Shown here in pieces: positions 1 through 52,977 of a DNA stretch of 52,977 bases. Where the stretch lies: positions 1 to 52,977 of the forward strand of contig JAPPII010000120.1 of the NCBI GenBank assembly GCA_028820845.1, given 5' to 3'. Numbering within the stretch: position 1 is the first letter of the stretch; every line of letters starts with the position of its first letter. A program made the translations under genes and the position numbers. The DNA comes from Candidatus Poribacteria bacterium (GTDB lineage: Bacteria; Poribacteria; WGA-4E; WGA-3G). The notes under the pieces were generated by a model. That model was not told the DNA's origin, searched no databases, and saw nothing but the letters and a program-made list of their open reading frames with translations.

Positions 1-87
1 TGGGGTAGTAGAGATTTGAAAATAGGGACGCTCCGAAGTATTCTTAAACAATTAGAGATTGACTATCAAACATTTCTGGACAGTTAA
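1..87 (+). CDS. HicA-like mRNA interferase toxin, C-terminal fragment
   Basis: The first 28 codons of the window are the tail of a gene that begins outside it, ending at TAA 85-87. The visible peptide includes DLKIGTLRSILKQLEID, which matches the usual end of HicA-type toxins (KxGTLRSILKQAGI). HicA proteins are small double-stranded-RNA-binding-fold ribonucleases that cleave mRNA and are neutralised by HicB. No HicB follows, so a partner would have to lie upstream of the window. A hairpin terminator follows directly. The catalytic histidine is not in view, so the family call rests on this short motif only. Confidence 0.6.
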   Translation, partial: WGSRDLKIGTLRSILKQLEIDYQTFLDS

Positions 88-94
88 TCTGATA

Positions 95-128
95 AAGGCA
101 GCAGCCACACCCCTGCTGCCTTTTGTTT
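95..128 (+). terminator. Rho-independent terminator after the HicA-like gene
   Basis: AAGGCAGCAG (95-104) pairs perfectly with CTGCTGCCTT (113-122) around an 8-base loop and is followed by a T-rich run. It sits 8 bases after the stop codon at 87. Confidence 0.8.
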
Positions 129-208
129 TACTTTGATACCTTTTTGTTGAAAAACACAATTAGTAGTTTTAGGCTTGGATTTTTAGCATAAGAAAGGATA
201 ATCTGTCA

Positions 209-1258
209 ATGAGCAAAACAAGAAAAGTTCTGATGATGAACGAAGCCGGACGTATCTGGACAGAAGAACAAGAAACGCCTGCACCGAAACCCGGGCAGCT
301 TTTAATTCAAGTCCACGCCTCTATGGTAAGTCCCGGGACAGAACTCGGCGGTGTCAAACGCCGACGCGAAAACCCGGGGTCCGAAGCGCGGCAACGTCCT
401 TTCGGATACACAAACGCCGGTGTCGTGATTGGCAAAGAAGGCGATTGCGACGAATTCGAGATTGGCGATCGGGTCGCTGGTATGGGGGGCGGCTACGCAC
501 TCCACGCGACGTACGCCTGTGTGCCGCACAACTTATGTGCGAAGGTCCCCGATAACGTCGCCAGTGAGGCGGCATCATCTATTCATCTCGCAGCAACGGC
601 ATTGCATGCCGTGCAACGCGGACGTATCCGTATCGGAGAAAACGTTGTTGTCGCTGGATTGGGCATTGTCGGGCAGTTTGCTTGTCAGATAGCCAAAACG
701 GCGGGGGCTTATGTCATCGGTTTGGACAGGTTACCCTTACGAATAGGCATTGCGGAAAATGCTGGGATACACCGTGCGATAAACGTCTCAGAGGCGGATC
801 CGATTCCCACCGCAGCGGAATTCACCAACGGCTACGGTATGGATTGCGGGATTATCGCCTTCGGCGGCGACGCAACGAGCGCGTTCCAGCAAATCCGAGC
901 GATGTTGAAGACCGCACCCGATACGCACAAAGTCGGACGGATTGTTATTGTCGGCGGTGCAAATATTACGCACGGCTTCGCAGCAGGGCTCGGGAACGTG
1001 GACGTTATCAGTGCAGCGCGGACGGGGCCGGGGTATCACGATGAGGATTACGAACACGGTGCGGATTATCCACCAGTATTTGTCCCCTGGCCGACCCAAC
1101 GCAACTTGGAACTCTCGCTGCGCCTGATGTCGGAGGGCAAGATTCAGGTACAACCCTTGATTACAGATATTCTTCCGATTGATCAGGCACCCGAAGGGTG
1201 TGAGAAACTCATCCAGACACCAAACGAGGCGTTAGGTGTTGTCTTTTCAATGCGGTGA
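209..1258 (+). CDS. Zinc-type medium-chain alcohol dehydrogenase-like protein
   Basis: 349 residues. An N-terminal GroES-like half is followed by a Rossmann fold with the motif GLGIVGQFACQIAK near residue 150, then a glycine-rich VGGAN segment. This is the order of the medium-chain dehydrogenase/reductase superfamily, which oxidises alcohols or sugars with NAD(P). The cysteine set that binds structural zinc is not evident, so zinc content and substrate are unknown. ATG 209 follows AAAGGA with acceptable spacing. The terminator at 95-128 insulates it from the preceding gene, and a fold-back repeat follows it. In such genomes these enzymes often accompany Gfo/Idh/MocA dehydrogenases in sugar catabolism, but nothing here fixes a substrate. 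Confidence 0.85.
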   Translation: MSKTRKVLMMNEAGRIWTEEQETPAPKPGQLLIQVHASMVSPGTELGGVKRRRENPGSEARQRPFGYTNAGVVIGKEGDCDEFEIGDRVAGMGGGYALHATYACVPHNLCAKVPDNVASEAASSIHLAATALHAVQRGRIRIGENVVVAGLGIVGQFACQIAKTAGAYVIGLDRLPLRIGIAENAGIHRAINVSEADPIPTAAEFTNGYGMDCGIIAFGGDATSAFQQIRAMLKTAPDTHKVGRIVIVGGANITHGFAAGLGNVDVISAARTGPGYHDEDYEHGADYPPVFVPWPTQRNLELSLRLMSEGKIQVQPLITDILPIDQAPEGCEKLIQTPNEALGVVFSMR

Positions 1259-1380
1259 TAGCGGTCAGCAGTCAGCAGTCAGCAAAGAGGTGGGGTTGTA
1301 ACAATTTTCCCCGCCTTGGCGGTCTCTAAGGTCAATAGAATTGTTACAAAGAAAACTCTTAACTAATAACCAATAACTAA

Positions 1381-1515
1381 TAGTCTGTTCAGTCTAAAAT
1401 TGGGAGTAACTCGGTTCGTAGTAGGGCAATTCATTGACCGTTGTTTATTTTCGGACGTGCGATAAATCGCACTACTACGAACGCATTCACCTACAATTCA
1501 AAGGTGGACAGACTA
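1381..1515. repeat. MITE-like nested fold-back element
   Basis: The outer ends TAGTCTGT (1381-1388) and ACAGACTA (1508-1515) are inverted copies. Inside, GTTCGTAGTAG (1414-1424) and CTACTACGAAC (1472-1482) are a perfect 11-base inverted pair. Similar near-duplicated ACTAATAAC/AACCAATAA sequence flanks both ends, like a long target duplication. There is no coding sequence inside. The whole 1259-1539 gap is otherwise only short GGTCAGCAGTCAGC-type repeats. Related GTAGTAGGGCAATTCATTG copies occur elsewhere in the window. Confidence 0.65.
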
Positions 1516-1539
1516 CTAATAACTAACAACCAATAAAAT

Positions 1540-2757
1540 ATGGAAATTAGAGCGGTTCGAGAATCAGAGTTAGAGCAGGTTATAGAACTTAGCTGCTTGG
1601 CTTTTGACCCAAATGGACATGAACGCTATTGGCAGTATGTGAAAGGCGATAGCAGTTATAGGCTTTCACAGACGCGAGTCGTCGTTGTAAACGACCGTGT
1701 TATTTCGACCCTGCGCGTCTGGGAACGACGCATACGGGTCGGTGCCTCTCTCGTAACGATGGGTGGCATCGGTGGCGTCTGCACACATCCGCATTATCGT
1801 GGGGTCGGCTATGCGTCTGCCCTCATGCGAGACACAATCGACTATCTACGGACGACAGGATGCGATCTTGGTGTGCTGTTCACGATCATTCCAGAAGCAT
1901 TTTACCGCCGATTGGGATGGACTTCCCTGCCTCTCCACAGTTTCAATTTGAAATGCAACTCGGCAACACGCACGGTAACTTCATCTGAATGGCAGGTAAC
2001 CGATTTTAACCCAGAAACCGACGTAGACGCTGTGGCGAAGCTACACGATCTTGCCAATGCCGAACAGAGCGGAACCATCGCCCGGACACGCGCTTATTGG
2101 GATATGGCACCCCCCCGTATTCGGGGTGTCCTTCCAACCGTTGTCGCACGCCAAGATGGATATATTGCCGGATACCTCAACTATGAAATAGAAGGCAAGC
2201 GTGTGGAGGTGCGCGAAGTGGGATATATCCCCGATAATTCGACAGTCTTGGATGCACTTGTATCCCATTTTTTACAGGTATGCGAAACACAAAGCGTTGA
2301 AGAGATAGAAAGTAGATTCACATCTCAACACCCGTTTGCCAAACGCCTAATAGCAGAATGTGACAGTCCGATAACGCCGATAGAATACACAGGGATGATG
2401 CTCTACGCTATTCGTCCGGCTGTGTTTTTGCGTCGCTTTATAGTCCAATGGGAGTCGCGAATTGGGGATGCTGATGGGACATTTCCACCACTCACTGTCA
2501 AACTCCCTGCCCTCGACAATCAGCAAGCAGTGCTACGGCACAATGCTGATGGCACCCTACAAATCCTTCCTGAGGATGCCGATGCAGTTGATTTCGGCAT
2601 AGACCTATCCGAAGCAGATTTTTGGAAACTCCTATTTGGCGAAATTGGGTGGGAGCAGATAAGTGCTGATGCGACAGTCCCCACAGAAATCTCGGCGTTT
2701 TTAGCGGTTCTGTTTCCCAAACGGGATGTTATTTATTGGTGTCCGGATGGGTATTAG
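1540..2757 (+). CDS. GNAT N-acetyltransferase, Eis-like with SCP2-type C-terminus
   Basis: 405 residues. The acetyl-CoA-binding signature CTHPHYRGVGYASALM lies at about 81-96 (R/Q-x-x-G-x-A type loop), preceded by a beta strand ending GGIGGV. The length, a second GNAT-like half at about 150-280 and a C-terminal sterol-carrier-like domain (about 300-400) match the Eis family. Eis proteins acetylate amines such as aminoglycosides or lysines, using the C-terminal carboxylate. The C-terminus here is DGY. Substrate unknown. ATG 1540 has no recognisable Shine-Dalgarno because the fold-back repeat ends 24 bases upstream. The cupin gene follows almost immediately, so the two may be co-transcribed. 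Confidence 0.8.
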   Translation: MEIRAVRESELEQVIELSCLAFDPNGHERYWQYVKGDSSYRLSQTRVVVVNDRVISTLRVWERRIRVGASLVTMGGIGGVCTHPHYRGVGYASALMRDTIDYLRTTGCDLGVLFTIIPEAFYRRLGWTSLPLHSFNLKCNSATRTVTSSEWQVTDFNPETDVDAVAKLHDLANAEQSGTIARTRAYWDMAPPRIRGVLPTVVARQDGYIAGYLNYEIEGKRVEVREVGYIPDNSTVLDALVSHFLQVCETQSVEEIESRFTSQHPFAKRLIAECDSPITPIEYTGMMLYAIRPAVFLRRFIVQWESRIGDADGTFPPLTVKLPALDNQQAVLRHNADGTLQILPEDADAVDFGIDLSEADFWKLLFGEIGWEQISADATVPTEISAFLAVLFPKRDVIYWCPDGY

Positions 2758-2783
2758 CGTCCATTAAATTACGGAGATTTACA

Positions 2784-3167
2784 ATGAACACATCGTTTGA
2801 AAGACCCTACAGGCCCGCAGATCTGAACACATCCTTAACAAAAGCATTTCCACTCATATCAATGGCTGAAAACCTCATGGAAGAAGCCACGTCCGCTACG
2901 TCAGGGAGAGCCTCGTTGACATTAGCCCGCGGTGATGAATTGACTATCGTCCTGGTCGCTATGAAATCGGAAGCGACGCTTGTGGAGCATTCAGCACCCG
3001 CAGCCGCTACCGTCATTGTGCTCAGTGGAAACATCATATTTACAACAAGCAACGACAAAATAACGCTCGAACAAGGCGATAGTGTTACCTTCACAGCTGA
3101 CATCCTTCATAGCGTCCACGCCAGTGGAGATAGTGCGTTCCTTATTGTAATTGGCGGAAGCAGCTAA
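2784..3167 (+). CDS. Small cupin-domain protein
   Basis: 127 residues. The region GRASLTLARGDELTIVLV to ILHSVHASGDSAFLIVI forms the two cupin motifs of a small beta barrel. The usual first-motif HxH metal ligands are poorly conserved (EHSAP), and only the later ILHSVHA is histidine-rich, so metal binding is uncertain. ATG 2784 is preferred over upstream codons because ACGGAG precedes it. An earlier start would overlap the acetyltransferase. The gene sits 26 bases after the acetyltransferase stop. Likely cytosolic; there is no signal peptide. It may be a sensor or a small accessory enzyme, with no pathway indicated. Confidence 0.7.
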   Translation: MNTSFERPYRPADLNTSLTKAFPLISMAENLMEEATSATSGRASLTLARGDELTIVLVAMKSEATLVEHSAPAAATVIVLSGNIIFTTSNDKITLEQGDSVTFTADILHSVHASGDSAFLIVIGGSS

Positions 3168-3199
3168 GTAGTGCAAAGGTAGGACGGGTTAGTAGAAGG

Positions 3200-4123
3200 A
3201 TGGCGCAAAAAAATAAACACAATTCAGAATCTCGGAAAGGTGGAACGCAAACCAGCGCGTTTGGGACCCGTGGAAGAATCAATCACGATGCCAGCGAATT
3301 CTATGGGAGCAGACTCTACGCCAATCAGGAAATTCCCGAACCCGATACGTGGACGGAAAACCCCATCCCCACCGAAAATCTCAATCAACTTTATTGCACA
3401 TCCAGCACAGAGATGTCCGAAATCCCCCATGAGAGTGTCCATCTGATGGTTACGTCCCCGCCGTACAATGCGAAAAAAGAATACGACGAAGACCTATCGC
3501 TCGGAGAATATAGAGAACTCCTCTACACTGTTTTCGCCGAGACCTATAAAAAACTGGTTACGGGTGGTAGGGCATGCATCAATATCGCCAACTTGGGACG
3601 CAAACCCTATATCCCGCTGCATAGCTACATCATAGAAGATATGTTGGCGATAGGTTACCACATGCGTGGCGAAATCATCTGGGACAAAGCCTCAAGTGCC
3701 GGAAGTTCAACGGCATGGGGGAGTTGGTTATCGGCAGCGAATCCGGTATTGAGAGACGTTCACGAATACATCCTCGTTTTCTCCAAAGGCTCCTTCTCGC
3801 GAAAACGGGACGGAAAAGAAAACTCAATTCGTAAAGAGGACTTTTTAGAATGGACAAAAAGCGTCTGGAGCTTCCCGGCTGTTTCAGCGAAACGCATCGG
3901 TCACCCTGCCCCGTTTCCTGAGGAGCTTCCGCACCGACTCATTCAACTCTATACTTTCGTTGGGGATGTCGTTTTGGATCCGTTTTGTGGGAGTGGTACG
4001 ACGTGTTTGAGTGCCTTGAAGTCGGGACGACACTATATCGGATACGATATTGAGGAGAGTTATATTGAATTAGCAACTGAACGGATTAAAGCATACACCC
4101 ATCAGACCCGGCTACCGGTATAA
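3200..4123 (+). CDS. DNA methyltransferase, N4-cytosine type (beta class)
   Basis: 307 residues. Catalytic motif IV TSPPYN is at 85-90. The SAM-binding motif I DPFCGSGTT is near residue 260, followed by GYDIEESYIELATERI. The order IV before I is the beta class, and S-P-P-Y rather than D-P-P-Y favours N4-cytosine methylation, although some N6-adenine enzymes share it. No restriction endonuclease is adjacent: the cupin lies upstream, and a convergent ankyrin gene ends 17 bases downstream. It is therefore an orphan methyltransferase here. AAGG abuts ATG 3200, so the exact start is less certain. Confidence 0.88.
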   Translation: MAQKNKHNSESRKGGTQTSAFGTRGRINHDASEFYGSRLYANQEIPEPDTWTENPIPTENLNQLYCTSSTEMSEIPHESVHLMVTSPPYNAKKEYDEDLSLGEYRELLYTVFAETYKKLVTGGRACINIANLGRKPYIPLHSYIIEDMLAIGYHMRGEIIWDKASSAGSSTAWGSWLSAANPVLRDVHEYILVFSKGSFSRKRDGKENSIRKEDFLEWTKSVWSFPAVSAKRIGHPAPFPEELPHRLIQLYTFVGDVVLDPFCGSGTTCLSALKSGRHYIGYDIEESYIELATERIKAYTHQTRLPV

Positions 4124-4140
4124 GGGGACTTAGATCCAGG

Positions 4141-5043
4141 CTATCCCCATAACCAGCGCCTTCTGCCTCGACGAACATTTAACATCTTTACCGCCTCAAG
4201 TGCTTCCCGCTGTTCAGCAAGGTCTAAGGGGGTATAGCCATTTTTGTCTTTCACATTGAGGTTTGCCCTATTTTCCAACAGCATTGCTACGATTTGACGG
4301 GCATTGTCTCGTGCCGCGATGTGGAGAGCCGTCCAATCATTGGCACCGACTGCATTGACATTAGCACCATCTTTCACCAGATAGGATACCGTTTCATGCG
4401 AATTGTGAGCCGCTGCAACATGGAGAGGGGTATCACCATTTTCATCCGTCGCGTTAATATCAGCACCGTGATCTATCAATGCAATTGCTACCTCATGCGC
4501 GTTGTCCTCTGCTGCGATATGTAAGGGAGTATAGCCTTTACGATTTTGCGCGTTAACATCGGCGCCACTCTCTATTAGCACGACGGCTGTTCTATAAGCG
4601 TTCCGCCACGCTGCCCAGTGTAAGAGCGTATAGCCCGACTTTTCCCTCGGATTGAGCTCCGTGCGGTTTTCCAGCGACAGTGCCTCTGCCTCATAAACAT
4701 TGCGCCACGCTGCCCAATGTAACGGTGTATCCCCTTCATCGTTCTTCCCATTAGCATCAGCACCGTTTTCCAGCAATACCGTTGCCGTTTCATGGGCGTT
4801 GTTCCACGCTGCCCAGTGTAAGGGCATAAACCCTTTATCATTCCGTGCGTTGACATCCGCATCATGTTCCAGCAATACCGCTGCCGCTTCATAAGCATTG
4901 TGCCACGCTGCCCAATGGAGCGGCGGGTATCCATATTGATCCAATGCGTTGACATCAGTACCATTTTTTAGTAACACCGTCGTCGCTTCACAAGCGTTGT
5001 CCCGTGCTGCATCATGTAGGGAAGTATAGCCGGATTCGTTCAT
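4141..5043 (-). CDS. Ankyrin-repeat protein
   Basis: 300 residues made almost entirely of about nine 33-residue ankyrin repeats with the pattern GxTPLHxAAxxNxxEVxxxLLxxGADVNAxxxx. The last is partial and runs into a basic tail (RRGRRRWLWG). There is no signal peptide or other domain. Ankyrin arrays bind proteins, and in host-associated bacteria some are exported effectors, but nothing here shows secretion. An ATG at 5043 is preceded by an in-frame TTG at 5046; AAGG lies about 8 bases upstream of the ATG. Repeats share the unusual LHWAAWxNAxE core, suggesting recent internal duplication. Confidence 0.85.
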   Translation of the reverse strand: MNESGYTSLHDAARDNACEATTVLLKNGTDVNALDQYGYPPLHWAAWHNAYEAAAVLLEHDADVNARNDKGFMPLHWAAWNNAHETATVLLENGADANGKNDEGDTPLHWAAWRNVYEAEALSLENRTELNPREKSGYTLLHWAAWRNAYRTAVVLIESGADVNAQNRKGYTPLHIAAEDNAHEVAIALIDHGADINATDENGDTPLHVAAAHNSHETVSYLVKDGANVNAVGANDWTALHIAARDNARQIVAMLLENRANLNVKDKNGYTPLDLAEQREALEAVKMLNVRRGRRRWLWG

Positions 5044-5160
5044 CAAGTTAACCTTAGGTGTAGTCTGTAAGATAGAACTCTGTTTTTATTTTACTGGACG
5101 CGGCGCGAAAATACAATACTTTTTTATTCCCAGACAATTTAATCGTAGGACCACGCGAAA

Positions 5161-5448
5161 TCACTCAACGGCATCAGGCTTGACGACTTTAAACTTAAGT
5201 TCCCCCGGTTTAACGTAGCCGAGCCGTTTCCGGGCAAGTCGTTCTTTGGTGAGCGTATCACCTTTCAGCATTTCAACACGCTTTTGAAGTAGGTCCCGTT
5301 CAGCCTCCAGTTTTCGTATCTCGGCGCGGTAGGCCTCCTCAGCAATCTGTGCCTGTTGCCAGTCACTGTAACCGTTCATAAATTGCCCAACACTCACTAA
5401 GAGCAAGCCAAGTGCTATGATAAATAAGATCAGACGCCCAACGTGCAT
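5161..5448 (-). CDS. ftsB: Septum formation initiator, FtsB/DivIC family
   Basis: 95 residues: a short cytoplasmic start, one membrane helix (LILFIIALGLLLVSVGQFM), then a coiled coil (about 34-65, AEEAYRAEIRKLEAERDLLQ). It ends in the conserved region ARKRLGYVKPGE. FtsB/DivIC is a bitopic protein of the division machinery that links FtsL and FtsQ at midcell. It follows eno on the same strand, an arrangement seen in many bacteria, which supports the call. GAGG precedes ATG 5448 by 8 bases. The 100-base gap to eno holds imperfect GCGGTTAGCAAT repeats. Confidence 0.85.
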   Translation of the reverse strand: MHVGRLILFIIALGLLLVSVGQFMNGYSDWQQAQIAEEAYRAEIRKLEAERDLLQKRVEMLKGDTLTKERLARKRLGYVKPGELKFKVVKPDAVE

Positions 5449-5549
5449 AAGGGAAACCTCATTACGGCTATCGGTGATTCGTTGTTAGCAATACGCCATT
5501 TGCTGTTAAGGTGTTCCACTCCGCTCTACTCTTAGCGGTTAGCAATATG

Positions 5550-7693
<2,144 letters not shown>

Positions 7694-7744
7694 GTCTGTC
7701 TCAATTTGGAAGTATCCATCTATACCTGCCTCGGATTAGTGTGC

Positions 7745-8440
7745 CTATAACTTCTCCTCGTACGTGAGCAGAAGCGTCTCTGCCGAAATCTCATCTTTCT
7801 GTGCAACCGCTTCCAACGCTCCATTTATCATAAAGAGGAACCTTGTCCCCACAAGATAGCCCAACTCTGTGTTATGTGTTGTAACAACAATACCTGTCCC
7901 TTTTTGGCGTTCTTCTGCGATGCGTTCAAGGACGAACTGTTTAGCGGAAGCATCCAAGCCAGAGAAGGGTTCATCGAATAACAAGACTGAGGGATGATGG
8001 AGGAGGGCTCTGGCAATCATAAAGCGCTGTGTCATGCCTCGTGAGAAGATATGCAGGGGTTCATGGATAAAACGTTGCAGCCCGACTTCTGTGAGAAGTG
8101 TTGTTGCGCGGTGTTCAAGCTGCTCGACACCATACATCTGTCCGAAAAATCTGAGATTCTCATAAGGACTGAAGATCGGGTAAGCCAGATGTTCATGAAC
8201 GACGACACCCAATGCCCGTCGCACGTCCGAAGGATTGGCAATGGCATCTGCGCCTTCAATTTCAAGCGCGCCTGATGTCGGTCGGAGGAGGGTTGCGAGC
8301 ATTCGGATGAGCGTTGTTTTCCCTGCGCCATTCGGACCGAAAATCGTAACGACTTCTCCCGGACGAACCGAAAGCGTAGCCCCTTTGACAATTGTGCGGT
8401 GTCCAAAGTGTTTAGTGAGTCCGGAAGCACGGATGCGCAT
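7745..8440 (-). CDS. ccmA: Haem exporter ATPase CcmA
   Basis: 231 residues of a single ABC ATPase domain. Walker A is GPNGAGKTTL, the signature region FSRGMTQRFMIARALL, Walker B LLFDEPFSGLD, and the switch histidine lies in VTTHN. CcmA hydrolyses ATP to free haem-loaded CcmE from CcmC in System I. The start is set at ATG 8440: a longer frame would run into the terminator hairpin at 8474-8500 that ends the korAB transcript. No good ribosome-binding site is visible at 8440. The CcmA call over a generic ABC ATPase rests on the adjacent ccmB and the rest of the ccm genes. Confidence 0.87.
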   Translation of the reverse strand: MRIRASGLTKHFGHRTIVKGATLSVRPGEVVTIFGPNGAGKTTLIRMLATLLRPTSGALEIEGADAIANPSDVRRALGVVVHEHLAYPIFSPYENLRFFGQMYGVEQLEHRATTLLTEVGLQRFIHEPLHIFSRGMTQRFMIARALLHHPSVLLFDEPFSGLDASAKQFVLERIAEERQKGTGIVVTTHNTELGYLVGTRFLFMINGALEAVAQKDEISAETLLLTYEEKL

Positions 8441-8464
8441 GGTGTGAACGATTCCGTAAGGCGC

Positions 8465-8500
8465 AAAAAAGACATAGGACGGAGCCTGGCCCCGCCCTAT
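8465..8500 (-). terminator. Rho-independent terminator after korB
   Basis: Read on the minus strand, ATAGGGCGGGGC pairs with GCTCCGTCCTAT (positions 8500-8474), with two G-U wobbles and a 3-base loop, followed by TCTTTTTTG. It lies about 60 bases after the korB stop and 25 bases before the ccmA start, so it separates the kor transcript from ccmAB. Confidence 0.75.
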
Positions 8501-8561
8501 AATCAACCAATATCATGAACAAAAAGTAGGCGTGCAAAAAACGACCGATACCACGTCCGTC

Positions 8562-9476
8562 TTACATCATACTCTGGATAATTGCATCGCCTTGTTCTTC
8601 GGTAACACCGAGCGGTTGATGCGCCATGGGCCCGTTTTCTAAAACCGGTTCCATCTCATCTAAGGCGGGGCGGCTGGTATCTTGATAGAACAGACCGATC
8701 GGAATCTCATCTCCCCACTTGGCAGCTTCCTGAAGTGCCGCAGCTTGATCACTCGGATCGTGGTTTTCGAGTTCTCTGACGCGCTGCTTGAAAAAGTCAG
8801 TTGTATTGTCTCTATTGAAAGTAATACAAGGACTAAACACATCAATAAGGGCAAAACCCTTGTGTTGCATGCCGTTGTACATCAATTCTGCCAGTTGTCT
8901 CGGATTCCCGCTAAACCCTCTGGCGACATAGGTCGCGCCGGTAACAATTGCCATAGCAATCGGATTGAGCGGTGCCTCTATATTGCCAAAGGGTGTGCTT
9001 TTCGTCTTCATATCCATCAAACTCGTCGGCGAAGTTTGACCAATGGTCAATCCATAAATCTGGTTGTTCATCACGATATAGAGGAGGTCAATATTCTTTC
9101 GCATCGTGTGGACAAAATGGTTCCCGCCGATGCCGTATCCATCCCCATCGCCGCCAGTAACAACCACATTCATCTCGTGATTGGCAAGCTTGGCACCCGT
9201 TGCAACCGCAAGTGAGCGTCCATGGAGTGTATGCATCCCGTAAGTCCGAATGTATCCGGGCAGGTTGGAGGAGCAACCAATGCCACTTACGGTGAGGTGT
9301 TCATGATTGCCTTTGCCAAGTTTTGCATAAGCAGTCTGCAGAGAACTGAGTACACCGTAATCACCACACCCTGCACACCAATCCGGACGAACATCACCTT
9401 GGAAATCTCTCGCGGTGGGTGCCCCTTGAATGGGTCTTTCGCGTCGAGTGGATCTTTCTCGTTTTGCTTTTGCCAT
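8562..9476 (-). CDS. korB: 2-oxoacid:ferredoxin oxidoreductase, beta subunit
   Basis: 304 residues. It contains PDWCAGCGDYGVLSSLQ near residue 32 and the thiamine-diphosphate/Mg motif GDGDGYGIGGNHF followed by MNNQIYGLTIGQTSPT. These mark the beta subunit of ferredoxin-dependent 2-oxoacid oxidoreductases, most like the 2-oxoglutarate type that makes or uses succinyl-CoA. The start is placed at ATG 9476, 9 bases after AAAGGAGG; the ATG 9 bases earlier directly abuts that site. It follows korA with an 18-base gap, forming a two-gene operon closed by the terminator at 8465-8500. The 2-oxoglutarate assignment is by family resemblance only. Confidence 0.92.
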   Translation of the reverse strand: MAKAKRERSTRRERPIQGAPTARDFQGDVRPDWCAGCGDYGVLSSLQTAYAKLGKGNHEHLTVSGIGCSSNLPGYIRTYGMHTLHGRSLAVATGAKLANHEMNVVVTGGDGDGYGIGGNHFVHTMRKNIDLLYIVMNNQIYGLTIGQTSPTSLMDMKTKSTPFGNIEAPLNPIAMAIVTGATYVARGFSGNPRQLAELMYNGMQHKGFALIDVFSPCITFNRDNTTDFFKQRVRELENHDPSDQAAALQEAAKWGDEIPIGLFYQDTSRPALDEMEPVLENGPMAHQPLGVTEEQGDAIIQSMM

Positions 9477-9494
9477 CTGATTCATCCTCCTTTA

Positions 9495-11276
9495 TTAGAC
9501 TACAATTTCTTGGTAGGGGACATAAAGGTCCGTCTTACTCGTCAAGAGTTCACGGGCACCGTCAACAATGTGATGCGGCATAAACGGTTCGCCGTCGTAT
9601 TTGCGAATCTGACCGTCTGCCTTAAAGCCTGTTTCACCGCGCAGGAAGCGTGCGAATTGACCGGTGTAGTTACACTCAACAATAATCGAGTGTCCCGATT
9701 TCGCAAGCACTTCATTTATAGCGTCTTCGTCCATCGGATAGAGCCATTTGAAATGGATATGGTTAGTCGGAATACCGGCTTCCGTGAGTTGTTCAGCCGC
9801 TTCGCCAATCACACTAAGGGTCGACCCCCATCCAATGAGCGTAATTTGGGCATCTTCGGGTCCTTCAAGCGTCGGCGGCGGTAGGAGTTCAAGGATACCC
9901 TCCATCTTCCGTTGCCGCTTCTCCATGATGTCGCGCCGTTTATGCGGATTCGTGAACTCATCACTAATTAAAGTACCATCTTCGTCGTGGTCATCGGTCG
10001 CAACGACATGAACGTGTCCCGGCGTGCCGGGGATCGCTCTCGGTGAGATACCACTATCCGTAATTTGATACCGGAGGTATTCACCGTCAAGTTGCACGGG
10101 ACCACTGATAAGTGCCCCGCGGTCAATTTCCGGATGCCAATTGATGGAGTCAGGGTCAAAGGTTGTGAAGCCCATAGAGAGTGTGAGATCGGAGAGCACC
10201 ATGCCCGGACATTGGAATTTATCGGCGAGATTAAAGATTTCTGGAATGGTGTCAAAACCGTCCATAATGCTTGTCGGTGCGACGATGATTTTCGGGAAAT
10301 CGCCTTGACTGGCACCCAGGATCTGCCATAGATCGCCCTGTTCGGTTTTTGTGGGCAAACCTGTGGAGGGACCCCCGCGTTGGACGTTAATAACAACGAT
10401 CGGAATCTCCATCATCCCTGCGCTGCCAATGGCTTCCGACATGAGTGCGAATCCACCACCTGATGTCGCACACATCGCGCGAGCACCGGCGTGTGCCGCA
10501 CCAATAACCATATTGACAACACTAATTTCGTCCTCACATTGGCGAACCATAATGTTTAGATCGCGGGCATTGTTCGCCATCCAGTGAAGGACACCCGTTG
10601 ATGGACTCATTGGATAGGCAGCGTAAAATTTGACACCTGCCGCTGCGCCTCCCATTGCCATTGCTGAATTTCCGTCAACGAAAGCAAGTGCAGGCTCTTG
10701 CTTCTCAAACTGCGCTTCAAAGGCGGTAAAGTGTTCCGCTGCATGATTGTAACCCGCGCGCGCGACATCAATATTCGCGTCTACCAACGCTTGTCCTTTA
10801 CGTCCGAACGTCAGGTTGATAATGTCTTCGAGTACTTTTAAATCGCCACCAACCATTTTCAAAGCAACACCGAACATACAGATGTTCAACATCAACTTTC
10901 TTCTATCTGTACCATTGGATAACTCTTTATAGGAGATAGGACAGAGTTGGATATCGTCGCGTTCGGGTGCAGCTTTAACATCATCACTATTATAGATAAT
11001 GGCACCGCCGGGGGCGACGTGTGGAAGGTGGGTTTCTAAACTGTTCCGATCCAGTGCGATAATCATGTCTATCTTATCACCGTGGTTGGCGACTGGATCG
11101 GAACTAATTCTGACGGTAAGGAAGGTATGACCGCCGCGGATGAGAGATTGGTAAGCACTATAGGTAAAGACGTGGAGACCGTGTCGAGCACAGATTTGGC
11201 TCATACTCTTACCAACGGTGTCAATCCCTTGACCGGGTGCCCCTCCTACAGCGATTACAAAATCGTATTTTGCCAT
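9495..11276 (-). CDS. korA: 2-oxoacid:ferredoxin oxidoreductase, fused gamma-alpha subunit
   Basis: 593 residues. The first 190 or so form the gamma (KorC-like) domain ([19 protein letters not shown], then [12 protein letters not shown]). They are fused to an alpha domain with [35 protein letters not shown] and [22 protein letters not shown], which binds the pyrimidine of thiamine diphosphate. With KorB it gives the gamma-alpha + beta two-subunit enzyme, catalysing reversible oxidative decarboxylation of a 2-oxoacid to acyl-CoA with ferredoxin. AAGGGAG precedes ATG 11276 by 5 bases. A promoter match lies at 11471-11500. A kor operon between halves of a ccm locus is unusual. Confidence 0.93.
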   Translation of the reverse strand: [593 protein letters not shown]

Positions 11277-11470
11277 CTTGGCTCCCTTCTAATAATTTTC
11301 CAGATCCCATTCTGATGTAGCACAATTTACCGAAAACACGCCACAATTCGATGAACCTGACGACACCAGATGAGTGGATAAATAAACAAATCGATTCTTT
11401 GTTAGTTAAGCTGAAATATTTGCGCCTTTTTCTTAATATTCATGCACATAAAAATAATCTACTTTTCTTA

Positions 11471-11500
11471 ATTATACCATATTTACACCCAATTTTTCAA
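11471..11500 (-). promoter_or_regulatory. Predicted sigma-70-type promoter for korAB
   Basis: On the minus strand TTGAAA and TATAAT are separated by 18 bases. The site is directly downstream of the HEAT-repeat gene stop and about 190 bases upstream of korA. The AT-rich leader 11277-11470 contains no gene. Confidence 0.5.
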
Positions 11501-11505
11501 ATTTT

Positions 11506-12117
11506 TTAAGTTGTCAGTGCTATAAGTGCCTGTTTCGCTTCTGGGGTGTCGATTTTTTCTAATGCATACGCTACATGGTGTTGGACGCGTTCAGAATCAT
11601 CCTCCAATGCCGCAATTAGCGCAGGAACAGCGTCCTTGGCGGCACCCTCAAGGTTCGCGAGTGCGTAGGCACTATACGTCCGCACCTCCTCCTCTGGATC
11701 ACCTAAAGCCTCAATAAGCACCGGTATCGCATCGATTGCTGGGGCTCCCATATTGCTGAAGGCACGAATCGCATATTCGCGGAGTTGTTCGTCTAAGTCT
11801 TGTAAGGCTTCACTCAGCGCAGAAATAGCAGGTGCACCAATACGACCTAACGTATCGCTAATGCACAGAGCGTGGTATCGTTCGACGATCCCCAACTCCT
11901 CCATGAGTGCGGGTACAGCAGCTGCACCGATTTCTGCTAAGATATCAGCGGCTTGATCCGAAATGTCCCACAAATTCTCCGCGAGTGCCTCAATCAGCTG
12001 TGGAATAGCAGGTGCACCAATAGCAACCAGTTCTTTTTTTGCAGCCTCACGGACATCGTCATCCATATCTGACAGATCTTCGATCAGGTCAGTTATGGCA
12101 CCTTCGCTGTCCATCAC
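11506..12117 (-). CDS. HEAT-repeat protein
   Basis: 203 residues of about six HEAT-like helical repeats, each with the phrase AIPxLIEAL, AAVPALMEEL or AVPALIAALED. Such solenoids bind proteins; there is no catalytic motif or signal peptide. It starts with adjacent GTG 12117 and ATG 12114. AAGGAG is 7 bases before the GTG and 10 before the ATG, so either may be used. It sits 2 bases after a second, related protein, at the distal end of the ccmEFHI transcript. A scaffold role in cytochrome maturation is possible but only suggested by position. Confidence 0.8.
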   Translation of the reverse strand: MMDSEGAITDLIEDLSDMDDDVREAAKKELVAIGAPAIPQLIEALAENLWDISDQAADILAEIGAAAVPALMEELGIVERYHALCISDTLGRIGAPAISALSEALQDLDEQLREYAIRAFSNMGAPAIDAIPVLIEALGDPEEEVRTYSAYALANLEGAAKDAVPALIAALEDDSERVQHHVAYALEKIDTPEAKQALIALTT

Positions 12118-12119
12118 AC

Positions 12120-12515
12120 TTATTCTCCTTTCTTAACATACGCCAACATTGTGATAAGACGGTCAGTCTGTTCAGGTCGCAAATACTTATAAAACCACTC
12201 AGAAAACTCGCGTTCGGCTCTGGTGAGTTCCGCTGTCAACTCTGGGACGGTGGACTCTCCGATCTCTGCGAGTATCTCCGAAGCCAGATTCGCCATCTGC
12301 TCCATATAAACAGGGATAGCAGATTCTTCGATATGTGTATAGAACTCGGCACCATACCCAGACATATACCAGCACTCTTGGGTAAGAACATCGATGAGTT
12401 GCGGAACGGCAGGTCTACCGATGGCAACCAATTCTGCTTTCGCAGTGTTCCGAACATTCTCGTCTATATGACCTAACATGACTATCAAATCAGCGATGTG
12501 GTGTTTGCTATGCAT
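12120..12515 (-). CDS. Short HEAT-like protein
   Basis: 131 residues. The opening HHIADLIVMLGHIDENVRNTAKAELVAIGRPAVPQLIDVL is a HEAT repeat closely resembling the opening of the downstream 203-residue protein, so the pair looks duplicated. The C-terminal half ends RAEREFSEWFYKYLRPEQTDRLITML. That resembles the end of the upstream secreted protein (RVYKRLRREQTERLTTLLEQQ), which suggests recombination between neighbours or a shared interaction tail. GGGGAAATA precedes ATG 12515. The start overlaps the upstream gene by 8 bases, indicating translational coupling. No function is recognised. Confidence 0.75.
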   Translation of the reverse strand: MHSKHHIADLIVMLGHIDENVRNTAKAELVAIGRPAVPQLIDVLTQECWYMSGYGAEFYTHIEESAIPVYMEQMANLASEILAEIGESTVPELTAELTRAEREFSEWFYKYLRPEQTDRLITMLAYVKKGE

Positions 12516-13821
12516 TATTTCCCCTTTTTTGCTGCTCTAAGAGCGTGGTGAGGCGTTCGGTTTGTTCTCGGCGGAGTCGTTTATAGACGCGCTCCGAGAT
12601 TTCCTGCTTCCCGTATGTATCATCAAGATATGTAATGAATTCAAGTCTTGCGATGCGAACATGCTCAATATCATCGGGACTGAGTTTACGGAGCCATCCC
12701 GCATCCGGTGGTGTTATGGAGTCATCCGTATGAGATTCCGCACGACTTGGGGCACGGAGTTTGAAAAGTGCAGCGACGAAAAAACCGCCAGCCAATGCCG
12801 CCGCAACAGCAATAAGTACCAGCTGCCCAAGGTTAGAGGTCTGCCCCGGCATCGCACCACGACCCGCATTCATGTTCACATTCAGTGTCAAATCAACCGT
12901 TGTTCCCGCAGTGAAAGTCTTCCCTGCAACGCTCTGATATACAAGATAAACGTTCCCATGGATCTGTTCGCGCCTGGGTGCGTTGAAAAATTTGGCGTTT
13001 GGTGCAAAACCGATACCGTCAGGAACAAAGAAGTAGAATTCTGCTGTGTCGAAATCTAAGCGACGCGATAAATCTAACTTGCTTTTTTCAACGTGAAAAA
13101 TATAAGTGTAACCTAACTGCGATTCTCCGGGCGGTAGCGGTGCTGGGAGGATAACGTCATGAGTGATAGGGTTCATCGTAAGTGTTATCGGCGAATGCGG
13201 CTGAAACCCTTCAGTCCCTTTCGGAAGTTTTAAATGCAACCCAACCGTCTGGGTGCCGTGTTTTGTTTGAAAAGCCAAGTCACTCTGGTTTTCAACAGCG
13301 ACCGCCTCAACAACCGTGACAGCACCGTCAGGGGCGTGGTCCGCAGGCGGCGGTCCAATAATAAAGGTATGCGTTCTAACCTGAATTTGCGATGTATCGT
13401 CCGTAAACGCTCCGATGTCGAAGTTGGCAGTTATATTTGTAGCCCACGTTGACAGAACCAAATCCTTCTCGGTGTAGTCGGTGTCCTCATAAACAGTAGA
13501 AACTGTGTAGTGGACAGTCGGATCCAGGGGTAAATCCGTAAAACGGTAGTTGCCGTTTTCATCGGTCAGCACTTCTTGTGTTTCAGCGGTGTCTGCTTTA
13601 TGAACAGTGAGGGTTATCGGATGCGAAACGAGCGGCTTCTCAAGTTTTCTGTCAATAACCGTGCCTTGAATATTGCCGAGTTTCGTTGTCTGCGCAGTGG
13701 CGGTAGGCAGATAGAAAAGGATTAGGGCAACCCCTAACAGGCTACTGAGGCACGACACTGTGAGATATCGAATCTGTAAATTGCCCTTTGAACTGCTGTC
13801 CGAAGCTAAGTTAATGTGCAT
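12508..13821 (-). CDS. Secreted, membrane-anchored CarboxypepD_reg-like protein in the ccm operon
   Basis: 437 residues. A long N-terminal signal region ends in LPTATAQ. It is followed by a carboxypeptidase-regulatory beta-sandwich (IQGTVIDRKLEKPLVSHPITLTV to NGNYRFTDLPLDPTVHYTV), a beta-rich region with NAKFFNAPRREQ, and a C-terminal membrane helix (LVLIAVAAALAGGFFVAALF). A short cytosolic tail follows that looks like the CcmI-type motif (ITYLDDTYGKQEISERVYKRLRREQTERL). ATG 13821 starts one base after the ccmI stop; the longer open frame only re-reads ccmI. The periplasmic bulk and position between ccmI and the HEAT genes suggest a role in apocytochrome or haem handling, but this is inference. 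Confidence 0.75.
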   Translation of the reverse strand: MHINLASDSSSKGNLQIRYLTVSCLSSLLGVALILFYLPTATAQTTKLGNIQGTVIDRKLEKPLVSHPITLTVHKADTAETQEVLTDENGNYRFTDLPLDPTVHYTVSTVYEDTDYTEKDLVLSTWATNITANFDIGAFTDDTSQIQVRTHTFIIGPPPADHAPDGAVTVVEAVAVENQSDLAFQTKHGTQTVGLHLKLPKGTEGFQPHSPITLTMNPITHDVILPAPLPPGESQLGYTYIFHVEKSKLDLSRRLDFDTAEFYFFVPDGIGFAPNAKFFNAPRREQIHGNVYLVYQSVAGKTFTAGTTVDLTLNVNMNAGRGAMPGQTSNLGQLVLIAVAAALAGGFFVAALFKLRAPSRAESHTDDSITPPDAGWLRKLSPDDIEHVRIARLEFITYLDDTYGKQEISERVYKRLRREQTERLTTLLEQQKRGNNA

Positions 13822-13822
13822 A

Positions 13823-14167
13823 CTATGTTCCACGTTGTTGTTTAAATCTCTCAATCTCTGCTTCCACATCTGAGAGCGATTCCTCTTCAAGCTGCAGGAT
13901 GACGCGTGCCGTTTCTTGCAAGAGTGCCTCGCGTAACTCTTGGTAGTCGGCTTCCGAGAGTTTTCCGGTTTCATAATCTTCGTCAAGTTCTGCAAGTGCA
14001 GCGTAACTCCGTTCACGTTCCTGAAAAAGGGTTCGCCGCCGTTCTTCGATTATGTCTTCAGAAGACACAGCGTCTTGAGAACCGGTCTTCGAGAAGATCG
14101 GGAATCCGAGATAAACAAGGAGCATGATGCCGAGAATTAGCATCCATAAAAGAACAAGTGAATCCAT
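13823..14167 (-). CDS. ccmI: CcmI-like membrane coiled-coil protein
   Basis: 114 residues. One N-terminal helix (VLLWMLILGIMLLVYLGFPIF) is followed by a coiled coil with ERRRTLFQERERSYAALAELDEDYETGKLSEADYQELREALL. That is the hallmark N-terminal region of CcmI/CycH, the apocytochrome-binding partner of CcmF-CcmH. The TPR half found in proteobacterial CcmI is absent, as in short CcmI proteins of other phyla. It lies between ccmH and the secreted protein. A purine-rich AAAAAGA is the only ribosome-binding-site candidate for ATG 14167. Confidence 0.75.
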   Translation of the reverse strand: MDSLVLLWMLILGIMLLVYLGFPIFSKTGSQDAVSSEDIIEERRRTLFQERERSYAALAELDEDYETGKLSEADYQELREALLQETARVILQLEEESLSDVEAEIERFKQQRGT

Positions 14168-14215
14168 AAAAATCTTTTTTTAAACCGCGCTATTTCGTGC
14201 GAAAGACTGTCCCGG

Positions 14216-14758
14216 CTATTTCTCCTGTTTGTATCTTTCCAGTTCAGCTTCAACCTGCTTCAGCGTCGTATCAGAAACCTGTTGGCTTGACGTGCCGCTG
14301 CTATCTGTCGTTGTAACCACCTGCTTTGACTTTCGGAGCACGACAAAAGCGACACCACCGATGAGGACAAGAATAACAGCAGGCATAATATAAGCAATCA
14401 AATTAATGCCTTCCGCTGGCATAACTGCGTAAAATTGGGGACCGTATCTGTCAAGATAATTCGTCCGAATCTGCTCTACTGTTTGACCGACGAGCAATTG
14501 ATTGCGAAAATCGGTTTCAATCTGTTCCGCTGTACCACAAACACAGACTTCGATCGTCTCACGTTCGCACCCACAGTAACAGTAGACCGTCGTGAGGAGT
14601 TCGTTTAACTTGGACTCAAATTGGGCATCCGCTGTATTTTGCACTTCCGACACGCCAGATGTTTCCGTCTGTGCGTAGACAGTGGCAGGAAAAAAACAGA
14701 CAACGAGAAATACAGCACTGATAGATGTTGAAAGGCGACCCAATTTCCCGATCTTCAT
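14216..14758 (-). CDS. ccmH: Cytochrome c maturation thiol protein CcmH-like
   Basis: 180 residues. A signal peptide (to VYAQ, about residue 30) is followed by a periplasmic domain, one C-terminal helix (LIAYIMPAVILVLIGGVAFVVL) and a cytosolic tail. CcmH reduces the apocytochrome CxxCH thiols. The canonical LxCxxC site is replaced by a cysteine-dense stretch, CYCGC (60-64) and VCVCG (72-74). The later AEQIETDFRNQLLVGQTVEQIRTNYLDRYG fits the CcmH helical bundle. It lies 19 bases after ccmF. The different cysteine spacing means redox chemistry may differ from the proteobacterial protein. Confidence 0.82.
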   Translation of the reverse strand: MKIGKLGRLSTSISAVFLVVCFFPATVYAQTETSGVSEVQNTADAQFESKLNELLTTVYCYCGCERETIEVCVCGTAEQIETDFRNQLLVGQTVEQIRTNYLDRYGPQFYAVMPAEGINLIAYIMPAVILVLIGGVAFVVLRKSKQVVTTTDSSGTSSQQVSDTTLKQVEAELERYKQEK

Positions 14759-14777
14759 AGTTCTGTCCCGAATCTCA

Positions 14778-16796
14778 TTAAGCCTCTTTACTGTCTTGAG
14801 ACTTCTCAGCTATAGCAATAATTCCACCGATTACCATAATAGCGACACCAATCCAAACGACACTAATTAGAGGATTGTGATACACCTGAACGTTCACAAT
14901 ATCTCCGCCTTTAATATTCCGCGGCAGCTCACCGAGAGCGATATAGAGGTCATTCACGCCGAAGTGACGGATGGCAGACTCAATCGTATCCTGTTCCCCC
15001 TGACCAGCCTTGTAATAGAAGTGGCGTGCCGGTTCCATCGTGCCAATCTGCTTTCCGTTCTTTGCGACATCAAAAATGACACCAGCCCTGCGATAGTTGG
15101 CGTATTCTCTCTCAAAGGAGTCTTTCATTGTGAGTTCAAAGGCACCCACCTTCATCGATTCACCAAGTGATAAACTGTCAGATTCGAGGAGAAAATATCC
15201 CTTCGATCCCATAATACCAATATAAAGGATTACAATACCGATGTGAATGATATAACCGCCATACCGTCTTTTGTTACGCTGGATGAGGAGACCCAAACCG
15301 TTGAGGAGTGAGGTCTCCTGTCGTTTTGCGCGGAGTCTCGCACCGCGATAAAATTCCGCAAATATTGCGACAAGCACGAAGACAGCAGCGGAAACACAGA
15401 GCACCGAATAGATAGGAGATGTATTACCTCTTAATGCGAGAAATCCCCAAGTCAACGCACCACTGACCAGACCTATAACCAAGGGCCACATAAACATACG
15501 ACGGAAGTTATTTGCGGTAATCTTTTTCCATGAAATGATAGGTCCCGCACCCGTCAGGAAGAGGAGCAACAATCCCGGAATAATAACGACCTGATTAAAA
15601 AAGGCTTCAGGCACAGATGCCTTTTGACCATTAATTGCCTCGGAGATAATCGGCCACAACGTACCCCAGAGAATAATCAGTGTTAACCCAACGAAAAGCC
15701 AATTATTCAGTACAAAGGCACTTTCACGCGAAAGCAGTGATTCAAGACGATTGGCACTTTTCAGTCGGTTCCAACGATAAATGATGAGTCCGACGACCCC
15801 AGCCGTCGAAATTAGAATGAAACCGAGGAAATAGCCGCCAATGTCCGATTGTGCAAAGGCATGCACCGATGAGATAATCCCGCTTCGGGTGATAAAAGTG
15901 CCGAGCAATGTGAATTGGAAAGCGAGGGTAATCAGGAGGATATTCCACAATTTGAGCATACTCCGCTTTTCCTGGATCATCACAGAATGTAGATAAGCAG
16001 TGCCGAGGAGCCACGGCATAAAAGAGGCGTTTTCGACGGGATCCCATGCCCAATAACCGCCCCAACCAAGCTCACGATACGCCCAATTGCCACCGAGCGT
16101 GATACCGACGGTCAAAATAATCCAAGAGAAGAGTGTCCATCTCCGAGAACGGAGGATCCAGTCGCTGCCAACTCTACCAGACGCGAGGGCACCAACGGCA
16201 AACGCGAACGGTACCGTCAGACTAATCCAACCGATATATAACGTCGGTGGATGAAACGCCATGCTTGGTGTCTGGAGGAGCGGATTCATACCCGCACCAT
16301 CGGGCGCGACCTGTCCATTCGGGAAGCGAGCGAGTGGGTTGTAAACGCCTTCGATTAAGCCAGTAACAAGGATAATAAAGAAGAGTTGGACAATAGCGAC
16401 AGGAATTAGGGCATAATCTGCGAGGGTATCACCCGTCTGTTTATTGTATCGGTGGTTCTGCCAGACGACAATCGCCCCAGCAACCGTAAGCAGCCAGAGC
16501 CAGAACAATAATGAACCGGACATTCGACCCCAGAGTGCTGTGATTTTATAGAGAAGCGGTTGCGCCGCACTGGACACCTCAACAACATAGCGCATTGAGA
16601 AGTCATCAGTTACAAAACCGTAGATTAAAGCAACCGTTGCAATACTGATAAGAATAAAGGTAGCAATAACGGCATTTCTACCGCTTCGCACAGCATTCGG
16701 GTTTCGTGTGCGCAGCCCAACGCAGAGAAAACCGATTGCCCATAAACCAGAAAGCACAGAGAGAAATATAGCGGCTTGTCCAATTTCCGCAGTCAT
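14778..16796 (-). CDS. ccmF: Cytochrome c haem lyase CcmF
   Basis: 672 residues with about 15 membrane helices. The WWD-type haem-handling motif WGGYWAWDPVENASFMPWLLG is near residue 230, with conserved surroundings (TPSMAFHPPTLYIGW before; GTFITRSGIISSVHAFAQSDIG after). The C-terminal periplasmic domain precedes a last helix. CcmF transfers haem from CcmE to apocytochrome. AAGGAGG precedes ATG 16796 by 11 bases. Gene order ccmE-ccmF-ccmH-ccmI is typical of System I. Confidence 0.95.
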   Translation of the reverse strand: MTAEIGQAAIFLSVLSGLWAIGFLCVGLRTRNPNAVRSGRNAVIATFILISIATVALIYGFVTDDFSMRYVVEVSSAAQPLLYKITALWGRMSGSLLFWLWLLTVAGAIVVWQNHRYNKQTGDTLADYALIPVAIVQLFFIILVTGLIEGVYNPLARFPNGQVAPDGAGMNPLLQTPSMAFHPPTLYIGWISLTVPFAFAVGALASGRVGSDWILRSRRWTLFSWIILTVGITLGGNWAYRELGWGGYWAWDPVENASFMPWLLGTAYLHSVMIQEKRSMLKLWNILLITLAFQFTLLGTFITRSGIISSVHAFAQSDIGGYFLGFILISTAGVVGLIIYRWNRLKSANRLESLLSRESAFVLNNWLFVGLTLIILWGTLWPIISEAINGQKASVPEAFFNQVVIIPGLLLLFLTGAGPIISWKKITANNFRRMFMWPLVIGLVSGALTWGFLALRGNTSPIYSVLCVSAAVFVLVAIFAEFYRGARLRAKRQETSLLNGLGLLIQRNKRRYGGYIIHIGIVILYIGIMGSKGYFLLESDSLSLGESMKVGAFELTMKDSFEREYANYRRAGVIFDVAKNGKQIGTMEPARHFYYKAGQGEQDTIESAIRHFGVNDLYIALGELPRNIKGGDIVNVQVYHNPLISVVWIGVAIMVIGGIIAIAEKSQDSKEA

Positions 16797-16862
16797 ACGC
16801 GTCTGTGCCTCCTTAAAAAGGTATTTTTGAACATATTGTTTTTTTAAAGTATCGTGTATCTC

Positions 16863-17309
16863 TTACTGCGAAATGTAAGAAGTTTCATCTGTAGGTATAG
16901 CACTCTCTGCCCCTTCATATTTCGAGGCGCACTTCGTCATGAGTTTCGTAGCAACAATAAGGTTTTGCGAGGCATCATATCTACCCTCAACGAAAACGCT
17001 ACCGCCATCAACAAAGTTATCTGGCTTAAGTCTATCCTTATAAATCACATTGACGGTTGCTGCACTCTCGCGGTCGCGGACAGCAAAGGTGAGTTCAAAA
17101 TCGGCGGCATCCCATTTGGAACTATCTTCCGCAATGAGACCATCAACTTGGACGAGTTGATTGTCAACTTTGCCCTTATCTACCACAAGCAAAGCAGGTG
17201 TAAAATGCTGCACACTCGTCTTTTTAAGCATGACGTACCCTAAAAACACCATACCACTTAGCAAAACGAGGCTCGCAGCAATTATTTTAAGCCTTCTCTG
17301 TTTTTGCAC
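16863..17309 (-). CDS. ccmE: Haem chaperone CcmE, CxxxY variant
   Basis: 148 residues. One N-terminal membrane anchor (about 8-28) is followed by an OB-fold domain (LVQVDGLIAEDSS, GGSVFVEGRYDASQNLIVATKLMTK). Classical CcmE binds haem covalently through a histidine in HxxxY. Here the site reads CASKY, with Cys127 and Tyr131, the cysteine variant known from some deltaproteobacteria and archaea. CcmE carries haem from the CcmABCD complex to CcmF in the periplasm. It starts at GTG 17309, 8 bases after GGAGG. First gene of the ccmEFHI transcript, with a palindromic promoter upstream at 17387-17415. Confidence 0.9.
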   Translation of the reverse strand: MQKQRRLKIIAASLVLLSGMVFLGYVMLKKTSVQHFTPALLVVDKGKVDNQLVQVDGLIAEDSSKWDAADFELTFAVRDRESAATVNVIYKDRLKPDNFVDGGSVFVEGRYDASQNLIVATKLMTKCASKYEGAESAIPTDETSYISQ

Positions 17310-17386
17310 CTGAACATCCTCCAGTGATGTAAACCAGACATTTTGATTTTTAACGACACCGACGAGACGAAATCTGTTTTGTTAAA

Positions 17387-17417
17387 ATAATACTTGATTT
17401 TGGATTCAAAATCAAGT
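17387..17417. promoter_or_regulatory. Divergent promoter overlapping a perfect inverted repeat
   Basis: ACTTGATTTTG (17392-17402) and CAAAATCAAGT (17407-17417) form a perfect 11-base inverted repeat with a 4-base centre. On the minus strand TTGATT-17-TATTAT (17415-17387) points to ccmE. On the plus strand TTGATT (17394-17399) with 17 bases then TTAAAA points to the aldolase gene. The symmetric repeat occupies the -35 and spacer of both promoters, the arrangement expected of an operator for a dimeric regulator. It could instead act as a hairpin; it has no T-tract on either strand. Confidence 0.5.
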
Positions 17418-17497
17418 TAAAATAGAACAAAATCAGAAATACACGCAGAATTTTGCAGAAAGAAAGATCTATTTTGGCAAATCTTTAGGACAAAAAA

Positions 17498-18445
17498 ATG
17501 AAATTGAATTGGCAGCACCACTCGTGGGCAGGCGTATTTCCGGCGACGCTCTGTCCTTTTCATGAAGATGAATCCATTGATGAAACCGGACTGCGTCAGT
17601 ATATGCAGGAACTTGCGAGTGTCCCAGGCATAAAAGGTGTGGTCTGTAACGGACACACCGGCGAAATTATGTCTCTCCGTCTGCATGAAAGACAGCGGGT
17701 TACACAAATTACCGCTGAAGCCGTTGGCGACCAAGTTAAAGTCGTCTCAGGCGTGAGTGCGGAAGGGAGTCTTCCGGCAATTGATGACGCACTCGCAGCG
17801 AAGGAAGCCGGGGCAGATGCCATTCTCTTAATGCCTGCACACCACTGGCTGCGTTTCGGGAGGACTCCGGAAACCGCAGTCGGCTTCTTCCAAGATGTCG
17901 CTGAAGGCGCAGATATACCCATTATTGTTCATCAATATCCGGCATGGACGAAGGCAGGCTATAGTCTCGAAGAGATGTTGGAGATGGTCCAGATCCCACA
18001 GGTTATCTGTATTAAGATGGGGACCCGCGACATGGCGCGCTGGCGATGGGATTATGAACAACTCAAAGAAGCGGCACCGGACGTTCCTATCTTGACCTGT
18101 CACGATGAATACCTACTCGCTTCGCTGCTTGAAGGCAGTGACGGGGCTCTCATCGGGTTTGCCGGTTTTGTGCCAGAGTTGATGGTAGATGTCGTTCACG
18201 CTGCACTCAACAACGACCTACTTGGTGCGCGCAAGGCGCGCAGTCAAGTAGACGCACTGGCGCGGATTGTCTACAACTTTGGTGAACCGAGCAGTGATGC
18301 ACATCAACGCATGAAATGTGCGCGCTGGTTAATGGGTCGATTCCCATCAATGACGATGCGCCGACCCCTCCGTCAACTGTCCACTGCCGAAGTAGATAAT
18401 ATCCGAACCCGGCTTGAGACAACCGGCTATCAGTGTGTTAATTAG
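17498..18445 (+). CDS. DapA/NanA-family (dihydrodipicolinate synthase-like) aldolase
   Basis: 315 residues, a single (beta/alpha)8 barrel. Family features are the NGHTGE loop (51-56), Tyr147 in VHQYP and the Schiff-base lysine Lys173 in ICIKMG. The family condenses or cleaves pyruvate-type 2-oxoacids with aldehydes, as in lysine synthesis, sialate lysis or sugar-acid breakdown. The GHTGE in place of the DapA GTTGE, and three sugar-type dehydrogenases downstream, favour a catabolic sugar-acid role over lysine synthesis (inference). AGGA precedes ATG 17498. A promoter match lies at 17394-17422. Confidence 0.88.
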   Translation: MKLNWQHHSWAGVFPATLCPFHEDESIDETGLRQYMQELASVPGIKGVVCNGHTGEIMSLRLHERQRVTQITAEAVGDQVKVVSGVSAEGSLPAIDDALAAKEAGADAILLMPAHHWLRFGRTPETAVGFFQDVAEGADIPIIVHQYPAWTKAGYSLEEMLEMVQIPQVICIKMGTRDMARWRWDYEQLKEAAPDVPILTCHDEYLLASLLEGSDGALIGFAGFVPELMVDVVHAALNNDLLGARKARSQVDALARIVYNFGEPSSDAHQRMKCARWLMGRFPSMTMRRPLRQLSTAEVDNIRTRLETTGYQCVN

Positions 18446-18508
18446 CGGTTAGCAATCAGCAAAAAATCAAAAATCAGCGTAGCGAATGTTCTGATGGCTA
18501 ATAGTCAT

Positions 18509-18611
18509 TTGGTAAACCAGAAAAATAAATGAACATTTTACCCTGCCCCGGTAGGTGCGGTTTCCTAACCGCACCGGTGCTGAATGTCTGATTAATTCTA
18601 AGGTTTACCAA
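18509..18611. repeat. Fold-back repeat with GGTGCGGTT palindrome
   Basis: TTGGTAAACC (18509-18518) and GGTTTACCAA (18602-18611) are perfect inverted ends. Inside, GGTGCGGTT/AACCGCACC (18554-18575) forms a 9-base stem with a 4-base loop. The same inner palindrome recurs at 27130 and twice at 47089-47144. It is non-coding, lies between two genes of the same strand and could act as a mobile miniature element or an RNA hairpin. Confidence 0.65.
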
Positions 18612-18634
18612 TTGAAACAGAATTGGGGAATGAA

Positions 18635-19849
18635 ATGTCACGTTTAAAATATGCACTCATCGGTCACGGTAGACGCGGCGCAGCACATCTGTCAACAGCT
18701 GCGACATTAAAGGACACCTTTGAGGTTGTCGCCGTGTGTGACGCACATCGCGAATCGGCAGCGGCAGGCGCAGCGAAGCTGGGCGTTAAGGCATACACCG
18801 ATGTCCGAAAGCTTATTGAAGAAGTACCCTTGGATGTCTGTGATGTCGTCGTGCCGGCACCACTCCATCATATCGTTTCTTGCTATCTCTCCCGCTGCGG
18901 TATTCCGCACAACGTGGAGACCGGACTCGCACCAACCCTCGGTTTGATGGATATGATGATTACTGATGCTACTGAAAATGCGGCCAAACTTCAGACATCA
19001 GAGAATTTTCCTTTCGTTCCGGTTGAGCAGTTTGTGTGCAAACTCATTCACGAAGGTGTCATCGGGGATGTCCATAAGTGCTATCGGCTTTTCTCGACGA
19101 CTGGATACCATGGACTCGCCGCGATACGATGTCGGATGAACGCTGCGCCTACGGCGGTCAGCAGCATAGGACACACGATGCCTGTTACCTCTTACATTGA
19201 TAGCGCAAAACGGGATTTTAATCGGGAGAACCTCGAATTTTACGCCGTAGATTTTGAAAATGGCGGACTCGGCATCGCCATGGTCGGAAATAAAAACGGG
19301 TGTCTCGGACGGAACAAACTCGTCGGTTTTGAGTCGTGTGGTGAACGCGGAACGATTATTACCAACGGAAACCAGAGTGCTACTGGTGGTGAGACGGTCA
19401 ACGTTTGCACGGATGAGGACATCGCCCTACGCGGCAGCAAGGCACAAACGTACGAATTTCAGAGAGAATATAGTGAGGATGGAACGCTACAACGTATCTT
19501 TGTAGAACTTCCACGATCGTTAGGTGGCACTGTTGAATGGGTAAACCCCTATCGGCACACAACTCTACCGGAGCGCGGTATTTCATTGGCGACGATGCTT
19601 GACGGTATCGCTCGCGCAGTCCGAGAAGACACGCAACCCCTTTGGACGGGAGAAATGGGAAGGGCAGATCAGGAGATGGTCATCGCCGCACACCGATCCA
19701 TCCGGACGAATCGTCAACCGATTGCGCTCCCACTTCAACCCGACCCTGCCGAAGAAGAAGCATTTGATCGCAATTTTGAAGAACGATTCGGTGTTCACCC
19801 ACGTGAAAATATCGAAAAGGCGTTACAGGTTAATTTCAAAGAGCGTTAG
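18635..19849 (+). CDS. Gfo/Idh/MocA-family oxidoreductase, atypical
   Basis: 404 residues. The N-terminal Rossmann fold has LIGHGRRGAAHLS (GxGxxG) and VVAVCDAHRE. The C-terminal alpha/beta domain contains GHTMPVTSYID and LATMLDGIARAV. The family oxidises or epimerises sugars and cyclitols with NAD(P). The normally conserved EKP motif, whose lysine is catalytic, is not found where expected (HNVETGLAPT), so activity may differ or be lost. ATG 18635 follows GGGGAATGAA. It begins a run of three paralogous dehydrogenases, all plus strand, after the DapA-like aldolase. Confidence 0.8.
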   Translation: MSRLKYALIGHGRRGAAHLSTAATLKDTFEVVAVCDAHRESAAAGAAKLGVKAYTDVRKLIEEVPLDVCDVVVPAPLHHIVSCYLSRCGIPHNVETGLAPTLGLMDMMITDATENAAKLQTSENFPFVPVEQFVCKLIHEGVIGDVHKCYRLFSTTGYHGLAAIRCRMNAAPTAVSSIGHTMPVTSYIDSAKRDFNRENLEFYAVDFENGGLGIAMVGNKNGCLGRNKLVGFESCGERGTIITNGNQSATGGETVNVCTDEDIALRGSKAQTYEFQREYSEDGTLQRIFVELPRSLGGTVEWVNPYRHTTLPERGISLATMLDGIARAVREDTQPLWTGEMGRADQEMVIAAHRSIRTNRQPIALPLQPDPAEEEAFDRNFEERFGVHPRENIEKALQVNFKER

Positions 19850-19894
19850 GTAGCACGAAAATTGTAACAATTTCAGACCGCAATAGAGGTGAAA

Positions 19895-20869
19895 ATGACT
19901 GAAGTTAAAATTGGATTTATCGGATGTGGCGGCAACGCCAATGGTCACATGAATCGGTTAGCCGAAATCGAAGGTGCACGCGTTGTGGCTGTCTGTGATG
20001 TTCAAGCTGACCGAGCGCAAAGTGCAGCTGAAAAACATAACGCTGATGCCTATACCGCACACCAGGAACTCCTTGAACGTGATGACTTGGACGCAGTCTA
20101 TTTGAGTCTTCCGGTCTTTGTTCATGGGCAACCAGAGCTTGATGTTATTGCTCGCGGCTTACCCTTTTTCGTTGAGAAGCCTGTCGCTATCAGTATGGAA
20201 ATCGCCCGCGAGATTGAAGCAGCAGTAGCGGAAGCCAGACTCATAACCTGTGTCGGTTATCAACTCCGTTACCTCGGTTCGACCCAAATCACACGGCAGA
20301 TCCTGCAGGACAGAACAATTAACATGGTCGTCGGTAAGTATTGGTGCAGCACTGGACACGGGGACCCGAACGCGTGGCTCCGACAGATGAACAAATCCGG
20401 CGGGCAACTTGTCGAACAAGCGACACATACCATCGATATGATGCGCTATATGTGCGGTGAAGTCGAGACCGTCTACGCCATGCAAGCAAATCGGTTTCTC
20501 AAAGAAACGGACTGCCCAGATGCGAACAGTGTCTCCCTTCAGTTTGCGAGTGGTGCTGTCGGTTCGCTGACTGCTACTTGGGCTTATGCAGGGGACTGGG
20601 CAAACGCCAATATCCTCGATGTGCTTTATGAGGGAGAACTCCTGAATTGGAATCCATCAAAAGTCACAGTACAGGAAGATGGCGACTGGGTAGATAAAAC
20701 AGCACCGAGTCCGACAATTGATGACGTTTTTGTTGAAGCAGTACGCAGTGGTGATGCCGCTTCAATCTTGAGTCCTTATAGCGATGCGGTTAAAACACTC
20801 GCAATATCCCTTGCAGCGAACCAGTCCGCACAGGAAAACAACCCTGTAGACATCTCTTCAATTTTGTAA
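19895..20869 (+). CDS. Gfo/Idh/MocA-family oxidoreductase
   Basis: 324 residues. The NAD(P)-binding loop GFIGCGGNANGHMNRL is at the N-terminus. FVEKPVAIS gives the catalytic lysine, and GGQLVEQATHTIDMMRY matches the substrate-domain signature with the conserved histidine. The substrate is probably a sugar, inositol or amino sugar, not decidable here. ATG 19895 is favoured because GAGGTGAAA precedes it; a GTG 6 bases earlier overlaps that site. Little space separates it from its neighbours, consistent with an operon of three dehydrogenases. Confidence 0.9.
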   Translation: MTEVKIGFIGCGGNANGHMNRLAEIEGARVVAVCDVQADRAQSAAEKHNADAYTAHQELLERDDLDAVYLSLPVFVHGQPELDVIARGLPFFVEKPVAISMEIAREIEAAVAEARLITCVGYQLRYLGSTQITRQILQDRTINMVVGKYWCSTGHGDPNAWLRQMNKSGGQLVEQATHTIDMMRYMCGEVETVYAMQANRFLKETDCPDANSVSLQFASGAVGSLTATWAYAGDWANANILDVLYEGELLNWNPSKVTVQEDGDWVDKTAPSPTIDDVFVEAVRSGDAASILSPYSDAVKTLAISLAANQSAQENNPVDISSIL

Positions 20870-20903
20870 GTAGGCACTTCAGGTCCCTGAAAAGGAAAAA
20901 ATT

Positions 20904-21896
20904 ATGCCCGAACCCTCTAATCCAAAACACCGCGTAGCAATCGTCGGTTGTGGTGGCATCTCTCAGGCTCACGGCAACGCTTGGCGAAATGTACCAGAGA
21001 TTGAAATTGTGGGGGCGTGTGATGAGAAGTTTGAACCGCTTGCACGCTTCGCCACTGAATATAACGTCCAAAATACTTACAACGACCTTCGACAGATGTT
21101 GGAGAAACAGCAGCCCGATATCTTGGTGATTGCAACGTGGCCCTCAAGCCATCTGAAAAACGTCTTGGAAGCCGTACGGTGTGGTGTTAAAGGAATTCTC
21201 GTTGAAAAACCGATTGCTGTTAATGCCACACAGTTGGAACAGATGATTCAGGTTACCGAACGCGCCAATATTCTGTTGATGGAAGCGTTTATGTATCGAC
21301 ACCACCCCCTAACGCTCGCCGTGAAACAGAAAATTGAAGAAGGCGCCATCGGAGAGGTCCGCTATGCGCGCTCCAGTTTTTCGACAGGCTTGACAGATCG
21401 TCGGAATTGGCGATTGAGAGGCGACCTCGGCGGTGGTGCTGTCATGGACTTAGGGTGTTATTCCATTAATATTATCCGTTATCTTGTTGGGCGAGAACCA
21501 CAGTCGGTCTGGGCAACAGGAAAGTTTGAACCGATCAACAGTGTTTGGGAAACCCTCATCGGGACCTTGGACTTCGGTAATGGGGTTACTGGACAATTGG
21601 ATTGTAGTTTCGGCTGGACGTGGCGTGAATGTTATGAGGTCGCTGGCACAGAGGGCACGCTCTTCGTTCAGAGCGCGTGGGGCAACTCGGAAGGAGAATC
21701 GCATTTCACCATCAACGGTGAAACTTTTAGCGTTACTGGCGTGAATCCGTATAGTGCTGAGATCCTTGACCTGTGCCGAGCAGTGGAAACTGACACACCG
21801 ACTCTCTTACCGATAGCCGACGCACTCGGGAATATGCGGGTTATTGATGCATTGCACGAGTCCGCACGCACGGGGCAAAGGCACAAAGTGGGCTAA
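20904..21896 (+). CDS. Gfo/Idh/MocA-family oxidoreductase
   Basis: 330 residues. It has VGCGGISQAHGNAW for NAD(P) binding, LVEKPIAVN for the catalytic lysine, MEAFMYRHHPLT, and GGAVMDLGCYSINIIRYL. The last two resemble the glucose-fructose oxidoreductase and trans-dihydrodiol dehydrogenase branch. AAGGAAAAAATT precedes ATG 20904. It ends 64 bases before the vWA gene; a copy of the GTAGTAGGGCAATTCATTGC repeat (21913-21942) fills that gap. It probably acts with the two preceding dehydrogenases and the aldolase on one carbohydrate. Confidence 0.9.
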   Translation: MPEPSNPKHRVAIVGCGGISQAHGNAWRNVPEIEIVGACDEKFEPLARFATEYNVQNTYNDLRQMLEKQQPDILVIATWPSSHLKNVLEAVRCGVKGILVEKPIAVNATQLEQMIQVTERANILLMEAFMYRHHPLTLAVKQKIEEGAIGEVRYARSSFSTGLTDRRNWRLRGDLGGGAVMDLGCYSINIIRYLVGREPQSVWATGKFEPINSVWETLIGTLDFGNGVTGQLDCSFGWTWRECYEVAGTEGTLFVQSAWGNSEGESHFTINGETFSVTGVNPYSAEILDLCRAVETDTPTLLPIADALGNMRVIDALHESARTGQRHKVG

Positions 21897-21912
21897 AATT
21901 GGAAGTAATTCC

Positions 21913-21942
21913 GTTTGTAGTAGGGCAATTCATTGCCCGTTG
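21913..21942. repeat. Dispersed GTAGTAGGGCAATTCATTGC repeat
   Basis: A single half-copy of the repeat that forms the arm of the fold-back at 1381-1515. Further relatives lie at 42501-42527 and 42789-42840. GGGCAAT/ATTGCCC inside it is a 7-base inverted pair. Confidence 0.6.
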
Positions 21943-21960
21943 TTAAGCGTAGGTTAAAAA

Positions 21961-24336
21961 ATGTTTGAGAAAATGATGAAGTACCCCATAGATGTCTTCC
22001 GAGAAGGCAATTTCTCGTTTGGAGTGCCGCTGCCGGGACTCCTGATAGCCGTGTTGCTCGTCGCGCTTTTTGTGGCTACGATATGGGCATATCGGAGCAC
22101 GCGCGGACGCACGCGACGCCCATTTCGAGGGATTCTCATTTTCTTTCGCACTGTTGTGCTCTGTTTACTCGCTTTCTGTCTACTTAAACCCTTCCTCACA
22201 ATTTACCAAACCAGTCCTGATGATTCTTATCTATTGGTAATGGTCGATCAGTCCAAGAGCATGCAGATTACCGATTCGACCGATGATGCAACCCGATTGC
22301 ACCGCGCCAACGAACTCCTTTTCAAAGAGGGAGAGGGGCTTCTTGAGAAACTAAACGCCAAATTCAAAGTACGATTCTTTGGGTTCGATACGACAGCAAA
22401 ACGGATTCCGAGCGAACCGTTGAACGCAGCGAACGGCGAAAGTACAGATATTCCGCAGGCGGTTAACGAAGCACTCGACGATCTACAAGGTGTCCCGCTT
22501 TCTGGGGCTGTGCTGTTGACAGATGGGGCAGACAGAAGCAGCGCAGACATCGCAAAATTCGCGATGCAAATCCGAGAACGGAAACTCCCTATCCATACCG
22601 TCGGTATCGGCTCAAAAACGGGCAACCCGGATCTCGAACTCGTCAAAGTGGATATTCCGAGAACCGCCGAGGAAGATTTCCCCGTAGAAATGTGGTTAAC
22701 ACTCAAACGCAAGGGATTTCCGGGAAAGAAAGTCAACGTTCAACTCATCAGCGACGGACGGATACTGAAAACAGAATCCGTTGATATGGATAAAGAGTCC
22801 TCCTGGATGCGCCAACTCCGTGTAACAGATGATGTATCTGACACAAAAACAGAACGTGTCCTGCTCAGGTTCATACCGCGACAAGCGGGCACCCAAAGAT
22901 TTGAAGTCCATGCAGAGCTAGGCGAAACGGAAGCGGTCCCACAAAATAATACGAAGACGTTTTTATTAAAGGTAGCACCTACAAAACGCGTAAAAATCCT
23001 ATTCGTTGATGGCAAGCCGCGTTCCGAATTCGGCTTTATAAAACGCGCCCTCAAAAACGATCCGAACATCCAACTAACCGACCGATTCTTGACAAGCTTT
23101 ACCAACGATACACGGCATTATGGGGGCACACAATCCGAAGCAGCACACAATTTCCGCTTTTATCCCGACCAGAAAGAGATGCTCTTCGACTTTGACGCGA
23201 TTATCTTAGGCAACGTCGATGCTTCACAATTCACCCCTACGCAGTTAGAGAACACCCATGAATTCGTACGCACCCGAGGCGGTGGACTGCTGATGTTAGG
23301 CGGTTCCAAATCTTTAGGGAATCACGAATTCTCGGAATCCTATATTAACACACCGATTGCCCAATGCCTCCCCATAGAGTTGGAAATCGGTTCACCACCG
23401 GCACCGTTAGCACCCAGACGACGCGGCTCGCAGTCTCTTAGAAACACGGGATATAAATTGCAATTGACACCCGATGGAAAAGTTGAAACACTCATGGCAT
23501 TGGCAAATAGCCCAACGGAGAACATAGAGCGTTGGACGCGTCTTCCTACGCTCATGGGCTATAGTAAAGTAAAGCGGGCAAAAGCAGGAGCACTTGTTCT
23601 CGCTGAACATCCGACAGATCGGAATGAATTCGGCAATCGCATCCTTATTGCAACCCATAACTACAATGCAGGACGCGTCATGGTGTTTACACCGCACACC
23701 TCATGGCGGTGGCGGATGCATACCCCCCACGAAGATGATAGTTATGAACGGTTCTGGCGACAGGTCGCCAAGTGGTTGACAACCGCACCCAAGGAACATA
23801 TTAGACTCGATATTGCGAAAACCGCCTATTCCCTGAAAGAACCCGTGATAATTGAGGTTACCGCTACAGATCCGCAGTTTGAACCCACAAACAACGCAAA
23901 ACTCCGAGCAGTTGTGGTTGATGAAGCGGGAAAACGGAGAGAACTGAAACTTGAGCAGGTCCTCGGTAAAGACGGATTCTATACAGCGCGTTTTATTCCG
24001 AATCGGTACGGCGAATACACCGTCACTGCTACCGGTACCCTTGATGGTGAAAACCTCGGAGAACAACAGAGTCTGTTCGAGGTAAAGACCTCCTACGCCG
24101 AATTTAGCAACGCCGAACTCAACGTCGAGCTTCTCAAAACACTCGCTGAAGGTAGCGGTGGGGCATACTACAGTCCCGAAGAAGCATCGCAACTTGCCAA
24201 TCGGATTCCACTTGTCGAGAGTGCAACGTCAAAGATTACGGACGTAGACATTTGGGATATGCCCCTAATTTTCGGGTTGGTCATCGCGCTACTTGGATTC
24301 GAGTGGTTTCTAAGGAAACGGGGTGGGTTGATATAG
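21961..24336 (+). CDS. Large vWA / glutamine-amidotransferase-like membrane protein
   Basis: 791 residues. Two N-terminal helices (about 24-44 and 58-80) are followed by a von Willebrand A domain with MIDAS DQSKSM (96-101) and LLTDGADRS. Next comes a beta-sandwich stretch, then a class-I amidotransferase-like domain (FVDGKPRSEFGFIKRAL, FVRTRGGGLLMLGGS). It lacks an obvious catalytic cysteine. A C-terminal helix ends in FEWFLRKRGG. This domain order is common in Planctomycetes-type vWA proteins found near MoxR and DUF58 genes. The nearest MoxR is at 32521, not adjacent. Metal-dependent protein binding at the outer face of the inner membrane is likely; the partner is unknown. Confidence 0.85.
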   Translation: MFEKMMKYPIDVFREGNFSFGVPLPGLLIAVLLVALFVATIWAYRSTRGRTRRPFRGILIFFRTVVLCLLAFCLLKPFLTIYQTSPDDSYLLVMVDQSKSMQITDSTDDATRLHRANELLFKEGEGLLEKLNAKFKVRFFGFDTTAKRIPSEPLNAANGESTDIPQAVNEALDDLQGVPLSGAVLLTDGADRSSADIAKFAMQIRERKLPIHTVGIGSKTGNPDLELVKVDIPRTAEEDFPVEMWLTLKRKGFPGKKVNVQLISDGRILKTESVDMDKESSWMRQLRVTDDVSDTKTERVLLRFIPRQAGTQRFEVHAELGETEAVPQNNTKTFLLKVAPTKRVKILFVDGKPRSEFGFIKRALKNDPNIQLTDRFLTSFTNDTRHYGGTQSEAAHNFRFYPDQKEMLFDFDAIILGNVDASQFTPTQLENTHEFVRTRGGGLLMLGGSKSLGNHEFSESYINTPIAQCLPIELEIGSPPAPLAPRRRGSQSLRNTGYKLQLTPDGKVETLMALANSPTENIERWTRLPTLMGYSKVKRAKAGALVLAEHPTDRNEFGNRILIATHNYNAGRVMVFTPHTSWRWRMHTPHEDDSYERFWRQVAKWLTTAPKEHIRLDIAKTAYSLKEPVIIEVTATDPQFEPTNNAKLRAVVVDEAGKRRELKLEQVLGKDGFYTARFIPNRYGEYTVTATGTLDGENLGEQQSLFEVKTSYAEFSNAELNVELLKTLAEGSGGAYYSPEEASQLANRIPLVESATSKITDVDIWDMPLIFGLVIALLGFEWFLRKRGGLI

Positions 24337-24378
24337 CAGAAAAACCGCTTCCCACTAACAACCTTATGGAGATAGAAA

Positions 24379-24792
24379 ATGAAACATACAACAAGAATTG
24401 AACTCGTAAACCGAAAAGATATGTTCTTGGCGGAAGCAGGCGTTATCGCCCCTGGAGAAATTCGGCAAGTCATTGTTGAGGACGCGGTCGTTGATACTGG
24501 CGCAACCGGGTTGTCCCTCCCAGAACCACTCATTGAACAGCTCGGTTTGACGCCAGTCAGGAATAGACGAGCGCGAACCACGAACGGTATCGTCACTCGA
24601 ACCGTTTATTCAGAAGTCCGCTATACAGTCTTGGAACGGGACGGAACAATAGAAGTAGCAAACCTGCCAGCGGACCTGCCAGCCCTTGTAGGGCACATGA
24701 TTTTAGAATACCTTGACCTTTGCCTCGACATCAAAAGAGGTTTGATTTACAATCCCGAGCATGACGATGAGTGGATTGAAGACCAGCTCTAA
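24379..24792 (+). CDS. Retropepsin-like (clan AA) aspartic protease
   Basis: 137 residues. The active-site motif VVDTGATGLSLP is at about 36-47, and a second-half region PALVGHMILEYLDLCLDI has the usual hydrophobic-G turn, giving a single-lobed pepsin fold that must dimerise. There is no signal peptide or anchor, so it is probably cytosolic. GGAGATAGAAA precedes ATG 24379. The MNT-HEPN gene starts 28 bases after its stop, so the two may be co-transcribed. Such small proteases are common and of unknown substrate in soil and sponge bacteria. It may equally be an inactive fold relative. Confidence 0.85.
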   Translation: MKHTTRIELVNRKDMFLAEAGVIAPGEIRQVIVEDAVVDTGATGLSLPEPLIEQLGLTPVRNRRARTTNGIVTRTVYSEVRYTVLERDGTIEVANLPADLPALVGHMILEYLDLCLDIKRGLIYNPEHDDEWIEDQL

Positions 24793-24820
24793 TAAAAATT
24801 CTTCAATTGGGCTACAGAAA

Positions 24821-25555
24821 ATGGACAAGATTAGTCGTCAAGACATTCAAGCTACATGCGATGATATTGTGCGGGAATTCGCACCACTACAAGTCATTCT
24901 CTTTGGCTCCTATGCTTACGGCACCCCCACAGAGGATTCGGATGTCGACCTACTCGTAGTGATGCCGATTCCCAAATCAGAGACGCGCCGCCAAACCGTA
25001 GAAATCCTGCAGCGTATTCCACGCCGGTTTCGCATGGATCTATTGGTGCGTTCTCCTGAAGAAATCGCCTACCGCGTTTCGTATAACGACTGGTTCCTTC
25101 GCGAGATCACCGAAAAAGGAAAAGTACTTTATCAATCCACAGATTTTTTCCTAAAACCGATTAAAAAGGAAAAACGCGCTATGAATCCATTAACCTTGGA
25201 GTGGATACAAAAGGCTGAAGGCGATTACACCGTTATGCGCCAGAATCATCAATCATCGACGCCTGTCTATGATGCTATCTGCTTCCATGCGCAGCAGTGT
25301 ATCGAAAAATACCTGAAGGCGTGGCTTCAAGAGGCGAACATCCCTTTTTCAAAAACGCACGATTTAAAAGACTCGCTCAGCTTAATAGCTCCCACTATTC
25401 CCGCTTGGCGGGCATGGCACTCGGACTTCTCATCATTTACAACCCATGCTGTGGATCTCCATTATCCGGGAGAGTTTGCCACGGCTGAGGATGCAGCGCA
25501 TGTAGTGCAGATATGCACTACAGTTCGTCAAGCCGTTCGCGATCAGCTGAATTAG
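24821..25555 (+). CDS. Nucleotidyltransferase-HEPN fusion protein
   Basis: 244 residues. The minimal nucleotidyltransferase domain has GSYAYGTPTEDSDVDLLV, with Gly29-Ser30 and metal ligands Asp41 and Asp43. It is joined through about 20 charged residues to a HEPN domain (from about 115) with ICFHAQQCIEKYLKAWL and THDLKDSL. MNT and HEPN are usually separate genes forming a toxin-antitoxin pair in which MNT modifies or neutralises the HEPN RNase. Here they are one chain, and the toxin-type RxxxxxH motif is not clear (RQNH), so RNase activity is doubtful. ATG 24821 is used; a longer frame would overlap the protease gene. Confidence 0.88.
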   Translation: MDKISRQDIQATCDDIVREFAPLQVILFGSYAYGTPTEDSDVDLLVVMPIPKSETRRQTVEILQRIPRRFRMDLLVRSPEEIAYRVSYNDWFLREITEKGKVLYQSTDFFLKPIKKEKRAMNPLTLEWIQKAEGDYTVMRQNHQSSTPVYDAICFHAQQCIEKYLKAWLQEANIPFSKTHDLKDSLSLIAPTIPAWRAWHSDFSSFTTHAVDLHYPGEFATAEDAAHVVQICTTVRQAVRDQLN

Positions 25556-25966
25556 ACCCCCCTTCGTCTCTCCATCCAAAACTCCCAACCGCACTTAAGG
25601 TGAAATATAGCATATATGGCGTGAGTTTTCACGCCATATATGCGTACAGAGAACCTTATTTCTCCATACCAAAACTTAAAACGAAATACCCCTCTGCATT
25701 TTCCCAGAAAGTGTTGTGTAATTTTATAGTTACTTAAGGGTTAAAATTTTTAATTTGAATAAAAACACAAATTGACTTATTATAACTTTAATAGCTGCGG
25801 GGGTGCACAAATACTTCTCGTAGAGGTTGGGAACGCACCCTACAGAGACAGGCAACCTCGCCGCTACGATGCCGCGTCATGCCTTGAAGGGACGCTGATG
25901 GCAGGCTATTTATGCACTTAGAATACGGAATCTACTATATTTACCAAAACAGGAGATTTTTCATAG
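25556..25966. other. Intergenic region with perfect 15-base hairpin
   Basis: 411 bases without a gene. GCATATATGGCGTGA (25610-25624) pairs perfectly with TCACGCCATATATGC (25629-25643) around a GTTT loop. There is no T-tract on either side, so it is not a standard terminator. Beyond it the sequence is AT-rich to about 25795, then a GC-richer stretch of imperfect AGGTTGGGAACGC/GGCAACCTCGC pairs runs to about 25910. Confidence 0.6.
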
Positions 25967-27085
25967 ATGAAAGTTAATCGGATTTTGATGTTAATACTGT
26001 TTTTGATTCCCGCCATAGTGCTAATTGGCGCGTGTCAACAGCAGGCGAACGCGGCAACACAAGATTTTATCTTTAACGAGGACACAATCCGTGTCGATAT
26101 TGACGGTTTCAGTTTAGCTGGTGGCAAGTCCGGTATTCTTGATCTGGTTGAGGTTGGCAGCGCGGGAGATCTCGCGCTTATACCCGGTATTCAGGAACTA
26201 TCTATAACTGACGCGGATGGACAGCAAGTCCTCTGGGAGGAAGGACAATCTATCCTTGCCCAAGCACTCGGAATACCCTTTTCCGCGGTGCCAGCTTCTG
26301 ACATAAAACTGTTTCAACTGAGACGCGAAGACGGAGGAACATTTGATTTTTTCTCAGCTTTTGATCTGAGTGATAAGCTTGATAAGATAAAATCCCGTAC
26401 TACCCGCGCTCACTTTTATCGGGACGCGGTTCTGCGCGCAGTGGTTTTGGAAGAAACGGGACGTCTGTATCCCGATCTCTTACCCGACGCAATTGACCAC
26501 AGTTTGGACGGCAGTTTACAACTCTTGGGTTTGGCAAATATCGGGGCGAAAGTTGGGGGATCTGCCTATCAACACCTGCGTCAAGTTGAAGATTATAGGA
26601 AAGCACTTGAACACGGACAGATTGTCAGTAAAAATGAACTTGCGAAGAAAGTAGCACATAGGATTCATAAGGGGCCTTTCGGCAAGAGCGTACGTGCCTT
26701 AGGTGTGTTGAGTGCTGTACTTGAGTTAGCGGATAATATCAATGACGAAATCCGTCGGAATTCTCTTATGGCAGAAATGGCCAAAGATATTATCATATTG
26801 AAAGGTTTAGAGGATACGTTGCTACTCATGGAGCAGGTGGGCGGTCTTAAGGACCCCGCAATGATCGATGGCATGAAAATGGCACTTGACGATTTGACGG
26901 TAATTAGTAAGGATCGATTAACAGCTGTTGCCAAAGGAATTGGGAAGACAACACCGACGCTGATTAGAGTTTTGGCTCCACAAGTACTAAAGTTATCTGG
27001 AAAAGCCCTGAAAGCGGCACCGAAAGTGGGAAAATTTGTGAAAATTGGTTCAAGTGGTTTGCTTGTAGCGTTATACCAATTCTAA
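25967..27085 (+). CDS. Predicted lipoprotein of unknown function
   Basis: 372 residues. The N-terminus MKVNRILMLILFLIPAIVLIGAC is a signal peptide with a plausible lipobox (IGA-C), so it is probably an exported lipoprotein. The rest is acidic and mixed early (DFIFNEDTIRVDIDGFSLAGG), then mostly helical with low aromatic content (KSVRALGVLSAVLELADNINDEI). No domain is recognised. AGGAG precedes ATG 25967. The next gene is the decayed CLCA-type gene, with a GGTGCGGTT hairpin between, so no operon link is evident. Confidence 0.7.
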   Translation: MKVNRILMLILFLIPAIVLIGACQQQANAATQDFIFNEDTIRVDIDGFSLAGGKSGILDLVEVGSAGDLALIPGIQELSITDADGQQVLWEEGQSILAQALGIPFSAVPASDIKLFQLRREDGGTFDFFSAFDLSDKLDKIKSRTTRAHFYRDAVLRAVVLEETGRLYPDLLPDAIDHSLDGSLQLLGLANIGAKVGGSAYQHLRQVEDYRKALEHGQIVSKNELAKKVAHRIHKGPFGKSVRALGVLSAVLELADNINDEIRRNSLMAEMAKDIIILKGLEDTLLLMEQVGGLKDPAMIDGMKMALDDLTVISKDRLTAVAKGIGKTTPTLIRVLAPQVLKLSGKALKAAPKVGKFVKIGSSGLLVALYQF

Positions 27086-27129
27086 TTGATAATTCCTCTT
27101 AAAAGGTTGGCTATTTTTCAGCACTGCTC

Positions 27130-27150
27130 GGTGCGGTTAGAAACCGCACC
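27130..27150. repeat. GGTGCGGTT/AACCGCACC palindrome
   Basis: A 9-base perfect stem with an AGA loop, the same core as in the fold-back at 18554-18575 and the tandem pair at 47089-47144. It lies about 60 bases upstream of the point where the CLCA-like reading frame opens. Confidence 0.7.
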
Positions 27151-27210
27151 TACTGGGTGTGACGTGAGTGGGTTCGGTTAATGCGAGATAAACTTTTAGA
27201 AATGGTATTA

Positions 27211-27412
27211 GAAGCCGCTGAACTCGTTAAGGATCGCTCAAGCCACCGGAGGCGAATATTTTGAGGCATCCCATGACTATCATATACAGACCGTTTACAG
27301 CGTAATCCTTGACAAAACGACCGGTAAATCTACAATCGCAAGCTACGCCGGTTATATTAATGAGAACCAGCAAATTACGAAGAATGTCTCAATTGATGAT
27401 ACCGTCGATCAG
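27211..27412 (+). pseudogene. Headless vWA/CLCA-like coding remnant
   Basis: The frame of the following WD40 gene stays open upstream to about 27211 but contains no ATG, GTG or TTG there. It reads LNSLRIAQATGGEYFEAS, the classic end of a von Willebrand A domain in CLCA-type proteins, then KTTGKSTIASYAGYI. The vWA domain itself and any signal peptide are missing, so the gene has lost its 5-prime part. The remnant runs directly into codon 1 of the next entry. Confidence 0.75.
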
Positions 27413-29353
27413 ATGGACGTTTCCTGCAACTGGCAGGGCAGCACGATTGAACTCGTGCTTATTGATCCAGATGGCACTCAGATAACGCCCCGGGACGCTG
27501 CTGCGAACCCACGCATCACTTATAAACCCGCGCCGACTTATGCCATCTATACGCTTGAGAATCCAAAGGTAGGCGAATGGCAGATACAGGCGACCGGCAC
27601 AGATATTCCACCGCAAGGAGAACCCTTCAACCTCACCGTGAGCGCGGCTTCAGATTTTTTTACCAATCTCCTCTCCTTCGATTCAAGTTATACCGTTGGC
27701 GAAACCATCCAGATCGGCATCGAGGTCCAAGAAAAAACTGGGGATACATTTGCCGCAGTGTTAGGCGCGACGACTGCTGCCAAAGTCATTCGTCCAGACG
27801 GCAGAGTTGATACGCTTAACTTACACGATGACGGTAGTCATGATGATCGTGCGGCGAACGACGGTGTCTATGCCAATAACTACCGCTCCGTCGATAAACA
27901 CGGAACATACCTCATTCAAGTGTCGGCGGAAAACGGGTTCTCTCGCGAAATTCAGAGACAGGTTGTCGTAGGGCGTATTGATAATGTCTTTATTGATGGG
28001 TCAAGCTTGACTCCCGCTGCAGGGGCAACGCTCAAGCAAACCCCAAGCGTTATCAGTGCGGTGATCTCAGGACCTGCAGGCAAGATTAACAGCAATTCAA
28101 TTGTGCTGAAGGTTGACAGAAACACTGTCTCACATACTTATGATAGCATAAACCAACTCGTTTCCTACCGGGCGGGCGGTTTATCCAGTGGCGAACACAA
28201 TGTGCAGTTAAGTGTCCGGGATACGAGCGGTAATGCAATTGAGACGACTTGGTCATTTAGGACGCAAGTTGCAGACGCGCTAACAGAACGCACAACCCTC
28301 ACAGGGCATACGAGCAGTGTCTATAGCGTCGCGTTTAGTCCAGATGGACAAACTATCGCAAGTGGAAGTGGTGACAACACCATCCGTTTCTGGGATGTTA
28401 ACACAGCCACTGAAATCAAAAAACTCATAGGGCATACGGACAGTGTCTACAGCGTCGCGTTTAGTCCAGATGGACAAACTATCGCAAGTGGGAGTTTTGA
28501 CAACACCATCCGTCTCTGGAATGTCACCACCGGTGCTGAAATCAAAAAACTCATAGGGCATACCGATTGGGTTTGGGACGTAGCGTTCAGTCCGGATGGA
28601 CAAACTATCGTAAGTACAAGTGTCGACAAAACTGTTCGCCTCTGGGATGTTGCCACCGGCACACATGAAACCCTCACAAGGCATACGGATGCTGTCAGTA
28701 GCGTATCATTCAGTCCGGATGGACAAACTATCGCAGGGGGTAGTCTTGACAATATCATTTATCTCTGGGATGTAAACACTGGCATGCAACGTAAAACACT
28801 TATAGGACATACGGGGGTTGTCTGGGACGTATCATTCAGTCCGGATGGGCAGACACTCGCAAGTGGGAGTGCTGACAGAACTCTCCATCTGTGGGATGTC
28901 ACCACCAGCATACAACACCAAATACTCACAGGGCATACGCAAGGTGTCTATAGTGTGGCGTTTAGTCCGGATGGGCAGACACTCGCAAGTGGGAGTGCCG
29001 GCCGAATCATCTGTCTCTGGGATGTAAACACCGGCATCCAACGCCAAACCCTCACAGGGCACACGGATACTGTCCTCAGCGTGGCGTTTAGTCCGGATGG
29101 GCAGACACTCGTAAGTGGGGGAGATGACAATACCATCCGGCTCTGGGGAGCCGCACCAGATGTTCAACCGTCAGCGTTAGCGGCAGATGTGAACGGCGAT
29201 GGGGTCGTAGATACCCAGGATCTAACATTGGTTCACGCGAACTTGGGAAAATATGGACAGAACGATGCGGATATCAACGGTGATGGCATTGTGAATGCAG
29301 AGGATATCGTTTTGGTTTTAGCGGCAATAGAGGCGGCTGCCGGCGCGCCATAG
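27413..29353 (+). CDS. CLCA-like / seven-WD40 / dockerin protein (5-prime truncated)
   Basis: 646 residues from the first ATG, but this ATG lies inside a conserved domain and lacks a ribosome-binding site. The order is: a beta-sandwich of the CLCA family (GSTIELVLIDPDGTQITP), then a second with the phrase HDDGSHDDRAANDGVYANNY. Seven WD40 repeats follow (about 290-585, each GHTxxVxSVAFSPDGQT then LWDVNTG), enough for a closed propeller. A type-I dockerin pair (DVNGDGVVDTQDL, DINGDGIVNAEDI) ends it. In related proteins a C-terminal sorting domain follows in frame; here TAG 29351-29353 intervenes and that domain is in another frame. It is probably not functional as a secreted protein. Confidence 0.8.
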   Translation: MDVSCNWQGSTIELVLIDPDGTQITPRDAAANPRITYKPAPTYAIYTLENPKVGEWQIQATGTDIPPQGEPFNLTVSAASDFFTNLLSFDSSYTVGETIQIGIEVQEKTGDTFAAVLGATTAAKVIRPDGRVDTLNLHDDGSHDDRAANDGVYANNYRSVDKHGTYLIQVSAENGFSREIQRQVVVGRIDNVFIDGSSLTPAAGATLKQTPSVISAVISGPAGKINSNSIVLKVDRNTVSHTYDSINQLVSYRAGGLSSGEHNVQLSVRDTSGNAIETTWSFRTQVADALTERTTLTGHTSSVYSVAFSPDGQTIASGSGDNTIRFWDVNTATEIKKLIGHTDSVYSVAFSPDGQTIASGSFDNTIRLWNVTTGAEIKKLIGHTDWVWDVAFSPDGQTIVSTSVDKTVRLWDVATGTHETLTRHTDAVSSVSFSPDGQTIAGGSLDNIIYLWDVNTGMQRKTLIGHTGVVWDVSFSPDGQTLASGSADRTLHLWDVTTSIQHQILTGHTQGVYSVAFSPDGQTLASGSAGRIICLWDVNTGIQRQTLTGHTDTVLSVAFSPDGQTLVSGGDDNTIRLWGAAPDVQPSALAADVNGDGVVDTQDLTLVHANLGKYGQNDADINGDGIVNAEDIVLVLAAIEAAAGAP

Positions 29354-29357
29354 ACAG

Positions 29358-29780
29358 GTGTCGCATCTATTCACCCCAGAAGAGGTACAACAGTGGCTCA
29401 CTGAAGCCAGACAGTTCGCCGATAAGTCGCCTGCTCATCGGCGCGGGGTGTTGTTATTGGCACAACTCCTTACCCTGTTAGCACCAGAAGAAACTGTGCT
29501 ATTACCGAATTATCCGAATCCATTCAACCCAGAAACGTGGATCCCGTATCGTTTAGCAAACCCCGCAGAGGTCACACTCACGATCTATGCCGTCAACGGG
29601 CAGGTTGTACGTACCTTGGACTTAGGGCATCAGACAGCAGGTTTCTATGAAGATCGAAACCGTGCCGCGTACTGGGATGGCAGGAACGCACAAGGGGAGT
29701 CTGTTGCAAGTGGTGTCTATTTCTATACGCTATCCGCTGGCGATTTCACTGCTACGCGAAAATTGTTGATTCGGAAATAA
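29358..29780 (+). CDS. Split-off C-terminal FlgD-like sorting domain
   Basis: 140 residues if started at GTG 29358. The content is LFTPEEVQQWLTEARQ followed by LLPNYPNPFNPETWIPYRLA and SGVYFYTLSAGDFTATRKLLIRK, an FlgD-Ig/type-A-like terminal domain found at the end of many exported proteins in these bacteria. Reading the same frame upstream of 29358 gives RHRQVSHLF, continuing past the preceding stop. This shows that a one-base shift within about 29341-29357 split it from the WD40-dockerin gene. It has no signal peptide of its own and probably is not translated independently. A strong terminator follows. Confidence 0.75.
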   Translation: MSHLFTPEEVQQWLTEARQFADKSPAHRRGVLLLAQLLTLLAPEETVLLPNYPNPFNPETWIPYRLANPAEVTLTIYAVNGQVVRTLDLGHQTAGFYEDRNRAAYWDGRNAQGESVASGVYFYTLSAGDFTATRKLLIRK

Positions 29781-29807
29781 GACCTGTTTATCTGGTATAA
29801 TATTCAG

Positions 29808-29838
29808 GCAGGGAGCTCTTATGGCTCCCTGCTTTTTT
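29808..29838 (+). terminator. Rho-independent terminator
   Basis: GCAGGGAGC (29808-29816) pairs perfectly with GCTCCCTGC (29824-29832), 7-base loop, followed by TTTTTT. It ends the sorting-domain transcript. Confidence 0.9.
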
Positions 29839-29852
29839 GTCAGAATTTTGCC

Positions 29853-29881
29853 TTGACAAACGCAACGTTAGATGTTACAAT
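29853..29881 (+). promoter_or_regulatory. Consensus-like promoter for the Uma2 gene
   Basis: TTGACA (29853-29858) and TACAAT (29876-29881) are separated by 17 bases. It lies 15 bases after the terminator and about 40 bases before ATG 29921. Confidence 0.75.
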
Positions 29882-29920
29882 AAACCTCACAGAGCACTCA
29901 GTCACAGAGGCATAAAACGC

Positions 29921-30487
29921 ATGACACAACAAGAACTCCATGAAATCGTGGAAGGGATTCGTTCACCCGAACAGGTCTCCATGACATTGGCAGAATTTCT
30001 TGAGTACGATATAGAAGGATATGAGTACGTTAAAGGAGAATTAGTGCCGATGTCACCAGCGACGAGAGCACATAGCAGGATTAGTGTCAACGTCATTCGG
30101 TATTTGGACCAGCATGTCCGTGAGAATCAGTTAGGGGAGGTACATGTAGAGACAACTTTTCAGGTTGGTGAACGTGGACTGAAGCCAGATGTGGCGTTTG
30201 TGTCAACAACCCGGTTAGATGGAGACGAAAACAAAGGATTTCCGATACCGCCCGATCTGGCAATTGAGGTCGTTTCGCCGACAGACGCTCAGTCGCGTAT
30301 TGTCGACAAAGCGTTTGCCTATCTGAACGCAGGGACGCGCCGCGTCTGGGTTCTTGAACCCCGCTCTCAAACAGTGACGGTTTACCGTTCTGAAAAAGAT
30401 ATGACCCTGCTTACGTGTGAAGACACTCTCACCGCTGAGGATGTTGTACCAGGGTTCACCTGTTCCGTCTCGCAACTTTTCGAGTAA
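29921..30487 (+). CDS. Uma2-family (DUF820) putative restriction-like endonuclease
   Basis: 188 residues. The opening MTLAEFLEYDIEGYEYVKGELVPMSPA, the GLKPDVAFVS segment and PPDLAIEVVSPTD followed by KAFAYLNAGTRRVWVLEPRSQTVTVYR match the Uma2 family. It has a PD-(D/E)xK-type core (D in KPDV, E-V in AIEV, later K). The family is abundant in cyanobacteria and these lineages and is of unproven function. ATG 29921 is used because the promoter lies at 29853-29881; an upstream frame start would fall inside the promoter. The membrane coiled-coil gene follows closely. Confidence 0.88.
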   Translation: MTQQELHEIVEGIRSPEQVSMTLAEFLEYDIEGYEYVKGELVPMSPATRAHSRISVNVIRYLDQHVRENQLGEVHVETTFQVGERGLKPDVAFVSTTRLDGDENKGFPIPPDLAIEVVSPTDAQSRIVDKAFAYLNAGTRRVWVLEPRSQTVTVYRSEKDMTLLTCEDTLTAEDVVPGFTCSVSQLFE

Positions 30488-30551
30488 CCAGGGTCGCCCT
30501 GAAGGAAAACAACAGAACATTTTGAAGGATAAAAACTGGCTCTCGGATTTT

Positions 30552-31016
30552 ATGCGGGAAGACGATACAGTGTCCGTGCTTGGGATGCTAATTCCGCGTA
30601 GAAAATATAACATATCGCTTTTGCTATACGGAATTATTTTTTGTATAGCAGCAGTGGGACTTACAACTTGGGAGTTTCTTGTGGATCAGCCGAAGATCGT
30701 TGCAGTGAGATCCACGCTGTCCTCACTGGCTCGGTTTGGGTTCATCGAGGCAGTATTTTTTATGATACTCCCACACATGAGGAGGATGATGATGTATTGG
30801 GAATTGAGAAAGAAGATGCCAGAGATCATAGAGAAAGCCGTAGCTGAAGCGGTAGCCGAAGCCGTAGCTGAAGCGGTAGCCGAAGCCGTGCCAAAGGCGG
30901 TGGCAAAAACGCGACAGGAAGATTTCGCCCGCTTTAAACAGTTCTGTGAAAAACATGGCATTACCTATACCGAAGAAGATTGGACCGACGAAACGCCTGA
31001 CGGCAAAGACGAGTAA
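30552..31016 (+). CDS. Membrane protein with AVAEAVAE repeat coil
   Basis: 154 residues from ATG 30552. The start is uncertain, since the frame is open upstream and a TTG near 30523 is possible. Two membrane helices (ISLLLYGIIFCIAAVGLTTWEFL and a second near FIEAVFFMILP) are followed by a helical tail with EKAVAEAVAEAVAEAVAEAV, encoded by two near-identical 24-base units around 30836-30889. It ends FARFKQFCEKHGITYTEEDW. Similar coil tails occur in Uma2-neighbour and Rpn-type proteins, but no function is known. It sits between the Uma2 gene and the sulfatase on the same strand. Confidence 0.65.
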   Translation: MREDDTVSVLGMLIPRRKYNISLLLYGIIFCIAAVGLTTWEFLVDQPKIVAVRSTLSSLARFGFIEAVFFMILPHMRRMMMYWELRKKMPEIIEKAVAEAVAEAVAEAVAEAVPKAVAKTRQEDFARFKQFCEKHGITYTEEDWTDETPDGKDE

Positions 31017-31045
31017 CGCGCTTGTTACAAGTGAAAAGGAGAACG

Positions 31046-32401
31046 ATGAACAATTCCTACAAAAGCGTCATGTTCGTTATCGCTGACGATTGGAGCCGTA
31101 TCGCAAAATGCTACGGAAACGATGTTATTCGTACACCAAACATTGATGCCTTCGCCGAACGCGGTGTCGTGTTTGACCATGCATTCTGTACAAGTCCATC
31201 TTGTGCTGTGAGTCGCGCCTGCATTCTCACAGGACAACACAGCCACACACATGGACAATACGGACACTGCCACGGGATTCACGGATTCCGTACGCATGAA
31301 CATATCACATCAGTGCCGAAAATCCTGAAAGCACACGGATTTGCTACAGCGTGTATCGGAAAGAAACACGTCGAACCCGCCACAGTCTATCCGTTTGATT
31401 ATGAGCCGAGGGTCGACGCGAGAAGCCCTGTAGATATGGCAGCGAAGGTAAATGACTTTCTCGCTGAGAACGCCGACAAACCGTTCTATCTCCACATCGG
31501 TAGCAGCTATCCACACCGAGCAGGCAAAGGCTTCGGAAATGACCGGACACATGCCGGTATTGAATCCGACCCCTATAGCCCGGACGAAATAATCGTGCCG
31601 AATTTCCTGCCAGATGTCCCAGCAGTCCGTGAAGACCTCGCTGACTATTACGAAAGCGTTTCACGATGGGATGCTGTAGTGGGAGGGGTATTAGATGCCC
31701 TGGACGCTTCTGGACGCGCAGACGAAACCCTCGTCTTCGTCACAACAGATCACGCCATGCCGTTTCCGGGCGCGAAAGCATCGAGCTTTGACAGCGGACA
31801 CCACTGCCCACTGCTTATCGCCAGCCCTACACAACAAAAACGCGGCTTCCACAACCAAGCACTCGTCAATTGGGTCGATTTCTGTCCAACGATGTTAGAG
31901 TGGTGCGGTGTCGAGCATCCCGATGGCACGGACGCACTCCCGGGCAGGTCTATTCTCTCCATCCTCGAAGATGACAGCGCGCATCCAGGGAACGGTGAAT
32001 GGGAAGAAACCTATTTTTCTCATTGCTTCCACGAGGTGACCAACTACTATCCCTATCGCGTGTTGCGCGGTCGACGGTATAAGTACGTCCGGAATCTGGC
32101 GTATCAATTGGAGACGCCGCTCCCCAGTGACCTGTTCCGATCCATCTCATGGACAGCCGTTCGGAACGATAACGTCCAACAACTCGGTGAACGACAGCGG
32201 ACAGACTTTCTACACCAAGGGCGCGAGGCACTCTTTGACATAGAAAACGATCCAGCAGAATCACAAAATCTTATTGACGTGCCAGCGTTACAAGACATCG
32301 CCAACGAGATGCGCCAAAAGGTCATCGACTTCAGGCAGAAAACTGAGGATCCCTGGCTTGAGCAGTCCTTCCAGGAAGGCGAAACGCAATCTTTCTTTTA
32401 A
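31046..32401 (+). CDS. Sulfatase (alkaline phosphatase superfamily), SGSH-like
   Basis: 451 residues. Features are VIADDW metal-binding aspartates, the active-site region SPSCAVSRACILTGQHSHTHG, KKHV, and DHAMPFPGAKAS. The nearest relatives by pattern are heparan N-sulfatases. The formylglycine-forming site normally reads C-x-P/A-x-R; here Cys53-Ala-Val-Ser-Arg57 has valine at the third position, so maturation may be inefficient or use another route. There is no signal peptide, so a cytosolic location is possible. AAAGGAG precedes ATG 31046. Family role: sulfate ester or N-sulfate hydrolysis on polysaccharides. Confidence 0.88.
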   Translation: MNNSYKSVMFVIADDWSRIAKCYGNDVIRTPNIDAFAERGVVFDHAFCTSPSCAVSRACILTGQHSHTHGQYGHCHGIHGFRTHEHITSVPKILKAHGFATACIGKKHVEPATVYPFDYEPRVDARSPVDMAAKVNDFLAENADKPFYLHIGSSYPHRAGKGFGNDRTHAGIESDPYSPDEIIVPNFLPDVPAVREDLADYYESVSRWDAVVGGVLDALDASGRADETLVFVTTDHAMPFPGAKASSFDSGHHCPLLIASPTQQKRGFHNQALVNWVDFCPTMLEWCGVEHPDGTDALPGRSILSILEDDSAHPGNGEWEETYFSHCFHEVTNYYPYRVLRGRRYKYVRNLAYQLETPLPSDLFRSISWTAVRNDNVQQLGERQRTDFLHQGREALFDIENDPAESQNLIDVPALQDIANEMRQKVIDFRQKTEDPWLEQSFQEGETQSFF

Positions 32402-32520
32402 TTCCGGTTAGCAATCAGTCATCGGCTTCAGCCACTCGCTTGTGGTAATTGAAAACGCTTGCGCCTACCATAAAGGTTTCTTTCTGACCGCTGAAAGCCG
32501 ACTGTTGACAGCCATCTAAT

Positions 32521-33513
32521 ATGCAAAATTACGATTTAGAAGCGATGAATGCCCGCATCCAAGCGGACAGTGGGCACATACAGCAGATTTTCACAGAGTC
32601 GGGAAAAGTTATCGTCGGGCAAAGCGAGTTATTGGAAGGATTGCTCATCGGGCTGCTCTGCAACGGGCATATTCTGCTTGAAGGCGTACCTGGACTGGCA
32701 AAGACAACCGCCGTGAGCGCGCTCGCGCAAACGATTGACGCTTCCTTCAACCGCCTACAATTCACGCCCGACCTACTCCCTGCAGACCTCATCGGCACAC
32801 TCATCTACGACCAACAGAAGGGTGATTTCTACACGAAAAAGGGACCTATTTTCGCTAACGTCATCCTCGCAGACGAGATAAACCGCGCACCCGCCAAAGT
32901 CCAAAGCGCACTTCTCGAAGCGATGCAGGAACGGCAAGTTACAATCGGTGGAACGACCTATCCACTTGATGACCCATTCCTTGTTCTGGCAACCCAGAAC
33001 CCAATTGAACATGAAGGCACCTATCCACTGCCAGAAGCACAGGTGGATCGGTTTATGCTAAAGATTAAAGTTGACTATCCTTCGCACGCAGAAGAATTGC
33101 AAATCCTCCGACGGATGACAACCGAAGAAATCCAAGCAATTCAGCAAGTGATTTCCCCGAAAGATATTATCCGATTCCGAGAAATCGTCCGCAGTATCTA
33201 TATGGCTGAACAGTTGGAGAACTATATCGTCGATCTGGTGTGTGCGACGCGGACACCCGAAGCTTATCAATTAGATGAACTTAGCAGCTTGATTGAATAC
33301 GGCGCATCGCCGCGTGCGACCATCTTTTTGGCATTTGCTGCGAGGGCGCGAGCGTTTCTCTCCCAACGCGGCTACGTTACCCCTGAAGATATTCACGCCG
33401 TGGGTATGGATGTGCTAAGGCATCGGGTCATTATCAGTTACGAAGCGGAAGCGGACGGTCGTGATGTGGAGAGTATCATTTCACAAGTATTCGCGAAAAT
33501 TGAAGTGCCTTAA
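32521..33513 (+). CDS. MoxR-family AAA+ ATPase
   Basis: 330 residues. Walker A is GVPGLAKT (55-62). Walker B and following are ADEINRAPAKVQSALLEAMQE, then VLATQNPIEHEGTYPLPEAQVDRFML with the sensor and arginine finger, and a C-terminal lid. MoxR ATPases are chaperones for assembling metal or vWA-protein complexes. Usual companions (DUF58, BatA-type vWA) are not adjacent; argG converges downstream. A large vWA protein lies 8 kb upstream (21961), possibly a partner but not an operon. The upstream 120 bases contain GGTTAGCAATCAGTC-type repeats only, and no ribosome-binding site is clear. Confidence 0.92.
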   Translation: MQNYDLEAMNARIQADSGHIQQIFTESGKVIVGQSELLEGLLIGLLCNGHILLEGVPGLAKTTAVSALAQTIDASFNRLQFTPDLLPADLIGTLIYDQQKGDFYTKKGPIFANVILADEINRAPAKVQSALLEAMQERQVTIGGTTYPLDDPFLVLATQNPIEHEGTYPLPEAQVDRFMLKIKVDYPSHAEELQILRRMTTEEIQAIQQVISPKDIIRFREIVRSIYMAEQLENYIVDLVCATRTPEAYQLDELSSLIEYGASPRATIFLAFAARARAFLSQRGYVTPEDIHAVGMDVLRHRVIISYEAEADGRDVESIISQVFAKIEVP

Positions 33514-33592
33514 GAACCCTTCCTTCCCTTCCATTCTTCAATACTTCACTTTTCCGCCGTTGCCACCTTCCATTCTTCCTTTCTTTTTACTC
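33514..33592. other. Pyrimidine-rich convergent gap
   Basis: About 75 bases almost free of purine runs, with CTTCCATTCTT repeated twice, between the convergent moxR-like and argG stops. No hairpin terminator is seen. Confidence 0.5.
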
Positions 33593-34825
33593 CTGCGTGT
33601 GTCCAGCAACAGCCGAGGCACGCGCCCCTACACCGAGTACCGCCAAGAATCCCTCTGAATCCGCATGGTCGAAGTCACCAACCGCTTCCATAGATGCCGT
33701 CTCTTCGGAGTAGAGTGAGTGTGGCGCACCACCTGCGGCATGGAACGCAACATTCCCTTTATAAAGTGCTACTGTGATAGTTCCACTCGCCAATTGGGTT
33801 AGCGGCGCAATAGAAGCCAACAGTGCCTGTGTAGCAGCATCGAACCAATAGCCTTGATAGACCTGCTCAGCGATTGTAGCCGCAACGCCATCAAAGTGTC
33901 GGCGCGCCCGTCTGTCCAAAATCAGTTGGAGTAGATATTCATAACACTTTCCAAGCAATTCCATCCCTGGAGACTCATAGACCCCGCGGCTTTTAATCCC
34001 GACAAACCGATTTTCAACGGTATGGATGCCGATACCGACACCATTTCGACCGCCGATACGATTCGCCTCCAGTAGACTCTGGAGCGGTGTGACGGGGCTT
34101 CCGTTAACCTCAACAGGTATTCCCCGCGCAAACGTAACAGTAAAATGCTCTACATCGTCAGGGGCGTCTTTCGGATGCACGCCCATACCCGGACTAATAA
34201 ATCCTGCAGCGGTTTTCAGGGATTCGAGTCGCCCAGCTTCATGCGTCAATCCGAGGAGATTCGCATCAGTCGAATAAGGTTTTTCGTGTGTGGCGGTAAT
34301 CGGGAGGTTGTGTGCTTGGCAGAAGTCTATCATCTCTTTCCTACCACCGAAATTTTTGAGAAATTCAGGATCCCGCCACGGCGCGTATACCTCAAAACGT
34401 GGATTCAGCATATTAGTAGCGAGTTGAAATCTAACCTGGTCGTTGCCTCTACCGGTTGCACCGTGCGTTAAAATGGAAATATCGCGTTTCTCCATCTCCG
34501 GCAGGAGAGCTTTCACCGTGACATGCCGTGCGATACCTGTTGTATTCCAATAACCGCCTTCATACATCGCTTGGCACTGGACGAGGCGAATACCGTCTTC
34601 TGCAAGCGCGTCCTTCGCATCTACAATAATAGCGTCTTCGGCACCGCATGCCAACATCCGTTCTTTAATTTCAGATACGTCTCGTTCATCAGGTTGTCCG
34701 AGATCTGCCGTAAAGCAGACGACTTTAACGCCGTTATCGACCAACCACTTGGTGATGGTGCAACTATCCAAACCGCCCGAAACAGCGGCACCCACTGTTT
34801 TTCCTTTTAATGTTTCAATATTCAA
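33587..34825 (-). CDS. argG: Argininosuccinate synthase
   Basis: 412 residues. It condenses citrulline and aspartate with ATP in arginine synthesis. The PP-loop AVSGGLDS lies at 14-21. Further signatures are FTADLGQP, THGATGRGNDQVRF, KPYSTDANLLGLTHEAG and RGVYESPG. The start is set at TTG 34825: GGAG lies 6 bases upstream and the protein then begins NIETLKGKTVGAAVSGG. The longer frame would include 27 non-conserved residues and overlap the promoter leader. Promoter TTGCAA-17-TATAAT is at 34862-34890. No other arg genes are adjacent. Confidence 0.95.
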   Translation of the reverse strand: MNIETLKGKTVGAAVSGGLDSCTITKWLVDNGVKVVCFTADLGQPDERDVSEIKERMLACGAEDAIIVDAKDALAEDGIRLVQCQAMYEGGYWNTTGIARHVTVKALLPEMEKRDISILTHGATGRGNDQVRFQLATNMLNPRFEVYAPWRDPEFLKNFGGRKEMIDFCQAHNLPITATHEKPYSTDANLLGLTHEAGRLESLKTAAGFISPGMGVHPKDAPDDVEHFTVTFARGIPVEVNGSPVTPLQSLLEANRIGGRNGVGIGIHTVENRFVGIKSRGVYESPGMELLGKCYEYLLQLILDRRARRHFDGVAATIAEQVYQGYWFDAATQALLASIAPLTQLASGTITVALYKGNVAFHAAGGAPHSLYSEETASMEAVGDFDHADSEGFLAVLGVGARASAVAGHTQE

Positions 34826-34861
34826 AGTAATCTCCAAGGTATTGTGTTTAGTTATGACGGA

Positions 34862-34890
34862 ATTATACCATTTTTTTTCGCAGCTTGCAA
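34862..34890 (-). promoter_or_regulatory. Promoter for argG
   Basis: Minus-strand TTGCAA (34885-34890) and TATAAT (34862-34867) with 17 bases between, about 40 bases upstream of the TTG start. Confidence 0.65.
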
Positions 34891-34920
34891 ATCTATATTG
34901 AGACATTTAACGAAGGCGTA

Positions 34921-34949
34921 TTGATAATTTATTTCGCTTATAGTATAAT
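34921..34949 (+). promoter_or_regulatory. Promoter for the large Cys-cluster protein
   Basis: TTGATA (34921-34926) and TATAAT (34944-34949) with 17 bases between. About 190 bases of leader precede ATG 35138. Confidence 0.6.
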
Positions 34950-35137
34950 GATTTCAATGGCGCGATGGTACCCGTGTCATTCAAAACAACGAACCCCAGA
35001 AGAGGGAAACTGCGAGATCTTTCTCCCGCGAACGCTCACAACCTACGTCAACTTCGCAATTTTCACACGCCGCTCTCAAGTCATTTTCAAGGTTCGTAAA
35101 AACTCGATAACGTATGTTCTCTATGGAGATGTCTGCC

Positions 35138-38100
35138 ATGGAATCTGTGAAGGATATTATCCAACAGTGTCACGAACGGCGACGAAAGGATCTACAACAG
35201 CGGGAGACGATTGTCTCACCCACCTTGCACGATGAATATCCTTACCACTATCTCGTTTATTGTGCGCATCGGTATCCCTTGCTTTTGCATGCGCTTGAAC
35301 AGGCAGATATCTCGTTCATGCCGATTGGACAGGCACCCTTCGATCGGGGTCCAGTGTATCGTGGTGGCACGCGTCTCTTAAGACGACAAGGCATACTCAA
35401 CTGGGAGCCGAGACGATGGTTTTCGTCGTGGGGGATTCAGGTCTATACAGGAACGCCATCTGCACGCGACGGGGCAAATTGGCACGACATCGAGTTCACC
35501 TACAAGGCGATCCGAGACGCGCAGGATGCCGTTGGCGCATGTCTCGACGCACTCGTCAACGCTGTTATGAATCCGCTCCTCACCTTACTTAAAGATGGCG
35601 GCTTGCGGTTTTCGTGTCGAATCCCAGACTATCTTCATCCAAATACTATAAATACGAGGCAGTATGTTCACAAGCACCGACCTGGTTTAAATCCGCCTCG
35701 CGATCGAGATGTCTACGTACGGGTTGTTGGAAATAAAGGCTACACGCGTTGGGATGCCCGCTACGAGATTCTTAGGGGCAGCCTATTAGACCCGCCTATC
35801 ATCTCTAAAGACGTGCTTTTTGCGTTTCTTGAGGTCTTACGAGAACAGCTCCATGAATCCGCCCCGGCATCGGAATTAGACACGATAGATGAAACGACCA
35901 AGGATACACAGGATTTTGACGATTTCGATTGTATAGAATCGTTAGAAACAGAGTCGTTCGTAAATGAAAGTATCCTTGCAGTGCGACGCGGTGAGCTGGC
36001 TCCGATTGGGATTAAACGACCGAGACCGCTCCTTGAGAAAGCGAAACACACTGCAGTAGCGGATGAGAAAAATCTCTCTGAAACGGAAGCTCGCATTCTT
36101 GGAATTATCACGGGTGCAATGAGCACGGAAAAGAAATGTGAAATCGAAGCCACGTTTCTTGATACCGCACCTATATGGATCAACGCGAATACCGCACACG
36201 ATGCTGAAGACGCAGAGCGGTATTATGAAGCGCAGGACGTTTCAGTAGGACGTTGGAAACCGCGAAACCATCGTTGGGAACAGGCGAAATGGATGTCGAT
36301 TGCTGAACGAATGAAGAACCCTTTCGCGCGGGGAAACGTCTGCGAAGATGCAGAGAGATGCGATGCCTTAGAACAGAAAGGCGGTGATCCGAACAAAAGT
36401 ATCTGCCCGAGTTGCTCGGTTTATGACGCGTGTCAAGCGCGTGGGTATCTTTCTCAATTCAAGGCACTCAAAAAGAAACAGGTCATTGTATCAGAGATTC
36501 CGAATCTCTTTTTGGACCGGCGGTACGCGGCGTTTGTTGACGCGCTGATTGTTCCCAGTAGGGTCTGTATTATAAATGATTCTGAATCCCAGCTCACGCA
36601 ACTCTTTTCAGAACATCGTCTCTCAAGCGAAATTCTTGAAGGTTGGCTCATTAATTGGAGCGGCGCGGCGTTAGGTCAATTCGCGAAAACAGTCCTGAAC
36701 GCTATTCGGATTACAGACAGTCAGCATGGTGATATCGCTAAGCGGATTCGCACGGTTATTCAGGCATTTGAAGGGTTAGAAGATAGCATTGTTCAGCAGC
36801 TGCATCAGGTAAATTGTACAGATAAAGAGAGTAGCAGGGCTGCCATGGATATGGATAGTGCGATCCAACTTGAGGTTTTGGATATATCGACCTCAGAGAA
36901 CATAGAGAAACTCCCAAATGTATATCGCGACCCAGAGTGGACGTTATGGCATCAATTGAAGACATTTTTTGCGTATTACACCCGCGATGTGGATGCTCCG
37001 ATGTTTGTCGATGATGGGATTCTGCGGTTCTGGTTACCATCAAAAATTCATCAAGAGATTCAGCACCTTGTGTTCATATCACCAGCGTTTTCGGAAGATT
37101 GTTTCAAAGAAGTCTTTCCTGAAGAGACTGTCTCGGTGAGACAGGCTGAATCGCAGGAGACATCGCTTTCAGGCAATAAGGCTTTTCAGCTGCGGAGCGC
37201 ACCGCATATCTCCCATGCAATCGCAAACTACGAGGTTAATTGGGACGTGTTTAGTCTTTCTAAAATTGCAAATCGCTTTTTTACCGGTATCTATCAAGAA
37301 ACGAAGCGGCATCCGGATCGTAAGCATGTTGTTATTTCGAGCACAAGCGCAAAGATAATGTTGAAAAATGTTCTTGATAATATTATCAACTATCACGATC
37401 TCATCAAAGACACCCCAGCACACGCTGAGGAGTTGCGAACCGCTTTTGAAACTACTGACGTTTACTACGACCGCATCAAAGGTCTACAATCTATCTTTGA
37501 AGCTGCTGATGTTGTCTGGATCGTCGGTACGCCCTATTGGCAACCGAAATTTGTCTGGGAACAAGCGAAAGTTCTGTTTGGAAACCGAGTGGAGCCGTTA
37601 AATTATAATTTGACGATGAACCCCTATCAATTTGAAGATGAACGGATACAGGGACTCTACGAACAAAACGCCATCGGCTCGCTGACACAGATGATTCGTA
37701 TTGCTGGATTCAACGAGTCATCAGACAAAACACTGGTTCTCAACACAGCTTTACGTATACCCTTTGTTACCGATGCACCAGAGACAGAATTATTTGATTG
37801 GGAAGACTTTGAAATCGCTGGTGGGTTGGATGAACTTTCAAAGACGATTCGGATACGTGAGGATTACGAGGCAGAATACGCGAACATGGATGCATCGTGG
37901 GATCGAAAACGCGTTGAGTATCTGCTCGGTGTTTCTAAGTCGCAAGCGAACCGGATCTTGACGAGATTGAGGGGGAGTAAACTCGAGCGTATCCCATTTC
38001 ATGTCCAGATCCTCGATCTGCTCTCAGATGGAGAGAAAACAACATCTGAAATCGTTGAAGCAATTCAGGGGAATCCGGGTGCCATTAAAAACGAACTCAC

Positions 38101-38161
38101 CCATCTTGTAGAAACAGGCGAGATTGTCAGGATCCGACGCGGTGTTTATGCATTGGCATAG
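35138..38161 (+). CDS. Large Cys-cluster, helicase-like protein with winged-helix C-terminus
   Basis: 1007 residues, no close family recognised. About 45-250: a compact domain with WGIQVYTGTPSARDGANWHDIEF and GLRFSCRIPDYLHP, possibly primase- or nuclease-like. Residues 402-432 hold five cysteines spaced C-x5-C-x14-C-x2-C-x5-C, suited to zinc or Fe-S. About 770-880: segments resembling the second half of an SF2 helicase (VVWIVGTPYW; GSLTQMIRIAGFNESSDKTLVLNT in motif V/VI position). The end (about 925-1007) is a winged helix (ILDLLSDGEKTTSEIVEAI to RRGVYAL). No Walker A GKT is visible, so ATPase activity is doubtful. ATG 35138 has GGAG 9 bases upstream. A role in DNA replication, repair or defence is inference. 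Confidence 0.7.
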   Translation: MESVKDIIQQCHERRRKDLQQRETIVSPTLHDEYPYHYLVYCAHRYPLLLHALEQADISFMPIGQAPFDRGPVYRGGTRLLRRQGILNWEPRRWFSSWGIQVYTGTPSARDGANWHDIEFTYKAIRDAQDAVGACLDALVNAVMNPLLTLLKDGGLRFSCRIPDYLHPNTINTRQYVHKHRPGLNPPRDRDVYVRVVGNKGYTRWDARYEILRGSLLDPPIISKDVLFAFLEVLREQLHESAPASELDTIDETTKDTQDFDDFDCIESLETESFVNESILAVRRGELAPIGIKRPRPLLEKAKHTAVADEKNLSETEARILGIITGAMSTEKKCEIEATFLDTAPIWINANTAHDAEDAERYYEAQDVSVGRWKPRNHRWEQAKWMSIAERMKNPFARGNVCEDAERCDALEQKGGDPNKSICPSCSVYDACQARGYLSQFKALKKKQVIVSEIPNLFLDRRYAAFVDALIVPSRVCIINDSESQLTQLFSEHRLSSEILEGWLINWSGAALGQFAKTVLNAIRITDSQHGDIAKRIRTVIQAFEGLEDSIVQQLHQVNCTDKESSRAAMDMDSAIQLEVLDISTSENIEKLPNVYRDPEWTLWHQLKTFFAYYTRDVDAPMFVDDGILRFWLPSKIHQEIQHLVFISPAFSEDCFKEVFPEETVSVRQAESQETSLSGNKAFQLRSAPHISHAIANYEVNWDVFSLSKIANRFFTGIYQETKRHPDRKHVVISSTSAKIMLKNVLDNIINYHDLIKDTPAHAEELRTAFETTDVYYDRIKGLQSIFEAADVVWIVGTPYWQPKFVWEQAKVLFGNRVEPLNYNLTMNPYQFEDERIQGLYEQNAIGSLTQMIRIAGFNESSDKTLVLNTALRIPFVTDAPETELFDWEDFEIAGGLDELSKTIRIREDYEAEYANMDASWDRKRVEYLLGVSKSQANRILTRLRGSKLERIPFHVQILDLLSDGEKTTSEIVEAIQGNPGAIKNELTHLVETGEIVRIRRGVYALA

Positions 38162-38244
38162 TTAAGTTCCTACCCTTTCAAAACGCATTTTTTGCAAAAA
38201 ATCCACCAAAATAAGATTTTTTCATACATAAATTGAATTTTTTC

Positions 38245-38273
38245 TTGCAAAACTGAATTAATTTGTGTATAAT
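38245..38273 (+). promoter_or_regulatory. Orphan promoter before direct repeats
   Basis: TTGCAA (38245-38250) and TATAAT (38268-38273), 17 bases apart. No open frame follows for over 600 bases, so the transcript, if made, would be non-coding through the repeats and the hairpin at 38430-38464. Confidence 0.5.
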
Positions 38274-38289
38274 ACTATTAGTATGACTA

Positions 38290-38411
38290 AAATCCATTCA
38301 TACATTATACGTCATTATGATTTCAGTCATACAGAATTCAAACTGAAATCCATTCATAATTTATAATTTATACTCAGACATCATCATGATTTCAGTTATA
38401 TAGAATTCAAA
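38290..38411. repeat. Two AT-rich iteron-like direct repeats
   Basis: AAATCCATTCATA occurs at 38290-38302 and 38346-38358. ATGATTTCAGT-ATA-AGAATTCAAA occurs at 38317-38342 and 38386-38411 with two differences. Within unit 1, TGACTAAAATC and GATTTCAGTCA are imperfect inverted partners. Confidence 0.75.
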
Positions 38412-38514
38412 AGAAAATTTCGGTAGAGCGCAGAGAGGATAATCTTAGCAGGCTTCCTCTCTGCTGCTCACCGACTCCTTCTTCAAGTCCCTCCGGTTGA
38501 AGGTTAAGTCCTAC

Positions 38515-38543
38515 TTGACTAAAATGCCAAAATTTAGTATAAT
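38515..38543 (+). promoter_or_regulatory. Orphan promoter at the left end of a fold-back
   Basis: TTGACT (38515-38520) and TATAAT (38538-38543) are 17 bases apart. The 17-base spacer is exactly the left terminal inverted repeat of the fold-back element. Confidence 0.5.
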
Positions 38544-38797
38544 TCTTAGATATTAACGTGTGTTTGAAAAGGTTTAGGTCCAGGGTCGTTTAGTTTATAT
38601 ATTTACGTTATATCTGTGAATATTTTTCAGGCTTTTTTGACCTTCCCACCCGGTAGGCGAGGTTTTGCAGCGTACTCGCTCAAATGCGACGTGCATTCCT
38701 AACCTCGCTGGCTCAGTAAAACAGACACGCGACTCGATAAATTCTTAAAACTAAACAGCCCTAGGTCGTGTTTACATTGCCTAAGTTTTGGCATTTT
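38521..38797. repeat. 277-base nested fold-back element
   Basis: The outer 17-base inverted repeats (38521-38537 and 38781-38797) have one mismatch. A second imperfect pair lies at 38576-38596 and 38748-38765 around GTTTAGTTT, and a central pair GGCGAGGTT/AACCTCGCT at 38656-38664 and 38701-38709. There is no coding potential. It resembles a miniature inverted-repeat element; no target duplication was identified. Confidence 0.6.
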
Positions 38798-38928
38798 GGC
38801 ACCGTTTCTCAAAGCCATTACCAACGTCTATGTGGGGAATCCTGAAGTCTATGGACGCTTCTCGGCTGCTATCAACTGAATATTAGACTGAACCTGGAGG
38901 CTTTGGCCTAAAAACATAGGAGTAGTTT

Positions 38929-40062
38929 ATGAATCCGAAAATTTTTAGGGTAACACTATGTGTATTACTCACACTCTCAGTCGCTTGCCTTTCTGAAGAT
39001 GTCGGAATAGCTGAAGAACCAATGGCTCCACTTAAAGTGGGTTTGATTCATCCGTTGCTAAATTACGCTACTTTTGGCGACGGAGCAAGACTCGCATTAG
39101 CCGAAATCAATAAGACAGGCGGTGTTCTTGGGAGGCAGGTAGAATTTATCTATAAAGTAGAAATAGGAAGCATTGCTGATGCTGCCAAAGAATTAGCTGA
39201 AATAGAAAATGTTGTCGCTATATTAGGTCCCATGTTTTCAAGTAGTGCTGTTAAAGTTGGACCGATCATCAATATCCCTGTTATTGTGGGGGCAACAGGA
39301 GCCGACGTGACGAACACTGGTAATGACCCGAGAGATTTCCTCTTTCTCGTGGCGAATTCAAATGCCTTGCAAGCAGAAGTCATGGCAGGTTTTGTGGTGA
39401 ACGACCTCGGAAAGAAAACTGCAGCCATGATTTGGCAGAACGGGGATGTGTACTCTAAAGGTTTCGTTAACACATTTGACGCGATTTTCAGGAAACTTGG
39501 CGGGCGCATTGTTGTCAGTCAAACGTATGAGCAAGACGATACAATGTTTGACGCACAACTTGCGATAATCAAAGAGGCAAGCCCTGACGTTCTGCTTCTC
39601 GCAAGTTTTCCGCCAGAGAGCCCGCTCATAGTAAAGCAGGCACGGGAGATGGGCATTAAATCCACCTTTATCGGCAGCGATGGTTGGGATGATTCGTTGA
39701 TGTTAGACATTTTAGAGGATAACACACCCCTCGAAAATTCCTACTATTGTAGTATCTCAGACGAGCTTGACCCAGATTTTACTGTGGCTTATGAAACTAT
39801 GTTTGGGGATCAGACTATTGGTATTGCACCATTAGGTTACGATGCCATGAAATTATTGGCAATAGCCATTGAAAACGTGCAATCAACAGACCCTGTTATG
39901 ATTCGGGATGCAGTTACAGCTATCACTGACTACCAAGGGGCAACAACTATTTCCGGCTTTGATGAGAACCGTCATCCTATCAAACCTGCTGCGGGTATCC
40001 GCGTGTTCAAAATTGTTGATGGTCAACCCCAGGAATACACTATTGTGAAGGCAAGTCAGTAA
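38929..40062 (+). CDS. Periplasmic ligand-binding protein, branched-chain amino-acid type
   Basis: 377 residues. The signal sequence ends in LTLSVAC, a fair lipobox. A type-I periplasmic-binding fold follows: LKVGLIHPLLNYATFGDGARLALAEINKTGGVLGRQVEFIY, AILGPMFSSSAVKVGPI, PVIVGATGADVT, and YDAMKLLAIAIEN. This is the LivJ/AmiC-like family, which captures amino acids, amides or urea for an ABC importer. No permease or ATPase genes follow; the next gene is tnpB, so this is an orphan receptor, possibly separated from its transporter by rearrangement. AGGAG precedes ATG 38929. Confidence 0.88.
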   Translation: MNPKIFRVTLCVLLTLSVACLSEDVGIAEEPMAPLKVGLIHPLLNYATFGDGARLALAEINKTGGVLGRQVEFIYKVEIGSIADAAKELAEIENVVAILGPMFSSSAVKVGPIINIPVIVGATGADVTNTGNDPRDFLFLVANSNALQAEVMAGFVVNDLGKKTAAMIWQNGDVYSKGFVNTFDAIFRKLGGRIVVSQTYEQDDTMFDAQLAIIKEASPDVLLLASFPPESPLIVKQAREMGIKSTFIGSDGWDDSLMLDILEDNTPLENSYYCSISDELDPDFTVAYETMFGDQTIGIAPLGYDAMKLLAIAIENVQSTDPVMIRDAVTAITDYQGATTISGFDENRHPIKPAAGIRVFKIVDGQPQEYTIVKASQ

Positions 40063-40215
40063 CCGCTGTTTAGGACTTAAACAAATCTCACAAACCTATT
40101 AAAATGTATTAGAATCTATACAAATCTAACGTGTTTGTTTGATTGATGCCGTAATTCCTGCTTCAACGTCCACTGCCTCCCAACGAGGTCTTACACGAAC
40201 TCCACAGGCATTTTA

Positions 40216-40240
40216 CTTCTCCTCGCAACTCGTGGCGAAG
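40216..40240 (-). other. Imperfect hairpin at the right end of the tnpB element
   Basis: On the minus strand, just 3-prime of the tnpB stop, CTTCGCCACG pairs with GCGAGGAGAAG with two mismatches. IS200/IS605 right ends carry such a subterminal hairpin, and in TnpB systems the guide (omega) RNA covers the 3-prime end of tnpB plus this region. The boundary of the element was not located. Confidence 0.4.
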
Positions 40241-40249
40241 TGTTAAGGT

Positions 40250-41341
40250 TTAAGTTGGACACAGGTTGATAGCAGCATTTAGGTCTCTGTCGCATTCAAA
40301 GCTACATTCAGAGCAGTGATAGGTGCGTTCTGAGAGCGTCAAATCTGCTTTCTTGTGTCCGCAATGGCTACATGTTTTGGAACTCGCAAAGAATTGCGGT
40401 GCTTCGGTTATCGGTATACCACGCCTATCCGCTTTATACTTGAGTTTCGTTAGGAAACCCCCAAGTGCTGAATCCGATAGTGCCTTTGTGAGTTTACGGT
40501 TTTTGAGCATATTGGTAATCTTAAGCGTTTCAATACCGATGGCACTTGCCTTACGGACAATCCGTATTGTCGCTTGGTGGTGAGCGTCCTCACGGATATT
40601 CGCGATACGTGCGTGAACAGCAGAAAGCACATCTTTCGCTTTATACCAGTTCTGACTACCTTTTTGTCGACGAGAGAGTCTACGGTTCGCACGTGCCACC
40701 TTTCGCTCATATCGTTTCAGTGGGCGTGGATTCTCATAAGTTGTGCCGTCTGAACAGGTAGCAAGCGTATTGATACCCACGTCAACACCTATCGGTTGTC
40801 TATCGTCAAACAAAAGGGCTTGGTGATTATAGTTATTGCTATCCAAGTTCCTGACGGTAATAGCCACAAACCACTTGTTGTTATGTTTTGACACAACAAC
40901 TTTCGTGATTTCACCAGTCCACTGGAGTTCCTCACGTATGCGTATCCAACCGATTTTAGGGAGATTGATACGCTTTTTGTAGACTTCAACAGTTCCGAGT
41001 CCATTATCTGCTTGGTAAGAGCATTTACCAGATCGGTGCTTATAGACGGGAAACTTGTTTTGTCCTTTTTTCCAACGCGCGACAGCGTCTCCAAGATTGT
41101 GTATCGCATTCTTGGAGGCATTCTGTGAGAGTGCTTTACACCAGTCAAACTTCTTATATTTGATGGCATTGAATTCACGCTTTAGGTCAATATAACTTCG
41201 CCATTCGTCTGTATCCAAGCCTACTTTGAAGGACGATAAAGCGAAGTTATACGCAACACGAGCATAACCTGCATGCTGTGCCATAAGCGTCGACTGCTTA
41301 TTATTCGGGTTGAGTGCTATCTTCTGTGTTCGTAAACTCAT
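40250..41341 (-). CDS. tnpB: IS200/IS605-type TnpB RNA-guided nuclease
   Basis: 363 residues. The N-terminus MSLRTQKIALNPNNKQSTLMAQHAGYARVAYNFAL is typical. The RuvC residues appear as GVDVGINTLA (D), GIETLKI (E) and DRDLNAAINL (D). A zinc ribbon lies between the last two (CSHCGHKKADLTLSERTYHCSECSF). All catalytic residues are present, so the protein may be active as an RNA-guided endonuclease that keeps the element in place. No tnpA transposase is adjacent, so it is a TnpB-only element dependent on a partner elsewhere. A strong promoter is at 41437-41466, and a left-end hairpin near 41391-41405. Confidence 0.92.
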   Translation of the reverse strand: MSLRTQKIALNPNNKQSTLMAQHAGYARVAYNFALSSFKVGLDTDEWRSYIDLKREFNAIKYKKFDWCKALSQNASKNAIHNLGDAVARWKKGQNKFPVYKHRSGKCSYQADNGLGTVEVYKKRINLPKIGWIRIREELQWTGEITKVVVSKHNNKWFVAITVRNLDSNNYNHQALLFDDRQPIGVDVGINTLATCSDGTTYENPRPLKRYERKVARANRRLSRRQKGSQNWYKAKDVLSAVHARIANIREDAHHQATIRIVRKASAIGIETLKITNMLKNRKLTKALSDSALGGFLTKLKYKADRRGIPITEAPQFFASSKTCSHCGHKKADLTLSERTYHCSECSFECDRDLNAAINLCPT

Positions 41342-41842
41342 GGTTATCAGGTATCAGGCTTTCATCCGTGTGTAAGTCGGAGGCAAGCACATTACCAAGC
41401 GGTAATGCTTACACTGCTTGCCAACCTGATACGTTAATTATACGACGGTTCTGTGCGTTTTGTCAAGGTAAATTTGTATAAATTTGACTATATTTTAGAT
41501 GACTGCAACCTACCCCACCCTAAAGGGCGAGGAAATTTGTCATGAATGCCAGCCAAGGCTATAGATGGGCCGAGGGTAACTTGTTGACTACCGTTCTTCT
41601 CAAGGACACTGTGTCAGGTCTTAGTAGCAAGTAGTGCAAGTCTTGTCAACTGACGCATGCTGCTCTTTTGTTCCATGATGCCCGTCGCATGAATCAACAC
41701 GGAACGCGCGTGGGGCATTCCAAATCAACGCCGAGCACGCGTGTGACACTCGCCGGGACTTTACGCCGCAAACAAGAATTTTCAAATCAGGTACTAATGC
41801 CACACAGGGCCTCTGGTGGGAAATAACATCCTATTTGGCAGA
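41342..41842. other. Left flank of the tnpB element and gene-free region
   Basis: 501 bases without a supported gene. The tnpB-proximal part has inverted TATCAGG/CCTGATA sequences and an ATTACC-AAGC-GGTAAT hairpin typical of an IS605 left end. Beyond 41466 lies ACCCTAAAGGGCGAGG (about 41517-41532), whose CCCTAAAGGG palindrome resembles right ends of other TnpB elements in the opposite orientation. The rest (41560-41842) shows no recognised protein in any frame. Confidence 0.5.
41437..41466 (-). promoter_or_regulatory. Promoter for tnpB
   Basis: Minus-strand TTGACA (41461-41466) and TATAAT (41437-41442) with 18 bases between, about 100 bases upstream of ATG 41341. Confidence 0.65.
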
Positions 41843-42181
41843 TCAGAGGTTCCCTTCGCGTGCCCGTTCAATCAAACGTGCAATCATTCGCTGTTCAACT
41901 TCAATTAGGGTGCGTCCTATGCGCATTCGCGCCTGAACTTCATTAATAGCACGCTTTTTGCTCAGGACCCCTAACCCAAGGATACCTATATCAAATTTGG
42001 GACGCTGTCGAATGCGTTCCGCAACCAATTCTGACTGTTGCTCAGAGGTCAATTGGATAAAGGAAAACCGGGCGGGTTCTTCTTCTACCACTTTCCGTAA
42101 AGAGAGCCACTGCCCGTCAGGAGCCAGAGCCACTGGACGGCTCCAGTGGTCTTCAGGGATCGTTGGTATGCTATTCGCCAT
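41843..42181 (-). CDS. Small protein of unknown function
   Basis: 112 residues from ATG 42181. CAAGGAG lies 6-7 bases upstream, which is better than the longer frame beginning 24 bases earlier. Content: a proline-rich start (IPTIPEDHWSRPVALAPDGQWLSLRKVVEEE), a beta-hairpin-like middle (FSFIQLTSEQQSELVAERIRQRP) and a basic helical end (RTLIEVEQRMIARLIERARE). No signal peptide, membrane helix or known domain. The promoter at 42250-42278 supports expression. It stands alone, with no operon partner. Confidence 0.65.
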   Translation of the reverse strand: MANSIPTIPEDHWSRPVALAPDGQWLSLRKVVEEEPARFSFIQLTSEQQSELVAERIRQRPKFDIGILGLGVLSKKRAINEVQARMRIGRTLIEVEQRMIARLIERAREGNL

Positions 42182-42562
42182 GAGTGTCTCCTTGAAGAGG
42201 ATCAAAACGGTTTAGAGAAACCCGTAATTACTAAAATCAGTTAGCAGATAGTATACCACAAAAAGGAGTAAGAGTCAAACAAAAGCGGGTAAAGTCAGGA
42301 TGTGAAAAAATAGAGACTTTCTATCCGCCACCCTGACCTTTCCATCTTGATTCTTGGGATAATTTTACTTGAAAACGAGGTTTGGCTGTGCTATTCTATG
42401 AATGAGATGATTTCTATTAGAATCTACACAGACAGATGATAAATCGCCTGACTACCAATAGATGCATCTTCAAAATATATGTGGGTATCAAAAGAGGTAT
42501 GGTTCGTAGTAGCGCAATTCATTGCACATTATGGAATTTCTGAATTCATAGAGGAGAGAAAC
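42182..42562. other. Intergenic region between divergent small genes
   Basis: 381 bases. It holds the minus-strand promoter at 42250-42278 and a dispersed GTTCGTAGTAGCGCAATTC copy at 42501-42527. No further gene is seen. Confidence 0.6.
42250..42278 (-). promoter_or_regulatory. Promoter for the 112-residue protein
   Basis: Minus-strand TTGACT (42273-42278) and TATACT (42250-42255) with 17 bases between, about 70 bases upstream of the start. Confidence 0.6.
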
Positions 42563-42787
42563 ATGAAACGCTATGGAAATCGTCACGGAAATTCGGGAAT
42601 CGCTGCTTATGAGGAGGGACCGGATTTCATCAGAATCCAGTTTACGAGTGGTGGTGTCTATCTGTACACCTACGACAGTGCAGACGAGGATGACATTGAA
42701 GAGATGAAAGCATTAGCGCGAGAAGGCAACGGGTTGAACAGATTCATCAACGACTTTCGGCCCGGTTATGCAAGACGAGAACGTTAA
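42563..42787 (+). CDS. KTSC-like small domain protein
   Basis: 74 residues. The pattern SGIAAYEEGPDFIRIQFTSGGVYLYTYDSADEDDIEEMKALAREGNGLNRFINDFRP follows the KTSC fold: an F-x-S/T-G-G-x-Y-x-Y core, then the A/S-x-G-x-x-x-N-x-x-I end. KTSC domains are small, often phage- or toxin-linked, of unproven function. GAGGAG lies 6 bases before ATG 42563, decisive against the longer frame. Flanked on both sides by copies of the dispersed GTAGTA repeat (42501-42527 and 42789-42840). Confidence 0.75.
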   Translation: MKRYGNRHGNSGIAAYEEGPDFIRIQFTSGGVYLYTYDSADEDDIEEMKALAREGNGLNRFINDFRPGYARRER

Positions 42788-42788
42788 T

Positions 42789-42840
42789 CGGTTCGTAGTA
42801 AGGTGATTTATCGCTTGTGTTAAGTCGCAGTTCATTGCGC
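42789..42840. repeat. Diverged dispersed GTAGTA repeat
   Basis: GGTTCGTAGTAAGGTGATTTATCGC then GTCGCAGTTCATTGCG, both recognisable parts of the repeat at 1413-1482. Confidence 0.5.
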
Positions 42841-42887
42841 CTCAGATGAAACTTACGACTTCATCATTAGACAATGGAAAGAAAATC

Positions 42888-43294
42888 ATGATCGAATACA
42901 GAAAAGGATAAAGCACTTTGTATCTTTGGTATTTTCAGTATTTTTCCTATCTTGTATAGTAACTGTCGCAACTGCTCAGACTTCTCAACAGATCGCTCAA
43001 AAAGCCTTCCGTTCCACGGTGTTGCTTGTCATGGAAGATGCCAACGGTCAACCGCTCTCATTGGGTAGTGGATTCTTCGTCGGAGATGGCCAAATTGCGA
43101 CCAATCTCCACGTTGTAGAAGGGGCAGTAAGAGGCTACGCAAAACTGGTAGGCAAAGAGACAAAATTTAACATAGAAGGCTACACCGCGGTTGATGAGAA
43201 ACGGGATTTAATAATCCTAAAGGCTGTCGCTTTTGGCACACAAGCAGTTTCACTTGGCAATAGTGATTTCGCTCCGGAACAGCTAAGCGTGTAA
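42888..43294 (+). pseudogene. Truncated, frameshifted trypsin-like serine protease
   Basis: ATG 42888 has GGAAAG 6 bases upstream and reads MIEYRKG then stops. One extra base in the AAAA run at 42902-42905 would join it to RIKHFVSLVFSVFFLSC, a signal peptide ending VATAQ. The mature part has GSGFFVGDGQIATNLHVVEG (catalytic His) and DEKRDLIILKA (catalytic Asp). It ends GNSDFAPEQLSV at TAA 43294, before the GNSGGP serine. A different frame is open from 43285 to TGA 43434 (KRVTGDVSDSSVKKL...), perhaps the tail of a fused or rearranged gene. Intact relatives are exported DegP/S1-type proteases. Confidence 0.7.
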
Positions 43295-43529
43295 CAGGCG
43301 ACGTCAGTGACAGTAGTGTTAAGAAGTTATCAACACATCTCGGTCCCGCGGACAGTTCTGAACCTACTACTTTTCGTAAAGTAATAAAAACATGGGTGAA
43401 GTTCAGAATTCTTGACTTTGAAATAGTGAGATGATATTGTCGAATAACACCTGTATGACAAAGATAAAACCTTTTTCTCCAATTAGCATGGACTCATTGG
43501 ATAGTTTTTTCAATAAATAAGGATGAAGT

Positions 43530-44393
43530 ATGATATGGATCAAGGAAGTCTGGGTTATTTTGGGCGGACTTGGTGGACTCGCGGCAATTATCCTCCTCCT
43601 GATGGAATGCCTCGATAGATGGAATCATCGTTGGAATCGGCGTATACTTTATACAATCGGCATTGGGATTACTTGGGAACGTGCTATTGATCCGGAATTA
43701 ACCCTCCGTCTCTATGCAAAAAAAATAAAACGATTCGGGTACAATGCAATAAATTATGCTGACTTTCCAAGTGGTGCTGAATTATTAGCTGGCAGTTCAA
43801 TAGCCATAGCTGAAGATGGGTTGAAAGTCGACTGGTGGACACGGGACATGGATTGGTTTGATGAGTGGCCCCCTGAAGAACCGGAGATGCTTTATCAAAT
43901 CCCATGGGGTGCTAATACTTTTAAAGAACTGTTAGAGCGATCCAACCGCGATTGGTCTTCTATGAACACGGAAAACCAAGTAGAGATTCGAGGTTGGAAT
44001 AAATGGAGTCAACGCAGAATCTATACGCTCACTATTGGTATAGCAAAGTTAGCTCCTGGTGTTGATCCAATGCTTAACTTTTGTCTTTATTCACAAAACA
44101 TTAAACGATTTGGTCGTGATTCAATTGATTACAGAAAATATTCAGAGTACGCAGAACTATTGGCTGTTACGAAGGTATTACCTGCTAGAGACGGTCTCAA
44201 AATCCATTGGGCGACACGGGATCGATACCTAAAATATCATAATAATTGGCCTCCAAAAATATATAATATTCTATATCAGGTTCCCTGGAGTGCTAATACT
44301 TTCAAAGAACTGCTAAAGCAATATTTACGTGAAAATAAAGTCTTTTTTAACGATAAAGGTAAAATAGATAGCCGTAGACGTAATAAAACCTAA
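43530..44393 (+). CDS. Membrane-anchored protein with a duplicated unknown domain
   Basis: 287 residues. One N-terminal helix (VWVILGGLGGLAAIILLLMECL) is followed by two copies of a roughly 100-residue domain (38-137 and 163-264). Each copy runs RRI-Y-xTIGI, then DPxLxxxLYxxxIKRFG, AELLA, DGLKxxWxTRD, WPP, LYQxPWxANTFKELL. The second half of each copy is best conserved. The tail is basic (GKIDSRRRNKT). No known family was recognised. The helix, with few charges before it, suggests anchoring with the domains on one side of the membrane. It is alone between a pseudogene and a promoter-bearing gap; no ribosome-binding site is obvious beyond AAGGATG. Confidence 0.8.
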   Translation: MIWIKEVWVILGGLGGLAAIILLLMECLDRWNHRWNRRILYTIGIGITWERAIDPELTLRLYAKKIKRFGYNAINYADFPSGAELLAGSSIAIAEDGLKVDWWTRDMDWFDEWPPEEPEMLYQIPWGANTFKELLERSNRDWSSMNTENQVEIRGWNKWSQRRIYTLTIGIAKLAPGVDPMLNFCLYSQNIKRFGRDSIDYRKYSEYAELLAVTKVLPARDGLKIHWATRDRYLKYHNNWPPKIYNILYQVPWSANTFKELLKQYLRENKVFFNDKGKIDSRRRNKT

Positions 44394-44500
44394 CAATTGA
44401 AAAGAAATCTATACATGCGTGTCAATCCACATAATTCCCTTCAATACTAATGAACACCAAGATAAATAAAAAAAAGAAACCCTTATTGAAATAAAAATCC

Positions 44501-44529
44501 TTGACACCCCACCCTAAACCGTATACAAT
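44501..44529 (+). promoter_or_regulatory. Strong promoter for the beta-propeller operon
   Basis: TTGACA (44501-44506) and TACAAT (44524-44529), 17 bases apart, about 40 bases upstream of ATG 44569. Confidence 0.8.
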
Positions 44530-44568
44530 AAAACCCCAAGTAAGACATATCGGATGCGGAGGTCTCCC

Positions 44569-45201
44569 ATGCCGACAATCGAAAAAGTTTTTGACTCCCC
44601 AGGTCCACAACCCAACGGAATGCAAGCCACAGCAGAAGGGCTCTGGATTCTTGACCAGCAGACCAATGAGGTGCATCTCGTCTCCTACGACGGCGATGTA
44701 AAAAAGACACTCGCCACTGGCTCCGACAGAGGCAGTGGGATCACAGATACAGGCGATACCCTCTGGCTCGCCTCTACCTACAGTTGTGAAATCCTTTCAA
44801 CGGATCCAGAAACCGGTAAAACATTCGCCTCTTACGACACACCCGGTGCAGGACAGACCGGTGCACACGGCTTAGAATGGCGCGACAATAAACTCTGGTT
44901 GGCAGTGCCTCCCGCTGCGACCATCTATCAGGTCGATGTCGAAGACGGTTTCAAGGTGATTCACACGCTCCCGGCTCCCGGCGATCGACCCCACGGCATC
45001 GCATGGATTGGCGACGATCTCTGGTGTGTTGAGACGAACCATCGCGCAATCTTTCACCTCAACCCAGAGGACGGCAGCCATCTGAACAAAATCGAGATAC
45101 CCGAACCTCATCCCGAACCCCATGGAATGACGTACTGGGATGGATATTTCTGGTACTGCGATGCACACACCACAGCAGTGTGCCGCGTAGCGTTATCATG
45201 A
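44569..45201 (+). CDS. Beta-propeller (SMP-30/virginiamycin-lyase-like) protein
   Basis: 210 residues. It is made of blades with NGMQATAEGLWILDQQTNEVHLVSYDGDV, SGITDTGDTLWLASTYSC, AHGLEWRDNKLWLAVPPAATIYQVD, PHGIAWIGDDLWCVETNHRAIFHLN and PHGMTYWDGYFWYCDAHTTAVCRV. That is five blade-like units with a recurring G-x-x-W/L. It is short for a closed six-blade propeller, so it may be partial or oligomeric. No signal peptide. GGAGG lies 7 bases before ATG 44569. Its stop overlaps the next start (ATGA), so it is translationally coupled to the ligase-like gene. Confidence 0.8.
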   Translation: MPTIEKVFDSPGPQPNGMQATAEGLWILDQQTNEVHLVSYDGDVKKTLATGSDRGSGITDTGDTLWLASTYSCEILSTDPETGKTFASYDTPGAGQTGAHGLEWRDNKLWLAVPPAATIYQVDVEDGFKVIHTLPAPGDRPHGIAWIGDDLWCVETNHRAIFHLNPEDGSHLNKIEIPEPHPEPHGMTYWDGYFWYCDAHTTAVCRVALS

Positions 45202-45980
45202 TGCAAACAACCGGACGGCTATTGAAGATGGAAGCAAACCGTGCGGCGATGAACATGGCAGTTGACGAAGCGATGCTGCTCTCACAGAAAGAACAGCCGA
45301 ATCCGACACTGCGATTTTACACATGGTCGTCCGCAGCGTTCAGTTTCGGCTATTTCCAAGACATTGCCTCAGAAGTTGACGTGGAGGCGTGTCGTGCAGA
45401 CGACATCGAGTTAGTGAAACGGATGACAGGCGGCGGCACTGTCGTACATGGATGGGATTTAACTTATACGCTAATCCTCCCGCGTCATACAGGCGAAAAG
45501 AGTATCTCCGAAGTGTATCAACGTCTCGGAGAAGGCCTCGTCAAGGCATTTGAAACACTCGGTATCCCCGCGGAGTGCCATGCTGTGGATACCGATGTCT
45601 CGCAAACCAGCCAAAATATCTGCCTAACAAACCCCGCCGATTACGATGTCATGTGCCAGGGCAAAAAATTGGCAGGCGTTTCTGTCAGGCGAAACCGAAA
45701 CGGGATGATGTTTCAAGGCTATATTTCACTATATATGCCGCCTGTGTCTATCCTAAGACGTGTCTCAAGAGACTGCGAAGTCCAGCAGATATTGATCGAA
45801 AAATCGACTGCCATCAATACAGATGGACGTTCCATAACTAAAAGCGTACTCATCAAAGCAATATCTGAAACATTTAACATCGGCATTGCGTTTTATTCAG
45901 GTAAATTGTCATCGGTGGAGCGCGCGCAAGCAGAAACCTTAGCCGAAACCAAGTATACCACAGCGACGTGGAACTTTTAA
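45198..45980 (+). CDS. Lipoate/biotin protein ligase family (LplA-like)
   Basis: 260 residues. Family motifs are RMTGGGTVVHGWDLTYT (75 on, with His84) and the lysine-containing QGKKLAGVSVRRNRNGMMFQGYI near 150-172. These enzymes attach lipoate or octanoate to lipoyl domains via an adenylate, or transfer octanoyl groups. RMTGGG replaces the common RRxGGG. The C-terminal accessory domain of E. coli LplA is absent, as in LipM-type proteins. Starts at ATG 45198, overlapping the preceding stop by 4 bases. Third partner in the operon is the SUMF1 protein, 3 bases after its stop. Confidence 0.85.
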   Translation: MMQTTGRLLKMEANRAAMNMAVDEAMLLSQKEQPNPTLRFYTWSSAAFSFGYFQDIASEVDVEACRADDIELVKRMTGGGTVVHGWDLTYTLILPRHTGEKSISEVYQRLGEGLVKAFETLGIPAECHAVDTDVSQTSQNICLTNPADYDVMCQGKKLAGVSVRRNRNGMMFQGYISLYMPPVSILRRVSRDCEVQQILIEKSTAINTDGRSITKSVLIKAISETFNIGIAFYSGKLSSVERAQAETLAETKYTTATWNF

Positions 45981-45983
45981 TCA

Positions 45984-47063
45984 ATGAATCAAGGGCGAAA
46001 ACCTCCTAACACTGTGCTCATCCCATCCGGTGCGTTTATTATGGGCACTGACATTGAAGCCTTTTACGGCACGGCTTTAGCGAATTCGGAGCATGCCAAA
46101 CTCGATGAGGCACCAATGCATGTCCGCTTTCTCGAAGCATATCTCATTGAGCAGTATCCGGTAACCAACGCCGAATACGCCCTTTTCGTGCGGGAAACCG
46201 GTCATTCTCCACCATCACATTGGAAAAATGGGAACTTCACACCCGAAGAAGCAAATCTCCCTGTCGTCCATGTAAGTTGGTATGACAGTAACGAATACGC
46301 ACAATGGGCAAACAAGCGGCTTCCGACAGAGGCAGAATGGGAGAAAGCCTGTCGCGGTCCCGATGGTCGGATTTATCCGTGGGGCAATATTTTTGTTTCT
46401 GAGGAATCTGAATCGGCAGAAACCGCGCCAGAAAGTTCAGAAATCCTAACAGCACACCTCACCCCTATAGGTGTGCGTCCTGCTATAGTGAGTCCTTACG
46501 GAATCGGCGAAGCCGTCGGAAATGTTTGGGAATGGACTGCAGATTGGTATCAACCCTATCCCGACACAAAGCGTCAAAAAAATGGACGCAATCTGGACGA
46601 TAAACACAAAATCCTACGCGGCGGCTCGTGGTTGGAAGTCCGTGATGGAACGGCGGAACGCTATTTTCGGTGTGCCAATCGCTTACACGCGCCACCAGAT
46701 TACACTGCTGGTAATATCGGATTCCGTTGCGTGCGGGAGGCACCGCCCGGGCAAGTTGCGTCAGTACATGTTCCCATAGCGCCGCTTATTGACTATATAA
46801 AGCAACGAAAACTCGCGAATCTGCAGCTCCTTCAAAAACGGACAGAGAAAAATAGCTTCAAAGATATACTGATTGCCGCTTTCCTTATCGGTGGAGCAGT
46901 TTACGGTATTACGGTGAAACCTGAGTTAGCATTAGGGGGTGTAACCGCTGGCATTATCGGCCTCGGTTTTCTCTGTAGTGCCGGTGTCAATTTTTGGAGA
47001 AGATGGCGCGCCGTGAAGCGTGCGAAGCAGGTAGCCTCTGAAAACTTTGTAGCTTCTCATTAG
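45984..47063 (+). CDS. SUMF1/FGE-fold protein with C-terminal membrane helices, lacking FGE cysteines
   Basis: 359 residues. The FGE-sulfatase domain spans about 8-250: LIPSGAFIMGTD, YPVTNAEYALFV, RLPTEAEWEKACRG, GNVWEWTADWY, LRGGSWLEVRDGTAERYFRC, and NIGFRC. In formylglycine-generating enzyme two copper-binding cysteines follow GGS-Y/F. Here the corresponding stretch WLEVRDGTAERYF has none, so sulfatase maturation is unlikely. Two helices follow (about 288-306 and 314-330). The domain is widely reused, for example in EgtB-like or PvdO-like proteins. Start ATG 45984, 3 bases after the ligase-like stop. Its role with lipoate-type chemistry is unknown. Confidence 0.82.
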   Translation: MNQGRKPPNTVLIPSGAFIMGTDIEAFYGTALANSEHAKLDEAPMHVRFLEAYLIEQYPVTNAEYALFVRETGHSPPSHWKNGNFTPEEANLPVVHVSWYDSNEYAQWANKRLPTEAEWEKACRGPDGRIYPWGNIFVSEESESAETAPESSEILTAHLTPIGVRPAIVSPYGIGEAVGNVWEWTADWYQPYPDTKRQKNGRNLDDKHKILRGGSWLEVRDGTAERYFRCANRLHAPPDYTAGNIGFRCVREAPPGQVASVHVPIAPLIDYIKQRKLANLQLLQKRTEKNSFKDILIAAFLIGGAVYGITVKPELALGGVTAGIIGLGFLCSAGVNFWRRWRAVKRAKQVASENFVASH

Positions 47064-47080
47064 GCTGGACTTACGCACCT

Positions 47081-47149
47081 CACTGGTAGGTGCGGTTTCT
47101 AACCGCACCGATCTTCACTGGTAGGTGCGGTTTCTAACCGCACCGATCC
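47081..47149. repeat. Tandem GGTGCGGTT palindromes
   Basis: Two copies, 35 bases apart, of CACTGGTAGGTGCGGTTTCT followed by AACCGCACCGAT. Each folds as a 9-base stem with a TCT loop. The core is the same as at 18554 and 27130. Confidence 0.85.
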
Positions 47150-47233
47150 TATAATAGGAATAAGAACCCTTACTGTCCAAAGATAAGCACCTCAAATCAA
47201 TTTTGCGTAAGTCTTTTAGAAATATCTTTGATG

Positions 47234-47262
47234 TTGACGTGAATTTAAATTCAGTGTAAACT
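47234..47262 (+). promoter_or_regulatory. Putative promoter with palindromic spacer
   Basis: TTGACG (47234-47239), a 17-base spacer containing the perfect 14-base palindrome TGAATTTAAATTCA (47240-47253), then TAAACT (47257-47262). It is about 50 bases upstream of the dioxygenase gene. Confidence 0.4.
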
Positions 47263-47314
47263 TTTCACAAATTAATGCATCGCGACGCAAAGTCGCTTCT
47301 ACAAGGGGAAAACA

Positions 47315-48163
47315 ATGAACCCGCTATGTCTGGAACACTGTTTGACTGAGTCAGAAAAACAGCAATTTGAAGAGAACGGTTTCTTTGCAGTTGAGGATGC
47401 GATCCCACAAGAAATGGTCGACAGATTGATCGCCGCTGTTGACCGAGTCGGAGCGGAGCATTTAGGTAAAGAGGAACTTCCCACCGATGCGCGCTTCAAT
47501 CTCCTCGATTTCGTCGGCAGGGACGAAGCCTTTATTGAATTGCTCGATTGGCACACAACTTTCCCAAAAGTGTGGGGAATTTTGGGGTGGAACATCAAAC
47601 TCTACCATTCTCACTTGATTGTGATGCCCCCGCTGCCGCCGGAGGAACATAACGAGCAGAAACGTCTCGGCTGGCATCAAGACAGTGGTAGACTCAACTT
47701 CGAGTTGGAGGGCGAGCCGCGCCCACGTGTATCCTTGAAAGTCGCATTTTTCCTCACTGACACATCTATTCCCGGACGCGGCAACTTCTCCGTGATACCG
47801 GGGAGCCAGAAATGGAATACAATCGAAATGCCCGAAGACAAGACCGCGGATCCTGAAAACGCAACCCCTGTTTTCGCCAAACCCGGAACCGCCGTCTTTT
47901 TTGACCGAAGACTCTGGCATGCTGCAGGACGAAATACCTCCGATGTCATTCGTAAAGTCCTCTTCTACGGCTATAGCTACCGCTGGTTGCAACCTCGCGA
48001 CGACATGACCGTGGCACACTGGATGGAACGCTCTGATCCAATTCGTCAGCAGATTTTGGGAAAAAGCACGGGCGGACACGGCTATACCTCTCCCGGTGAA
48101 AAAGATGTACCACTCCGCACATGGATTCAGGAAAATCTCGGTGCTGAGGCGGTCGCCCGTTAG
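47315..48163 (+). CDS. Phytanoyl-CoA dioxygenase (PhyH) family protein
   Basis: 282 residues. A double-stranded beta-helix Fe(II)/2-oxoglutarate oxygenase with iron ligands His121 and Asp123 in GWHQDSG, and His202 in LWHAAG. Arg213 in VIRKVLFY would hold 2-oxoglutarate. The family hydroxylates varied small molecules; most bacterial members have no known substrate. No signal peptide. A hairpin GGGCGGG/CCCGCCC (48177-48197) after the stop may end transcription. It is not in an operon with the flanking receptor genes. Confidence 0.9.
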   Translation: MNPLCLEHCLTESEKQQFEENGFFAVEDAIPQEMVDRLIAAVDRVGAEHLGKEELPTDARFNLLDFVGRDEAFIELLDWHTTFPKVWGILGWNIKLYHSHLIVMPPLPPEEHNEQKRLGWHQDSGRLNFELEGEPRPRVSLKVAFFLTDTSIPGRGNFSVIPGSQKWNTIEMPEDKTADPENATPVFAKPGTAVFFDRRLWHAAGRNTSDVIRKVLFYGYSYRWLQPRDDMTVAHWMERSDPIRQQILGKSTGGHGYTSPGEKDVPLRTWIQENLGAEAVAR

Positions 48164-48176
48164 AACACAAAACAAT

Positions 48177-48197
48177 GGGCGGGAGCCAAACCCGCCC
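48177..48197 (+). terminator. Terminator-like hairpin after the dioxygenase gene
   Basis: GGGCGGG pairs with CCCGCCC around a 7-base loop, followed only by TTAAAT, so efficiency is uncertain. Confidence 0.5.
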
Positions 48198-48451
48198 TTA
48201 AATAGAATGCCTACAAAGTCCCAAACCAACGGAAATTAAACTTCCCAGAAAGTTAAAACCCCTACTTTTCCATTTGCTTGGCAATTCTACAACAGAAAAT
48301 TGTATACTTTCTATTGCATAACACCACACAATTTTCTAAAACACCCAGGAGCACAGCCTCGAACTTCATGTAAACATTTCGCTGGCTGCTAACGTTTGCA
48401 TACACCAGAAACTATCCTCTAAGACATCAAGAAAAGGAGTTGCCAACCGCC

Positions 48452-50695
48452 ATGAAAACATTTCTCTGCCTGCTAACGTTCCTTTTCGTGCCAACCATTG
48501 CCTTTTCCCAAACAGGCACAATCGAAGGCACCGCCTATAACAACATCACACAGGAACCGTTAGTAGATGCAGAAGTCCGGATTGTTCAGACAGATGAACG
48601 TCAAAAAACAGATGAAAATGGAAAGTTCGTTTTCAGCACCGTCCCTGAGGGTGCCTACACTTTAGTTATAACTTCGGTTGACCCCGAATTAACACATGAA
48701 AGCTCAATTCTTGTTGTAGCAGGGCAGACCTCAAAGCCAGAGATTTACGTCGGTACAGCGCAGTACCGTCTTGATGAGGTCGAGGTAACCGGCGAACGGG
48801 ACCCTAAAACCGTCAGCAAAAAAAGTATCCAATCACAAGAAATTACACGTCTACCCGGCACAGGTGGTGACGCGCTCCGCGCCCTTCCCGCTATTCCGGG
48901 AATTGGTGTTGCGAACGATTTCAGCGGGGCACTTTATATCCGCGGTGGCTCCGATGAAGATAACCTCTACTACTTCGACAGGGTTCCCGTCGGTTATCCA
49001 TATCACTTTGGCGGACTCGTCTCGTCCTTAAGCTCCGAAATTATTGATCGAATTGATGTCTATGCTGGAGGCTATGGTGCCGAGTATGGCGTGGATTCCC
49101 AAGCCGTCATTGACATCTACTCACAAGACAATAGCCGAGCGAATCTCGGTGGAAAGTTTAATCTCAATCTTCTCTACTCAGAGGGTCTTCTCGAAGGTAA
49201 AATCGGTGAAAACGGGTTCTGGTATGCCGCGGGCCGTAGAAGCTACATTGACCTATTCGTCGGATCGCTGGCGTTTGACGCTGGTGCTATCACTGCTTTT
49301 CCGCGTTTCTGGGACTATCAACTCAAGGCAGGATACGATCTGAGTGAAAAACATCAACTCTTTTTTAACCTCTTTGCCTCAGGCGACCGATTTGCCCTGA
49401 AACTCGACGGTGAAGACGTAGACGAAGATTTTAGAGGAAACATCAGTTTCGAGAGCGGTTTCGAGGGCGCAGGCCTCCACCTCCGCTCCTTTCTCACAGA
49501 TCGACTCACCTCTTACCTATCGCTAACCCGATCAGATTTCCTCTTTGATGCCAATTTCGGTCCAACGATCTCCTTGAAAATTGACGCGCCCAACTACACA
49601 CTTCGTGAAGACCTTATATACGAACTAAATCCGAGGCACCGTTTGGAATCCGGGTTAATTCTCGGACTCGAACCCGGACAGGTTACTGGCACTTTCACTC
49701 GGATACCCGATGAGGGGGAAGTCGACTTTGATATCCGACTTGAAGAAAAGGTCGATTTAGACGAATACGTGCGCGGACAACGTATCGAAGGCTACCTGCA
49801 AAACAGACACACACTCCTGCCATATCTATCCCTCGTCTATGGACTCCGTTTCGATTATTTCAACCGTATTGATGAACTCTCTATCCAACCGAGAGGCAGT
49901 ATCCTGATAGGACTGCCCAACAGTTCCGAACTTCAATTTTCTTACGGACTTTACAACCAGACCCCCCTGCCAGCACTCCTCTCTCCGAGCATAGGAAACC
50001 CGGCTTTAAAGTCAAGTCAGGCAAGTCATTATATCCTTGAACTCAAACGGCAACTCTCGCAAGACACAGAAATCAAAATGGCGGCTTATTACAAGGACCT
50101 GAGGGGCTTGGTGACTGTTGATGAGGAAGCCGCTTATCTGAACCAAGGTGAAGGTTACGCACAAGGCACCGAAATCTTCCTACGGCACCAGAGTGGCGAA
50201 CGATTTTTCGGTTGGATTTCTTACGCCTACGCGCTTTCTGAACGTAGAGACCGCCCCGGTGAACCCTATCGACCCTACTCCTTTGATCAGACACACGTGG
50301 CAACGATCGCCGCAAGCTACAACCTCACGCCTACCTGGGAGTTCGGCGCGAAATGGCAGTACCGAACCGGGAACCCCTATACGCCTCGTGAAGGCACAAA
50401 TATCGGGGTTGACCCAAGGAACGGAGAACCTATCTTTATCCCAATTTTCGCAGAAACTTATTCGGACCGTTTGCCACCGTATCACAGGTTGGATCTGCGC
50501 GTCAGTAAAACCTTCCAATTCGGCAACTGGAAACTCGGGACATTTCTCGAACTCCTGAATGCCTATAACCGCGCAAACTTGCTCGATTTCAATTATCCCG
50601 AGGATTGTCGAACACCAGAGGACTGCCTCGAAAGACGAAACGACATCAACCAGTTACCTATTATCCCTTATTTGGGGATTACAGCAGAATTCTAA
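48452..50695 (+). CDS. TonB-dependent receptor with CarboxypepD_reg domain
   Basis: 747 residues. The signal peptide ends at about residue 20 (IAFSQ). A carboxypeptidase-regulatory domain follows (GTIEGTAYNNITQEPLVDAEV to IYVG), then a plug (GTGGDALRALPAIPGIGVANDFSGALYIRGGSDEDNLYYFDRVPVGYPYHFGG) and a beta-barrel. It ends in ITAEF, the aromatic-ended signature of outer-membrane barrels. Such receptors import siderophores, cobalamin or glycans with TonB energy. ATG 48452 is used, with AAGGAG 12 bases upstream. A paralogue follows 21 bases later, so both are likely one transcript. No TonB or ExbB is nearby. Confidence 0.92.
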   Translation: MKTFLCLLTFLFVPTIAFSQTGTIEGTAYNNITQEPLVDAEVRIVQTDERQKTDENGKFVFSTVPEGAYTLVITSVDPELTHESSILVVAGQTSKPEIYVGTAQYRLDEVEVTGERDPKTVSKKSIQSQEITRLPGTGGDALRALPAIPGIGVANDFSGALYIRGGSDEDNLYYFDRVPVGYPYHFGGLVSSLSSEIIDRIDVYAGGYGAEYGVDSQAVIDIYSQDNSRANLGGKFNLNLLYSEGLLEGKIGENGFWYAAGRRSYIDLFVGSLAFDAGAITAFPRFWDYQLKAGYDLSEKHQLFFNLFASGDRFALKLDGEDVDEDFRGNISFESGFEGAGLHLRSFLTDRLTSYLSLTRSDFLFDANFGPTISLKIDAPNYTLREDLIYELNPRHRLESGLILGLEPGQVTGTFTRIPDEGEVDFDIRLEEKVDLDEYVRGQRIEGYLQNRHTLLPYLSLVYGLRFDYFNRIDELSIQPRGSILIGLPNSSELQFSYGLYNQTPLPALLSPSIGNPALKSSQASHYILELKRQLSQDTEIKMAAYYKDLRGLVTVDEEAAYLNQGEGYAQGTEIFLRHQSGERFFGWISYAYALSERRDRPGEPYRPYSFDQTHVATIAASYNLTPTWEFGAKWQYRTGNPYTPREGTNIGVDPRNGEPIFIPIFAETYSDRLPPYHRLDLRVSKTFQFGNWKLGTFLELLNAYNRANLLDFNYPEDCRTPEDCLERRNDINQLPIIPYLGITAEF

Positions 50696-50716
50696 TCATT
50701 TTTAGGACCCAGGAAC

Positions 50717-52849
50717 GTGAGATATATATTAATTCTTTTAATGCTGGTAGGTACACTGAATGCCTTCGCGCAAACCGATGATACCGAAAAGCTGGACCCA
50801 ACTGAGAACGACACATCAGGCGAGGCCACCCGTTTAGATCCAATCCCGGTTGAAGTCCAACGGTTAGAGAAGAAGCCGCGTCATACCTTCAGTGGTAGGG
50901 CAATCCGGAGTGCAATGGGGAGCGGTGGAGATCCGATTCGCGTGCTAAATAGCCTCCCAAGTGTCGGCCTCCTAAATGATTTCGTCGGAATCCTCTCTGT
51001 CCGCGGGGGCGGACCTGAAGACAATCTTTACTACTTTGATCGATTACCGTTAGGTTATCCATATCACCTCCAAGGAATCGTTTCAACGGTCAACGCTGAA
51101 GTGATTGAAAATATCGAGGTATATCCGGGTGGATACGGAGCAGAATTCGGTTCCGACTCACAAGCCGTGATTGACATCCACTCCCGCACGAAGACTGATA
51201 CCGCTTTCGGAGGAACAGTCAACTTTAACCCAGTATATGGACAAGCCTTCTTTGAAGGAAACGTAGGAGAACGCGGGTATTGGTACGCCTTTGGACGGCG
51301 GAGTTATATGGAGCCGCTCTTTGAATTACTACCTCGTCTGTTGGAAATCGAAAACGATTTGGTAACCGAGGTACCAAGTTTCTGGAGTTATCAGGGAAAA
51401 GCAGTCTATCAATTAAACAGCACTCACAAGTTAGTTATCAACGCCATTGCGGCAGATGATTCCGCTAAATTTAATTTCACTTCGGCCGAAGTGTCTGATG
51501 GCGACTTGCAGGGTCCGCTAAGTTCAAATAACCCGTTCGATTCACAAGGCATTCATCTCTATTCTGAGAAAGAGAGTCAGTTCAGCTCCGTTGTATCACT
51601 GACGCGCTCGTTCTCTCGTACAGAATTCATTTTTGGCGAAGGCTACTCCTATCGAAATACCGAAAGCGTCTATGCCCTACGGGGAGATCTTGAGTATTGG
51701 GCTAAGTTTCCAAAAACGCTATTGGAGTCGGGTTTCGTTCTTTCGAGACTCCCTTCAACATTGATTAGCGACGGGGCGCGTCCACCTGAAGAAGGGGATC
51801 CCGACTATAACTTCAGACTCAAACAAGATGGAGAGAAAATTTTTACCTCTACACCTACAATCTCACACCGCCTTGAAGGATATTTGCAAGCAACGCAGCA
51901 ACTACCTTCGTTCCGTTATGCTGACCTCTACGCCACTGTCGGGATGCGGACGAGTTACCTCAGTCTGATAGACACGTTTTCACTGCAGCCGCGCGGGCTC
52001 CTCGGTGTAACACTCGGACCGGGTTTCGCGAATGTCGATGGACTTTCGCTTTTCCCAGTAGACCTACGCTTCATGTACGGTATTTACATCCAAAACCCAC
52101 AACCCTATCAAGTGTTGCTCGGGAAGGAGAACCCAGAAATCACTCCCAGTTTGGCAAAGCATTATGTCATAACCTTGCAAAAAGAACTAAAACCTCAGAA
52201 GTCCTTAGTTTCGCAAATGAGAGTCGGCATTACTGGTTATTACAAAGACCTTCAAGATATGATTACCTACAATGAATCCGAAAGCCGCTATCAGAATCAG
52301 CGGACTGGATACGTGAGAGGGATCGAGATTTCATTGGAACATGAAATCGGTAACACCTTTCGGAGTTGGCTCTCCTATGCCTATACCATCTCCAAACGTC
52401 AAGACTCACCAAGGGACGAGGAGCGCTTTTATATGTATAGCACACCACATGTTTTGGGAATTGGTCTGAATTATCTACTGGGATCTTGGGAATTTGGCGC
52501 GAATTGGCAATATAAGAGCGGCATTTTGTATTCACCGTTGTTAGATAGAGAACCCTATACCAATCCGTTTACAAAAAACGAGACGTGGCTGCCAATCTAC
52601 GGCGATCCAGAACGCACCGCAGCATATCATCGCTTGGATCTACGGTTCCATCGGTCTCTTCAGATTGAGGAATTCCATTGGTACTTCATTCACATCAACA
52701 ACTGGAAAGGCGGAGTCACCTTTGAACTGTGGAATGCTTATAACCGTACTAATCTCCTTCAAGTCCGTTACAATCAAGATTACACAAAAGAGGTACCGAT
52801 CGCGCAATTACCTATCGTTCCCTTCATCGCACTGACGCTCGAATTTTGA
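50717..52849 (+). CDS. TonB-dependent receptor, paralogue without the N-terminal sandwich
   Basis: 710 residues. Signal peptide to FAQ (about residue 19), a short acidic linker, a plug domain with GSGGDPIRVLNSLPSVGLLNDFVGILSVRGGGPEDNLYYFDRLPLGYPYHLQG, and a barrel ending LTLEF. The plug and barrel closely parallel the preceding receptor (for example GYGAEFGSDSQAVIDIHSR and YHRLDLRFHRSLQ), indicating tandem duplication. The CarboxypepD_reg domain is absent. Starts at GTG 50717 with AGGA about 9 bases upstream. The two may bind different ligands or form a pair on the same transcript. Confidence 0.9.
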   Translation: MRYILILLMLVGTLNAFAQTDDTEKLDPTENDTSGEATRLDPIPVEVQRLEKKPRHTFSGRAIRSAMGSGGDPIRVLNSLPSVGLLNDFVGILSVRGGGPEDNLYYFDRLPLGYPYHLQGIVSTVNAEVIENIEVYPGGYGAEFGSDSQAVIDIHSRTKTDTAFGGTVNFNPVYGQAFFEGNVGERGYWYAFGRRSYMEPLFELLPRLLEIENDLVTEVPSFWSYQGKAVYQLNSTHKLVINAIAADDSAKFNFTSAEVSDGDLQGPLSSNNPFDSQGIHLYSEKESQFSSVVSLTRSFSRTEFIFGEGYSYRNTESVYALRGDLEYWAKFPKTLLESGFVLSRLPSTLISDGARPPEEGDPDYNFRLKQDGEKIFTSTPTISHRLEGYLQATQQLPSFRYADLYATVGMRTSYLSLIDTFSLQPRGLLGVTLGPGFANVDGLSLFPVDLRFMYGIYIQNPQPYQVLLGKENPEITPSLAKHYVITLQKELKPQKSLVSQMRVGITGYYKDLQDMITYNESESRYQNQRTGYVRGIEISLEHEIGNTFRSWLSYAYTISKRQDSPRDEERFYMYSTPHVLGIGLNYLLGSWEFGANWQYKSGILYSPLLDREPYTNPFTKNETWLPIYGDPERTAAYHRLDLRFHRSLQIEEFHWYFIHINNWKGGVTFELWNAYNRTNLLQVRYNQDYTKEVPIAQLPIVPFIALTLEF

Positions 52850-52977
52850 TTAACCTGTGCCAGTGAGATTCATCAAGTCCTCATCCAAAATTCCTCTTTT
52901 TTTACAGTAAAACCTAAAAATAAACGCAATAAGTAGTTTTGGGATTGGTTAAATCCTTGTTAGCGGCAAATTTGATA
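52850..52977. other. Gene-free end of window
   Basis: 128 AT-rich bases after the second receptor. No terminator hairpin or gene start is evident. Confidence 0.6.

Follow-up and report, generated by a model that had tools for sequence, protein, structure and literature searches.

A predicted ATPase-dead primase-helicase-like protein of Poribacteria and the small-RNA-like element beside its gene

The window, the whole stretch of 52,977 nucleotides that was analysed (Candidatus Poribacteria bacterium, GCA_028820845.1, contig JAPPII010000120.1), contains a gene for a 1007-residue protein, followed by an RNA-like element that is inherited with it. The protein is predicted to combine an XPD/DinG-type core, which has lost its ATPase motifs, with a probable primase-polymerase-like domain and a winged helix. 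The pair is tentatively read as a two-gene cassette of protein and small RNA built on an ATPase-dead primase-helicase; that the two products are coupled is plausible, short of being probable. Poribacteria are a sponge-associated candidate phylum, of which to our knowledge no member has been cultured.

The open frame spans positions 35114-38161, in which the ATG at 35138 is favoured as the start, because it is preceded by a GGAG at 35125-35128 and is common to the orthologues. A frame of 1007 residues at 35138-38161 with its own promoter had been described in an earlier annotation made from the DNA letters (the sequence-only reading); the start is backed by these two features and the promoter by a -10 region that is conserved in the orthologues. 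Residue numbers are counted from 35114, unless the numbering of the sequence-only reading (counted from 35138) is stated. A structured 5' leader of the protein gene was sought by folding and none was found (z +1.4). The features of the protein gene are as follows:

34921-34949, + strand: promoter of sigma-70 type for the protein gene, TTGATA-17-TATAAT, recognised from the sequence; the orthologues keep its -10 region and spacing
34950-35137, + strand: 5' leader of ~190 nt, alignable across the orthologues, containing the GGAG
35138-38161, + strand: protein gene of 1007 codons, with an AEP-like domain, a degenerate XPD/DinG-type core and a winged helix
35195-35863, + strand: probable N-terminal AEP/primase-polymerase-like domain (residues 28-250) with D125-x-E127, GG-L-R165 and D214; profile test not significant
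36110-36139, + strand: position of helicase motif I (Walker A), degenerate TGAMSTEKKC; AETGAGKS/T in some relatives
36341-36433, + strand: Cys cluster C410, C416, C431, C434, C440, predicted Fe-S domain
36563-36586, + strand: position of helicase motif II, degenerate VCIINDSE; LCIIDEAQ in some relatives
36914-37888, + strand: second RecA-like domain with VVWIVGTPYW and QMIRIAGFNE
37991-38158, + strand: C-terminal winged helix

The core of the protein is, in its predicted structure, an SF2 fold of the XPD/DinG type. AlphaFold with the family alignment gave a pLDDT of 77 for the window protein, and the same value was obtained for a relative with an intact AETGAGKT; Foldseek placed both with XPD and DinG. 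For the window protein, the best PDB matches were Thermoplasma XPD (E 4e-11) and DinG (9e-11), then TFIIH XPD subunits and CasDinG, and all of the top 28 were XPD, DinG, CasDinG or TFIIH chains. In XPD and DinG, the Fe-S domain sits between motifs I and II. The four invariant cysteines of the family fall between the motif I position (residues 333-342) and the motif II position (484-491), and the cluster is predicted to bind an Fe-S cofactor. With the Fe-S helicases of the XPD/Rad3 and DinG type, including CasDinG, the window protein shares the core fold, the two RecA-like lobes and the Cys cluster between the motif I and II positions, whereas motifs I and II themselves are missing, the identity is ~10%, and an N-terminal domain and a winged helix are additional. 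The Helicase_C_2 profile (PF13307) found no match in the window protein, ordinary Helicase_C_2 proteins are encoded elsewhere in the same genome, and a profile comparison with DinG was not significant.

In an alignment of 30 family sequences, C410, C431, C434 and C440 are invariant, as are W123, H124, D125, R165, F166, R169, H175, W213 and D214, while WHDIEF and GLRFSCRIPDYLHP are strongly conserved. Searches of Pfam, NCBIfam, PHROGs, PADLOC and PDB sequences returned nothing besides the winged helix, which is matched weakly by the Pfam families AbiEi_4 (E 6e-5) and HTH_5 (4e-4), both just below the curated cut-offs. The sequence-only reading had listed five clustered cysteines (402-432 in its own numbering), a WHDIEF/GLRFSCRIPDYLHP domain, VVWIVGTPYW and QMIRIAGFNE at helicase-like positions, the absence of Walker A and a winged helix at the C-terminus, all of which were found again: the five cysteines are C410, C416, C431, C434 and C440, the two segments belong to the second RecA-like lobe of the XPD-like fold, and the stretch equivalent to Walker A reads TGAMSTEKKC. 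Two of the checks that it had proposed, a fold search and a profile search with the whole protein, gave the XPD/DinG fold and, from the curated libraries, the winged helix alone. Its proposal of an inactive or divergent helicase/primase-type protein is supported by this fold, by the Cys site, by the loss of motifs I and II and by viral primase-polymerase matches.

The N-terminal domain is probably AEP (primase-polymerase)-like. A search of viral predicted structures with the window protein returned several primase-polymerases, among them R9ZWI1, a stand-alone protein of 331 residues that was matched over 275 columns with a probability of 1.00. As there is no helicase region in a primase-polymerase of this stand-alone kind, the alignment most likely falls on the N-terminal domain. 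On the other side, no primase-polymerase was among the top PDB Foldseek matches, neither Prim-Pol (PF09250) nor AEP-TOTE (PF22548) gave a Pfam match in the window protein, and hhalign comparisons with these two families scored above control slices without reaching significance (best probability 3%). When the AEP catalytic motifs DxD/E, (S)xH and hD were compared, D125/E127 and D214 could be placed in the window protein, and the His is replaced by R165 throughout. D125 and D214 are nearly invariant across the family sequences; residue 127, the second acidic position of motif A, is variable family-wide, with E127 present in the orthologue group of the window protein.

Mobile elements are known to carry AEP domains that are fused to various helicases, SF2 helicases among them, and to winged helices; XPD or DinG partners are not mentioned in the survey that describes them (PMC5862659). 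The order of an AEP-like domain, a helicase-like core and a winged helix is shared with the PrimPol-PV1 supergroup (PMC5862659) and with TOTE-type AEPs (PF22548). The window protein differs from these primase-helicase fusions by its lack of a PF09250 or PF22548 match, by its dead motor and by the linked small RNA.

The loss of the motor could be followed across 80 distinct family sequences. GK[ST] at motif I is found in 11 of them, DE at motif II in 18 and both in seven, so homologues with an intact GKT, whose existence the sequence-only reading had left to be checked, do exist. The four cysteines are kept in 62 of the 80, and some sequences have lost the entire Fe-S/motor region; members of ~780-800 aa (at L086 7800-10190, L089 and L091) are without the whole motif I/Fe-S region, whereas their N-terminal domain and C-terminal part are still present. 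In the orthologues of the window protein, motif I is of the TEKK/TEKR type and motif II of the IND type, and Walker A is lost in all, for which reason the core probably no longer translocates.

Judged by its substitution rates, this motor-less protein is under purifying selection and not a pseudogene. The frames of the orthologues are intact, and dN/dS against the window gene is ~0.15-0.2 overall, over dS values of 0.4-1. Apart from the linker, each domain falls in this range, the motor-dead lobe too; the Cys cluster is lower still (0.04-0.13 in the four comparisons listed), and the winged helix is also low. The strong selection acting on an ATPase-dead protein had been missed by the sequence-only reading. 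That the gene is a decaying relic of an expanded selfish family, without present function, is very improbable: most members have lost motifs I/II, some have lost domains, and copy number varies, with tandem arrays, but the selection test disfavours a relic.

The orthologue group of the window copy is single-copy; its members, with 74-83% identity, lie between the divergent argG and the gene at 44554, which encodes a Vgb-lyase-like beta-propeller (sub-threshold Pfam match), in many genomes of the genus. In the genomes G012, G022 and G035, argG and the Vgb-lyase-like gene are neighbours at a distance of ~70-230 bases and the site is empty; G022 carries a 60%-identical version at another locus (L098). 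On the argG tree the occupancy of the site is patchy, for example G000 is occupied and its sister G012 empty. A single insertion followed by plain inheritance was therefore rejected, and repeated loss or exchange is needed. From the occupied and empty sites and the copy elsewhere in G022, it follows that gene and promoter together are open to loss, gain or exchange. Between the protein gene and the gene at 44554, the window contains an IS605 OrfB/TnpB-type gene (40250-41341, - strand; PF01385, PF07282). Direct repeats of 81 and 38 nt (~72% alike, spacing ~380) were also observed at 43809-44322, where they form an internal duplication in an ORF without Pfam match (43530-44393).

In the 3' flank of the orthologues, a conserved block runs from a T-run via TTGCAA and TATAAT (17-nt spacing) to a GC-rich hairpin with pyrimidine/U-rich sequence, and 3' of this terminator-like hairpin the conservation stops. 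The following features were assigned:

38245-38273, + strand: promoter of the RNA element, TTGCAA-17-TATAAT
38280-38484, + strand: predicted small-RNA gene of ~205 nt; z -7.2, found only beside orthologues, no Rfam family
38283-38330, + strand: hairpin 1 (ATGACTAAAATC ... GATTTCAGTCAT)
38335-38407, + strand: hairpin 2; absent in L042, L044, L046 and L019
38413-38484, + strand: GC-rich 3' hairpin, then a pyrimidine/U-rich tract; intrinsic-terminator-like

The element folds strongly, with z -7.2 for the window copy and z -5.6 and -6.9 for single-hairpin versions. For the 3' hairpin, 90% of the cells are paired, compared with at most 56% when slid; both partners have changed in five of its pairs, and nearly all shuffles fall below it. 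For hairpin 1 the paired share is 91% of the cells, compared with at most 41% when slid, and covariation is missing because its stem hardly varies; a DNA role may apply to this hairpin. By profile search, the element is present beside every orthologue with enough 3' sequence, including L098 at its other locus, where the match is weak and in the right place (E 1e-5). In this G022 copy the promoter and hairpin 1 are kept, together with a 3' hairpin of divergent sequence; in its middle part (L098 5270-5420, - strand), short tandem units ATATCATACTT replace hairpin 2. The profile search found the element beside no paralogue, and a DNA search of 37 genomes found none away from the protein gene. A search of Rfam with 38280-38484 gave no family. 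The region had been called iteron-like before: the imperfect repeats at 38286-38418 are real, but they correspond to the paired arms and the loops of hairpins in a conserved RNA-like element and not to classical iterons. That this neighbour is more plausibly a small-RNA gene passed on together with the protein gene had been missed by the sequence-only reading.

The chief rival explanation, which we regard as rather unlikely, is a domesticated replication initiator derived from the primase-helicase of a mobile element, with the downstream element as a DNA site that is still bound, such as an origin or single-strand initiation site with AT-rich sequence and hairpins. Among the replication proteins of mobile elements, fusions of AEP and helicase that carry winged helices are typical (PMC5862659), gene and element occur together at two different loci with the argG site empty in relatives, and the element starts AT-rich and has in hairpin 1 a nearly invariant stem, like a protein-binding palindrome. 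However, the -35/-10 spacing of 17 nt is conserved, in L098 too, and the 3' hairpin has compensatory and G-U changes and is followed by U-rich sequence, both of which fit a transcription unit; no integrase or replication genes adjoin, and phages, plasmids and viral contigs gave no match. Promoter spacing and the covarying 3' hairpin argue for an RNA over a DNA element; hairpin 1 would fit either.

Ranked third is a DNA-binding regulator, in which a degenerate primase-helicase has become a transcription factor of the winged-helix type, and the RNA would be a regulatory small RNA of no relation to it or just a termination module downstream. This is unlikely: the motor-dead lobe and the Fe-S cluster, needless for a simple regulator, show the same degree of constraint as the winged helix in the orthologue group, and an antisense match of the RNA to the start of the protein's own mRNA was no better than shuffles, even though the winged helix is the sole Pfam-recognised part and has a low dN/dS, several paralogues have deleted the whole Fe-S/motor region with N and C parts kept, and the gene sits between divergent genes.

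For the preferred cassette of protein and small RNA, a working model can be given. The dead XPD-type core would be an Fe-S-stabilised nucleic-acid clamp that positions the N-terminal AEP-like domain, the winged helix would add binding, and any remaining chemistry would be carried by the AEP-like domain. The small RNA (38280-38484), if transcribed, would bind the protein as a cofactor, that is as scaffold, template or guide, and the resulting ribonucleoprotein may sense or synthesise nucleic acid. That the locus is such a ribonucleoprotein system, in which an ATPase-dead Fe-S XPD-type core, a primase-polymerase and a dedicated small RNA (template, guide or scaffold) form a movable Poribacteria cassette, is possible, though doubtful. 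The protein family does not need the RNA in general, because paralogues show no homologous RNA.

In phage defence, ncRNA-dependent reverse transcriptases and a fusion of reverse transcriptase and primase-polymerase are known (PMC13213688). With DRT2/3/9, which have an ncRNA, and the DRT7 fusion (PMC13213688), the window locus shares a single protein of the nucleic-acid-synthesis type beside a structured ncRNA, an analogy limited to how such a system might work, as the window protein has no reverse transcriptase domain and its neighbourhood is no defence island. In a literature search that lay outside most subscription papers, no motor-dead XPD-type AEP fusion with a linked RNA was found described, and searches on Poribacteria gave nothing relevant; within that scope, the suggested protein-RNA pair has not been described so far. 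A selected, motor-dead XPD/DinG member fused to a primase-like domain would show the use of a helicase fold once motion stops, and, should the RNA function together with it, the pair would stand as a primase-type equivalent of reverse transcriptase-ncRNA systems. The cassette is testable, since it comprises only ~3.6 kb with its own promoters.

The sequence-only reading had regarded the gene as standing alone; it had missed that the gene is one member of a large Poribacteria family. All named loci of family members are in Poribacteria records. Matches were found in 50 of 85 Poribacteria genomes, all but one weak match within one taxonomic family; the scan sought close relatives, so distant relatives could be spread more widely. 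Further copies are located on three contigs of the same genome, and G022 and G029 carry at least 11 distinct genes each, some in tandem arrays. The family overall is a sizeable unexplained expansion in Poribacteria. Phage and plasmid collections and viral contigs were searched for relatives and none were found. A transposon or insertion sequence was rejected, as the DNA similarity between copies stops at about the coding region, with no common flanks or ends. Likewise, the neighbourhood survey, also proposed by the sequence-only reading, found mixed paralogue neighbours and no consistent island, and a defence island was rejected. The neighbours include sulfatases, mandelate-racemase-like enzymes, M61 peptidases, ArgJ, some SNF2 helicases and IS605/TnpB. 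A SNF2-type domain was observed in four of the scanned paralogue neighbours, and in L090 and L061 the paralogues are convergent and nearly adjacent to a SNF2-type helicase of ~600 aa. In L052, with a similar layout in L050, L055 and L062, a paralogue group is located upstream of several M61 peptidase genes, one of which encodes a fusion of sigma-70 and M61 peptidase.
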